A DNA stretch of 47,554 nt from Roseomonas sp. (lineage in GTDB: Bacteria > Pseudomonadota > Alphaproteobacteria > Acetobacterales > Acetobacteraceae). Of the stretch, positions 1-47,554 are shown piece by piece. A program made the position numbers and the translations under genes. Positions within the stretch are counted from its first letter, which is position 1. Every line of letters starts with the position of its first letter. Below the pieces are notes generated by a model. It was not told the origin of the DNA. It searched no databases and worked only from the letters and a program-made list of their open reading frames with translations. The stretch is taken from positions 1-47,554 of the forward strand of contig JADCFP010000124.1 in the NCBI GenBank assembly GCA_020249465.1. Reading direction: 5' to 3'.

Positions 1-548
1 ACCGCAGCGCCAATCATGGCGGTGATCAGCGCCGTGCCCAGATTGGGCTGCTTCAGGATCAAGCCAACCGGCACCAGCACCATCAGCGCGGGCGGGATCA
101 GGAATAGCGGATTGCCCATGCGTTCCCAGGAAGCGCGATGAAACCAGGCCGCCAAGCCCAAAGCCAGCATGATCTTCATCAGCTCAGAGGGCTGCAATTG
201 TACCGGCCCGATATCCAGCCAACGCTGCGCCCCCTTGCCGACATTGCCGTGAAACAGAACCAGCACCAGCAGGCCGAGTGCGAAGGCATAGCCCACCCAG
301 GCGAAGCGGAGGATGATCCTGATATCAATGAAGGCGATGCTCAGCATGATCACCAGACAAAAGCCAAAGCGCAGCGCGTGCTTCTGCGCATAGGCATCCG
401 GGTTGCCGCTGCCCGCAGTCCACAGCGCGACATAGCCAATCGCGGCAATACCGCCGAGCAGCAGCACAAATAGCCATGGCACGCGCCAAAGTTTGGAAAC
501 CAAGCCAGCGCCGCGGCTTTCCGTGAGGAGTCGGCGTTCGAAAATCAT
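1..548 (-). CDS. rodA: RodA/MrdB rod-shape glycosyltransferase, 3' end off window
   Basis: SEDS-family integral membrane peptidoglycan glycosyltransferase that works with PBP2 in the elongasome. The 182 visible codons start MIFERRLLTE and contain several hydrophobic segments; the stretch LKQPNLGTAL matches the conserved RodA loop (LKQPDLGTAL in many homologues). The start ATG (548-546) overlaps the mrdA stop in an ATGA, so translation is probably coupled to mrdA. The C-terminal half lies beyond the left edge, so completeness cannot be judged. Confidence 0.93.
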   Translation of the reverse strand, partial: MIFERRLLTESRGAGLVSKLWRVPWLFVLLLGGIAAIGYVALWTAGSGNPDAYAQKHALRFGFCLVIMLSIAFIDIRIILRFAWVGYAFALGLLVLVLFHGNVGKGAQRWLDIGPVQLQPSELMKIMLALGLAAWFHRASWERMGNPLFLIPPALMVLVPVGLILKQPNLGTALITAMIGAA

Positions 549-2452
549 CGGCCAAGCTCCGCCACGCGCGGATCACGCGGCTGGGGCGTGATGGGCAGGC
601 GCTGGAAGGCCTCCACCAGAATATCGCGCGCCAAGGGTGCGGCGGCGCCCGATCCGCTGGTGCCGTGTTCCACAATTACCGAAAGGGCGAAGACTGGGTT
701 GTCATAGGGCGCATAGGCGACAAACAGGGCATGCGGGCGCCATTCGCGCGGCAGGGTCGCGACATTAAAACCCCTTTCCCGCTGTTCGCGCGAGACGCGC
801 CTGACCTGCGTCGTGCCGGTCTTGCCCGCCATGACGCCCAATTGGCCGGGCAGCCGCGCTGCCCCCGCCGTGCCGCCGCCATTCACGACCGCCCACATGG
901 CTTCGCGCACCACGCGCATATCGGCTTCCGGAATGCCGAGGGATGGCCAATCTTCTGGCCTGCTGCCGCGCACCGGCTGGCCGGCAATGGCGCGTGTCAG
1001 ATGCGGTTGCACGGCGCGCCCGGTGGCAAGCCGCGCGGTCATGACGGCAAGGGAAAGCGGCGTCAGCTGATAAAAGCCCTGGCCAATGCCATGCACAATC
1101 GTATCGCCGATATTCCAGTGATGGCCCTGCGCCTGGCGCCAAGCGCGTGTTGGCACCAGCCCGCGGCGCGTGCCGGGCAATTCAATGTCCAGATCAACGC
1201 CAAGCCCGAAGCGATGCGACATGGCGGCGATGCGATCCATGCCCGTACGCCGCGCCATTTCATAGAAATAGACATCGCAACTCAGTGATATGGCAGTGCG
1301 CATATTCATGCCGCCATGGCCGCTTTGCTTGTGGCAATGGAAGCGATTATCGCCAAAGTCGAAATGGCCGGGGCAATGGACGATATCGCCCGGCCGGCAG
1401 ACCTTGGCTTCCAGCGCCGCCAAGGCAACCACCATCTTGAAAGTGGACCCTGGCGCATAAAGCCCATTTGTCGCGCGATTGATCAGCGGTGTGGAACGCG
1501 ATGCTGTCCATTGCCGCCATTGTGCCGCGCTGACGCCGGAATTGAAGATATTGGGATCGAAGGAGGGCTTGGTCGCCATGGCAAGCACTTCGCCATTGCG
1601 TGCATCCAGCAATACTGCCGTGGTGCCTTCATCAATCTTGTTGCGAATGGCCTTTTGCAGCCCGGTATCAACGGAAATCTGCACATCCTGACCAGGAATG
1701 CCCTCACGCCGATCCAATTCGCGGATCACGCGGCCAAGCGCATTGACTTCAACCTGCACCGCGCCGGCGCGGCCGCGCAGCACACGGTCATGGAAACGCT
1801 CCAAACCTGCGCGGCCAACGCGCATGCCGGGCAGGTTGACGATACCCTCATCGCCCGCTTCCTGTTCGGTGGGTGTGCCGACATAGCCAAGCACATGCGC
1901 CAGATGTTCCGTTTCGGGATAGATGCGCGTGGTCCCCATATCCACCGAAACACCAGGCAGATCGGGCGCATTCACTTCAATCGCCGCCATTTCCTCCCAG
2001 CTCAGGAATTCGCGCAGGATCACGGGGACAAAGCGGCGATTGCGGCGAATGTCGCGTTCAATCCGCGCCTTTTCATGGTCCTGCAATGGCACAATGCGGG
2101 AGAAGGTTTCGATGGTGGCGGTGACATCCGCCGTTTGTTCCGCAACCAGCAGCGCGCGCCAATTCAACCGATTGCCCGCCACCACTTCACCGCGCCGATC
2201 CAGAATGCGCCCGCGTGGCGGCGCGAAAAGCCTGGCGCTGACGCGGTTTTCTTCAGCGAGTGTGGCGTAGCGCCGGCCTTCTTCAATCTGCAAGCGATAA
2301 AGCCGATGGCCAAGAAAGCCGAGCGCGCCCAATTGCACCGCACCAAGAAAGGCAGCGCGGCGCGTGAAAATGGTGCGGCGGCGTTCTTCTTCCCGCTTGA
2401 TATTGGTATTGGCGCCAAAGCCGGCAGGGCGCCGTCCGGGCCAGAGCTTCAT
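545..2452 (-). CDS. mrdA: Penicillin-binding protein 2, elongasome transpeptidase
   Basis: Cross-links lateral-wall peptidoglycan in the periplasm as partner of RodA. The 635-residue product has a basic cytoplasmic tail, one transmembrane anchor near residues 33-50, a PBP dimerisation domain, and a transpeptidase domain with SxxK at S336-TF-K339, an S-C-D motif at 391-393 in the SxN position, and KTG at 544-546. Length is normal for PBP2. The start ATG overlaps the mreD stop by 4 bp and the stop overlaps the rodA start by 4 bp, so mreD-mrdA-rodA are probably translated together. PBP3/FtsI is excluded by the gene neighbourhood. Confidence 0.96.
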   Translation of the reverse strand: MKLWPGRRPAGFGANTNIKREEERRRTIFTRRAAFLGAVQLGALGFLGHRLYRLQIEEGRRYATLAEENRVSARLFAPPRGRILDRRGEVVAGNRLNWRALLVAEQTADVTATIETFSRIVPLQDHEKARIERDIRRNRRFVPVILREFLSWEEMAAIEVNAPDLPGVSVDMGTTRIYPETEHLAHVLGYVGTPTEQEAGDEGIVNLPGMRVGRAGLERFHDRVLRGRAGAVQVEVNALGRVIRELDRREGIPGQDVQISVDTGLQKAIRNKIDEGTTAVLLDARNGEVLAMATKPSFDPNIFNSGVSAAQWRQWTASRSTPLINRATNGLYAPGSTFKMVVALAALEAKVCRPGDIVHCPGHFDFGDNRFHCHKQSGHGGMNMRTAISLSCDVYFYEMARRTGMDRIAAMSHRFGLGVDLDIELPGTRRGLVPTRAWRQAQGHHWNIGDTIVHGIGQGFYQLTPLSLAVMTARLATGRAVQPHLTRAIAGQPVRGSRPEDWPSLGIPEADMRVVREAMWAVVNGGGTAGAARLPGQLGVMAGKTGTTQVRRVSREQRERGFNVATLPREWRPHALFVAYAPYDNPVFALSVIVEHGTSGSGAAAPLARDILVEAFQRLPITPQPRDPRVAELGR

Positions 2453-3012
2453 GGAAGATTCTCCGCCCGGCGCATGGCTTCATGCGCGCGCGAAAGCAGA
2501 ATGGCGATGGGCGGATAAAGCCCTGCCGTCAGTAGCAGCGTGTGGAAAATAGGCTGCCAGGGCGGCAAGGTCAGCTGTAGCAGTGCGGTGAACCCCCAGG
2601 CGAGCAGCGTGGCACCCAGGGCGCCGACACAAAAACAAAGCCACACCAGGAAGAAACCTTGCCGCGCCAGCCAGAAGCGCAGCCGCATCGCCGCGCCATG
2701 CAAGGCGAGCAGGGCGATGATGTGAACCCCAAGCGGCGCCATGGTCAGCAGATCAATCAGCAACCCAAGCACGAAGACCATGGGTGGCGCCATGCCGGCT
2801 GGGCGAAACACGGTCCAGAAGGCGACCGAGGGCATGGCGAGCGCAAAGGCCAGTGCCGGCAAGCTGGTAGGTGTGGCCGAGAGGATCAGCACCACCGCCG
2901 TTGAAAGTAACGGAAAGGCCAGGCGCAGCAGCGCTTCAAGCCGCCGCGCCAAATCCTGCGGCGGTTCCGGGCGCCCGGGCGGCGGCGCGCGGAGTTTTGG
3001 TGCAAGGCTCAT
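2449..3012 (-). CDS. mreD: MreD rod shape-determining membrane protein
   Basis: Small polytopic inner-membrane protein (187 residues) of the MreBCD complex. A Pro/Arg-rich cytoplasmic N-terminus is followed by about five hydrophobic segments. MreD is poorly conserved, so the name rests mainly on size, membrane topology and position between mreC and mrdA, which is the canonical order. It starts 9 bp after mreC and overlaps mrdA by 4 bp. Confidence 0.9.
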   Translation of the reverse strand: MSLAPKLRAPPPGRPEPPQDLARRLEALLRLAFPLLSTAVVLILSATPTSLPALAFALAMPSVAFWTVFRPAGMAPPMVFVLGLLIDLLTMAPLGVHIIALLALHGAAMRLRFWLARQGFFLVWLCFCVGALGATLLAWGFTALLQLTLPPWQPIFHTLLLTAGLYPPIAILLSRAHEAMRRAENLP

Positions 3013-3021
3013 GGCCTGGGT

Positions 3022-3888
3022 TCAACGCCGAGACGCGCGCGGTTCCGGGCGCGCCACCGCTTCCGGCGGCAGAATCCCCGAAAGACCAAAATCGAATAGC
3101 CGCACCATTTCCAGATTATCGAGCCGCGCGAAAAGCTCCACTTCCAAGGAGCCTTGCTGGTTGCGCCGCACCACGCCGACCGGCAGGCCGGCCGGGAAGG
3201 CATTGGCCTGGGCGCTGGTGACGACCCTTTCACCCTCCTGCGGAATGACCCCTTCCGGCCAATGCGCAAGGCGCGGGCGCGCGCCATTGGTACCGGCCAT
3301 CACCGCGCGCGCGCGGCTGGCTTCCAGCGTGACTGGCACACGGCTGTTCATATCGGTTGCCAGCAACACGCGGGCGGAACGTGAGCCCACTTCTGTAACA
3401 CGGCCTACAAAGCCGCGTTCATCCAGCGCAACCTGTCCCTTGCGGATGGCATGTTGCGGCGGGATGGCCAGCAGCACGGCGCGCGCATAGGTACCGCCGC
3501 CATCCGCCACCACGCGGGCGGCGTGGAAATTGGGTGCGCCTTCCGGCAAGAAGCCAAGCTGGCGGCGCAGCAGCGTATTCTCCGCCTCAAGCCCCAGTGC
3601 CGCCGCATGCCAGCGGCGCAGACGCTCATTTTCCTCACGCAGCCTTGCATTGTCGCTGCGCAGTGTCGCGAGGCTCTGGATTTCTTCGATCGCTTCCTCA
3701 ACCGCGTTTACCGGCTGGGAAATCGCTGCATAAATCGGCGTCAGCGCATCAGAAAGCGTATTGCGCAGCCGTTCAACGAGCACCGTATCCGCCTTGCCCA
3801 GCAGCATCACCCCAAAGGCCACGGCAATCATGATCGGCAGCGAAAGCCGCGCCAATGCCTGCCGTAGAGGGATACTGAGCCTGATCAC
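3022..3888 (-). CDS. mreC: MreC rod shape-determining periplasmic scaffold
   Basis: Bitopic protein that links cytoplasmic MreB to the periplasmic PBP2-RodA machinery. The 288-residue sequence has a transmembrane segment near residues 16-34, a helical coiled-coil-like stretch (about 65-105, rich in Leu, Arg and Glu), then a beta-rich C-terminal domain containing GFVGRVTEVG and VPVTLEASRARAVMAGTNGA-type segments typical of MreC. It lies 22 bp downstream of mreB and 9 bp upstream of mreD. Confidence 0.94.
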   Translation of the reverse strand: MIRLSIPLRQALARLSLPIMIAVAFGVMLLGKADTVLVERLRNTLSDALTPIYAAISQPVNAVEEAIEEIQSLATLRSDNARLREENERLRRWHAAALGLEAENTLLRRQLGFLPEGAPNFHAARVVADGGGTYARAVLLAIPPQHAIRKGQVALDERGFVGRVTEVGSRSARVLLATDMNSRVPVTLEASRARAVMAGTNGARPRLAHWPEGVIPQEGERVVTSAQANAFPAGLPVGVVRRNQQGSLEVELFARLDNLEMVRLFDFGLSGILPPEAVARPEPRASRR

Positions 3889-3910
3889 GCGACGCTGCCC
3901 TTTGATCCTT

Positions 3911-5044
<1,134 letters not shown>

Positions 5045-5084
5045 TTACCCCCCCTGGCCCTGATCCTCAAGCCGTAATCCCCGG

Positions 5085-5100
5085 GCGCCGCCCCCGGCGC
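5085..5100 (-). terminator. Short GC hairpin directly after leuA
   Basis: GCGCCG and CGGCGC arms around a 4-nt loop begin 1-2 bp after the leuA stop codon (minus strand). There is no T-run after it, so intrinsic termination is uncertain. A second imperfect hairpin (CCAGGG/CCCTGG) lies further towards mreB. Confidence 0.3.
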
Positions 5101-5101
5101 T

Positions 5102-6682
5102 TCAGGCCCGCAGCACCGCCGGCGGTTCGGTACGCTCGCGCTTGACCAAAAGCTTGTTCAGCGCATGCACATAGGCCCGGGCCGAGGCGACAATGGTATC
5201 CGTATCCGCCCCCTGGCCATCCACCAGCTTGCCGGCTTCTTCCAGCCGCACGGTCACCCGCGCCTGGGCATCCGTGCCGCCGGTGACGGATTGCACGGCA
5301 TAGAGCTTGAGGTTGACTTCATGCGGGAAGGCCTGGCGCAGCGCATTGAAGGTGGCATCCACCGCGCCATCGCCAGCCGCCACACCTTCGCGCCTTTCGC
5401 CATCCACTTCGAGCGCGATGGAGGCCGTCGGCCGGGTATTCATCCCCGTCGCGACCGTGAGTGCCACCAGCTTCAGCCTATCATTCTGGCGCACCACCTC
5501 ATCATCCACCAGCGCCACAATATCTTCATCGTAAACCACCTTCTTCCGGTCCGCGAGGTCCTTGAAGCGGCGGAAGGCGTCGTTCAATTGATTGTCGCCG
5601 ATCTCATAACCCATGGCCTTCAGCTTATCGCGGAAGGCAGCGCGGCCGGAATGCTTGCCCATCACCAGCGAAGATGTGGACCAGCCGACAGATTCCGGCG
5701 TCATGATTTCATAGGTGGATTTGTCCTTCAGCACGCCATCCTGATGGATGCCCGATTCATGGGCAAAGGCATTGCGACCCACAATCGCCTTATTGGGCTG
5801 CACATCAAAACCCGTAATGGTCGCCAGCAGCCGGCTGGTCTTCAGGATATTCTGCGTCACAATCCCATTCGAAACCGGGATCGCATCCGCGCGCGTGCGC
5901 AGCGCCATCACCACTTCTTCGATCGAGGCATTGCCCGCACGTTCGCCAATGCCATTGATGGTGGCTTCAATCTGGCGCACGCCGGCACGAATGGCCGCCA
6001 GCGTATTCGCCACCGCCAGGCCCAAATCATTATGATTATGCGCGGACAGGATCACCTGATCCGCCCCCGGCACGCGTTCCCGCACCATGGTGAAAATGCG
6101 CGTCATATCCTCAGGCAGCGCATAACCGACCGTATCCGGGATATTGATGGTGGTGGCCCCCGCCTTGATGGCGGCTTCCACACAACGGCACAGAAAATCC
6201 GGGTCCGTCCGCGTGCCATCTTCCGCCGACCATTCCACATCATCCGTGTGTTGGCGGGCGAGGCCCACGCTGCTGGTCACCAATTCCAGCACCTGTTCCG
6301 GTTCAAGTCGCAGCTTGACCCGCATATGCAAGGGACTGGTCGAGACAAAAGTATGAATGCGCTTGCGCGCCGCCGGCTTCACCGCCTCAGCCGCCCGCAG
6401 AATATCGGCGGGCGCGGTGCGCGACAGGCCGCAAACCACCGGCCCATCCTTGGCAAAACGCTGCGCAATGGACAGCACACTTTCAAAATCCCCGGGCGAG
6501 GCAATGGGGAAGCCCGCTTCCATCACATCAATCCCCAACTCCGCCAGCGCTTCCGCCATGCGGAGCTTTTCCTGGAGGTTCATGGAAAAACCAGGGGATT
6601 GTTCACCATCGCGGAGCGTGGTGTCGAACATGATGATGCGGTTATCGGCGAGCTTGCCGAAAGACGGATGATTTATGGCCAT
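5102..6682 (-). CDS. leuA: 2-isopropylmalate synthase
   Basis: Condenses acetyl-CoA with 2-ketoisovalerate, the first committed step of leucine synthesis. The 526-residue product matches the long LeuA type: DTTLRDGEQSPG at residues 20-31 (metal and substrate loop), SAHNHNDLG carrying the metal-binding HxH, a linker, then the C-terminal regulatory domain where leucine feedback binds. ATG 6682 is preferred over an upstream in-frame TTG at 6703 because GAGGAA lies 9 nt before it. A leader ORF with clustered leucine codons and hairpins lie upstream, so transcription attenuation by leucine supply is likely. Confidence 0.97.
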   Translation of the reverse strand: MAINHPSFGKLADNRIIMFDTTLRDGEQSPGFSMNLQEKLRMAEALAELGIDVMEAGFPIASPGDFESVLSIAQRFAKDGPVVCGLSRTAPADILRAAEAVKPAARKRIHTFVSTSPLHMRVKLRLEPEQVLELVTSSVGLARQHTDDVEWSAEDGTRTDPDFLCRCVEAAIKAGATTINIPDTVGYALPEDMTRIFTMVRERVPGADQVILSAHNHNDLGLAVANTLAAIRAGVRQIEATINGIGERAGNASIEEVVMALRTRADAIPVSNGIVTQNILKTSRLLATITGFDVQPNKAIVGRNAFAHESGIHQDGVLKDKSTYEIMTPESVGWSTSSLVMGKHSGRAAFRDKLKAMGYEIGDNQLNDAFRRFKDLADRKKVVYDEDIVALVDDEVVRQNDRLKLVALTVATGMNTRPTASIALEVDGERREGVAAGDGAVDATFNALRQAFPHEVNLKLYAVQSVTGGTDAQARVTVRLEEAGKLVDGQGADTDTIVASARAYVHALNKLLVKRERTEPPAVLRA

Positions 6683-6733
6683 GATGAGGAATTCCTCGGG
6701 CAATCAATGGGTTGCGTGGTAGGATAAAGGCTT

Positions 6734-6782
6734 CCCCTGAACGATGCCCGCCGCGCGCGGCAGGCTTTTACGCCCAGGGGCG
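6734..6782 (-). promoter_or_regulatory. Probable leucine attenuator structures
   Basis: Between the leader ORF and leuA several mutually exclusive pairings are visible on the minus strand: CGCC/GGCG around the leader stop (6771-6782), an 8-bp stem with one G-U pair and a CGCG loop (6746-6765), and CCCCTG (6775-6780) with CAGGGG (6734-6739), which would enclose the second hairpin and exclude the first. This resembles attenuator logic, but no long U-run follows the GC hairpin, so whether it acts by termination or otherwise is open. Confidence 0.5.
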
Positions 6783-6869
6783 GATAAGTCGAAGCCCAAG
6801 TAGCGCGCAGGCGGGAAGGGGGGCGAAAACCCCATAATCCAGGCCGAAGCGACGCGAAACCTCACGCAT
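6768..6869 (-). CDS. leuL: Leucine-rich leader peptide of leuA
   Basis: A 33-residue ORF, ATG 6869 to TAA 6768, ends 85 bp before leuA. It contains six leucines. Four of them fall in six consecutive codons (the LLGLRL segment) and are written CTA, CTT, CTT, CTT, codons that look uncommon in the surrounding CTG/CTC-rich genes. The codon cluster sits just ahead of the hairpins, as ribosome-stalling control codons should. No Shine-Dalgarno precedes the ATG; a promoter-like pair places the transcription start at or next to the A of ATG, so the peptide may be translated from a leaderless mRNA. Known parallel: the S. meliloti trpL leader is leaderless. Expression is inferred. Confidence 0.65.
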   Translation of the reverse strand: MREVSRRFGLDYGVFAPLPACALLGLRLIRPWA

Positions 6870-6876
6870 GTGAGGG

Positions 6877-6906
6877 AGAATAGGGGGGAAGGGAGAGGGA
6901 AGGCAA
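6877..6906 (-). promoter_or_regulatory. Putative promoter of the leu leader
   Basis: TTGCCT (6906-6901) and TATTCT (6882-6877) are spaced by 18 nt on the minus strand, each matching sigma-70 consensus at 4 of 6 positions. Seven nt after the -10 box comes the A of the leader ATG, the distance expected for a +1 site. Confidence 0.45.
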
Positions 6907-6935
6907 GGGGTTTGTGGGGGAGGGGTGGGTTGGTT

Positions 6936-7010
6936 CAAGGTCAGAGAGTGCTTTGCCCTCCCTGAAACCCACCCACCAAAGGCCCGAGGCCTTTGGAAAC
7001 CATGACTTGG
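6936..7010 (-). repeat. 75-bp dispersed double-hairpin repeat, copy 1
   Basis: It matches 11746-11820 at 73 of 75 positions by eye. It begins immediately after the accC stop codon (reading the minus strand). It contains a perfect 9-bp stem CCAAAGGCC/GGCCTTTGG with a CGA loop (6976-6996) and a second hairpin (6942-6964) that is weakened here by two base changes. It may serve as a terminator or an RNA-processing element for accC. Confidence 0.8.
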
Positions 7011-8369
7011 TTAGCCCGCCGCGTCACTATTCCTATCCGCGACAAACCGCTCCAGCCAATGGATCGTATAATCCCCATCCTGGAATTCGGGGGCTTCCAT
7101 CACGGCCTGATGCAGCGGCAAGGTTGTCTTGATACCCGCCACAACCATTTCACCCAAAGCACGCCGCATGCGGCCAATCGCTTCCACCCGCGTCGGCGCA
7201 TGCACAATCAGCTTGGCCACCAGGCTGTCATAATGCGGCGGCACCACATAGCCGGAATAAAGCGCACTATCCACGCGCACCCCAAGCCCGCCCGGCGCGT
7301 GATACGTCGTCACCTTGCCGGGATTGGGCGCGAAGGTCTCAGGGTCTTCCGCGGTGATGCGGCATTCAATCGCATGTCCATAGAAGCGGATATCCTTCTG
7401 GCCATAGCCAAGCGCCTCACCAGCGGCGATGCGGATCTGTTCCTTCACCAGGTCAATGCCGCAGACCATCTCGGTCACCGGGTGTTCAACCTGTAGCCGC
7501 GTATTCATCTCAATGAAGGCGAATTGCCCATCCTGCCACAGGAACTCCAAAGTGCCGGCATTGCGATAGCCAAGTTTTGATAGCCCTGCGGTCACGGTCG
7601 CACCCAAGGCATCGCGCGCTGCGGCATCAAGCGCTGGGCTGCCTGCTTCTTCCACCAGCTTCTGATGGCGCCGCTGCAAGGAACAATCACGCTCCCCGAA
7701 ATGCACCACATTGCCATGCGTATCCGCCAGCACCTGCAATTCGATATGGCGCGGCCGATCGAGGTATTTTTCCAGATAGACACTGTCATCACCAAAGGCC
7801 GCCTTGGCTTCGGTGCGCGCGACACTCCAGGCTTCCTCAAGCTCATCAGCGCTGCGGGCTACCTTCATGCCGCGCCCACCACCGCCGGCGGCGGCCTTGA
7901 TCAGCACGGGGTATTTCACGGCTTCGGCCACTTCGCGCGCCTGTTCCAGGGTCTCCAGCGCGCCCATGGAACCTGGCACCAGAGGCACGCCAAGGCTCCG
8001 CATCGCATCCTTCGCCGCGATCTTGTCGCCCATCATGCGGATATGCTCGGGCGCGGGGCCAATGAATTTCAGCCCATGCGCTTCCACCATTTCGGCAAAG
8101 CGCGCATTTTCCGAAAGGAACCCATAGCCGGGATGGATCGCATCCGCGCCCGTCACCATGGCGGCCGAAATCACCGCCGCCATGTTCAAATAGGAATCAC
8201 GCGCCGGCGGCGGGCCAATGCACACGCTTTCATCGGCAAAGCGCACATGCATCGCGGTGGCATCAGCGGTGGAATGCACCGCGACTGTCCGAATGCCCAT
8301 TTCCTGACACGCCCGATGGACGCGCAGCGCAATCTCACCCCGATTGGCGATCAGCACCTTACCGAACAT
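7011..8369 (-). CDS. accC: Biotin carboxylase subunit of acetyl-CoA carboxylase
   Basis: ATP-grasp enzyme that carboxylates biotin on AccB, feeding malonyl-CoA synthesis. The 452-residue sequence starts MFGKVLIANRGEIALRV, and has the glycine-rich ATP loop KAAAGGGGRGMK, the EKYLDRPRHIELQVLAD segment, and the catalytic FIEMNTRLQVEHPVTE motif. The GTG at 8378 is also in frame, but ATG 8369 has the better-placed GGGGG and matches the family N-terminus. It lies 27 bp downstream of accB in the classical aroQ-accB-accC operon; a dispersed repeat begins at the stop codon. Confidence 0.97.
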   Translation of the reverse strand: MFGKVLIANRGEIALRVHRACQEMGIRTVAVHSTADATAMHVRFADESVCIGPPPARDSYLNMAAVISAAMVTGADAIHPGYGFLSENARFAEMVEAHGLKFIGPAPEHIRMMGDKIAAKDAMRSLGVPLVPGSMGALETLEQAREVAEAVKYPVLIKAAAGGGGRGMKVARSADELEEAWSVARTEAKAAFGDDSVYLEKYLDRPRHIELQVLADTHGNVVHFGERDCSLQRRHQKLVEEAGSPALDAAARDALGATVTAGLSKLGYRNAGTLEFLWQDGQFAFIEMNTRLQVEHPVTEMVCGIDLVKEQIRIAAGEALGYGQKDIRFYGHAIECRITAEDPETFAPNPGKVTTYHAPGGLGVRVDSALYSGYVVPPHYDSLVAKLIVHAPTRVEAIGRMRRALGEMVVAGIKTTLPLHQAVMEAPEFQDGDYTIHWLERFVADRNSDAAG

Positions 8370-8396
8370 GGCATGCACCCCCGGCCGAGCGCGCCA

Positions 8397-8876
8397 TTAC
8401 TCGACAATCATCAGCGGTTCGCCGAATTCCACCGGCATGCCGCTTTCCACCAGAATGCGCGTTACCGTGCCGGCGCGCGGCGCCTTGATCTGGTTATAGG
8501 TCTTCATCGCCTCAATCAGCATCAGGGTCTGGCCCTGCGTCACCTTGCTGCCAATGGTGACGAAAGGGGCCGAGGTCGGTTCGGGCGAGAGATAAGCAAC
8601 GCCCACCATGGGGCTGTTCACCGCGCCCGGATGGTCCGCATCCACCTCAGCGGCGGGCGCTGCGGGTGCGGGCACGGCGGCAGCAGCCGGGGCGGCAGAA
8701 GGCGCGGCATGGGCAGCGGCGGCCACCGGCATCGCCATCGGCGCCACCGTCACCTGGCGCACCAGCTTGACCCGCATGTCATTGTCAACCAGCTCAATCT
8801 CGGTCAGGTCGCTCTCGCGCAGGATTTGCGCCAATTCCCGGATCGTCGCCGGGTCGAATTGCAGGTCCTTGGTCAT
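8397..8876 (-). CDS. accB: Biotin carboxyl carrier protein (BCCP)
   Basis: Carries the biotin that shuttles CO2 between AccC and the carboxyltransferase. It has 159 residues: a helical N-terminal part, an Ala/Pro-rich flexible linker (about 45-80), and a C-terminal biotinyl domain with the biotinylation site EAMKTYNQI, lysine 125. TY replaces the more common MM or LM after the lysine. The start overlaps the aroQ stop by 4 bp. Confidence 0.96.
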   Translation of the reverse strand: MTKDLQFDPATIRELAQILRESDLTEIELVDNDMRVKLVRQVTVAPMAMPVAAAAHAAPSAAPAAAAVPAPAAPAAEVDADHPGAVNSPMVGVAYLSPEPTSAPFVTIGSKVTQGQTLMLIEAMKTYNQIKAPRAGTVTRILVESGMPVEFGEPLMIVE

Positions 8877-9328
8877 GCTTCCTCATCCTGTGCGATCAGC
8901 CCCGCCATGGCGCGGATCGCCAGCGCATAGCCTTCAACGCCAAGCCCGCAAATCACGCCGGTCGCGGCCTTGGAGATGAAGCTGTGATGCCGGAATTCCT
9001 CCCGGCGATGGATATTCGTGATATGCACTTCAATCACCGGCACATCCACGGCAAGCAGCGCATCCATGACCGCGATGGAGGTGGTGGTATAGCCCGCCGG
9101 GTTCATGATGATGCCGGCAGCGCGCCCGCGGCATTCCTGCACCCAGGTCACCAATTCGCCTTCGCTATTGGTCTGGCGGAAATCAATGGCAAGGCCAAGC
9201 TGATCCGCCACTTCGGCGCAAAGCGCTTCCACATCATCCAGGGTGGCGGTGCCGTATTTCTCGGGCTCTCGCACGCCCAGCATGTTCAGATTGGGGCCGT
9301 TCAGCACGGCGATCAAAGGCGGGGTCAC
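8873..9328 (-). CDS. aroQ: Type II 3-dehydroquinate dehydratase
   Basis: Dehydrates 3-dehydroquinate in the shikimate pathway; dodecameric cytosolic family. The 151 residues contain NGPNLNMLGVREPEKYG with catalytic Tyr25, FRQTNSEGE, and EVHITNIHRREEFRHHS with the conserved Glu-x-His and Arg residues. The loop usually read as NPGAYTHTS is NPAGYTTTS here, so the conserved histidine is a threonine. It heads aroQ-accB-accC. About 110 bp separate it from divergent thiS, so both promoters must lie there. Confidence 0.94.
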   Translation of the reverse strand: MTPPLIAVLNGPNLNMLGVREPEKYGTATLDDVEALCAEVADQLGLAIDFRQTNSEGELVTWVQECRGRAAGIIMNPAGYTTTSIAVMDALLAVDVPVIEVHITNIHRREEFRHHSFISKAATGVICGLGVEGYALAIRAMAGLIAQDEEA

Positions 9329-9438
9329 GGCGCTTTCCTTGCGACTTCAGACAAGGATTTGCGCTAGCACGGGGGGTCCGAACCCGGCAAGCCGGGCGGG
9401 CGCTTGCCCTTCCGCCGCTGCCCCGCCACATTAATCCC

Positions 9439-9648
9439 ATGTCTGGCATCGCCATTTCCGTGAACGGGGAACCCCGCCAAATGCCCCAAGGCGCCACCGT
9501 CGCCGCGCTTTTGGCCGCCATTGGCCTTGATACCCGCAAGGTCGCGGTCGAGCGGAATGAGGAAATCGTGCCGCGTTCCACCTATGCCTTGGTCGCGCTG
9601 CATGAGGGCGACAAGCTTGAAATCGTTCACTTCATCGGGGGCGGCTGA
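9439..9648 (+). CDS. thiS: Sulfur carrier protein ThiS
   Basis: Ubiquitin-like carrier that delivers sulfur as a C-terminal thiocarboxylate for thiazole formation. The 69-residue product ends in the required Gly-Gly (HFIGGG) and has the VNGEPRQMP start and the [13 protein letters not shown] strand of the fold. No clear Shine-Dalgarno precedes ATG 9439. The 110-bp upstream gap holds two small hairpins (9383-9396 and about 9399-9410) but none of the CUGAGA signature of a TPP riboswitch. thiG starts 2 bp after the stop. Confidence 0.92.
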
Positions 9649-9650
9649 GC

Positions 9651-10439
9651 ATGGCTGACACGGATGATGATAGCTGGCAGGTCGCCGGCCAGCGCTTCCA
9701 ATCCCGCCTGATCGTGGGCACCGGCCGCTACAAGGACCTCGAGGAAACCGCCGCCGCCATCGAAGCCTCGGGCGCCGAGATCGTCACCGTCGCGGTGCGC
9801 CGGGTCAATCTGTCAGACCCCAAGGCGCCGATGCTGCAGGATTATGTCTCCCCCAAGCGCTACACCTATCTGCCCAATACCGCCGGCTGCCACACTGCCA
9901 AGGATGCGGTGCGCACACTCCGACTCGCGCGCGAAGCCGGTGGGTGGAATCTTGTGAAGTTGGAGGTCCTCGGCCCCGCGCCTTTCCTCTACCCCGATAT
10001 GCCGGCGACTTTTGAAGCGGCCCAAGCGCTGATCGCCGATGGCTTTCAGGTCATGGTCTATTGCGCGGATGATCCGCTGGCGGCGAAGCGGCTGGAAGAC
10101 ATGGGCTGCGTTGCCATCATGCCCTTGGGCGCGCCGATTGGCTCCGGCATGGGGGTCGTGAATCCCTATATGATCAGCGCTATCAAGCGCGAAGCCAAGG
10201 TGCCGGTGCTGGTGGATGCGGGCATCGGCACGGCATCCGATGCGGCTATGGCGATGGAGCTTGGCTGCGACGCCGTCTTGCTCAATTCCGCGATTGCCCA
10301 CGCCAAACATCCGGTGCGCATGGCGCGCGCCATGAAGGCTGCGGTGGAAGCCGGGCGCCATGCCTTCCTCGCCGGCCGCATGCCACGGAATTACAGCGCC
10401 GATGCGTCAAGTCCCATGAGCGGGCTGATCCGGAGCTGA
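9651..10439 (+). CDS. thiG: Thiazole synthase ThiG
   Basis: Forms the thiazole phosphate of thiamine from 1-deoxy-D-xylulose 5-phosphate, dehydroglycine and ThiS-thiocarboxylate. The 262-residue TIM-barrel shows [19 protein letters not shown], the Schiff-base lysine in NLVKLEVLG (K103), the [13 protein letters not shown] phosphate loop, and [19 protein letters not shown]. It is in operon with thiS. Its last 33 bp overlap the 3' end of convergent aat. thiO and thiE are not in the neighbourhood. Confidence 0.96.
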
Positions 10440-11096
10440 AGCCCGCATCGCACGGATTTCCGCTTCCAGCAGCGCGGGATCGGGGCTCGCCCACCAACGC
10501 GCCGGCACGGCAATGGCCGCTTCCAACAGGCGCTTATACTCGGTCTTCGGCACCTCCAGCGCACCAAACCGCGCCAGATGCGCGGTCAGGAATTGCGTAT
10601 CCAACAGCGTGAACCCGCCCAAGCGCAGCCGCGCCACCAGCGCCACCAAAGCCACCTTGGAGGCATCAGTTACGCGGGAAAACATGCTCTCCCCAAAAAA
10701 AGCACCGCCGATCCGCACGCCATAAAGCCCGCCGACCAGCGCGCCATCCTGCCAGACCTCAATGGAGTGGGCCGCCCCCATGCGATGCAGCGCAGTGAAC
10801 AGGGTTTCGATTTCAGCATTGATCCAGGTATCGGCGCGCCCCGGCGCGGGTGCGGCGCAACCCGCAATCACGCCGGCGAAATCCTGATCCGCCGTGATGG
10901 TAAACCGCCCCGACAGCACCGTGCGCCTGAGCCGCCGCGGCAGATGAAACCCGTGATCGAGTGGCAGGATGCCGCGCAGCGCCGGGTCAAGCCAATGGAG
11001 CTTGGTGCTGCCCCGCCCCTCGGCCATCGGAAACAGGCCGGCGCCATAGGCGCGCAGCATCAATTCGGGCGTGATTTCCAGCGGCCGGCGGCTCAT
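10407..11096 (-). CDS. aat: Leucyl/phenylalanyl-tRNA-protein transferase
   Basis: Adds Leu or Phe from tRNA to N-terminal Arg or Lys, creating N-degrons read by ClpS-ClpAP (clpS-clpA are also in this window). The 229-residue product contains [11 protein letters not shown], the [12 protein letters not shown] stretch, [19 protein letters not shown] (the acyl-binding core) and [19 protein letters not shown] 11096 was chosen; a TTG five codons upstream is also open. It lies 33 bp downstream of an Lrp-type regulator and its 3' end overlaps thiG. Confidence 0.95.
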
Positions 11097-11129
11097 CGGC
11101 GCCGTGCCCAAACTTGCGAAACTAAGGCG

Positions 11130-11594
11130 CTATTCTTCCTCATCCGCCGGAGCGATAGGAAGGGCGCTGCTTTCCTTATGCGTCGCCAGCGCCACCAGGG
11201 TTTCCGTGCGCATCACACCCGGCAAGGCGCGGAGCCGCGCATTGGTGAAGCTATCCACCGCCGCGAGGTCCGGCAGCCGCAGCTTCACCTGATAGGACCA
11301 GCGCCCGGATATCGCGTGGCATTCCAACACAGCCTCATCTTCTGCCATGGCGGCAATGAAACCCGCTTCAGCGCCGGATTGCAGCATGACGAATACCCAG
11401 GCGAGTTGCGGGCAGCCCACCGCCGCAGGTTCCAGATCCGCCCGCCAGCCCCTGATTGTGCCGCGTTCTTCCAGCCGCTTGACGCGCTCCGCCGTGGCCG
11501 AAACAGAAAGCCCCGCGACTTTCGCGAGTTCCGCCAGCCCCGCCGCGCCATTGCCTTGCAGTTCCAGCAGGATATTCCGGTCTATATCGTCCAT
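11130..11594 (-). CDS. Lrp/AsnC-family transcriptional regulator
   Basis: 154-residue DNA-binding regulator. The N-terminal winged helix-turn-helix starts MDDIDRNILLELQGNG and includes LAKVAGLSVSATAERVKRLE; the RAM ligand-binding domain follows (WSYQVKLRLPDLAAVDSF and LPGVMRTETLVALATHK). The frame stays open 45 codons upstream, but the added sequence does not resemble the family and the canonical start is ATG 11594. It is probably cotranscribed with aat. The effector amino acid cannot be told from sequence. Confidence 0.92.
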   Translation of the reverse strand: MDDIDRNILLELQGNGAAGLAELAKVAGLSVSATAERVKRLEERGTIRGWRADLEPAAVGCPQLAWVFVMLQSGAEAGFIAAMAEDEAVLECHAISGRWSYQVKLRLPDLAAVDSFTNARLRALPGVMRTETLVALATHKESSALPIAPADEEE

Positions 11595-11745
11595 ATCGGG
11601 ACTATATCCGGCAAAACCGGCGAATGGAATGAAAATCTTGTATATTTGGCGAAAGACCGGCACCCCCGCAGGCAGCCTCCGCCCAAATAAATGCAGCAAC
11701 CACGGCGCCAAGTCGGGATAGGTTTCCACTTGAATGAAACATGCC

Positions 11746-11820
11746 CAAGGTCAGGGAGGGCTTTGCCCTCCCTGAAACCCACCCACCAAAGGCCCGAGGC
11801 CTTTGGAAACCATGACTTGG
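11746..11820 (-). repeat. 75-bp dispersed double-hairpin repeat, copy 2
   Basis: Second copy of the element at 6936-7010. Both stems are perfect here: CAGGGAGGGC/GCCCTCCCTG with a TTT loop (11752-11774) and CCAAAGGCC/GGCCTTTGG with a CGA loop (11786-11806). Like copy 1 it sits just 3' of a minus-strand gene, beginning 14 bp after the EamA stop codon. Confidence 0.82.
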
Positions 11821-11834
11821 GCGCCTCAATTGCC

Positions 11835-12728
11835 TTAAGGCTGTTCAAATTCTCGAACCACTGTGACGCGCCGCACCCTTTCGCGCACTGAAATGTAGAT
11901 CGCACACGCAATCAGAATCGCCACACCAAAAAGAGTCCAGCGATCGGGCATTTCGCCAAAGAACCACCAGCCGGCCAAGGTCGCCATGATCATTTCCGTA
12001 TAGGCGAGCGGGGCCAGCAGCGATGCCTCGGCCATGGTATAGGCGCGCGCAATCAGGAAATGCCCGGCCACCGCAATCGCTGCCAATAAAAGCAATAAGC
12101 CCCATTCCACGGCATCGGGCGGCTGCCACAAAAAGGGCAGCGTCAGGCTCATCATCGCCGCGCCCATCAGGCTGGTGTGGAAGGTTGTCATCAGCGGGTC
12201 CTCATCCCGCGCGAGCCGGCGCGTAATCAGCATGTAAAGCGCCATGCAGGTGCCGGAAGCAAAGGCCAACGCCATGCCCGGGTTGAAATCCTGAAAGCCG
12301 GGCCGAATGATGATCAGCGTGCCGCAAAAACCAATCGCGACCGCCGCCCAGCGGCGCGGGCCCACATGTTCCTTCAGCAATAGCGGCGAAAGCGCCGTGA
12401 TCAGCAAGGGCTGCACGAAAAAGATGGCGAGGCTATCGGCAATCGGCATGAAGCTGATGGCGCCAAAGAAAAAGCCTGTTGATCCCACAAGAAACGCGGC
12501 GCGCGCCGTATGGAAGCCAAGCCGAGCCGGCGGCAATGCGCGCGGCCCCACCGCACGCCAGGCAAAGGGCAGGATGAAAACCGCGCCAAAGAACATGCGC
12601 GCCCAGACAATTTGCAGAATGGGAATGCCGCCCTGGCCAAGAAATTTCGCGCAAACATCCAAAAGCGGCAGCACCCCCATGGCCACCACCATCAGCGCAA
12701 TCCCTTGCCCGGTTCTGTTCTTCTCCAA
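11835..12728 (-). CDS. EamA/DMT-superfamily permease
   Basis: Drug/metabolite-transporter family integral membrane protein, with ten predicted membrane spans in two EamA repeats. The core is GIALMVVAMGVLPLLDVCAKFL, WARMFFGAVFILPF, a run of hydrophobic helices, and LLAPLAYTEMIMATLAGWWFFGE in the second repeat. The start is uncertain: TTG 12728 gives 297 residues, starts LEKNRTGQGIALM like many family members, and has GGGGGCGG upstream; ATG 12842 would add 38 non-hydrophobic residues that look unlike the family. Substrate unknown. Divergent from the Bug protein gene at 12867. Confidence 0.85.
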   Translation of the reverse strand: MEKNRTGQGIALMVVAMGVLPLLDVCAKFLGQGGIPILQIVWARMFFGAVFILPFAWRAVGPRALPPARLGFHTARAAFLVGSTGFFFGAISFMPIADSLAIFFVQPLLITALSPLLLKEHVGPRRWAAVAIGFCGTLIIIRPGFQDFNPGMALAFASGTCMALYMLITRRLARDEDPLMTTFHTSLMGAAMMSLTLPFLWQPPDAVEWGLLLLLAAIAVAGHFLIARAYTMAEASLLAPLAYTEMIMATLAGWWFFGEMPDRWTLFGVAILIACAIYISVRERVRRVTVVREFEQP

Positions 12729-12866
12729 TGCCGCGCCGCCCCCAAAAGACGCCGCTGCAAAAGACGATCCCGCCCCCCTTGGCAAGCGCCCCCATGCTTG
12801 AAGCCACGCGCAATAGGTCTGATACTCAAGGCAAGGGTCCATCAAGACCCACGTAAAGGAGGTTCC

Positions 12867-13835
12867 ATGTTCCGCCGGATTGCCCTGACCCTGATCGCCC
12901 TTTGCCTGCCCGGGCTTGCGCTCGCGCAGGGCTGGGTCCCTGAACGCCCGGTGCGGATCATCCTGCCCTTCCCGCCCGGGGGCTCCACGGATTTGGTCGG
13001 GCGTATCCTGGCCGATCGCGTGAGCCGCAGCGCGCCGCATCCCTGGGTGGTGGAAAATCGTTCTGGCGCCAATGGCAATATCGGCATGGAAGCGGCGGCC
13101 AAGAGTGCACCGGATGGCTATACGCTTGGCGCCTGCACCATCGGAAATTGCGCGATCAATCCTGCGATTTATGCCCGCATGCCCTATGACATCGAACGGG
13201 ATCTGATCCCGGTCTTCTGGTCCGGCAGCGTCATGAATGCGGTGGCGGTGAATAACGCCGTGCCTGCACAGACGCTCCAGGAATTCCTGGCCTGGGTGAA
13301 GGCCAATCCGGGGCGGGTGAATTACGGTTCCTCGGGTTTCGGCTCCTCAAACCACCTGATCCCCGAATTGCTGAATGGCCGTTTGGGTCTCACGCTGGTG
13401 CATGTGCCCTTCCGTGGCGGCGCACCGGCCTTGCAGGCGCTACTCGCAGGGCAGGTTCAGGTGATGATGGAAAACATTCCAACCAAGGTGCAGGCCATCC
13501 GCGCTGGGCAAATCCGCGCCCTCGCGGTCACGGGGCGGGAACGCGATCCATCCCTGCCGGATGTGCCGACCTTCGCCGAGGCTGGCATCCCCGATATCGT
13601 GGTGGAACCCTGGTTCGGCTTCATGGCCCCGCGCGGCACGCCGGATGCGGTGATTGCGGGCCTCAGCCGTCTGTTGAATGAAGCGATTGCCGATCCCGAA
13701 GTGCGGCGCAAATTTGCCGATCTCGGCGTACGCCCTGAAGGCGGCCCGCCCGAGCGTTTCGCCGCCCATGTGCGGAGCGAAATCGCCCGCTGGCGCGAGG
13801 TTGTTGAAACCAACAAGATCGAGAAGTTGAACTGA
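12867..13835 (+). CDS. Tripartite tricarboxylate transporter receptor (Bug/TctC)
   Basis: Periplasmic solute-binding protein, 322 residues. A Sec signal peptide ends near LALAQ (residue 20); the mature part begins with RPVRIILPFPPGGSTDLVGR, the carboxylate-binding loop of the Bug family, and has VENRSGANGNIG, VHVPFRGGAPALQALLAGQVQ and the LPDVPTFAEAG motif. AAGGAGG sits 4 nt before the ATG, a strong ribosome site. No TctA/TctB permease genes are nearby. It overlaps the next gene by 1 bp (TGATG), so its ligand may be related to the 2-hydroxyacid substrate of that enzyme. Confidence 0.93.
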   Translation: MFRRIALTLIALCLPGLALAQGWVPERPVRIILPFPPGGSTDLVGRILADRVSRSAPHPWVVENRSGANGNIGMEAAAKSAPDGYTLGACTIGNCAINPAIYARMPYDIERDLIPVFWSGSVMNAVAVNNAVPAQTLQEFLAWVKANPGRVNYGSSGFGSSNHLIPELLNGRLGLTLVHVPFRGGAPALQALLAGQVQVMMENIPTKVQAIRAGQIRALAVTGRERDPSLPDVPTFAEAGIPDIVVEPWFGFMAPRGTPDAVIAGLSRLLNEAIADPEVRRKFADLGVRPEGGPPERFAAHVRSEIARWREVVETNKIEKLN

Positions 13836-14809
13836 TGCCCTATCGCATTGTCCTTGGCCGTCCCTTGCATCCCGCAGGTGCGGCAGTGCTGGCCGCGCGC
13901 GCCGATGTTGAAACCATCGAAATGTTCGACCCACCAGCGCCCGCATTGCACGCGGCCTTGGCCAATGCCGATGGCCTGGTCGCCTGGCTGGAACGCGTGG
14001 ACAAGGCGGCATTGGCGGCCGCGCCACGCTTGCGCGCGGTGTCACGCATCGGGGTTGGCTTTGACACGGTGGATATCCCCGCCTGTACGGAACGCGGCAT
14101 TGCCGTGATGGTGGTGAATGGCACCAATGATCTTTCAGTCGCCGAACACGCCATGATGCTGATGCTGGGCGTGGCGCGCCGTGCGGTGGATTCGGATGCG
14201 CATATCAAGCAAGGTGGCTGGTGGCCCAAGGATGGGCCGCGCATGGTGGATCTGGCCGGCAAGACCGCGCTGGTGGTCGGCTATGGGCGGATCGGGTCGC
14301 GCGTTGCGGCCTATGCGCGCGCCTTTCACATGAAGGTCATGGTGCATGACCCACTGTACCATCCGGCGCGCATCGCCTCCGACGGGCATATTCCAGCGCG
14401 GGATTTCAAAAAGGCGCTGGCGGAAGCGGATGTGGTGACACTGCACTGCCCCCTGATGCCTGAAACGCGGCATTTGATGGATGAAGCGGCCTTCGCGGCG
14501 CTCAAACCCGGCGCCATTCTGGTGAATACGGCGCGCGGCCCGATTGTGAAGCAGGAAGCGGTGGTTGCCGTGCTGCAATCCGGCCGGCTGATGGGGTTCG
14601 GGACAGATGTGCTGGAAGTGGAACCCGCGACACCGGGTAATCCCCTTTTCAGCATGCCCAATGTCATCATCAGCCCACATTCGGCGGCAAGCACTGAGGA
14701 AGGCACGGCGCGCATGGCCGAAGCGGCGGCGCGCAATATCCTAGCCGCTTTGGATGGCGCGCCCGATCCCGCCATGATGGTCAATCCTGAGATCTTGCAA
14801 GGGCGATAA
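13835..14809 (+). CDS. D-isomer-specific 2-hydroxyacid dehydrogenase
   Basis: NAD(P)-dependent interconversion of a 2-hydroxy and a 2-keto acid; 324 residues. The split catalytic domain surrounds a Rossmann domain with VVGYGRIGSRVA (GxGxxG near 149-154). The catalytic Arg is in VNTARGPIV, the Glu in the LEVEPATP segment, and the His in SPHSAAST. It resembles SerA-like and hydroxypyruvate reductase-like proteins but lacks ACT regulatory domains, so SerA proper is unlikely. Translation is coupled to the Bug gene by a 1-bp overlap. Confidence 0.92.
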   Translation: MPYRIVLGRPLHPAGAAVLAARADVETIEMFDPPAPALHAALANADGLVAWLERVDKAALAAAPRLRAVSRIGVGFDTVDIPACTERGIAVMVVNGTNDLSVAEHAMMLMLGVARRAVDSDAHIKQGGWWPKDGPRMVDLAGKTALVVGYGRIGSRVAAYARAFHMKVMVHDPLYHPARIASDGHIPARDFKKALAEADVVTLHCPLMPETRHLMDEAAFAALKPGAILVNTARGPIVKQEAVVAVLQSGRLMGFGTDVLEVEPATPGNPLFSMPNVIISPHSAASTEEGTARMAEAAARNILAALDGAPDPAMMVNPEILQGR

Positions 14810-14826
14810 GTCGGCCATCAGGTTGC

Positions 14827-14845
14827 GCCCGGCGCTGCGCCGGGC
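14827..14845 (+). terminator. GC hairpin between dehydrogenase and glycosyltransferase genes
   Basis: A perfect 8-bp stem GCCCGGCG/CGCCGGGC with a CTG loop lies 17 bp after the dehydrogenase stop. No T-run follows, so it may be a Rho-independent terminator of low efficiency or an mRNA 3'-end stabiliser. Confidence 0.4.
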
Positions 14846-14860
14846 GATAGCGGGGCCGAG

Positions 14861-15916
14861 ATGACCCTGCACGCCTTCCTGACCCATTTGGCTGTCGCCC
14901 TTGGCCTGGCGCTGATTTCGGCGCTGGTGGTGCGGCTGATGATCGCCTACCCGATCCTGGATCACCCCAATGCCAGATCAAGCCATAGCCGCCCCACACC
15001 GCGCGGTGGTGGGCTTGGGATTGTGGTCGCTTTCACGCTGGGCATGGGGATTTTGTATTGGCAGGCGGAATATGCGCGCCTGCCGGGGCCGCAATTTCTG
15101 GGTGTGATTGGGGCGGCGCTGGCGATTGCCGCCGTATCCCTTTGGGATGATGCGCGGGATTTGCGCTTTGCGGTGAAGCTGGCGGCGCAGGCTTTGGCAG
15201 CGCTGGTTGCGATTGGTAGCGGGCTTGAATTGCAGCGGATCGCGGTGCCGGGCATTGGCATTGTGCAGCTTGGTGCCTTGGGACCGCTGCTGACGCTGTT
15301 TTGGATTCTGGGCTGCACAAATGCGGTGAATTTCATGGATGGGCTGGATGGGCTGGTGGGCGGGGCCGTCTTCCTCGCGCTGCTGATCCTTTGCGCCATT
15401 GCCGAAAACCAGGGCGGGTGGTTTGTCTATCTGGCATCCATGATGCTGGCGGCCGGCTTGCTTGGTTTTCTGCCCTTCAACCTGCACCCGGCGCGGATTT
15501 TCATGGGCGATGTCGGCAGCCAATTCCTGGGCTTCATGGTGGCGATCCTGGCGGTCGCAGCAGCGCGCTTTGATGCGGCCGAGGTCAGCTTCATGCTGGT
15601 GCCGCTGTTGTTATTCGGCCTGTTTTTCGACGCGGCCTTTACGCTCATGCGCCGCGCCGCCATGGGGCTGAATATCACCGCCGCGCATCGCACGCATTTG
15701 TATCAAATGGCGCAACGAAGTGGGATGGGCGTGCGGCATGTCGCTGCCGTGCATTGGAGTTTTGTGCTGGCGCATGGCGGGCTTGCCTTGGCGTTCATGC
15801 GGCTTGACCCTGCCGTGAAGCCCTTGGTGTTGCTCCTGGCGCTTGGCCTGCAAGTGATCTGGTTGGCTTATGTGCGCGCCCGCATGCGCCGCGCCGGGCT
15901 GTCCTGGCGGGAGTGA
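14861..15916 (+). CDS. MraY/WecA-family polyprenyl-phosphate glycosylphosphotransferase
   Basis: Membrane enzyme expected to transfer a UDP-activated sugar-phosphate to undecaprenyl phosphate. The 351 residues hold about ten hydrophobic spans plus the family signatures: DHPNARSSHSRPTPRGGG near the start, the Mg-binding WDDARDLRF, NAVNFMDGLDG, FMGDVGSQFLG and the basic loop AAHRTHLYQ. The HPNARSSH and AHRTHLYQ motifs favour the WecA/WbpL-like group used for O-antigen or exopolysaccharide over MraY itself. Convergent with the carboxypeptidase gene, 7 bp apart. The sugar is not deducible. Confidence 0.9.
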   Translation: MTLHAFLTHLAVALGLALISALVVRLMIAYPILDHPNARSSHSRPTPRGGGLGIVVAFTLGMGILYWQAEYARLPGPQFLGVIGAALAIAAVSLWDDARDLRFAVKLAAQALAALVAIGSGLELQRIAVPGIGIVQLGALGPLLTLFWILGCTNAVNFMDGLDGLVGGAVFLALLILCAIAENQGGWFVYLASMMLAAGLLGFLPFNLHPARIFMGDVGSQFLGFMVAILAVAAARFDAAEVSFMLVPLLLFGLFFDAAFTLMRRAAMGLNITAAHRTHLYQMAQRSGMGVRHVAAVHWSFVLAHGGLALAFMRLDPAVKPLVLLLALGLQVIWLAYVRARMRRAGLSWRE

Positions 15917-15923
15917 TTTATCG

Positions 15924-17102
15924 TTAAGGTGGGCGCGGCGGCGCGCGCAATTGTTGGGTTTGAGCGCTGGAGCGCTGCGTGTTGGGGCGTGCCGTATTGC
16001 TTGTGGCACTGCCCTGTTCCACGCGCTGCACCGGGCGCGCTGCAGGGCGCGGCGGTGTTGGCGGCTGCCGATAGGCGACAGGCGCCATGTTTTGCCGATT
16101 GGGTGCGGCGGCCAATTGCTGCGGCGCGCGGCGCTGCGGCTGAGGTGGCGGCGCCAATTGCGCCACCCGCGAATTTGCCCGCTCGACCGGCCGTGCCGCT
16201 GGCGCGCTGCGTGGCGGGGCGGCCGCCGCAGCCATCACGGAAGAAGGCGCGCGTGGCGCCACACCCATGCGGGCAAAACCCTGATCAAGCAGCGCGCCCA
16301 TATGCCGGTCCCGTTCTACCCAGGAAGAACCGCCGAAGGTTGCGCCCACCAGCCGCACGCCATCGCGCTGCGCCGAGGTCACGATATTGAAGCCGGAAGC
16401 ATTGATGAAACCGGTCTTGATTCCATCCGCGCCATCATAATCGCCCAGCATGCGGTTATGGTTGCGGATCTGCGCCCGGCCCCAGGCGAAATGAACGGTA
16501 CCGAAATAATGGTAGCGATTGGGGAAATCGGTGAACAACCGCCGCCCCAGCGTCGCCATATCCCGCGCCGTGGTCACCTGTTCCCAATCCGGCAGGCCAG
16601 AGGCATTGCGAAAGCGCGTTTGCGTCATGCCAAGGCTGCGCGCGCGCATGGTCATCATCTGCGCGAAGCGTTCCTCGGTCCCGCCGATGTGCTCACCAAG
16701 CGCCGCCGCAACATCATTGGCGCTTTTCGCCACCAGCGCGAGGATCGCCTGTTCCACCGTCAGGCCACCGCCGGGTGGGATGCCAAGCTTGGAGGGCGGG
16801 CGGGAAGCGGCTTCCTCGCTCATGATCACGCGACTGTTGAGTTGCGTTTTGCCGTCGCGCAGCGCTTCAAACACCATATAAAGCGTCATCATTTTGGTGA
16901 GCGAGGCCGGGTAGCGCGGTTCATCCGCGCCGGCATCTATCAGCACCGTCCCTGTGCGGGCTTCCATGACAATGGCGGAATAGCGCGCGCTGCCAATCTG
17001 CGCCTCAGCCCCGCGCCAGGGCAAAGCGACCAGCGCTGCCCCGAAAACCAGCCCAGCGAATCGAACGGCAAGGCCTCCCAAGCCTCGGCGGCGAGTCTTC
17101 AT
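15924..17102 (-). CDS. D-alanyl-D-alanine carboxypeptidase (S11/PBP5-type)
   Basis: Trims the terminal D-Ala from peptidoglycan stem peptides in the periplasm. 392 residues: a basic start and signal peptide ending near GAEAQ (35), then SLTK (67-70), SAN (127-129) and KTG (229-231). Instead of the usual PBP5 C-terminal beta domain with amphipathic anchor there is a roughly 120-residue tail rich in Pro, Ala, Gln and Arg from about residue 280, probably disordered and possibly wall- or protein-binding. Upstream, 17103-17295 holds its promoter region; no clear box was identified. Confidence 0.92.
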   Translation of the reverse strand: MKTRRRGLGGLAVRFAGLVFGAALVALPWRGAEAQIGSARYSAIVMEARTGTVLIDAGADEPRYPASLTKMMTLYMVFEALRDGKTQLNSRVIMSEEAASRPPSKLGIPPGGGLTVEQAILALVAKSANDVAAALGEHIGGTEERFAQMMTMRARSLGMTQTRFRNASGLPDWEQVTTARDMATLGRRLFTDFPNRYHYFGTVHFAWGRAQIRNHNRMLGDYDGADGIKTGFINASGFNIVTSAQRDGVRLVGATFGGSSWVERDRHMGALLDQGFARMGVAPRAPSSVMAAAAAPPRSAPAARPVERANSRVAQLAPPPQPQRRAPQQLAAAPNRQNMAPVAYRQPPTPPRPAARPVQRVEQGSATSNTARPNTQRSSAQTQQLRAPPRPP

Positions 17103-17295
17103 TCCGCAAAAACCCCCTGATGGCCCAAGGCTGCGGCGCCCCGAACCTGACTTCCCCTGAACTCTTATAACGGGCGAGGGGGCTTGCGTCCAGCAAAAAA
17201 TCCGCGAAATCCACGTTTCCTCAGAGGGTTAACAAAGACCTTTGAGTCGCCATCCGAATGGCCACACCCCCCATACCCAAGGCGACCATCAAAAA

Positions 17296-17371
17296 TTTTT
17301 GTGCAGTGCAAAAAATGCTTGCAATCGCCCCGGCGCCGCGCGTAGAAGATGCTCATGTTGCAGCGCAGCAA
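17296..17371 (+). promoter_or_regulatory. Phasin promoter with TGC-rich PhaR-like sites
   Basis: TTGCAA (17319-17324) and TAGAAG (17343-17348), 18 nt apart, make a plausible promoter. Around them are TTTTTGTGCAGTGCAAAAA (17296-17314), an imperfect palindrome, and TTGCAGCGCAGCAA (17358-17371), an inverted repeat. Clustered TGC/GCA half-sites are the kind of sequence bound by the PHA-responsive repressor PhaR ahead of phasin genes. The assignment rests on analogy. Confidence 0.45.
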
Positions 17372-17447
17372 AACCACTCGGCCTTCCCGGCCGGCACACA
17401 AGGCCCGGGAAGCTGCGCCCCGGACAGGCAAGGAAAGGATTGAAATC

Positions 17448-17948
17448 ATGGCACAAAGCAAGAGCCAGGCAGTGAGCAAGGTCGCGGAAGAAGCCGCGGC
17501 GCAGGCTCAAAAGGTGATGACCGATGGCGCGGCACAGGCCCGCGTCGCAATGGAGAAGAACATGGAACAGATGACCAAGGGTGCCGAAAGCATCTTCAAG
17601 GCGGCGGAAGAAGCCGCTGATTTCGGCCGCGGCAATGTGGAGGCCTTCACCAAGGCCGCCCAGACCTGGGCCTCGGGCTCTCAGGACCTCGCCCGCCAGT
17701 ATATGGCGCTGGCGCAGGGCCTGACCGACCACGCCCTGGAAGGCGCCAAGGCGCTGGCCGGCGTCAAGAGCGTGAATGAAGCGGCTGAGCTGCAGGCGAA
17801 GTTCGCCAAGGCCGCGCTGGAGAAGGTGGTTGCCGAAGGCACCAAGCTTCAGGAAGCTTCCGTGAAGCTCGCCGAAAGCGCCTTTGCGCCGGTGAATGCG
17901 CGCTTCACCGTGGCGATGGAAAAGCTGGCGAAGCCGCTGGCGGCATAA
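17448..17948 (+). CDS. Phasin, PHA-granule-associated protein
   Basis: Amphipathic helical protein that coats polyhydroxyalkanoate granules. 166 residues, almost all helical and rich in Ala, Lys, Glu and Gln, with the Phasin_2-type segments AEEAADFGRGNVEAFTKA, WASGSQDLARQYMALAQ and LQAKFAKAALEKVVAEG. ATG 17448 is preferred over an upstream ATG because AGGAAAGGA lies 8 nt ahead. Monocistronic: PhaR-like sites lie upstream and a strong terminator downstream. No PHA synthase gene is in the window. Confidence 0.9.
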   Translation: MAQSKSQAVSKVAEEAAAQAQKVMTDGAAQARVAMEKNMEQMTKGAESIFKAAEEAADFGRGNVEAFTKAAQTWASGSQDLARQYMALAQGLTDHALEGAKALAGVKSVNEAAELQAKFAKAALEKVVAEGTKLQEASVKLAESAFAPVNARFTVAMEKLAKPLAA

Positions 17949-18026
17949 ATATCGGGCGGGGCATCGGCCCCGTTCTGGCTTGGCTGCCCCCACCCCCCCT
18001 CCTCCCAATCGGGGGGTAGCCGGCAA

Positions 18027-18064
18027 ATGGCGTGATCCATATCAATGGGTCGCGCTATTTTTTT
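18027..18064 (+). terminator. Intrinsic terminator after the phasin gene (dispersed hairpin copy A)
   Basis: An 11-bp stem (GCGTGATCCAT/ATGGGTCGCGC, two G-U pairs) with an ATCA loop is followed by a T7 run (18058-18064). A weaker hairpin (17957-17972) lies nearer the phasin stop. The first 34 bases are related to 21057-21090. Confidence 0.85.
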
Positions 18065-18199
18065 GCCTTGAATGGCCCGGCATCTTCGCAAAAGAATTGC
18101 GCCTTGAATGTAACCAGGGCTTCACCTTGGGCCATTCGCTCCATATCCTATAGGCAGCGCAGCGTGGTAGTCTGCGCCCGGAAAGACCGAACCGAGAGC

Positions 18200-18544
18200 A
18201 TGAGCGATCAGGATAAGCGCCCGAATGACGGGCAAGGTGGTGGCGAAGGGCCGCAGACGGGCATCGTGGTCAAAGCGCGCCCGCGCACCAAGAAGCCCGC
18301 CATGTACAAAGTATTGATGCTGAACGATGATTACACGCCAATGGAATTCGTCGTTCACGTATTGGAGAGGTTTTTCCAGAAAAATCGTGAGGAGGCGACG
18401 CGCATCATGCTGCATGTGCATCGCCGGGGTGTCGGGGTTTGCGGGGTTTTCACCTATGAAATCGCGGAGACCAAGGTGACGCAGGTTATGGATCTGGCCC
18501 GCCAGAACCAACACCCGCTGCAATGCACCATCGAGAAGGATTGA
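18200..18544 (+). CDS. clpS: ClpS adaptor for N-end rule degradation
   Basis: Binds N-degrons and hands them to ClpAP. The 114-residue product has a flexible Gly-rich N-terminal extension, then the conserved core [23 protein letters not shown], the [19 protein letters not shown] strand region and a C-terminal basic helix. ATG 18200 gives the family-like length; an upstream in-frame extension runs through a terminator hairpin and is non-coding. clpA follows after 108 bp. Confidence 0.96.
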
Positions 18545-18652
18545 GGATAAGGGGGTCGCAGAATCCCCGAGGGGCACCTAGATTAGTGTTTGAAATCGGC
18601 CATGGCGTCCTGCCTCGGCAGGCGCTCTGGCCCAGATGGAGCGTCGTTGATC

Positions 18653-20998
18653 ATGTTGTCCCGTAACCTAGAACAGACGCTGCATCGCGCCCTGGCCTTG
18701 GCTGGTGAGCGCCGACATGAATACGCAACGCTGGAACATCTGCTGCTTGCCCTTGGTGATGATGCTGACGCAACGGGTGTGCTCCGCGCCTGCGGGGTGG
18801 ATGTTGAAAAGCTCAAGCGTGACCTGACCGAGTTTCTGGACAAGGATCTGGCCGGCCTGGTGACGGAACGCGGTGGCGATCCGAAGCCGACCGCAGGCTT
18901 TCAACGCGTGGTGCAGCGCGCGGCCATCCATGTGCAATCTTCCGGCCGCGATGAAGTGACCGGCGCCAATGTGCTGGTGGCGTTGTTTTCCGAACGCGAA
19001 TCGCATGCGGTTTATTTCCTGCAATTGCAGGATATGACGCGGCTGGATGCGGTGAATTTCATCAGCCATGGCATTGCCAAGGCGCCGGGCCGCTCGCAGC
19101 CCCGCGCGGCCAAGGGCGATGGCGGCGGCAATGAAGATCAGGGCCAGGAACGCGAAGAAAAGGGCCGCGGTGCGCCGCGTGGCCAGGATGCGCTCGCGAA
19201 TTACTGCGTGAACCTGAACAAGAAGGCCGAACAGGGCAAGATTGATCCGCTGATTGGCCGTGATCAGGAAATCGAACGTACCATCCAAATCCTGTGCCGT
19301 CGCACCAAGAATAATCCGCTTTATGTGGGTGATCCTGGTGTCGGCAAAACCGCGATTGCCGAGGGCCTTGCCAAGCGCATCGTGGAAGGTGATGTGCCGG
19401 AAGTGCTGGCGAAATCCACCATCTATGCGCTGGATATGGGCAGCCTTTTGGCCGGCACGCGCTATCGCGGCGATTTCGAGGAACGGCTGAAGGCGGTGGT
19501 GTCCGAATTGGAAGCCCAGCCCGGTTCCGTGCTGTTCATTGATGAAATCCATACGGTGATCGGTGCGGGTGCTACCTCAGGCGGGGCGATGGATGCATCG
19601 AACCTGCTGAAGCCCGCGCTCGCGCAGGGCACCATTCGCTGCATCGGGTCCACGACCTATAAGGAATACCGCACGCATTTTGAGAAGGACCGCGCGCTCG
19701 TGCGGCGCTTCCAGAAGATTGATGTGAATGAGCCGACGCTGGAAGATGCGGTGAAGATCCTGCAGGGCCTCAAGACCAATTACGAAAAGCACCACAAGGT
19801 TCGCTACACGCCGGAAGCGATCCGCGCGGCGGTGGAGCTTTCCGCGAAATACATCCATGATCGCAAGCTGCCCGACAAGGCGATTGATGTGATTGATGAG
19901 GTCGGCGCATCGCGCATGCTGCTGCCTGAAAACAAGCGCCGCAAGACCGTGACGCTGAAGGATGTGGAAGACATTGTCGCCAAGATCGCGCGCATTCCGC
20001 CGAAATCGGTTTCCACTGATGATCGGGAAACGCTCAAGAATCTTGAACGCGATTTGAAGGCGATGGTCTTTGGCCAGGACAAGGCGATTGAAGCACTCGC
20101 CAGCGCCATCAAGCTGTCACGCGCCGGGCTGCGTGATCCGGAAAAGCCGATCGGGAATTATTTGTTCTCTGGCCCCACCGGTGTGGGCAAAACGGAAGTT
20201 GCCAAGCAATTGGCGAAGACGCTTGGCATTGAACTGATTCGCTTTGACATGTCCGAATATATGGAACGCCATAGCGTGTCGCGCCTGATTGGTGCGCCGC
20301 CTGGCTATGTCGGCTTCGATCAGGGCGGGCTTTTGACGGATGCGATTGATCAGCACCCGCATGCCGTTCTGCTGCTGGATGAAATCGAAAAGGCGCATCA
20401 GGATTTATACAATATCCTGTTGCAGGTGATGGATCACGGCAAGCTCACGGATCACAACGGCAAGAATGTGGATTTCCGCAATGTGATCCTGATCATGACC
20501 ACCAATGCCGGCGCTTCCGATATGGCGAAACCTGCGATTGGTTTTGAACGCGCCGCCCGTGTGGGTGAGGATGAGGATGCGATCCGCCGCATGTTCACGC
20601 CTGAATTCCGCAACCGCCTGGATGCGGTGGTGGGTTTTGCGGGTTTGACGCCGGAGATTGTGGCGCAGGTCGTCGAAAAATTTGTCATGCAGCTGGAAGC
20701 GCAGCTTGCTGATCGGAATGTGACGATTGAGCTTTCCTCGGCCGCCAAGGAATGGCTGGCGGAACGCGGCTATGATCCGCTGTATGGTGCGCGGCCCTTG
20801 GCGCGCGTCATTCAGGAATATGTGAAAAAGCCGCTGGCGGAGGAATTGCTGTTCGGCAAACTCGCCAAGGGTGGATCGGTGAAGGTTGGTTTGCGTGACG
20901 GCGCGCTGACCTTCGATTGCCAGGAAGCCGCGCCCCCCGCGCTGCCCAAGCCCGAAGAGGATCGGGATGCGGAGCGTGAGCCGGAGAATGTGGAGTAG
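18653..20998 (+). CDS. clpA: ClpA unfoldase subunit of ClpAP
   Basis: Hexameric AAA+ unfoldase feeding ClpP. 781 residues: the N-domain that docks ClpS (1-150), an acidic/Gly-rich linker, AAA-1 with Walker A GDPGVGKT (226-233) and the VLFIDEIHT Walker B, AAA-2 with GPTGVGKT (507-514) and the pore loop IGAPPGYVGF, and the ClpP-docking IGF tripeptide at 629-631. There is no long middle coiled coil, which separates it from ClpB. ATG 18653 has GGAG 11 nt ahead and gives the conserved MLSRNLEQ start. Confidence 0.97.
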   Translation: MLSRNLEQTLHRALALAGERRHEYATLEHLLLALGDDADATGVLRACGVDVEKLKRDLTEFLDKDLAGLVTERGGDPKPTAGFQRVVQRAAIHVQSSGRDEVTGANVLVALFSERESHAVYFLQLQDMTRLDAVNFISHGIAKAPGRSQPRAAKGDGGGNEDQGQEREEKGRGAPRGQDALANYCVNLNKKAEQGKIDPLIGRDQEIERTIQILCRRTKNNPLYVGDPGVGKTAIAEGLAKRIVEGDVPEVLAKSTIYALDMGSLLAGTRYRGDFEERLKAVVSELEAQPGSVLFIDEIHTVIGAGATSGGAMDASNLLKPALAQGTIRCIGSTTYKEYRTHFEKDRALVRRFQKIDVNEPTLEDAVKILQGLKTNYEKHHKVRYTPEAIRAAVELSAKYIHDRKLPDKAIDVIDEVGASRMLLPENKRRKTVTLKDVEDIVAKIARIPPKSVSTDDRETLKNLERDLKAMVFGQDKAIEALASAIKLSRAGLRDPEKPIGNYLFSGPTGVGKTEVAKQLAKTLGIELIRFDMSEYMERHSVSRLIGAPPGYVGFDQGGLLTDAIDQHPHAVLLLDEIEKAHQDLYNILLQVMDHGKLTDHNGKNVDFRNVILIMTTNAGASDMAKPAIGFERAARVGEDEDAIRRMFTPEFRNRLDAVVGFAGLTPEIVAQVVEKFVMQLEAQLADRNVTIELSSAAKEWLAERGYDPLYGARPLARVIQEYVKKPLAEELLFGKLAKGGSVKVGLRDGALTFDCQEAAPPALPKPEEDRDAEREPENVE

Positions 20999-21056
20999 CG
21001 CCTGATTCGCGGAGGGTGAATGACCGGAGCGGTGAATCAGCCGCTCAAAGACGCAT

Positions 21057-21090
21057 ATGGCGTGATCCGTTGAAACGGGTCACCCCATTT
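21057..21090 (+). repeat. Dispersed hairpin copy B, between clpA and yjbQ
   Basis: GTGATCCGT (21062-21070) pairs with ACGGGTCAC (21075-21083) around TGAA, giving nine pairs with one G-U. It shares its 12-base start, the GGGTC arm and the ATTT end with 18027-18060, while the upper stem changes from AT/AT to GT/AC and keeps pairing. Only four T-rich bases follow, and it ends directly at the yjbQ ATG. Confidence 0.6.
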
Positions 21091-21513
21091 ATGGAGCAGC
21101 GCTTTGGCCGTCTGGTGAAGGCCACCAGCGGCCAAGGCTTGTATCCCATTACGGATGATGTGCGCGGCTGGGTTGCGCAGCAGGGAATTTCAAACGGTTT
21201 GCTGACGCTGTGGTGCCGCCATACCTCGGCTTCCTTGCTGGTGCAGGCCAATGCCGATCCGGAAGTGCTGGCAGACCTTGAAGCCTTTTTCGTGCGCCTG
21301 GTGCCGGAAGGGCGCGGGCTTTACCGGCATGAGGATGAGGCGCTGGACAATATGCCAGCGCATATCCGCGCGGCGCTGACGCAAATCAGCATCAGCATCC
21401 CCGTGCAGAACGCGGCGCCGATGCTTGGCGAGTTTCAAGAGATTTATCTGTTTGAACATCGTCGAGGCGCGCCGGAGCGCAGCCTCGATCTGCATCTTAT
21501 GGGCGAAGCGTAA
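21091..21513 (+). CDS. YjbQ/UPF0047 family protein
   Basis: Small conserved protein of the secondary thiamine-phosphate synthase (YjbQ) family, whose cellular role is poorly defined. The 140 residues include GLYPITDDVRGWVAQQG, LLTLWCRHTSASLLVQANADPEV, the acidic/His segment LYRHEDEALDNMPAHIRAAL and GEFQEIYLFEHRR. The conserved Cys-x-His and His residues probably bind metal. The frame is open back to GTG 21016, but that extension reads through a hairpin repeat and ATG 21091 gives the usual family length. Its stop codon abuts that of the convergent dioxygenase-like gene. Confidence 0.88.
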   Translation: MEQRFGRLVKATSGQGLYPITDDVRGWVAQQGISNGLLTLWCRHTSASLLVQANADPEVLADLEAFFVRLVPEGRGLYRHEDEALDNMPAHIRAALTQISISIPVQNAAPMLGEFQEIYLFEHRRGAPERSLDLHLMGEA

Positions 21514-22395
21514 TCACTCCGCCGCTTGCGCAGAAGCCTGCCCCTGCACGGTGAAGAAGCTCGCGGATTTGGGCTGTTGCGGCAATTCCACGCGGGTTTC
21601 CGTGATGCGCGCAAAGCGTGCCGGCTTGCCGCGAATGACCTTACCCTCATGCGTGCTGGGCATCGGGTTGCGCGCCAGCGGCACGGCATCGGCGGCGGTA
21701 TAGACGCAAATATACAGCCCGCGCGGCTTGGTGCCGGCATTGGGTGCTGATCCATGCGCCAGCTTGGTATGCATCAGGCAAACCGAACCGGCCGGGCCAT
21801 AGCAGGGGATGCTTTGCGCCAGCAGCGCCTTTTCATCCGCATCAGATACCGCGCCGGTGAAACGATCCCCATCAAACAGCGAGTACATCGGCCCCTTGTG
21901 GGAACCTGGCACAATGGTCAGCGCGCCATTGGTTTCATCCACATCATCCAGGAACAACAGCGCGGTGATGATGTCGTCATTGGTATGCGGCGTATAGGCG
22001 AAGTCCTGATGATACAGCACCTCAGTCTTCGCACCCATCAGCTTCAGATTGATCTTGCAGTGATGGAATTTCACATCGGGGCCGATCAGTTCGGCCACCA
22101 TTTCCGTCATGTCGCTATCACGCATCGCTTCCAGATAGGCGGGCGAGATATCGGATGGGTTATTGATCCGCCGCAGCGCCGGCTTTTCGGCTGAATGTTC
22201 CTTGCCCATGTCGAAACGCGGGCGGCCATCCACGCAGGGCGGGCCGAAGGGTTTTGTGTGGGCGCGGCTTTCTTCCACCCAGCCCGCGATCTCGGCGCGC
22301 AGCCGCGCAAGCAGATCGGGCGAGACAGCATTCGGCACCACCAGGCAGCCATCGCGCCAGAAGGCATCCTTCTGTTCCTGCGTCAAAACACCCAT
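21514..22395 (-). CDS. Phytanoyl-CoA dioxygenase (PhyH) family protein
   Basis: Fe(II)/2-oxoglutarate-dependent oxygenase of unknown substrate, 293 residues. The metal triad is visible as HQD in VLYHQDFAYTPHT and the distal His in TKLAHGSAPN, with a downstream Arg in KPRGLYICVY for 2-oxoglutarate. The double-stranded beta-helix core includes ALLFLDDVDETNGALTIVPG. ATG 22395 follows GAGGAG by 7 nt; an ATG seven codons upstream is less likely. It is divergent from a Bug binding-protein gene, so import and oxidation of one substrate may be linked (inference). Confidence 0.9.
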   Translation of the reverse strand: MGVLTQEQKDAFWRDGCLVVPNAVSPDLLARLRAEIAGWVEESRAHTKPFGPPCVDGRPRFDMGKEHSAEKPALRRINNPSDISPAYLEAMRDSDMTEMVAELIGPDVKFHHCKINLKLMGAKTEVLYHQDFAYTPHTNDDIITALLFLDDVDETNGALTIVPGSHKGPMYSLFDGDRFTGAVSDADEKALLAQSIPCYGPAGSVCLMHTKLAHGSAPNAGTKPRGLYICVYTAADAVPLARNPMPSTHEGKVIRGKPARFARITETRVELPQQPKSASFFTVQGQASAQAAE

Positions 22396-22539
22396 GCTGC
22401 GTCTCCTCAATATCAAAACCCGGGGCGAATAAAGCCCAAAATACTGGCGCCGTCATCCCGCACCCCCGGAGGCCCCGCTTGACCCCAGGCGGCGGGGCGG
22501 AAAACACTGGCCGACAATCAAGACCATCAGGGAAATGCC

Positions 22540-23523
22540 ATGACAGGAAAGCTCACCCGCCGCGCCGCCGGGGCGCTCGCAGTTGCAAGCCTTGCGGCGC
22601 CGCCGCGCACCGCCCGCGCGCAGCAGGGCCGCCCGATCCGGCTCGTGGTAGGCTTCGCCGCAGGCGGGCCGACGGATGTGATCGCGCGCGTGCTGGGGCA
22701 GGAAATGCAGGGGCTGCTTGGCCAGCCCGTGGTGGTGGAAAACCGCGCCGGCGCCAATTCGCTGATTGCGACCGAAGGCGTCATGCGCGACCCGCCGGAT
22801 GGGCAAAGCCTGCTGGTGACAACGCTGGCGCATAGCGTGAATGCCATTTTGCTCCCCAATGCGCGCTATCGCCCGCTTGAGGATTTCACGCCGGTTTCGC
22901 TGATTGCGACCCTGCCGCTGATCGCGGTCACGGCCGCCAATTCACCCTATGCCAATATCGGCGCCGTGGTGGCGGCGGCCAAGGCGCGGCCTGGTTCGGT
23001 GACCTATGGCTCGGCCGGCAATGGCGGATCGGCGCATCTCTCAGCCGCGCTGCTCGCCGTAATGACGCAGACGGAAATGACCCATGTGCCCTTCCGCGGC
23101 AATGCGCCTGCGCTCGCCGAGGTAATGTCAGGCCGGCTTTCCTTCATGTTCTACCCTATGGTTGGGATCGCGGAGCATATCCAGCGCGGGCAATTGCGCG
23201 GCCTGGCCGTCAGCACCGCAGAACGCCACCCGGATTTCCCGGATGTGCCCACCATGGCGGAAGCCGGCTTTGCCGGGTTTGAACGCTACATCCAGGGGGT
23301 TGGCCTTGTGGCACCCGCCGATATGCCAGCGCCGGTATTGGAACGCCTGAGCAATGCGGTGCGCACCGCGCTCGCGAAGCCGGAGCTGAATGCAAGGCTC
23401 CGTTCGCTTGGCGCCGTGGTGGTGGGCTCAACGCCTGAGGAGTTTCGCGCCTTTTTGCTGGCCGATATGGAACGCTGGCGGAGCCTGATCCAGGCGGCGC
23501 GCATTACGGCTGAGGCGGGGTGA
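22540..23523 (+). CDS. Tripartite tricarboxylate transporter receptor (Bug/TctC), second copy
   Basis: Periplasmic binding protein of 327 residues. The N-terminus TRRAAGALAVASLAA with a double Arg looks Tat-like, with cleavage near TARAQ (27). Family motifs: RPIRLVVGFAAGGPTDVIAR, VENRAGANS, THVPFRGNAPALAEVMSGR and FPDVPTMAEAG. It is only moderately similar to the protein at 12867-13835. No TctA/TctB genes nearby. Its last 20 bp overlap the convergent fkbM-type gene. The intergenic region before it contains a 7-bp GCCCCGC/GCGGGGC hairpin (22472-22498). Confidence 0.92.
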   Translation: MTGKLTRRAAGALAVASLAAPPRTARAQQGRPIRLVVGFAAGGPTDVIARVLGQEMQGLLGQPVVVENRAGANSLIATEGVMRDPPDGQSLLVTTLAHSVNAILLPNARYRPLEDFTPVSLIATLPLIAVTAANSPYANIGAVVAAAKARPGSVTYGSAGNGGSAHLSAALLAVMTQTEMTHVPFRGNAPALAEVMSGRLSFMFYPMVGIAEHIQRGQLRGLAVSTAERHPDFPDVPTMAEAGFAGFERYIQGVGLVAPADMPAPVLERLSNAVRTALAKPELNARLRSLGAVVVGSTPEEFRAFLLADMERWRSLIQAARITAEAG

Positions 23524-24265
23524 CCATCAGGCGCGCGGGTTCCAGGCTGGCATACACATCGCCGCTATTGGCGCTGGCGGGCAGGGCCGTGATCCATGCT
23601 TGCATGGACACTGCATCGCAAGGAGCGGGCAGGGCGAAGCTCAGGCTTTCCCCAAGGCTTGCCTGGAAATGCCGATAGCCGAGTGCGGCCAGCAGACCCA
23701 GGCATTCGGCGGCCACATCGCGCTGGATGGTGGTGAATTCCAAGGAAAGCGCCCGGGGCGGGCGGGACAGGCCACGCAGCGCCTCGGCTTCAAAACCCTC
23801 GATGTCCAGCTTGATGAAATGCGGCATGCCATGGGTGGCGATCAGCGCATCAAGGGTGGTCACGGGCAGGGTTTCGGCTTGGTCCCATTCCTGCCCCTCC
23901 CACCCCGGCGCGCCGGCGGCGGCGGCGATGAAGGCTGTGCTGGCGGTGGCGACGGTTGGGTTGGCGGTATTGAGCCGAAGCTCTGCCGTGCCCGCCTGGG
24001 CGCCCACCAATTGCGATACCAAAGTCACCCCAGGGTCCCGCCGCAGCAATAGCCGCAGCACGCGGGCGAGGGCCGCTTGCGGTTCCACCGCCACCACGCG
24101 CGCGCCAAGGCGGCGGAAACACAGCATCCGGTCGCCCACATGCGCGCCGACATCAAAGGCCAGATCGTCAGGGCCAAGAAAGCGGCGATAAAAGCCATCC
24201 AAAGCCTCGGCACGGCCAGGCGCGTGATAGGTTCGCAAGCTCCGGCGGATGGCTGCTCGATTCAC
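23504..24265 (-). CDS. FkbM-family SAM-dependent methyltransferase
   Basis: Predicted O- or N-methyltransferase of 253 residues. SAM-binding motif I is LAFDVGAHVGDRMLCFRRLG (about 36-55), followed by VVAVEPQ and the FkbM signature PHFIKLDIEGFEAEALRGL. The start is GTG 24265, overlapping the preceding stop in GTGA. Third gene of the GST/glyoxalase/FkbM operon. Substrate not deducible; FkbM enzymes act on sugars, polyketides or lipids. Confidence 0.88.
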   Translation of the reverse strand: MNRAAIRRSLRTYHAPGRAEALDGFYRRFLGPDDLAFDVGAHVGDRMLCFRRLGARVVAVEPQAALARVLRLLLRRDPGVTLVSQLVGAQAGTAELRLNTANPTVATASTAFIAAAAGAPGWEGQEWDQAETLPVTTLDALIATHGMPHFIKLDIEGFEAEALRGLSRPPRALSLEFTTIQRDVAAECLGLLAALGYRHFQASLGESLSFALPAPCDAVSMQAWITALPASANSGDVYASLEPARLMVTPPQP

Positions 24266-25146
24266 GAGAAAATCAGCGCCGCGCCGGCGGCGTATTCGGG
24301 CGGGACCATGATGCCCTCCGGCGCTTCCCGTGTTGGGATGCCGGCCAGGATGCGCCGGGCAGAAGCCCCGCCATCGCCAGTGCGCACCACCATCCCGGCC
24401 ATGAAGGGGGAAGCCGGCGGCACCACGCCGGGCAGCACAGCGGCCAGCCCTTCAGGTGTCAGCACCCGTACACGGGTTTCAAGCGCCGGCGCTTTCGGCC
24501 CGGCAGCGCGCGCCGCCCCGGGCAGGCGGAGCAGAAAGCCCCCCGCCGGGTCCGGTTCAACCGGCAGGCCGGCAAGGCGCGAAAGCCGTGCGGCGGTCTC
24601 GGCCGGGTTTTCCGCGCTTAGAATGGCCGCTTCCAGGGTCTCGGCGCGATTGGCGTGATCCATCCAGCGATCCTGCCAGACCAATTCGGGGGTGAGATGC
24701 CGGATCAATTGCACCCGACCCTCGGGCGGGTCCGGGAAGGGCAGGCGGGCAAAGCGCGCAATCGGACCGCCCGCTTCTACAGGTCGTTCCAGAAAGGCAA
24801 CGCCTGGAATATCAAGCCCCGCCGCGCGCAGGCGGTTCAGGTTTGCATCCTCATCTAGCATGGCGAGTGCCAGGATATGCACCCCCGCATAGCGCGCCAG
24901 AAAGGCATTCAGGTTATTGTCAAACAGCGCCGGGTCCAGAATGGCAATCAATTCGATATAGCCGTGCTTGAGGAACGCGCAGCGATTGCCAGAGCCGTAT
25001 TTTTCCACCGGCAGATCAGGCCGCCGCCGCCCGCTTTGCTGCGCGATGGGCGACAGCGTGAAGCCGAGCCTTTCATAGGCCGCGCACATCGGCGCCAGAT
25101 CGCGTGCGGCGACGCCGAGATGGTCAAGGGCAAGGGCGGTATTCAT
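24262..25146 (-). CDS. Glyoxalase-like (Glyoxalase_3/VOC) protein
   Basis: 294-residue protein with one clear vicinal-oxygen-chelate module at the N-terminus (LDHLGVAARDLAPMCAAYERLGF, then GNRCAFLKHGYIELIAILDP and VHILALAM) and a C-terminal part that is probably a degenerate second module. His10 and the Glu of YIELI fit metal-binding positions of the fold. It overlaps gst and fkbM by 4 bp each. Function unknown; the neighbours hint at processing of electrophiles or glutathione adducts. Confidence 0.82.
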   Translation of the reverse strand: MNTALALDHLGVAARDLAPMCAAYERLGFTLSPIAQQSGRRRPDLPVEKYGSGNRCAFLKHGYIELIAILDPALFDNNLNAFLARYAGVHILALAMLDEDANLNRLRAAGLDIPGVAFLERPVEAGGPIARFARLPFPDPPEGRVQLIRHLTPELVWQDRWMDHANRAETLEAAILSAENPAETAARLSRLAGLPVEPDPAGGFLLRLPGAARAAGPKAPALETRVRVLTPEGLAAVLPGVVPPASPFMAGMVVRTGDGGASARRILAGIPTREAPEGIMVPPEYAAGAALIFS

Positions 25147-25799
25147 GCGGGATTCTCATAACGATCAAGCAACCACTCAGCGGGCTCAGCCGCTGCTTCA
25201 TCATACCAGCGTGCGACCAAAGGATGCGCGCGCACGGCGGCCATGTAGTGCTGCGTGGTTGCGGAAAGCTCTGGCTGCCAGGTGATGAAACGCGCCACCA
25301 CCGGCGCATACATGGCATCCACCGCGCCAAAGTCTGCGCCCATCAGAAACGGGCCGCCATGGGCTGCGATGGCTTCCGCCCAAATCGCTTCCACCCGTGC
25401 GATATCGGCAAGCGATTCCGGCGTGCGGCCGCGGCCGGGAAAGCTGCGGCCCAAATTCATCGGCATGGCGATGCGCAGATTGCGAAACCCGGCATGCATC
25501 TCGGCCGCGATGGACCGCGCATGGGCGCGTGCGGCGCGTTCTGCCGGCCAAAGCTTGGGTGTGATTTCGGCGCAATATTCGCAGATGGCCAGGCTTTCCC
25601 AGATCCGCGCGCCGCGATGTTCCAGATAAGGCACCAGACCGGCGGGAGTTGCGGTTTTGAGTGCCGAGGTGCCGCCCCCGCCAGCGAGGGGGATCATCAC
25701 CTCCTCCACATCAAGGTCGGCCAGATGCACGGCAAGCCAGCCACGCATGGACCAGGAAGAATAACGCTTGGTGCCGATGACAAGCCGGCCTTCGGGCAT
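25143..25799 (-). CDS. Glutathione S-transferase family protein
   Basis: 218 residues. The thioredoxin-fold N-domain starts LVIGTKRYSSWSMRGWLAVH, where the SSWS region holds the catalytic Ser/Cys position; TPAGLVPYLEHRGARIWESLAICEY is the cis-Pro and glutathione gamma-Glu binding segment; the C-domain is helical. ATG 25799 has AGGAGG about 8 nt upstream and is chosen over a TTG seven codons further up. First gene of a tight three-gene operon. Confidence 0.92.
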   Translation of the reverse strand: MPEGRLVIGTKRYSSWSMRGWLAVHLADLDVEEVMIPLAGGGGTSALKTATPAGLVPYLEHRGARIWESLAICEYCAEITPKLWPAERAARAHARSIAAEMHAGFRNLRIAMPMNLGRSFPGRGRTPESLADIARVEAIWAEAIAAHGGPFLMGADFGAVDAMYAPVVARFITWQPELSATTQHYMAAVRAHPLVARWYDEAAAEPAEWLLDRYENPA

Positions 25800-26001
25800 G
25801 GGGGGATCCTCCTGCAACAAACCACGGGATTATGCCCTGAGCGGCGGTGAAGGGAAACTCAGCGCCTACGCCACCCCTTTTCCGCCCGCGCCAATGCCTC
25901 AGCACGCAGTGAAACCCGCCGATTGCTGTGAAAGAACCGCACACGAAGATGGGGGATTTGGTGCTCACGAATGATTTTTCGGCGGGGGCTCTCAATAAGG
26001 C

Positions 26002-26145
26002 GTGATTGCTGAGCGGAAGGCGATGATCGACTGTGAGCACGCCCTGCCTCTGGCGCAACAGGCCAAGGCGCTCAGCTTTAGCCGTAGGACGCTCTTCGAC
26101 GTCTCTCGCCCGGTTTCGCCGGCCGGTCTGGCATTGTTGCGCCAG
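26002..26145 (+). pseudogene. IS3-family transposase OrfB N-terminal remnant
   Basis: From GTG 26002 the frame encodes about 48 residues: ERKAMID, then HALPLAQQAKALSFSRRTLF and RPVSPAGLALLRQ. This matches the start of IS3-group OrfB, where a serine-rich helix-turn-helix and PVS-ADLALMRRID precede the DDE domain. After LLRQ the similarity stops and no DDE motif follows. No OrfA or terminal repeat was found on the left, so this is a short relic marking the left side of the island. The stretch 25800-26001 holds nothing else recognisable. Confidence 0.7.
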
Positions 26146-26195
26146 TGTCCGTTGTCAAATCAGCTAACGACGGACATGCACTGTTTTTTCTCACA

Positions 26196-26225
26196 TTGCT
26201 ATGAAGGAACGTTTTTGAATATAAC
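26196..26225 (+). promoter_or_regulatory. Putative promoter of the cytochrome/PCS-like operon
   Basis: TTGCTA (26196-26201) and TATAAC (26220-26225) are 18 nt apart, in a locally AT-rich stretch 34 bp before the cytochrome ATG. Each box matches the sigma-70 consensus at four or more positions. Confidence 0.4.
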
Positions 26226-26258
26226 TGGGCGAGGAAAATGATGGGGAGTACGTGTTAA

Positions 26259-26621
26259 ATGAGAAAAGCTTTTGGTCACTTGGCTACAAAATCCAATGCG
26301 ATTTTGATGATGATTTTACTGTGCCTGGGGCTGCTTGCACCGGTGGCCATGGGGCAGACCCAGCCTATCGCTCTACCCAATACTGTTGAGCAATGCATGG
26401 CGTGTCATGATCCCATGGGGAAGCCTGAAGATACCAATTTTCCGATTATCGGCGGCCAATATGCCGAATACCTGGCGAATGCGCTGCGCGCCTATCAAAA
26501 TGGACTTTGAACTGGGGCAAGTGCTGAGATCATGAGCAACTTCCTCCAGGGGCTTAACCTTGATGAAGAATCAATCAAAGAGCTTGCGAATTTCTTCTCT
26601 TCCTTGAGGCCACGTCGATGA
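26259..26621 (+). pseudogene. Exported small c-type cytochrome, interrupted by an in-frame stop
   Basis: Reads as a 120-codon gene with one TGA at codon 84 (26508-26510). It has a signal peptide (hydrophobic 14-32, cleavage near AMGQ), the haem site CMACH, the FPIIGGQYAEYLANALRAYQNG segment of single-haem class I cytochromes, then after the stop, still in frame, TGASAEIMSNFLQGLNLDEE with the expected axial Met, ending LRPRR. CGA to TGA is the simplest origin of the stop. A truncated product would keep the haem site but lose the Met ligand and last helix. GGGGAG lies 10 nt before the ATG. It overlaps the next gene by ATGA. Confidence 0.75.
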
Positions 26622-27320
26622 AAAGACGCCTTTGCCGTTTTCTTGCGGTTCTTGTCCTCCTTCTTCCTTTAGCTGCGCGCTCTGAGATTATTGCTCTCGA
26701 TTCGGCTGAGGGAGCGGCGCGTTTTCAGCGCCTCGCCGATACTCGCAGCGCGCTCAGCCTGCTGTCGCACCTTGAAACTGAGATTTACCTCACCTTCTGC
26801 GGACCAGCTTCCTTGGCAACGGCACTCAACTCCCTTGGGGTTCGCGACCCTTCACCGGCCGCTTTTTTCCCCGTATCGGCGCCTCACCCAAGATTCGCTC
26901 TTCACTGAGCAGAATTTGCGGATCAAGCCTTTTGCCGCGGTTCAGTCCAGCGGGCTGACGCTTGAGCAACTTGGAGCTTTCGCAGGCAATCTTGGTGTTG
27001 AGACACAATCCCTGCACGCGGAAGACCTGGAAATCCTGGGATTGCGCGAAAAGTTATTGATGGCGTTGCGAGAGCCGAATACGCGTATACTCGTAAACTA
27101 CTCACGCATTCCCTTGGACCAAGAAGGAGACGGGCATATCTCTCCGCTGGCAGCCTATGATGAGGCCAGTGATAGCGTCCTTGTCCTTGATGTCGTGCGC
27201 TACAAGTATTCTCCTGTCTGGATACCCATCGATAGTCTTTTTGCGGCCATGCAGCGGGTTGACCCGGACGCAGGCAGATCGCGCGGGTTACTGTTTCTCA
27301 AGCTGAGAGGACAGCCATGA
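26618..27320 (+). pseudogene. Exported phytochelatin-synthase-like peptidase, frameshifted
   Basis: Phytochelatin synthase family (papain-like transpeptidase acting on glutathione). A signal peptide (LAVLVLLLPLAARS) implies periplasmic location. The catalytic Cys is in FCGPASLATALNSLG; the His and Asp are in GDGHISPLAAYDEASDSVLVLDVVRYKYSPVW. The first part reads from ATG 26618 and the rest in the +1 frame; the switch lies near the homopolymer T6C4 (26863-26872), where one extra base would explain it. Repaired length is about 234 residues, i.e. the N-terminal catalytic domain only, as in other bacteria. GAGG sits 8 nt ahead of the ATG. It overlaps both neighbours by 4 bp. Confidence 0.78.
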
Positions 27321-27853
27321 GCGACAATCTCCGGCAGAAGGGGCCGGCCGATCCTTCAGATGAAGCGGTTGATGACTTCACGGCAATGGCACGCTTGCTT
27401 TATGGCAGCAGCGCGCTGCCTGACTTCGTCGAGGAATTGCCGGATTTTGTCATTGAAGCGGCAAGACTCCTGTTGATCCAGGAATTCGGTAGTGGCAGCG
27501 ACACGGAGGCTGTCCTGGCCGCTCTGGAGGCCTTTGAGGCGGGGCCATGGGGCCGAAAATACCCGGCCATCGCGCAAACCTGGCGCCGACATTGGGACCA
27601 GGTGATACCGTTCTTTGCGTTCAGCCCGCCGATACGCCGGATCATTTACACAACGCATGCGATCGAGGCCTTGAATTCGAAGCTCCGACGGGCGGTGCGC
27701 ACGCGTGGCTATTTCCCGGGTGACGACGCGGCGATGAAGCTCCTATACCTTGTTCTCGATCGGGCGGTCGAAGCATGGAAGCGACCGCCGCGCGAGTGGT
27801 GCGAGGCCAAGACCCAGTTCGCCATCCTGTTCGGCGATAGGTTCGTGGTCTGA
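27317..27853 (+). CDS. Chimeric ORF: unknown N-terminus fused to IS256 transposase C-terminus
   Basis: 178 residues. Residues 1 to about 63 (MSDNLRQKGPADPSDEAVDD..., acidic and helical) match nothing I recognise and belong to the operon: AGAGGA precedes the ATG and the start overlaps the PCS-like stop by ATGA. From about residue 66 on, AALEAFEAGPWGRKYPAI, RRIIYTTHAIEALNSKLR, TRGYFPGDDAAMKLLYL and QFAILFGDRF are the C-terminal third of an IS256-family transposase. The original third gene has therefore lost its 3' end to the insertion sequence, with the frame kept by chance. Any product would not be an active transposase. Confidence 0.7.
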   Translation: MSDNLRQKGPADPSDEAVDDFTAMARLLYGSSALPDFVEELPDFVIEAARLLLIQEFGSGSDTEAVLAALEAFEAGPWGRKYPAIAQTWRRHWDQVIPFFAFSPPIRRIIYTTHAIEALNSKLRRAVRTRGYFPGDDAAMKLLYLVLDRAVEAWKRPPREWCEAKTQFAILFGDRFVV

Positions 27854-27893
27854 TGGTCGAAACAGACCCTGCGCACAAGATTATGGATAGGGC
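27510..27893 (+). mobile_element. IS256-family remnant, 5' truncated, right end present
   Basis: It holds the C-terminal part of the transposase plus, after its stop, a right-terminal inverted-repeat-like sequence (GCGCACAAGATTATGGATAG at 27871-27890). The left end and the N-terminal two thirds with the first catalytic Asp residues are missing, so it cannot move on its own. The right end lies about 4 bp from the gloA stop codon. The left limit is approximate. Confidence 0.75.
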
Positions 27894-27896
27894 CGA

Positions 27897-28292
27897 TCAG
27901 GCGCGTTCGATCAACTCAATCTTGTAGCCATCCGGGTCTTCGATGAAGGCAATCACGGTGGTGCCGAATTTCACCGGCCCCGGTTCGCGCGTGATCTTCA
28001 CACCGGCAGCGCGGAGCGTGTCGCAGGTCGCGGTCACATTCGGCACGCCAACGGCCAAATGCCCAAAAGCTGTGCCGAGTTCGTATTTCTCGACGCCGTA
28101 ATTATAGGTGAGCTCAATCACGCCTGCGCCGGTTTCCTCCCCGGCGTAGCCCACAAAGACCAGCGTATATTTGCCATCCGGCACATCGCGCCGGCGCAAT
28201 TCCTTCATGCCGAGAAGACGCGTGTAGAAATCAACGCTGAGGTCCAGATTGCCGACGCGCAGCATGGTATGCAGAAAACGACCTTGGCTCAT
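27897..28292 (-). CDS. gloA: Lactoylglutathione lyase (glyoxalase I)
   Basis: Isomerises the methylglyoxal-glutathione hemithioacetal. The 131 residues match Glo[23 protein letters not shown] (His8), VIELTYNYG (Glu), [11 protein letters not shown] (His) and YKIELIE (Glu), the four metal ligands of the Ni-type enzyme. It is the last gene of the envelope operon, overlapping lpxI by 4 bp; an IS256 remnant ends a few bases past its stop. Confidence 0.94.
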
Positions 28293-29134
28293 GCGGGATC
28301 TCCTTGACTGTATTCGGCGGGGTTGAAGGCAAGCAGGAAGATGCCCGCTGCCTCGGCCGACGCGATAGTGTTAGCGCGTTCCAATAGAATGGTGCCGCCG
28401 GCCTGAAAGGCCAAGCCGCGCAGACCAGCTACGCGGGCGCTTTCAACGGTGCGCGGGCCGATGGACGGCAGATCAACCAGGGTGGATTGGGCGGGCTTGG
28501 GTGCTTTTACCAGAATGGGCGCGGGGCCTTCGCGCTGCAGCGCGCCGGCGCGCAGGATCAGCGCATCCGTGCCTTCAATGGCCTCGACGCCCAATATCAG
28601 CCCCTGCTGCACCACCACCGCCTGGCCCACATCCACCGCGCCAATCGCGTGGCAAACGGCAAGCCCGCGTGCGATGTCGGCGCACGCCACATCATCCGGC
28701 ATCGTGCCGGCCAGCAAGGCAGCATCCGGTAGCAAACCCGCGAGCAAGGCCTGCGCGCCCACTACCTCAAAACCTTCTTCGGCCAGCACCTTCATCACCG
28801 CGCGCAAAATGGAATCATCGCCATTGAAAGCGGCACGCCCAATCCGCCCGAGCAATTTCATCGAAGCTGCATCCGGCCGGAGTGACAGCAGCGAAGGCCG
28901 TGCCACACTCCCCGCCAGCACCACTTCCTTGACGCCATGCTGCTTCAGCCAGGACAGCATTTGCGCGGCCAAGCCCCAGCGGAGTGTCACATGGGATAGC
29001 CCGGCATAGGCCGCCGGATCGCCATGGCCTTCCAGCACCACGATATGCACGGGCCGCCCCAGGGCAGCGGCCGCCTGCACCACCCGAAGCGGCAGCGAAC
29101 CGCCGCCCGCAATCACGCCAAGGGGGGGTGACAT
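28289..29134 (-). CDS. lpxI: UDP-2,3-diacylglucosamine diphosphatase LpxI
   Basis: Alphaproteobacterial replacement for LpxH, cleaving UDP-2,3-diacylglucosamine to lipid X and UMP. 281 residues start [14 protein letters not shown] and show GSVARPSL, the [11 protein letters not shown] segment and [19 protein letters not shown], all typical of LpxI (DUF1009). It follows lpxA by 42 bp, as in other Alphaproteobacteria, but the next gene is gloA and not lpxB. Confidence 0.93.
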
Positions 29135-29176
29135 GGGCTCCGCCTCAGCGCGGGACTGCGGGAGGGTAGCGGAAGA

Positions 29177-29995
29177 TCATTCCGACTCATCATCCATATC
29201 ATCGCCCCCACGCCCTGCCTTGCAAAGGCCCCTGCGCGACGTATTGCGGATGAAATGCAGCACTTCGCCCACATTCTTGTCATCCGCATAGCGGCGTTCG
29301 GCTTCTTCCACTCGGTCATTGAAAACGCCCGGTTCGCGGAAGATAAGCTTGAAGGCCGCGCGCAGCGCATGGATTTCCGGGCGCGAAAAACCGCGCCGCT
29401 TGAGCCCGATAAGGTTCAAGCCAATCAGCCGCGCACGATTGCCCATGGCGGAGCCGTAAGGGATCACATCGGCCTCAATCCCGCTCATGCCGCCAATCAC
29501 AGCTTGGCGGCCAATGCGCACGAATTGATGAATGGCCGTGCCACCGCCAACAAATACCGTATCGGCGATTTCGACATGCCCGCCCAGCATGACGTTATTG
29601 GCGAGGATGACGCGATCAGCCAAATGGCAATCATGCGCCACATGCGCGACCGCCATGATCAGGCAATCCGCACCAACCCGCGTGACGCCATCACCACCGA
29701 CGCTGCCGCGATGAATGGTGGCGTGTTCGCGGATTTGCGTGCGCGCGCCGATGTCGCAGCGTGTGGGTTCGTTCTTGTATTTCAGATCCTGCGGCGCCAT
29801 GCCGATGGTCGCGAAGGGAAATACCTTCACACCCGCCCCAAGGCGCGTATGGCCATCGACCATCACATGCGCAATCAGCTCAACGCCATCTTCCAGCACC
29901 ACATCGGGGCCGATGACGCAACCGGGACCAATCTTGCAACCAGCGCCAATCTGTGCCTTGGGCGAAACTGCGGCGGTCGCGTGAATTTCGCTCAT
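29177..29995 (-). CDS. lpxA: UDP-GlcNAc acyltransferase LpxA
   Basis: First enzyme of lipid A synthesis. 272 residues of left-handed beta-helix hexapeptide repeats (about 1-185) and a C-terminal helical domain. The catalytic His is His121 in AHVAHDCHLAD; GGGTAIHQFVRIG and GLKRRGFSRPEIHALRAAF are family segments. A 15-residue acidic C-terminal tail (GGDDMDDESE) is unusual. It starts 2 bp after the fabZ stop. Confidence 0.96.
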   Translation of the reverse strand: MSEIHATAAVSPKAQIGAGCKIGPGCVIGPDVVLEDGVELIAHVMVDGHTRLGAGVKVFPFATIGMAPQDLKYKNEPTRCDIGARTQIREHATIHRGSVGGDGVTRVGADCLIMAVAHVAHDCHLADRVILANNVMLGGHVEIADTVFVGGGTAIHQFVRIGRQAVIGGMSGIEADVIPYGSAMGNRARLIGLNLIGLKRRGFSRPEIHALRAAFKLIFREPGVFNDRVEEAERRYADDKNVGEVLHFIRNTSRRGLCKAGRGGDDMDDESE

Positions 29996-29997
29996 GC

Positions 29998-30468
29998 TCA
30001 GCGGTCCAGGATCATGGCGGCATAGGTCGCTTCGGCCACCACCTTGCCATCCACCTTGGCCTCGGCGGAGAATTTCCAGATATTGCCGCGCTGGCGTTCC
30101 TTTTTGACATGCACGCGCATCTGATCGCCAGGCACCACGGGCTTGCGGAATTTCGCGTTATCCACGGTCATGAAATAGACAAGCTTGCCCGCCCAGGATG
30201 GCCCCAGCGTTTCCACCACCAAAACAGCCGCTGTTTGCGCCATACATTCAATGATCAGCACGCCGGGCATCACCGGCATGGTCGGGAAATGGCCCTGGAA
30301 GAAATTCTCATTGATCGTGACGTTCTTGATGCCGATGCAGCTTTCATTCTTCACCAAATCAACCACCCGATCCACCAGCAGGAAGGGGTAGCGATGCGGG
30401 ATTGCATGCATGATCTTGGCGATATCAAGAATGCCGATCTCGGCGGGGGTAGAGTTTTCCTCAGACAT
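29998..30468 (-). CDS. fabZ: 3-hydroxyacyl-ACP dehydratase FabZ
   Basis: Hot-dog-fold dehydratase of fatty-acid elongation, which competes with LpxA/LpxD for hydroxyacyl-ACP. The 156 residues include the core [23 protein letters not shown] with catalytic His60 and Glu74. ATG 30468 has AGGG 8 nt upstream; a GTG three codons earlier overlaps the lpxD stop as GTGA and is the alternative start. Confidence 0.96.
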
Positions 30469-30473
30469 GATTG

Positions 30474-31508
30474 TCACCCTGTCTTTTCATTTGTCTTGCT
30501 GGAAGCCAAGCGCCTGAGACGTGCGAAGGCGCGCATTGTCTCCTTGGCGGGCCAAGCCGGGCTGCCCAGTACGTCAATGCCGGGCGGCACATCATTTGAA
30601 ACCCCGGCTTGCGCGCCAACACGCGCCTTCGCGCCGATGGAAACATGCCCTGCAATGCCAGCCTGCCCTGCCAGCACAGCGTAATCGCCGATGCTGGATG
30701 AACCGGCGATACCCGCCTGAGCCACAATCACCGCGCCGCGCCCAATGGTCACGTTATGGCCAATCTGCACAAGGTTATCTATGCGCGCCCCGGCGCCGAT
30801 CACCGTATCGCCGCCCGCACCGCGATCAATGCAGGTGCCTGCGCCGATCTCAGCGCCATCGCCAATGATCACCCGGCCAAGCTGCGGCATGGTGACATGC
30901 TGGCCTTGCGGCGTGGTGATGAACCCAAAGCCTTCATTGCCAATGCGCGCACCGGGATGCAGCACAACATGATCTCCAGCCAGGCAATAGGCCATGCTGG
31001 CATGGGCATGGATGCGCCCATGCGGACCAAGTTTGCAGCCATCACCGACGGAGCAGTGATGGTCCAGAATGGAATGCGCGCCGATTTCAGCGCCCGCCCC
31101 AACATAGACAAAGGCCCCAATTTCGCAGCCCGCGCCGATGACCGCATCGGGGGCGATCACCGCGCTTGGATGAATACCGGGTTTGGGCGGTACGGGAGGA
31201 TGAAAACGCCGCGCGATTTTGATGAATTCGGCCTGCGGCGACGCCACGACCAAAGCTACTGAACCCGCCGGCACGTGTTCGGCGAAGGCTTCCTCAACCA
31301 CCACTGCGCCAGCCTTGGTGGCCTTCAGCGCGGGCAGGTTCTTCCGCCCTTCCATGAAAGCCACATCATCCGGCCCCGCCAGGCCAAGCGGCGCAACCCC
31401 GCCGAAGCACCGCGCATCATCGCCTGCCGCCGCGAGCCCAATGGTGGAGCGGAGTATGCCGAGCGTCAGCACCCCGGCAGAGGCGTAAAAGCGGCTATCA
31501 GCACCCAA
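30474..31508 (-). CDS. lpxD: UDP-3-O-acylglucosamine N-acyltransferase LpxD
   Basis: Third acylation/deacetylation-stage enzyme of lipid A synthesis. 344 residues: a uridine-binding N-domain ([28 protein letters not shown]), then hexapeptide repeats with the catalytic His in [12 protein letters not shown], and a C-terminal helix. The start is TTG 31508, supported by the family-like N-terminus [14 protein letters not shown] and a GCGGAAC upstream; no in-frame ATG precedes the conserved region. It begins 5 bp after skp. Confidence 0.94.
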
Positions 31509-31513
31509 GGCGA

Positions 31514-32263
31514 TCAGTTCCGCCTTGGTGCTGCAGGCGCCGGGGCCGGCGTTGTCGCTGGGCGCGGCGGCGGTGCCGCAGATGGATCCGGCGGCAGATT
31601 GACATTGGTGATCATGCGATTGAGCTGCACGGCCACCTCTTCCGTCATATCAAAGGGCGGTTCATTGAAGATCACCAACGGTCTTGGCAGCACCATGTTG
31701 ATGTTGCGGCTGGCTGCTACCTGACGAATGACAATGGCCAGCGCCTGTTCAATCTCACGCAAGGCCTGCTGCGCCAATTGTTCCAGATCGCGCGCGCGGT
31801 CGCGGAAGATGCGCTGGCCATCGGTGATCTGGTCCTGCAGAGCGCGTTCACGGTTGCGCAATTGCTCGGGCGACATGCCGCCACGTTCATTGCCAAGGCG
31901 CTGCTGTTCATCGCGCCAGCGCTGCTGTTCGTTTTGCACATCATCATTCAACTTGGTGCGACGGCGTTCAATTTCCTGGCGTACCTGGTTGAAGGCGGTG
32001 GAAACGCGCTGGATTTCCGGCACATCCACAACGCCGATCACGGCGGCGGGCGGCGGCGTACCGGGCGGCAGAGGTGTAATGGCGGCAGGTTGCTGCGCCG
32101 GGCGTTGGGCTTGAGCAGGCTGCGCGGGTTGGGCCGGGCGCTGGCCCTGCGGCTGCGCTTGCCCCTGGCCCTGAGGTTGCCCGGGCACAAACCAGCCAGG
32201 TTGGTTCTGCGCCGCTGCCACCATGGGAAAGGCAAGCAAAGCGGCAAGGACAAGGCGAATCAT
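31514..32263 (-). CDS. skp: Skp/OmpH-like periplasmic chaperone with long Pro/Gln-rich arms
   Basis: Holdase for unfolded outer-membrane proteins on their way to BamA. Signal peptide 1-18, then a roughly 55-residue Gln/Pro/Ala-rich segment, the Skp core ([21 protein letters not shown]..., long charged helices, about 75-215), and a 30-residue Pro/Ala-rich C-terminus. 249 residues against about 160-200 for typical Skp. It lies 17 bp after bamA in the usual order. Confidence 0.9.
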
Positions 32264-32280
32264 GGGGCAATCATCCCGTG

Positions 32281-34599
32281 TTAGAAGCGTGTACCAAAGC
32301 CAAGGCGGAAAAGCTGTGTCTTATCATAGTCTTTCTTCACAACCGCCCGACCGAAATCGATATTGATCAGACCGATCGGGCTTCGCCAGGAAAAGCCAAC
32401 GCCAACGCTGACGCGTGGGTCGCCATCATCCACCGGCTTGGCGCCCGGATATTTCGTTTGATCGAAATAGCTGTCCGGAATGCCGGAGAGTGAGCCCACA
32501 TCCACAAAGGTGCGTCCCAGAAGGCCAAGTTCACTTGGCAGAGGCAACGGGAAGCGCATTTCGGCTGAAGTCGTCCAAAGCACCTGACCGCCCAGCGAAT
32601 CCCCTGTTGAGGTGTCTTGCGGACCTGCACCGCCCAGGCGGAAGCCGCGCAGGTTTTCACCCCCCAGGAAGAAGCGGTCAACGATGCGATCATCCTTATC
32701 GCCAAGCGGGCTCAGGATACCGCCGCCAGCTGCGAGTACCAGCACGAAATCCGGATCATTCAACCAGCGTTCGAAGGGGATATAATACTGCCCATCGGCC
32801 CTTGTGCGAAAATACTCGACATCACCGCCAAGCCCTGCGTAATCGCCGCCGACGCGGACCACGTAGCCTGAACGCGGTTCGATCCGACTATCGCGCATGT
32901 CGTAGGTGACGGTTGTGGATACTTGCGACAGCAGCGTACGCCCTTCCTGTTCCTTGATGAAGCGAGATGCGAATTGATTGACGTCGTAAATTTCACGATC
33001 AATCAACGCATAGGACCAGTTCTGCCGCAGCCGATCATTGATTTCATACCCCGTCCGCAGTGCAAAGCCCGCGCGCCTTTCGCGATAACCAGTCACGAAG
33101 CGCAAATCGCGATTGATCAGGAAGGCATCCGCCCCGGCGGCCAGATTGCGATCCAGGAATTGCGGATCCGTGACCGAAAGATCCAACTGGCTGCGCTTCT
33201 GCGCGAGCACACCGCCGACACGTGCGTCCAACCCCATGCCGAGCAGATTGCGTTCACGCACACCAACATCCAACAAAAGCCCCGCATCAGTCGCGTAACC
33301 GCCACCCAGCGTGAATTCACCCGTGGCGCGTTCCACGACCGAGGTCATCAGATTTACCCGCTCGGGCCCTGAACCTGGCTGATTGGTGATCTGCACATCA
33401 GAGAAGTAACCGAGTGCACGGATGCGATCACGCGAACGCCTGATTTGCCGCGCATTCAACGGATCGCCCTCGGCAAGGCGGAACTCACGCCGGATAACGC
33501 GGTCTTGGGTGCGCGTATTGCCGGAAATCTCGATGCGCTCAACAAAGGCGCGCGCTCCTTCGCGCACGATGAAGCCAAGATCAATGGTGGCGGTTTCGGG
33601 GTTACGCGTGACACGCGCCTGCACTTCAATGAAGCTTTCGCCGCGCGCCTGCAGCGCATCGGCCAGCGCGGTGCTGGCGCGTTCCACCGCATCGCCATCA
33701 TACCAATCGCCATCCGCGATTTCGATTTCTCCGCGCAAACCCGCCATGCTGAGCCGCGGGATTTCATTGACGATCTCAACCTTGCCCACGCGGTAGCGCT
33801 TGCCCTCCTCAATCGTGAAGGTCACGAAAAAGGCGCTGCGGTCGGGGGTCAATTCACCGGCGGAACCGGTGATCTGCACATCGGCAAAACCTTGGCGCAA
33901 ATAAAAGCGACGCAGCAATTCACGGTCATAGGTCAGGCGTTCGGGATCATAAATATCGCTGGAAGACAGCAGGCGGAACCACGCCTGTTCCTGGGAGGAA
34001 ACCACATCCCTCAGCCGCGCTTCGGAAAAGGCGTTATTGCCAACAAAATTAACACGCGCGATCAGCGCCGGATCACCTTCGACGATCTCGAACACCAGAT
34101 CCACACGGTTCTGGTCAAGCTCCACGATCTTGGGTTCGACCGTTGCTCGAAACCGCCCGCGCCGCGCATAAAGTTCCAGAATGCGTTGCCGATCCGTCTG
34201 GACCGCTGCGGGGGTAAAAACGCTGCGCGGTTGGGTTAGGACAACACCGCGCAGGATTTCACTGGAAATACGCCGATTGCCTTCAAAGGCCACGCGATTG
34301 ACCAGCGGGTTTTCCACCACATCCACGACCACACGCGCGCCTTCGGTGCGGATTGTCACATCACGGAAAAGGCCAGTCGCAAAAAGTGCGCGCAAGCTGC
34401 GGTCAATGCGGTCCTGTTCCGCCGCGTCGCCAACTTGCACCAGCATGTAGCTGCGTACTGTATCCGGATCGATACGCTGGGTGCCGCGCACATCCACGGC
34501 AGTAATGCGCCCGCCGCCACGGCCGGCTTCCTGCGCGGCGGCAGGCATGGCCAGTGTCAAAAAAACAAACAAGGCGAAAAGAGCACGTAGCTGCTTCAC
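32281..34599 (-). CDS. bamA: BamA outer-membrane protein assembly factor
   Basis: Omp85-family barrel that folds outer-membrane proteins. 772 residues: signal peptide ending AAAQE, five POTRA domains (about 30-350) beginning ITAVDVRGTQRIDPDTV, and a C-terminal 16-strand barrel with the conserved loop-6 LRGF in GGENLRGFRLGGAGP, ending in Phe (GTRF). The start is GTG 34599; no in-frame ATG is available. It follows rseP by 71 bp, where no clear promoter is seen. Confidence 0.96.
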   Translation of the reverse strand: MKQLRALFALFVFLTLAMPAAAQEAGRGGGRITAVDVRGTQRIDPDTVRSYMLVQVGDAAEQDRIDRSLRALFATGLFRDVTIRTEGARVVVDVVENPLVNRVAFEGNRRISSEILRGVVLTQPRSVFTPAAVQTDRQRILELYARRGRFRATVEPKIVELDQNRVDLVFEIVEGDPALIARVNFVGNNAFSEARLRDVVSSQEQAWFRLLSSSDIYDPERLTYDRELLRRFYLRQGFADVQITGSAGELTPDRSAFFVTFTIEEGKRYRVGKVEIVNEIPRLSMAGLRGEIEIADGDWYDGDAVERASTALADALQARGESFIEVQARVTRNPETATIDLGFIVREGARAFVERIEISGNTRTQDRVIRREFRLAEGDPLNARQIRRSRDRIRALGYFSDVQITNQPGSGPERVNLMTSVVERATGEFTLGGGYATDAGLLLDVGVRERNLLGMGLDARVGGVLAQKRSQLDLSVTDPQFLDRNLAAGADAFLINRDLRFVTGYRERRAGFALRTGYEINDRLRQNWSYALIDREIYDVNQFASRFIKEQEGRTLLSQVSTTVTYDMRDSRIEPRSGYVVRVGGDYAGLGGDVEYFRTRADGQYYIPFERWLNDPDFVLVLAAGGGILSPLGDKDDRIVDRFFLGGENLRGFRLGGAGPQDTSTGDSLGGQVLWTTSAEMRFPLPLPSELGLLGRTFVDVGSLSGIPDSYFDQTKYPGAKPVDDGDPRVSVGVGFSWRSPIGLINIDFGRAVVKKDYDKTQLFRLGFGTRF

Positions 34600-34670
34600 G
34601 GATTCGGCATCTCTCTCAAGCTGACGCCCCTACCTAGCCGAGGCGCGCCCCCCTCGCCACCCCCAAACCG

Positions 34671-35774
34671 TCAGCCCAGCAACCCGCTTACCCAACGCAC
34701 CACGCCAAGCTGTGCCAGGTCATTCCACGTGGCGAAAATCATGAGCCCGATCAGCAGGGCAAAACCGGCCCGGAAGCCATATTCCCGCGCCTTCAGCGGC
34801 AAGGGGCGGCCCCGGATCGCCTCGGCGGCATAGAACAGCAAATGCCCACCATCCAGCACCGGGATGGGGAACAGGTTGATCAGCGCCAGATTGACCGACA
34901 GCAGGGCAGTGAAGGTGATGAAGGCCGAAAGCCCCATATTCGCAACCTGCCCCGACATTTGCGCAATGCGGAGCGGCCCGCCCAAATCCTCCGCCCCGCG
35001 ACTGCCGGAGATCATCTGCCAGACACCTACCAGCGTCTGGCCCGTAATGTCCAAGGTATGGGTCACGCCCGCCCAGGCAGCGCTGAAGGGGTCGAGCCTT
35101 TCGAACACTGGCGGCCCGGCGGTAATGCCCAGCATGCCAAGCCCATCAGAAGGCCGGGGCAGGGGGGTCGCCATGAGCTTGACCTGGGAATCGCCCCGCG
35201 CCACCAGGATTTCTATGGCTTGGCCGGCGCGCGCCTGGACATAGCGCTGCAGCGCTTCAAACCGTTCAACCTTCTGCCCATCCATGGCGATGATCTGATC
35301 GCCCGGCGCCAGGCCGGCGCGCGCGGCCGCCGAGGCTTCAACCACATTGCCCACGCTCGGCACCGGCGAAGGCCGCCCCACCACGACGAACAGGGCCGCA
35401 AACAACAGCACCGCAAGCGCGAAATTGAAGAAGGGCCCCGCAGCCACCACCAGGGCGCGGTCGCCCACGGGCTTTTCATGGAAGGTCTCACCGGGGCGGA
35501 AGCCAGCGGCCTGTTCCGGCGCAGCTTCGCCCAAATCCTCCATGCCATGCATTTTCACATAGCCGCCAAGGGGCAACCAGCCGATCCGCCATTCGCAGCC
35601 GCGTTTATCCACCCAGGTATAGATCGCGCGGCCAAAGCCCACGGAAAAGCGTTCCACATGCACGCCGCGCCAGCGCGCCGCCAGGTAATGGCCAAGCTCA
35701 TGGATGAAAATCAGCACCCCCAGCACCACGACAAAGGCGGCGATGCTGCGGAAGGGTTCAGGCAGAAATTCCAA
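34671..35774 (-). CDS. rseP: RseP/RIP site-2 metalloprotease
   Basis: Intramembrane zinc protease that cuts anti-sigma factors and remnant signal peptides. 367 residues with HELGH (25-29) in the first membrane span, a PDZ domain (about 125-205, GLAPGDQIIAMDGQKV), and the third zinc ligand in NLFPIPVLDGGHLL. It starts at TTG 35774, decided by AAGGAG 8 nt upstream. It sits between dxr and bamA, the normal order. Confidence 0.95.
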   Translation of the reverse strand: MEFLPEPFRSIAAFVVVLGVLIFIHELGHYLAARWRGVHVERFSVGFGRAIYTWVDKRGCEWRIGWLPLGGYVKMHGMEDLGEAAPEQAAGFRPGETFHEKPVGDRALVVAAGPFFNFALAVLLFAALFVVVGRPSPVPSVGNVVEASAAARAGLAPGDQIIAMDGQKVERFEALQRYVQARAGQAIEILVARGDSQVKLMATPLPRPSDGLGMLGITAGPPVFERLDPFSAAWAGVTHTLDITGQTLVGVWQMISGSRGAEDLGGPLRIAQMSGQVANMGLSAFITFTALLSVNLALINLFPIPVLDGGHLLFYAAEAIRGRPLPLKAREYGFRAGFALLIGLMIFATWNDLAQLGVVRWVSGLLG

Positions 35775-35800
35775 GAGAAAGGCTCCTTAAGCGGGCGCGA

Positions 35801-36991
35801 TCAAACAAGGGCGGCACGTTTGGCGGCAATCAGCCCCGCTTCGGACCGCGCCGCCGCATCATGCGCCATAATGGCCGGCAGATCCGCGGCCTCTGGCGCG
35901 CCAAGGCGTGAGAGCGTTTCATCCACCACTGCCGCGATATCGAGAAAGCGGAGCCGTTTTTCAAGGAAGAGCCCGACCGCGATCTCGTTCGCTGCATTCA
36001 AAATGGTGGGCGCGCCGCCGCCGGCGCAAAGCGCTTCGCGCGAAAGCCTCAGGGCCGGGAAGCGCACCGGGTCAGGCGCGAAGAACTCCAACTTACCGAG
36101 CGCAATCAGATCAAGCGGCGGCACGGAAGCCGCCATGCGTGCCGGCCAGGCGAGGGCATGGGCAATCGGTGTGCGCATATCGGGCGTGCCAAGCTGCGCC
36201 AGCACGGACCCATCCGTATATTGCACCAGCCCATGCACGGTGGATTGCGGGTGGACCAAAACCTCAATCCGCGCTTCCGGCACCGGGAAAAGCCGCGCCG
36301 CTTCGATCAATTCCAGCCCCTTGTTGAACATGGTGGCGGAATCAACACTGATCTTGGCGCCCATGGACCAGACCGGGTGGCGCACCGCGACCTCCGGGGT
36401 CACGGCGGCCATCTCGGCCAGCGTCATGGTCCGGCACGGCCCGCCCGAGGCGGTCAGGATGATCTTCGCAATGGCCGAAGGATCCCGCATATCCAGCGCC
36501 TGGAAAATGGCATTGTGTTCGCTATCCACCGGCAGAATGGTAGCGCCGCCGGCGCGGGCTGCGGCCAAAACGGGCTCGCCCGCGCAGACCAAGCTTTCCT
36601 TATTGGCAATCGCCATAATGCCGCCCCGCGCCAGCGCCGCCAAGGTGGCAGGCAAGCCGGCGGCGCCGACAATGGCGGCCATGGTCCAATCGGAAGGCAG
36701 CCCAGCCGCTGCTACCACCGCTTCCGGTCCTGCGGAGACCTCGGTTGCCGTCCCGGCCAGGGCTTCCTTCAACGCGTGGTATTGCGCGGCATCCGCCAGC
36801 ACCGCATGGCGCGCCTTGAGCCGCCGCGCCTGCGCCGCCAAGCCCTGCCAATCCCGCCCTGCCACCAGGGCAACCACATCAAACGTATCCTCAGCGGCCG
36901 CTTCCAGCAGGGAGGCCGTGCTTTTGCCGACCGAACCCGTGCTGCCCAACACCGTGACGCGGCGTGGCCCCAATTCCTGGTTCAATGCCAC
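35801..36991 (-). CDS. dxr: 1-deoxy-D-xylulose 5-phosphate reductoisomerase
   Basis: Makes MEP from DXP with NADPH, the committed step of the non-mevalonate isoprenoid pathway. 396 residues: VTVLGSTGSVGKST (NADPH loop), NKESLVCAGE, PVDSEHNAIFQAL with the metal-binding Asp/Glu, the TASGGPCRTM flexible loop, MGAKISVDSATMFNKGLELIEA, and VHPQSTVHGLVQYTDGS. It starts at GTG 36991 and overlaps the cdsA 3' end by 10 bp. Its product supports UppS downstream in metabolism. Confidence 0.96.
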   Translation of the reverse strand: MALNQELGPRRVTVLGSTGSVGKSTASLLEAAAEDTFDVVALVAGRDWQGLAAQARRLKARHAVLADAAQYHALKEALAGTATEVSAGPEAVVAAAGLPSDWTMAAIVGAAGLPATLAALARGGIMAIANKESLVCAGEPVLAAARAGGATILPVDSEHNAIFQALDMRDPSAIAKIILTASGGPCRTMTLAEMAAVTPEVAVRHPVWSMGAKISVDSATMFNKGLELIEAARLFPVPEARIEVLVHPQSTVHGLVQYTDGSVLAQLGTPDMRTPIAHALAWPARMAASVPPLDLIALGKLEFFAPDPVRFPALRLSREALCAGGGAPTILNAANEIAVGLFLEKRLRFLDIAAVVDETLSRLGAPEAADLPAIMAHDAAARSEAGLIAAKRAALV

Positions 36992-37839
36992 AGCGGCATG
37001 CCCCGCCCGGCCAGCAAGGCAAGCGCGGTTGCCATGGGCGCTGCCGCCATCACGCCGTCCAGCCGATCAAACACGCCACCATGGCCGGGGATCAGCGATG
37101 AGCTATCCTTCACCCCGAAGCGGCGCTTGATGGCGCTTTCCAAAAGATCACCTGCCTGAGACATCACCCCCAGCATGGCCGCGATTGCCGCCGCGCGTGA
37201 AGCCCCCCCTGGTGCGAGCAGCGCCGCCGCTCCGGTGCCAATCAGCGTTGCGGCCAGCAAGCCCCCCGCAGCCCCCGACCATGTCTTGCCCGGTGAGATG
37301 GCCGGCGCCAGCTTCGGCCCGCCCATGGCGCGCCCGGCGATATAGGCCCCGGTATCCGATGCCCAAACGATCAGGACCATGAACAGGGTATTGAGCAGCC
37401 CGGCGTGATCCTCACCGCGCAGCAGCACCAGCGAAAACCCTGCAAGGCCAATGTAGAAAAGCCCTGCCGCCGGCCAGATATCGCCCCCGCGTTGCAACAA
37501 AAACAGGATCAGCGTCCCTGCCGCCAAAAGCCCAAGTGCGGCCAGCGGCGGCCCGAAGGCAGCCAACAGCATCACGCAAAGGCTGACGGCGGGCATCAGC
37601 ACCCAGGGCCAGCGCCAGATGGAAAGTCCGCAAAACCGCGCCCATTCCCAGGTGAGCAGCACAACAGCGGCACCGACCAGCACATCCCAGACCACCCCGC
37701 CGGACCAGATGCCAAATACAGCAATCGGGATCAGCACCGCCGCCGATGCACCCCGGAGGCCCAGATCGCGCCAGGGGCGCAGGGCGGTCACTTCCGGCTT
37801 GGATGTTCTGGCTTCCGTCACGTTAGGTGCGGAGCCCAT
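36982..37839 (-). CDS. cdsA: Phosphatidate cytidylyltransferase
   Basis: Makes CDP-diacylglycerol for phospholipid synthesis in the inner membrane. 285 residues with about seven hydrophobic spans and the signature SAIKRRFGVKDSSSLIPGHGGVFDRLD, which satisfies the CDS PROSITE-type pattern. ATG 37839 overlaps the uppS end by 17 bp; a GTG six codons on, just past the uppS stop, is the alternative start. Confidence 0.94.
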   Translation of the reverse strand: MGSAPNVTEARTSKPEVTALRPWRDLGLRGASAAVLIPIAVFGIWSGGVVWDVLVGAAVVLLTWEWARFCGLSIWRWPWVLMPAVSLCVMLLAAFGPPLAALGLLAAGTLILFLLQRGGDIWPAAGLFYIGLAGFSLVLLRGEDHAGLLNTLFMVLIVWASDTGAYIAGRAMGGPKLAPAISPGKTWSGAAGGLLAATLIGTGAAALLAPGGASRAAAIAAMLGVMSQAGDLLESAIKRRFGVKDSSSLIPGHGGVFDRLDGVMAAAPMATALALLAGRGMPLWH

Positions 37840-38575
37840 AGCGGCGTTCGCGCCGATGATATTCCGCCACCGCGCCTTGCAAATCCTCAGCGGCGAAATT
37901 TGGCCATAGCACATCGAGAAAAACGAATTCGGCATAAGCCGCCTGCCAAAGCAGGAAATTCGACAGCCGCTGTTCGCCCGAGGTGCGGATGATCAAATCC
38001 GGATCGGGCATGCCTGCCGTTTGCAGGAAGCTACCAAATTGCGCCTCGGTCAGGCTTTCGGGATCGAGCGTGCCCGCCCGCGCCGCCCGCGCCACGGCCT
38101 TGGTTGCGGCCAGAATCTCATCCCGAGCGCCATAGGACAGCGCCATCACGAGATTGAGCCTTGTGCCGCCCGCTGTCGCCTTTTCCGCATCCGCCACCAT
38201 GGCAGACAAATCAGCGCCAAAGCGGCTGTGATCGCCAATCACATGCAGCTTCACGCCATCGCGCACCAACCCCGCCACTTCATTCCTCAGATAAAGCCGG
38301 AGCAAGCCCGATAGGGCCGAGACTTCTTCCATCGGCCGACGCCAATTCTCACTGGAAAAGGCGAAAAGTGTCAGCCAGCCAATGCCGGCATCAGCCGCTG
38401 CCTGCACCGCGCGCCGCGCCGCTTCTGCGCCGGCGCGATGGCCGAGCGCGATCGGCACGCCACGCGCTTCGGCCCAGCGGCGATTGCCATCCATGATGAT
38501 CGCCACATGGGCGGGCGGGGCTTGAGGCGCACCCGTGGCGGGACGGGGATCGCTGGCCGCGCTCATGCGCTGCAT
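37823..38575 (-). CDS. uppS: Undecaprenyl pyrophosphate synthase (cis-prenyltransferase)
   Basis: Builds the C55 lipid carrier for wall and O-antigen synthesis. 250 residues: HVAIIMDGNRRWAEARG with the catalytic Asp, LTLFAFSSENWRRP, and the C-terminal IRTSGEQRLSNFLLWQAAYAEFVF. The start is ambiguous: ATG 38575, ATG 38566, or TTG 38638 (6 bp from frr). A Pro/Ala-rich stretch precedes the conserved part in each case. Confidence 0.94.
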   Translation of the reverse strand: MQRMSAASDPRPATGAPQAPPAHVAIIMDGNRRWAEARGVPIALGHRAGAEAARRAVQAAADAGIGWLTLFAFSSENWRRPMEEVSALSGLLRLYLRNEVAGLVRDGVKLHVIGDHSRFGADLSAMVADAEKATAGGTRLNLVMALSYGARDEILAATKAVARAARAGTLDPESLTEAQFGSFLQTAGMPDPDLIIRTSGEQRLSNFLLWQAAYAEFVFLDVLWPNFAAEDLQGAVAEYHRRERRYGLRT

Positions 38576-38644
38576 GCCTTCGCGCGATCTGGCCCCATCC
38601 GGTTGCGCAAGCGCTCTCTCCGTCCCTGATACCACCAACGGCTG

Positions 38645-39211
38645 TCAGACCGTCCGGATATCCTTGTCCTTTTCGACCAAGGCCGCGTCAATCTGCTTGA
38701 CGAATTGGTCGGTCAGCTTCTGCACTTCTTCTTCGGCACGCTTCACTTCATCTTCGCCGAGTTCGGATTTCTTGCCCGCCGCCTTGATCTGTTCCATGCC
38801 ATCGCGCCTGACGCCACGCACGGCAACGCGCGCCTGTTCGGCATAGCGCGCCGCGGCCTTGGCCAATTCATTGCGGCGTTCGGTGGTAAGCGGCGGCAGC
38901 GGCACACGGATCACCTGGCCTTCCGCCTGCGGATTGAGCCCGAGATTGGCTTCCCGAATGGCGCTTTCGACTGCCTTGGTCAGCGCCTTGTCCCAGACCT
39001 GCACCGCGAGTAGCCCCGGCCCCGCCACCGAGATATTGGCCACCTGATTGAGCGGCGTGACACTGCCATAGGCTTCGACGCGCACTGGTTCCAGCAGCGC
39101 GGGGCTGGCGCGGCCCGTACGCAGGCCAGAAAATTCCTTCTTCAAGGTCTCCATCGCGCCTTCCATCCGGCGCGTCAGATCCTGTTTCAGGGCTTTTACG
39201 TCAGTCGGCAT
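38645..39211 (-). CDS. frr: Ribosome recycling factor
   Basis: Splits post-termination ribosomes with EF-G. 188 residues of the standard length: a three-helix bundle with LKKEFSGLRTGRASPALLEPV, the beta/alpha/beta domain YGSVTPLNQVANISV, VIRVPLPPLTTERRNELAK and VRRDGMEQIK. 18 bp separate it from pyrH. Confidence 0.97.
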   Translation of the reverse strand: MPTDVKALKQDLTRRMEGAMETLKKEFSGLRTGRASPALLEPVRVEAYGSVTPLNQVANISVAGPGLLAVQVWDKALTKAVESAIREANLGLNPQAEGQVIRVPLPPLTTERRNELAKAAARYAEQARVAVRGVRRDGMEQIKAAGKKSELGEDEVKRAEEEVQKLTDQFVKQIDAALVEKDKDIRTV

Positions 39212-39229
39212 GATGCCCTTCCCCCGGTT

Positions 39230-39958
39230 TTATGGCGCCTGTTCCACCACGGTGGTGAATTTGCCTTCGCCCTTCATGACGGCGGTGAAGGCGCCTGGTT
39301 CATGGATATTGAAGACGATGATGGGCAGCTTGTTTTCACGCGCCAGGCTGATCGCCGCCGCATCCATCACGGCCAAGTCACGTGCCAGCATATCGAGATA
39401 GGTGAGGGTCGTGTAGCGTTCCGCATTGGGCTTCTTCCGCGGATCGGCGGAATAGACGCCATCCACCTGCGTGCCCTTGAACAGCGCATCGCAGGCCATC
39501 TCGGCCGCACGCAAGGCCGCCGCGGTATCGGTGGTGAAAAACGGATTGCCGGTGCCGGCGGCGAAAATCACCACGCGGCCCTTTTCCATGTGTCGTTCCG
39601 CACGGCGACGGATGAAGGGCTCACAAAGGCTCGCCATCGGAATCGCGCTTTGCACCCGCGTCTGAACGCCAATCTTCTCAAGCGCGTTTTGCATAGCGAG
39701 CGCATTCATCACAGTCGCCAGCATGCCGATGCTATCCGCCTGGGCGCGATCCATCCCCGAAGCCGCGCCGGAAATGCCGCGGAATATATTGCCCCCGCCG
39801 ATCACGAGGCAGACCTGCACCCCCAGATCCACAACACCCCGCACATCTTCGGCGATGCGCCGGCAGGTAGCATTATCAAGGCCGTAATCCCGATCCCCCA
39901 TCAGGGCCTCACCGGAGACCTTGAGCATGACGCGCTTATAGGCCGGGTTCTGGCTCAT
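39230..39958 (-). CDS. pyrH: UMP kinase
   Basis: Phosphorylates UMP to UDP for pyrimidine nucleotide and UDP-sugar supply. 242 residues of the amino-acid-kinase fold: [49 protein letters not shown] and [12 protein letters not shown]. Apparent first gene of the pyrH-to-gloA operon. The usual upstream rpsB-tsf pair is absent; 164 bp to the next gene should contain the promoter. Confidence 0.97.
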
Positions 39959-40088
39959 GGGGGCTTTGTCTCGACTCGGGTTCGGGTTGTGGGCGCCACC
40001 ATAAAGTCATGCCCGCGAAGGCGGCAATAAGGCAGACCCGAAGTGCATAGAGCATTTTCGCGCGCGGCGGAACCGTCCGGAGAGTATG

Positions 40089-40110
40089 GCATTGCGCATA
40101 ACGGCAATGC
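40089..40110 (-). terminator. Possible terminator after the small secreted protein gene
   Basis: A perfect 7-bp stem GCATTGC/GCAATGC with an 8-nt loop begins about 13 bp after the stop codon on the minus strand. No T-run follows in that direction. Confidence 0.35.
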
Positions 40111-40122
40111 TTTGGCGGCGCC

Positions 40123-40377
40123 CTATTCCCCGCGCTGCGCTTCCTTCAGCGCCCGGCGCAGCTTGGCGATGCCGCTGCGCGTCTGTCCTTCTGCGCAAAG
40201 CTGCCGCCCCTCATCGGCCAGAACGCGCAAATGGACTGGCGCCTCGTTCTCCAGCACCGCAAAGCGGCCCGAAAGCTCAGCGCAATATTGGGGCGAATCG
40301 GAAATCAGCCGTGGCGTTGCCTGCTGTGCAAAGGCAGTGGTGGGCAGAAAGACCAGAAGGGCGAGGACCCAAGGCAT
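40123..40377 (-). CDS. Small secreted protein of unknown function
   Basis: 84 residues with a clear signal peptide (hydrophobic 3-17, cleavage near AFAQQ). The mature part of about 66 residues is helical and has two cysteines (in YCAELSGR and QLCAEGQTRSG), which could form a disulfide. No family recognised. It lies 57 bp downstream of the histidine kinase on the same strand, so it could be part of, or a target of, that two-component system, though hairpins flank it on both sides. Confidence 0.75.
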   Translation of the reverse strand: MPWVLALLVFLPTTAFAQQATPRLISDSPQYCAELSGRFAVLENEAPVHLRVLADEGRQLCAEGQTRSGIAKLRRALKEAQRGE

Positions 40378-40428
40378 GCCCGTTCCATAAGCAGTCCCGC
40401 CCTGCCGGGCGATGTCGGGCGAATGAAG

Positions 40429-40445
40429 CCCGCGTCATGCGCGGG
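40429..40445 (-). terminator. Hairpin spanning the histidine kinase stop codon
   Basis: CCCGCG/CGCGGG with a 5-nt loop; the TGA stop lies partly in the loop. No T-run. It may only stabilise the mRNA end. Confidence 0.3.
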
Positions 40446-41850
40446 AATTGAGTATCAGTCGCGCTTCCAGCCCCGGCCTGGCGGCGCCGGGCTGGGCATC
40501 CCCCAGGCGCAATTCCCCGCCATGCAGCACGGCAACGGCCTTCACCAGCGAAAGCCCAAGCCCGGAGCCCGGCAAGGCGCGGGATGGATCAGCACGGAAG
40601 AATCGCTGGCCCGCCCGCGCGCGATCCTCGGCTGCCAAACCTGGGCCTTCATCGCGCACAATGATCTCACGCTTGCCACGCGCGGGGGCGCTGGCACTGA
40701 GGCGGATCGTGCCGCCTTCGGGCGTGAATTTCACCGCATTGTCCAGAAGATTGGCGATGGCCTGCAAGACCATGTCGCGGTCGCCAATCATTTCCAGCCT
40801 TTCCGGCCAGGATGTTTCCAAATGTTGGCCGCGTTCTTCGGCAAGCGCGCCATAGACCTCAGCCGCATCGGACAGCACCGCCGTCAGATTGAAATGCGCG
40901 AAGGCCGCGCGCCGCGCGCCGGCCTCGGCCTCCGCAATGCGCAGCAGCGCCTGAAAAACACGGCTGATGCCATCCAGATCGGCCACAGTGGTTTCCATCG
41001 CGGTACGCAGGCTGTCCTCATCGGGGGCGGTCAGCAGCGCGTTTTCAAGCCGCATGCGCGCGCGCGCGATGGGCGTGCGCAAATCATGCGCGATGGAATC
41101 GGAAACCCCCTTGATACCCACCATAAGCTGATCAATGCGGTCCAGCATCGCATTCATGCTTTCACCCAATTGATCAAATTCATCGCGCTGGGCGGAAAGA
41201 GGCACACGGCGGGAAAGATCCCCACCTGCAATGGCGCCTGCGGTCACGGAAGCGGCGCGCAGCCGATCAGCAAGTGCGCGCCGCAGCGCAGCTGCCCCCG
41301 CCAGTGCGAAAGCAACGGCAACGGCAAAGGACCACAGGAGCGCTTCGGACAATAGGGTACGGAGCTTTTCGCGGTCTGTTGCATCGCGCCCGACCAATAG
41401 CCTATGCCCCTGATCAAGGGGCACGTGATGCAACCGCGCTGGGATTGTCACCCCATCCCGCCGTACCTTATCAGCAGCCCAGGCACCAGGCATATCCGCT
41501 GCTGCCGGCCAGCGATCCAAATTGCCGGCAAGCCGCCGCCCCGCACCATCTGTCAGCAGATAAATGGCATGATCATCAATATCCACCGCCAGTCTTTCGC
41601 CAATAGCCTCCACCACGGCTTTCGTGCCGCCTGAACGCCATTGTTCCTGCAAGCCAAGCGCATCGGCGCGGATGGCGTCATCTATCTGGCGGGAAAGCGT
41701 GCCCGCCGTACCCCACCAGAGCATCAGCGCAAAGCCCAAGATCGCCGCCAGGAACAGCACGGCAAAAAGCGCGGCAAAGCGAAAGCCGGCACTTTTCAAA
41801 TAGGCGCGAATATCGCGCCAGCCGCCCATATTCTCAGCCGGCGCGGCCAT
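40435..41850 (-). CDS. Sensor histidine kinase, HAMP type
   Basis: 471 residues. Transmembrane helices at about 23-46 and 165-187 frame a roughly 115-residue periplasmic sensor domain; a HAMP linker (RLRAASVTAGAIAGGDLSRRV) follows; the dimerisation domain has phospho-acceptor His255 in SIAHDLRTPIARAR; the ATPase domain has the N box NLLDNAVKF, G1 DEGPGLA and G2 GSGLGLSLVK. It starts 6 bp after its response regulator. The signal is unknown; the degP-like gene upstream suggests envelope stress, without proof. Confidence 0.94.
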   Translation of the reverse strand: MAAPAENMGGWRDIRAYLKSAGFRFAALFAVLFLAAILGFALMLWWGTAGTLSRQIDDAIRADALGLQEQWRSGGTKAVVEAIGERLAVDIDDHAIYLLTDGAGRRLAGNLDRWPAAADMPGAWAADKVRRDGVTIPARLHHVPLDQGHRLLVGRDATDREKLRTLLSEALLWSFAVAVAFALAGAAALRRALADRLRAASVTAGAIAGGDLSRRVPLSAQRDEFDQLGESMNAMLDRIDQLMVGIKGVSDSIAHDLRTPIARARMRLENALLTAPDEDSLRTAMETTVADLDGISRVFQALLRIAEAEAGARRAAFAHFNLTAVLSDAAEVYGALAEERGQHLETSWPERLEMIGDRDMVLQAIANLLDNAVKFTPEGGTIRLSASAPARGKREIIVRDEGPGLAAEDRARAGQRFFRADPSRALPGSGLGLSLVKAVAVLHGGELRLGDAQPGAARPGLEARLILNSRA

Positions 41851-41856
41851 GAAACC

Positions 41857-42537
41857 TCAGGCGTCGGCCCGGATCATGTAGCCCGCATTGCGCACCGTGT
41901 GGATCAAGGACATGTCATAGCCGCGATCAACCTTTTGCCGAAGGCGGGAGACATGGACATCAATCACATTGGTCTGCGGATCGAAGTGATAATCCCATAC
42001 CTTCTCAAGCAGCATGGTGCGCGTGACCACCTGGCCTGCATGGCGCATCAGATGTTCAAGCAGGCGAAATTCGCGCGGCTGTACTTCAATCCGCTTGCCG
42101 CCACGCGTCACGGTGCGAGAGAGCAGATCAATCTCAAGATCGGCCACCGTCAATTTTGTCGCAGGCACTTCCATGGCGGGGCGGCGCGCCAGCGCTTCAA
42201 TGCGGGCCAGCAATTCGGCGAAGGCGAAGGGCTTGACCAGGTAGTCATCGCCCCCGGCCTTGAGGCCTTTGACGCGTTCATCCACGGCGCCAAGTGCGGT
42301 CAGGAACAAAACGGGTGTCTTATTGCCCTGGCTGCGGAGCGTTTCTACAATGCGGAGGCCATCCACGCCGCCCGGCAGCATGCGGTCCAGAATCAGCAGA
42401 TCAAAGGGTTCCGATGCAGCCATGAAAAGCCCATCGCGCCCATTGGCCACATGTTCGACGATATGGCCGGCCTCTTGCAGGCCCTTTTTCACAAAGCGGG
42501 CGACTTCGGCATCATCCTCAACCAACAGGATTTGCAT
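41857..42537 (-). CDS. OmpR/PhoB-family response regulator
   Basis: 226 residues: a receiver domain with the acidic pocket EDD (7-9), phospho-acceptor Asp51, Thr80 and Lys102, and a C-terminal winged helix (LTVADLEIDLLSRTV, then QPREFRLLEHLMRHAGQVVTRTMLLEKVWDYHFDPQTNVIDVHVSRLRQKVD), of the QseB/CusR-like type. Cotranscribed with the kinase. Confidence 0.95.
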   Translation of the reverse strand: MQILLVEDDAEVARFVKKGLQEAGHIVEHVANGRDGLFMAASEPFDLLILDRMLPGGVDGLRIVETLRSQGNKTPVLFLTALGAVDERVKGLKAGGDDYLVKPFAFAELLARIEALARRPAMEVPATKLTVADLEIDLLSRTVTRGGKRIEVQPREFRLLEHLMRHAGQVVTRTMLLEKVWDYHFDPQTNVIDVHVSRLRQKVDRGYDMSLIHTVRNAGYMIRADA

Positions 42538-42606
42538 GACAGGCTAACTCCAGAAACAGCAGCGATTCCCCAGCAGTCAAAGGCTACGCCGCTTCCTTGA
42601 AATACT

Positions 42607-42633
42607 CAAAACAGGGCTTTCACCCAGGCCCTG
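42607..42633 (-). terminator. Intrinsic terminator overlapping the degP-like stop
   Basis: CAGGGC/GCCCTG, 6 bp, with a 10-nt loop containing the TGA stop, followed by TTTT on the minus strand. The coding end doubles as terminator stem. It separates the protease gene from the two-component operon, 82 bp apart. Confidence 0.55.
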
Positions 42634-43678
42634 GCCGACGCCCGACCTGAACGGTAATTTCCATCACGCGTCCTTCCCGCATCAGGGAAAGCTTGACATT
42701 CTGCCCCGGCGGAATGGCGGAAATGCCGCGCACCAATTCGCGATTATTGCTGATGCGTGCCCCATCCACGGCGGTAATAACGTCACCCTGCCGCAGCCCC
42801 GAACGCGCTGCGGGGCTGCCGCGTTCCACGCCCATGACCTGCGCGCCACCACGCGGCGGGCGGCCTGGTGCCGATTCCACATCGCCCACAGACACGCCAA
42901 GCCAGCCGCGTTCAACCCGCCCACCGCGCAGTAATTGTTCAATCACCGGTCGCGCCAGATCGGATGGCACGGCGAAGCCGATCCCGGCCGAGGCACCGCT
43001 TGGCGAGAAGATCAGCGTTGTGATGCCAATCACCTCACCGGCCATGTTGAACAGCGGCCCGCCGGAATTGCCAGGATTGATGGGCGCATCGGTCTGGATG
43101 AAGTCATCAAAGGGACCAAGCCGAATATCGCGCCCAATGGCCGAAATGATGCCGGCGGTAACGGACCCGCCCAGCCCGAAGGGATTGCCCGCCGTCAACA
43201 CCCATTGCCCGACGCGCATCTGCCGCGAATGGCCAAGCGATACCGCCGATAGGGGCCTTTGCGGCTCGATCTTGAGCAGCGCGATATCGGTCAATTCATC
43301 AATGCCCATGATGGTCGCCGGATATTCAGACCCATCATGCAACCCAACCAGCACATTCGCCGCTTCGCCAAGCACATGTGCATTGGTCACGATAATGCCC
43401 GAAGGTTCAATAATGAAGCCGGACCCGGCGCCCTGGATGATCGGCCCTCTGCGACGGGAAGGTTCGCGTTGGTTGCGCTCACGCGGCTGATTGCGCCATT
43501 CGGGCGGCACGCCATCGCGCGTCGTCACCTGAATGCTCACCACCGCCGGGATCACGCTTTGCGCGAGATCGGCAAAATCCGGCAGGCCACGCTGCGCAAT
43601 GGCAGGGCCGCAGGCGCCAAGGGCGGCAGGCAGAAGAAGCGCGGCGCGGCGCGAAAGCTTGGGTTTAGGCAAGGTCAT
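42620..43678 (-). CDS. DegP/HtrA-type serine protease with one PDZ domain
   Basis: Periplasmic quality-control protease, 352 residues. N-terminus SRRAALLLPAALGACGPAIA looks both Tat-like and lipoprotein-like (LGAC). The trypsin-like domain carries His101 (TNAHVLG), Asp131 (LTDIALLKIE) and Ser205 (GNSGGPLF), followed by a single PDZ domain (about 255-345), so it is closer to DegS/HhoA in layout than two-PDZ DegP. An Arg/Pro/Gln-rich loop (55-78) lies in the protease domain. ATG 43678 fits the export signal; an upstream TTG/GTG extension is unlikely. 34 bp after hrpB. Confidence 0.93.
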   Translation of the reverse strand: MTLPKPKLSRRAALLLPAALGACGPAIAQRGLPDFADLAQSVIPAVVSIQVTTRDGVPPEWRNQPRERNQREPSRRRGPIIQGAGSGFIIEPSGIIVTNAHVLGEAANVLVGLHDGSEYPATIMGIDELTDIALLKIEPQRPLSAVSLGHSRQMRVGQWVLTAGNPFGLGGSVTAGIISAIGRDIRLGPFDDFIQTDAPINPGNSGGPLFNMAGEVIGITTLIFSPSGASAGIGFAVPSDLARPVIEQLLRGGRVERGWLGVSVGDVESAPGRPPRGGAQVMGVERGSPAARSGLRQGDVITAVDGARISNNRELVRGISAIPPGQNVKLSLMREGRVMEITVQVGRRPGPG

Positions 43679-43712
43679 GATCCCGCATAAATGCGCCGCT
43701 TCGGCCCGCGCT

Positions 43713-46175
43713 TCAACCTGGCGGCGCGGCGGGGTTTTCCGGCCAGGCATGTTTCGGATAGCGCCCGCGCATTTCCTTCCGCACCTCCGCCCAGCTTCCC
43801 GCCCAAAAGGCGGCCAGATCTCCGGTTATGGCGATGGGCTGCCCGGCCGGTGAGAGCAACGCCACCTGCAAAGGAACGCGCCCAGCAGCGAGCAAAGGCA
43901 AGCCCGGCAGACCAAACAAATGCTGCGCGCGGGCTTCAAGCGTTGGCACATCACGCGCGTAATCAATCGCGGCACTCCGACCGCCAGGCAGCGCGAGCCT
44001 TGCGGGCAGGGCCTGATCCAGCACCCGACGCGCTTCCCAAGGCAAAAGGCCAAGCAGGATCTGGGCAAGATCAAGCCCCGCCAATTCCTGCAAGCGCGTG
44101 AGGCCCGAGAGATGCGGCGCCAACCAATCCAGTACTGAAACGATCAGTGCTTCATCGGATAAATTAGGCCAGGCATCGCCTTCCACCTGCCGCATCCAGC
44201 CAATCCGCGCGCGGGTTTGCCGTGCCGTTTCATTCCAAGGCAGATCGCGCAAGCCGCGCTGAGCCACGGCTTCAGCAAGTGCCGCCGCCATCGCCGTCGG
44301 GTCCGCTTGCGGCAGCGGCGCTTCTTCCAGAACCAGCGGGCCAAAGCGCAGCCGCCGACGCGCGAGCACAGCGCCGCTGCGCGCATCAAACGCCGCGCCT
44401 TCCTCCCGCCGCAGCCTTTCGGGGAAGCGGGCTTCCAGCACGGCGCGTTCAATGGGTGCTGCCATACGGATGCGCGCTTCGGTCCCCGCGATTTCCAGAT
44501 CAGCCACGGCAAGCAAAGGCGCCTTGGCGAGCGGATCAATGCCGGTGATGCGCGCCCCCTGGCCTGAGGCCAAGCGAAAGGCGCCATCCATCGCACCGCG
44601 CTTGGCCGCGATGCGGTCCGGGAAGCCCGCTGCCAGCAAGGCGCCGGCATCGCCATCGGCGGCCACGCCATTTCCAATGCCAAGCCGGCGCCGATGCAGG
44701 CTGGCGGCACGGCGAATGCGCTGCACCGCGCCGCGATCCGCCGCGGCGTGATCGCCGCCCGCCAGCAGATCAAGGCGCAAGCCGATATCCGCCAGCGCTT
44801 CCCGCCCGCGCAGGGGATCGCGTTCTTCCAAAAGGGCTGCGAGTTCGGCGGCGAGTGCCTTCTCCGCATTGCCCTCCGCCGCCAGCATCATCCGCGCGAG
44901 CCTCGGATGCGTGCCCATCCGCGCCATGCGCCGGCCGGTTTCCGTGATGCGCCCAGCCTCATCCAATGCGTCCAGATCGCGCAGCAAGCAGCGCGCGGCG
45001 GCCATTGTCCCGGTCGGTGGCGCATCCAGAAAGGCGAGCGCACCTGGCTCCGCCCCCCAAGCAGCGCAGCCCAAGGCAAGGCCGGAAAGCTCCGCTTCCA
45101 GAATCTCTGGCCGATCCGCCTGCGGCAGGCCGCGATGCAAAGCTTCCGTCCAAAGCCGGATCGCCACCCCTGGCGCGGTGCGCCCGGCACGGCCGGCGCG
45201 TTGTTCCGCGGCTGCCTTGCCGATGCGAAGCGTCACCAGCCGCGAAAGCCCGCTTGCGGCATCCAACCTTGGCGCGCGGCGATAGCCGCCATCCACCACA
45301 ATGCGCACACCGGGCACGGTCAGCGATGTCTCGGCGATGGAGGTCGCCAGCACCACCTTGCGCTGCCCATCCGGTGCCGGGTTCAGCGCCAAATCCTGTT
45401 CCGCCGGCGGCAATTCGCCATGCAAGGGCAGCACGAGCGCATTGAGCCCACCCAGCCTTTCGGCGGTGCGGCGAATCTCGCCCCAGCCCGGCAGGAAGGC
45501 CAGCACATCACCGGGGTGGGACGTCAGCGCTTCACGGATCGCACTCGCCATGGCCTCGGGCAGGTCGCGCGGGTCGCGCAAATCCCGCGCACGGTGGCAG
45601 ATTTCGACAGGAAAAGCGCGGCCCAGGCTTTCAATGACCGGGGCAGGGGTGCCGCCTTCCGCCATCAGCCCAGCGAAGCTCGCGCCATCCAGGGTGGCGG
45701 ACATGGCAAGCAGGCGCAGTTCGGGGCGAAGTGCGCGTTGCAGATCAAGCGCCAAGGCCAGTGCCAAATCAGTATCCAGATTGCGTTCATGCGCTTCGTC
45801 GAAAAGGATCGCGGAGACACCTTCAAGCCCAGGATCACTTTGCAGCCGGCGCACCAGCAGGCCTTCCGTCACCACCTCAACCCGCGTGCGGTCGGAAAAT
45901 TGCCGATCGAGCCGCGTGGCAAGGCCGATGGTGCCGCCCGGTTGGTCTTCCCCGATCAGGGAGGCCATGCGGCGCGCGGCAGCGCGTGCGGCAACACGGC
46001 GCGGTTCCAAAACCAGAATGCGCCCTTCGGCGGCCCAGGCTTCTTCCATCAGCGCCAAGGGCACAATGGTGGTCTTGCCCGCGCCGGGGGGCGCGATCAG
46101 CACGGCGTTGGAAGAAGCGCTCAGCGCAGCGCGCAGCGCCGGCAACGCTTCAGAGACAGGCAATTCAGGGAGCAT
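43713..46175 (-). CDS. hrpB: ATP-dependent RNA helicase HrpB
   Basis: DEAH-box helicase of the HrpA/HrpB group, 820 residues, normal HrpB size. Motif I GAGKTT (31-36), motif II DEAH (126-129), motif III MSATLDG, motif VI QRAGRAGRT, then the helicase-associated domain and the HrpB-specific C-terminal domain ending near RYPKHAWPENP. ATG 46175 gives MLPELPVSEALPAL, the family start. Its physiological role is not well known. Confidence 0.95.
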   Translation of the reverse strand: MLPELPVSEALPALRAALSASSNAVLIAPPGAGKTTIVPLALMEEAWAAEGRILVLEPRRVAARAAARRMASLIGEDQPGGTIGLATRLDRQFSDRTRVEVVTEGLLVRRLQSDPGLEGVSAILFDEAHERNLDTDLALALALDLQRALRPELRLLAMSATLDGASFAGLMAEGGTPAPVIESLGRAFPVEICHRARDLRDPRDLPEAMASAIREALTSHPGDVLAFLPGWGEIRRTAERLGGLNALVLPLHGELPPAEQDLALNPAPDGQRKVVLATSIAETSLTVPGVRIVVDGGYRRAPRLDAASGLSRLVTLRIGKAAAEQRAGRAGRTAPGVAIRLWTEALHRGLPQADRPEILEAELSGLALGCAAWGAEPGALAFLDAPPTGTMAAARCLLRDLDALDEAGRITETGRRMARMGTHPRLARMMLAAEGNAEKALAAELAALLEERDPLRGREALADIGLRLDLLAGGDHAAADRGAVQRIRRAASLHRRRLGIGNGVAADGDAGALLAAGFPDRIAAKRGAMDGAFRLASGQGARITGIDPLAKAPLLAVADLEIAGTEARIRMAAPIERAVLEARFPERLRREEGAAFDARSGAVLARRRLRFGPLVLEEAPLPQADPTAMAAALAEAVAQRGLRDLPWNETARQTRARIGWMRQVEGDAWPNLSDEALIVSVLDWLAPHLSGLTRLQELAGLDLAQILLGLLPWEARRVLDQALPARLALPGGRSAAIDYARDVPTLEARAQHLFGLPGLPLLAAGRVPLQVALLSPAGQPIAITGDLAAFWAGSWAEVRKEMRGRYPKHAWPENPAAPPG

Positions 46176-46245
46176 GGGTGGGGCAATGCGACAAGGATCA
46201 CCCCCATGTGACGCGCCAGCTTCGCGCAATCAAGCGCTGCTTATG

Positions 46246-46578
46246 TCAGCGCGGCCCTGGGCCTGGGCGCGGCGGCATAGGGCCTGGGTTATTGGGGAAA
46301 TTCGGCGGATTGACCCAAACCCCGCCAATCGGCGGGGAATAGCCCGGCTGCTGCACGATATTGGGATCGGGCGGGCAATTCGGGCGATTAATGCCGCAAT
46401 CCCAGGCGAAGCGATCCGGCCGCCCGGTCATGCTGCCGCCGGGGATGAAGCGGCAGGCGCATTGCTTGCCGGCCATGCAGGCCAATTGCCCTTCTCGGGC
46501 TTCGGTGCATTGCGGTGGTTCCTGCGCCGCCAGCGGCAGCGAGAAGACCAGAAAACCAGCCAGGAGGATTTTACGCAT
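46246..46578 (-). CDS. Small secreted Cys- and Pro-rich protein
   Basis: 110 residues. Signal peptide MRKILLAGFLVFSLPLAAQE; the mature N-terminal half has six cysteines (in PPQCTEAREGQLACMAGKQC, CRF, DCG and NCP), suggesting disulfides; the C-terminal third is a Pro/Gly/Asn-rich tail (YSPPIGG, NPPNFPNNPGP). No family recognised. AGGA-containing sequence is weak; a TTAA-N7-CTAA box lies 23 bp upstream of the ATG. Divergent from the DsbD-like gene. Confidence 0.75.
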   Translation of the reverse strand: MRKILLAGFLVFSLPLAAQEPPQCTEAREGQLACMAGKQCACRFIPGGSMTGRPDRFAWDCGINRPNCPPDPNIVQQPGYSPPIGGVWVNPPNFPNNPGPMPPRPGPGPR

Positions 46579-46600
46579 GATGCAGCCTCGCCGGTAAAGA

Positions 46601-46615
46601 TTAACCAATACCTAA
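46601..46615 (-). promoter_or_regulatory. CtrA-like box
   Basis: TTAACCAATACCTAA, that is TTAA-N7-CTAA, differs by one base from the alphaproteobacterial CtrA consensus TTAA-N7-TTAA. It lies in the 100-bp divergent promoter region of the small secreted protein and the DsbD-like gene. Confidence 0.35.
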
Positions 46616-46678
46616 CGCGCCGAGCCTATTCTCATTTCCGGGCTTGCACCAAGCCCCTTTCGCGCCCCTTTATGGGCC

Positions 46679-47554
46679 ATGCGCTTCATCGCTGCCCTTA
46701 TCGCGCTTCTGATCCTGCCCTGGCTGCCGGCGCGGGCGCTGGAATCTGCCGCGCAGGAAAGCCCGCGGGCGCGCGTCACGCTGGTGGCGGATCATTTGGC
46801 CATTGCGCCGGGGCGGGCGTTCCAGCTTGGGCTTCGCATCCGGCTCGCACAGCGCTGGCATAGCTATTGGCGCCATGCCGGGGATGCCGGCGCGCCCACG
46901 GAAATTTCCCTGACCCTGCCCGAGGGGAGCGAGGCCAGCCCCATAGCCTGGCCCATCCCGCAAGCGATCCCCTTCGGCCCGCTGATGAGCTTTGGCTATT
47001 ACGGGGAAGTGGTGCTGCCGATCCGCATCACCCCGCCGGCAGGGCTGCGTGCGGGTCAGGTATTCAGTATCTCGGCTGAGGCGACCTGGCTTGTTTGCGA
47101 TGATGTCTGCATCCCGGAGGAAGGCAGCTTCCGGCTTGATCTGCCGGTGGCGGCTGAAGCGCAGGCAAACCCCAATCTGACGCCGCTTTTCGCCACCGCC
47201 GCCGCAGCCCTGCCGCGCCCTTCACCCTGGCAGGCGAGCGCCACGATCCAGGGCGATGCTTTGCGGCTGCGGCTGACCGGTCCTGGCCTTGGGCGGGAGA
47301 GCCTCAAGGACGCGCTGTTCATCCCGGGCCTTGGCGGGCTGTTGGATCACCCCGCGCCACAAAGCCTGACCCAAGGGCCGGATTGGCTGGAGTTGACCCT
47401 GAAACGCGCCGAACGCCCGGAAAACCACGCGCAACTTGAAGGCGTGCTGCTGGTGACCGACCAGGGCGGCCGGCGGCTGGGTTATGAAATCGCAACACCC
47501 CTGCTGTCAGGCGCGGCCTTCCTGCCGCTGTGGCAGGCGCTGATTTTTGCGCTG
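46679..47554 (+). CDS. DsbD/ScsB-like thiol-disulfide interchange protein, 3' end off window
   Basis: 292 codons, open to the right edge. Signal peptide (FIAALIALLILPWLPARA), then an exported N-terminal domain with LRIRLAQRWHSYWRHAGDAG and the redox-type motif TWLVCDDVCIPEEGSF, which matches the periplasmic domain of alphaproteobacterial ScsB/DsbD. The last residues (PLWQALIFAL) begin the first membrane span of the electron-transfer core. The start ATG 46679 follows the hydrophobic-signal rule; ribosome site weak. Confidence 0.85.
   Translation, partial: MRFIAALIALLILPWLPARALESAAQESPRARVTLVADHLAIAPGRAFQLGLRIRLAQRWHSYWRHAGDAGAPTEISLTLPEGSEASPIAWPIPQAIPFGPLMSFGYYGEVVLPIRITPPAGLRAGQVFSISAEATWLVCDDVCIPEEGSFRLDLPVAAEAQANPNLTPLFATAAAALPRPSPWQASATIQGDALRLRLTGPGLGRESLKDALFIPGLGGLLDHPAPQSLTQGPDWLELTLKRAERPENHAQLEGVLLVTDQGGRRLGYEIATPLLSGAAFLPLWQALIFAL

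Follow-up and report, generated by a model that had tools for sequence, protein, structure and literature searches.

A stretch of the window (the whole 47,554-nt stretch of DNA that was analysed, one contig of a 4.07-Mb, 162-contig genome of Roseomonas sp.) is probably the 5' part, left over and no longer functional, of an operon encoding a periplasmic FAD (GMC) dehydrogenase of the direct-electron-transfer (DET) type, with its own enzyme of the phytochelatin synthase (PCS) family. The order in the copies of other genomes, read from the sequences, was (multicopper oxidase)-cytochrome c-PCS-like protein-small subunit with Tat signal-GMC dehydrogenase-(MFS-like membrane protein). Because the window contained no GMC gene, its membership in this operon rests on relatives.

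The remnant in the window

The remnant (Table 1) lay between a GST gene (25143-25820, minus strand) and a glyoxalase gene (27897-28292, minus strand; named by sight). Three plus-strand genes, for cytochrome c, a PF05023 protein and the 5' fragment of a small protein, were joined within 26259-27505. Two 4-bp ATGA overlaps, at 26618-26621 and 27317-27320, linked the frames, just as an earlier note on this DNA had described.

Table 1. Features of the remnant and its borders
Feature	Position	Strand	Basis
Tentative IS3-family transposase relic, left border	26002..26169	+	tblastn to plasmid records
Cytochrome c pseudogene, signal-like N-terminus, CMACH, in-frame TGA at 26508-26510	26259..26621	+	frame reading; similarity to G005 gene
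PF05023 phytochelatin-synthase-like pseudogene, frameshifted near 26855-26876	26618..27320	+	PF05023 matches; G005 comparison
Predicted dehydrogenase small ('hitchhiker') subunit gene, 5' fragment, without Tat signal	27317..27505	+	similarity to G005 gene 3; family fold
IS256-family 3' relic	27506..27894	+	Transposase_mut homology; IS copies of relatives
Left limit of collinearity with G007 and G005	25839..25840	.	window alignments stop at 25839 in both
Right limit, start of conserved chromosomal block (glyoxalase, lpxI)	27895..27896	.	alignments of relatives

The cytochrome frame contained the heme motif CMACH, and hydrophobic N-terminal segments were read by eye on both the cytochrome and the PCS-like gene. 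PF05023 matched both pieces of the latter (E 1.3e-6 and 9.9e-39). The note's description of an exported cytochrome c and an exported PCS-like peptidase was supported to the extent of signal-like starts, read by eye.

In the relative G005 these genes were intact and were followed by those for a 138-aa small protein and a GMC oxidoreductase. The window cytochrome was 72.5% identical over 120 aa to the G005 gene, which itself scored 20.8 bits with PF00034, just below the cut-off of 21.3. The two PCS pieces were 87% and 76% identical to the G005 PCS, and the small protein 56% to G005 gene 3, in an alignment that extended past the IS256 junction.

The third gene had been taken as unknown. The ORF at 27317-27853 was chimeric, with a small-protein start and an IS256 transposase end; the reading frame beginning MSDNLRQKG consisted of the first ~63 codons of the dehydrogenase small subunit, fused to IS256. 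Transposase_mut matched from residue 61 (E 4.5e-25), and the transposase continued the frame of the small-subunit fragment as far as 27853. A new family was ruled out by this composition.

The GMC gene was not found in the window's genome assembly in a search that lacked a positive control of its own. Relocation of the gene elsewhere in the genome was rejected on the same uncontrolled search.

Operon copies in other genomes

PF05023 was searched in the window's own genome and its relatives, and then in draws from the phylum, class and order and from the orders of carriers; these draws overlapped, and the first three included the own genome. Matches were found in 7 of 99 genomes of the first set and in 6 of 35 genomes of the same genus, the own genome being counted in both. 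The phylum, class and order draws gave 12/398, 20/385 and 7/299 genomes, respectively. The orders of two carriers gave 11/61 and 9/248, and that of a third 1/43. The operon copies found by profile search of genomes all scored above the PF05023 cut-off. Twenty plasmid records matched the PCS; five were fetched, of which one contained the operon.

Comparison of 56 PCS loci by script divided them into 20 with a cytochrome neighbour and 36 without. For 20 of the latter and one 3.5-kb contig, the flanks compared were about 1.5 kb per side.

The core order at the 20 loci was cytochrome c, PCS-like protein, small subunit and GMC dehydrogenase. The PCS-like gene lay directly after that of the cytochrome in all 20 and before that of the small subunit in 19. 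These 19 also had the GMC gene; the Neoroseomonas soli contig ended after the PCS gene. The loci spanned at least five alphaproteobacterial families, but came from six genera only, 17 of them from three. The carriers were Salipiger, five genomes of the window's genus, among them N. soli and N. oryzicola (the latter with an intact operon), and 14 genomes from four further family codes, with 8, 4, 1 and 1 per genus. In Salipiger sp. CCB-MM3 the operon was on plasmid NZ_CP014600.1, where it was found by tblastn and by annotation, and genes 3 and 4 were annotated as 'sugar dehydrogenase complex small subunit' and 'GMC family oxidoreductase'.

The earlier note had suggested a search for intact copies in other taxa, and these 20 loci with adjoining genes were the result. 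They ruled out a chance adjacency of cytochrome c and PCS. They also replaced the proposed three-gene module by a four-gene core that includes the dehydrogenase.

A multicopper oxidase gene was upstream in 15 of the 20 loci, and a twin-Arg start was visible in eight of the nine N-termini read. Its best NCBIfam match was CueO, far below the cut-off (123.7 vs 525). A common membrane-protein gene was downstream in all 11 loci of the multicopper-oxidase type that were fetched at length. It appeared MFS-like, in that three copies scored PF07690 (MFS) below cut-off; the Salipiger copy had no Pfam score. In five Neoroseomonas stretches no multicopper oxidase was found by tblastn.

A SulP-type transporter gene immediately preceded the operon copies of N. 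oryzicola, G021 and N. soli and lay further off in G011; it was not seen at the G005 locus. The G005 contig contained five similar frames of about 250-330 aa, which shared one strand and the ending RA(D/E)EVIE (L011:417-6006). By sight, this tandem array looked like substrate-binding proteins.

Downstream of the six-gene cluster, two out of five genomes from a single genus had a PF14196 (ATC hydrolase) gene (L093:11518-12018 and L132:12322-12807), identified by a Pfam run on the L093 copy. It was rejected as a core operon gene: of the 16 loci examined, those of G684 and G1099 alone had it.

Active sites and proposed function

The residue six before the catalytic Cys was Glu in 20/20 operon PCSs and Gln in 36/36 others compared, namely NsPCS (Nostoc alr0975) and 35 PCS loci without the operon. 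At no alignment column other than this oxyanion position did the whole operon set share a residue differing from the consensus (at least 90%) of the rest. PCS positions were anchored by motif, with the triad numbers of NsPCS as the anchor. In the window the Glu was again six before the catalytic Cys (LETEIYLTFCGPAS), and it could still be read together with Cys, His and Asp, split over two frames.

In other respects the operon PCSs resembled NsPCS and PF05023, with the catalytic Cys-His-Asp, the second-site Arg, Lys and Tyr, and the one-domain form. The set Cys-Arg-His-Asp-Lys-Tyr was kept in 20/20, the catalytic three included. They differed from the family in the Glu, in forming one clade and in lying beside dehydrogenase genes, one broken orphan excepted.

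That orphan, in G758 (L094:898-1518), was an operon-type PCS with the oxyanion Glu and an internal TAG, 0.9 kb from the contig end. No cytochrome or GMC match was found in the 8 kb examined there. It is a second decayed copy and was set aside in the count of 20 versus 36.

In a first PCS tree of 57 rows the operon PCSs did not form one clade; there were three label changes, and long branches met. The tree was rebuilt without 23 of the 57 rows (18 on long branches and five near-identical operon rows), and the operon PCSs and that of G758 then formed one clade (99/98). This suggested that Gln was probably replaced by Glu once, long ago, so that the 20 operon PCSs with Glu are not independent.

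The dehydrogenase had changes as well. In all 15 operon GMCs read whole (of 19), Ile was at the position of the catalytic His476 of the Burkholderia cepacia FAD-glucose dehydrogenase (BcGDH) and Ala at that of Asn475. On the other hand, Asn519 (the catalytic partner of His476), His105, the 3Fe-4S cysteine motif and the FAD-linking His were kept in all 15. A new invariant His was nearby. Among plasmid records, 201 matched the GMC at less than 60%, and six were fetched from the best 12 of the 201; the His476 equivalent was kept in five of the six and absent in Skermanella.

The small subunits had a twin-Arg start, read by eye, in 18 of 19 operon copies; it was absent in G005 (L011:10049-10462) and in the window fragment. 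The family fold matched the small subunits of fructose dehydrogenase (FDH) and BcGDH in Foldseek, weakly (E 0.07-0.99; model pLDDT 66). PF12318 matched only one of 13 small subunits, and the family profile gave no FDH or BcGDH small subunit, nor anything credible, against PDB sequences. We interpreted gene 3, from the model, as the predicted 'hitchhiker' subunit of DET FAD dehydrogenases. The two intact cytochromes read whole (G005, 120 aa; Salipiger, 102 aa) each contained one CxxCH and were not multi-heme.

The operon was thus like those of BcGDH and the Gluconobacter fructose dehydrogenase in the GMC family, the 3Fe-4S cysteines, the FAD-linking His, the Tat-borne small subunit and the cytochrome c partner. 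It was unlike them in having a gene for a one-heme cytochrome in place of their three-heme subunit, an inserted PCS-like gene and, in most copies, the multicopper oxidase and MFS-like genes. It was unlike BcGDH in the His476 and Asn475 positions.

Also close was a plasmid operon of Skermanella mucosa (small subunit-GMC-multicopper oxidase, L142:2355-6229), in which the His476 position was also changed. It differed in having no annotated PCS-like gene or small cytochrome, and its GMC was 42% identical.

In the route that we propose, the small subunit would carry the folded GMC subunit through Tat. Electrons from the substrate would pass from FAD to the 3Fe-4S cluster and next to the one-heme cytochrome c, which would hand them to the multicopper oxidase (and O2) or, in Neoroseomonas, feed them into the respiratory chain. 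The PCS-like enzyme, of papain fold and with Glu, would process the same substrate or its product in the periplasm.

We tentatively suggest, as a possible reading, that the Glu-type PCS clade is a fixed part of this periplasmic chain of FAD dehydrogenase, cytochrome and multicopper oxidase, in which the dehydrogenase lacks its catalytic His. Together they might couple an oxidation to an acyl transfer (or a hydrolysis), in a previously unknown reaction on a compound that bears a thiol or an amide. In the titles and abstracts of the matches listed, mostly from non-subscription journals, no description of a PCS with a GMC or DET dehydrogenase was found. Four of the papers listed mention PCS, multicopper oxidase, cytochrome c and gene cluster together; their titles concern cyanobacterial metals, yeast, anthozoans and a salt lake.

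A PCS-like protein in a redox operon, with a residue changed that was otherwise unvarying in 36 members, would point to recruitment of the fold for a different reaction. The pairing in the operon supplies testable partners for both enzymes, and the DET dehydrogenases would gain a form whose active site differs.

Relatives of PCS in bacteria are commonly linked with the chemistry of glutathione or of metals, and the family PF05023 is peptidase family C83, according to an excerpt of PMC10318531. It is somewhat unlikely that the operon PCS is an ordinary periplasmic hydrolase of glutathione (or a conjugate), tolerating the Glu and co-transcribed with the dehydrogenase for scavenging of nutrient thiols. 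The residues kept in 20/20 include some that an excerpt of PMC3855540 names for the second-substrate cavity of NsPCS, and on a Pantoea plasmid a Gln-type PCS gene lies next to one for a gamma-glutamyltransferase. The Gln that the operon set has lost, however, was invariant in the other PCSs. In the same excerpt (PMC3855540) it is Gln64 of NsPCS, equivalent to Gln50 of AtPCS1 and Gln19 of papain, and part of the oxyanion hole; Q50N abolished the activity of AtPCS1, the substitution being to Asn, not Glu. Nor was any core operon gene a known glutathione gene, the flanks being partly annotated.

Since the oxyanion Gln is absent from the operon proteins, ordinary glutathione cleavage is not to be assumed. 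From its position and residues we infer a new chemistry or a maturation role for the PCS-like enzyme. The papain Gln19Glu mutant reportedly has an engineered nitrile hydratase activity; a nitrile chemistry for the Glu-type PCS would be speculation by analogy.

The maturation role, in which the PCS-like protein would serve the assembly of the dehydrogenase complex, for instance by acting on a subunit's thiol or peptide, and have no small substrate, we regard as unlikely. It would fit the fixed place of the gene, between those of cytochrome and small subunit, and the active-site changes in both enzymes, which were absent from most relatives compared. Yet the related plasmid dehydrogenases of Gluconobacter, Pantoea and Azospirillum had no annotated PCS in the stretches shown. 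Processing of the complex itself appears less likely than that of the substrate or product.

The earlier note had tentatively suggested thiol or metal handling; this was not borne out by copies with a GMC dehydrogenase core and a PCS-like protein without the oxyanion Gln. Copper or metal handling, combining PCS-like thiol chemistry with a CueO-like multicopper oxidase and the dehydrogenase as a passenger, is improbable. The upstream position of the oxidase in most loci and its distant likeness to CueO would agree with it, but the Neoroseomonas stretches gave no such gene, and the Skermanella plasmid pairs the oxidase with small subunit and GMC without PCS. The latter points to an electron-accepting role for the oxidase, as in the proposed chain.

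Decay, origin and the junction

The claim of decay was confirmed by the in-frame stop codon in the cytochrome gene and the frameshift in the PCS-like gene (Table 1). The loss in the window lineage would have involved these two and a third event, a deletion or rearrangement by which gene 3 became joined to the IS256 end while its remaining part and the whole of gene 4 disappeared. That the damage is an error of sequencing or assembly in a functional operon is very improbable: in a 162-contig assembly errors might account for a single stop and a single frameshift, but the cut of gene 3 by IS256 at a sharp junction and the lack of a GMC gene in the assembly are not point errors.

The dN/dS values to G005 were about 0.10 and 0.13 for the two PCS pieces (0.10-0.14 for PCS and small-subunit pieces) and 0.41 for the cytochrome. 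The window genes were thus mostly constrained, and the loss therefore looks recent. Genes 2 and 4 of G005 also looked constrained when compared with N. oryzicola, at dN/dS values of 0.10 and 0.09 and near saturation.

The gene pieces within 26259-27490 had a GC content of 49-57%, vs 58-66% in three neighbouring genes, and a GC3 of 0.53-0.62 vs 0.69-0.72. This agreed with the description of the stretch as AT-richer than its flanks. GC3 was 0.54-0.57 in the G005 operon genes, vs 0.69-0.84 in nearby genes, and 0.86-0.91 in N. oryzicola PCS and GMC. A foreign origin was suggested by GC3 and by the presence of the family in so few genomes of the genus. A horizontal arrival, also claimed before, is plausible from the AT-rich composition, the patchy distribution (6/35) and the different flanks in G005; it is not proved. 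The promoter-like boxes that had been reported were not recovered, a sigma-70 scan of 25800-27950 giving 0 sites.

The IS256 relic on the right was confirmed by the Transposase_mut match and by IS copies in three relatives, which aligned from 27506 to the shared right end at 27894/27895. The relic was incomplete (NCBIfam score 72.7, below the cut-off of 150). Further IS256 matches were found in the window's own genome and in six of seven relatives searched.

For the IS3 relic reported on the left, the identification remains tentative. The 56-aa stretch resembled plasmid sequences in 796 records by tblastn; of the 14 matches listed, four were annotated as IS3 family transposase and one as a hypothetical protein, and nine had no annotation. 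Distant DNA similarity was found in 79 records, and the ORF had no Pfam match.

Collinearity of the left flank with G007 and G005 ended at 25839. The conserved block on the right matched in seven of eight relatives from 27895 (query position 36), and in G005 from position 47. Two chromosome blocks, not seen together in the eight relatives, were joined in the window through an IS-bounded remnant.

Because the blocks were apart in relatives, the remnant most likely sits at a rearrangement junction, and the window would be a case of recent operon loss at an IS-associated junction. No glyoxalase match was found within about 1.5 kb of the GST gene in 29 loci of relatives, some ended by contig ends. 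The GST and glyoxalase blocks were on different contigs in seven of the eight relatives, although the fragmentation of the assemblies keeps this from being proof; in G025 they shared one contig, 139 kb apart.
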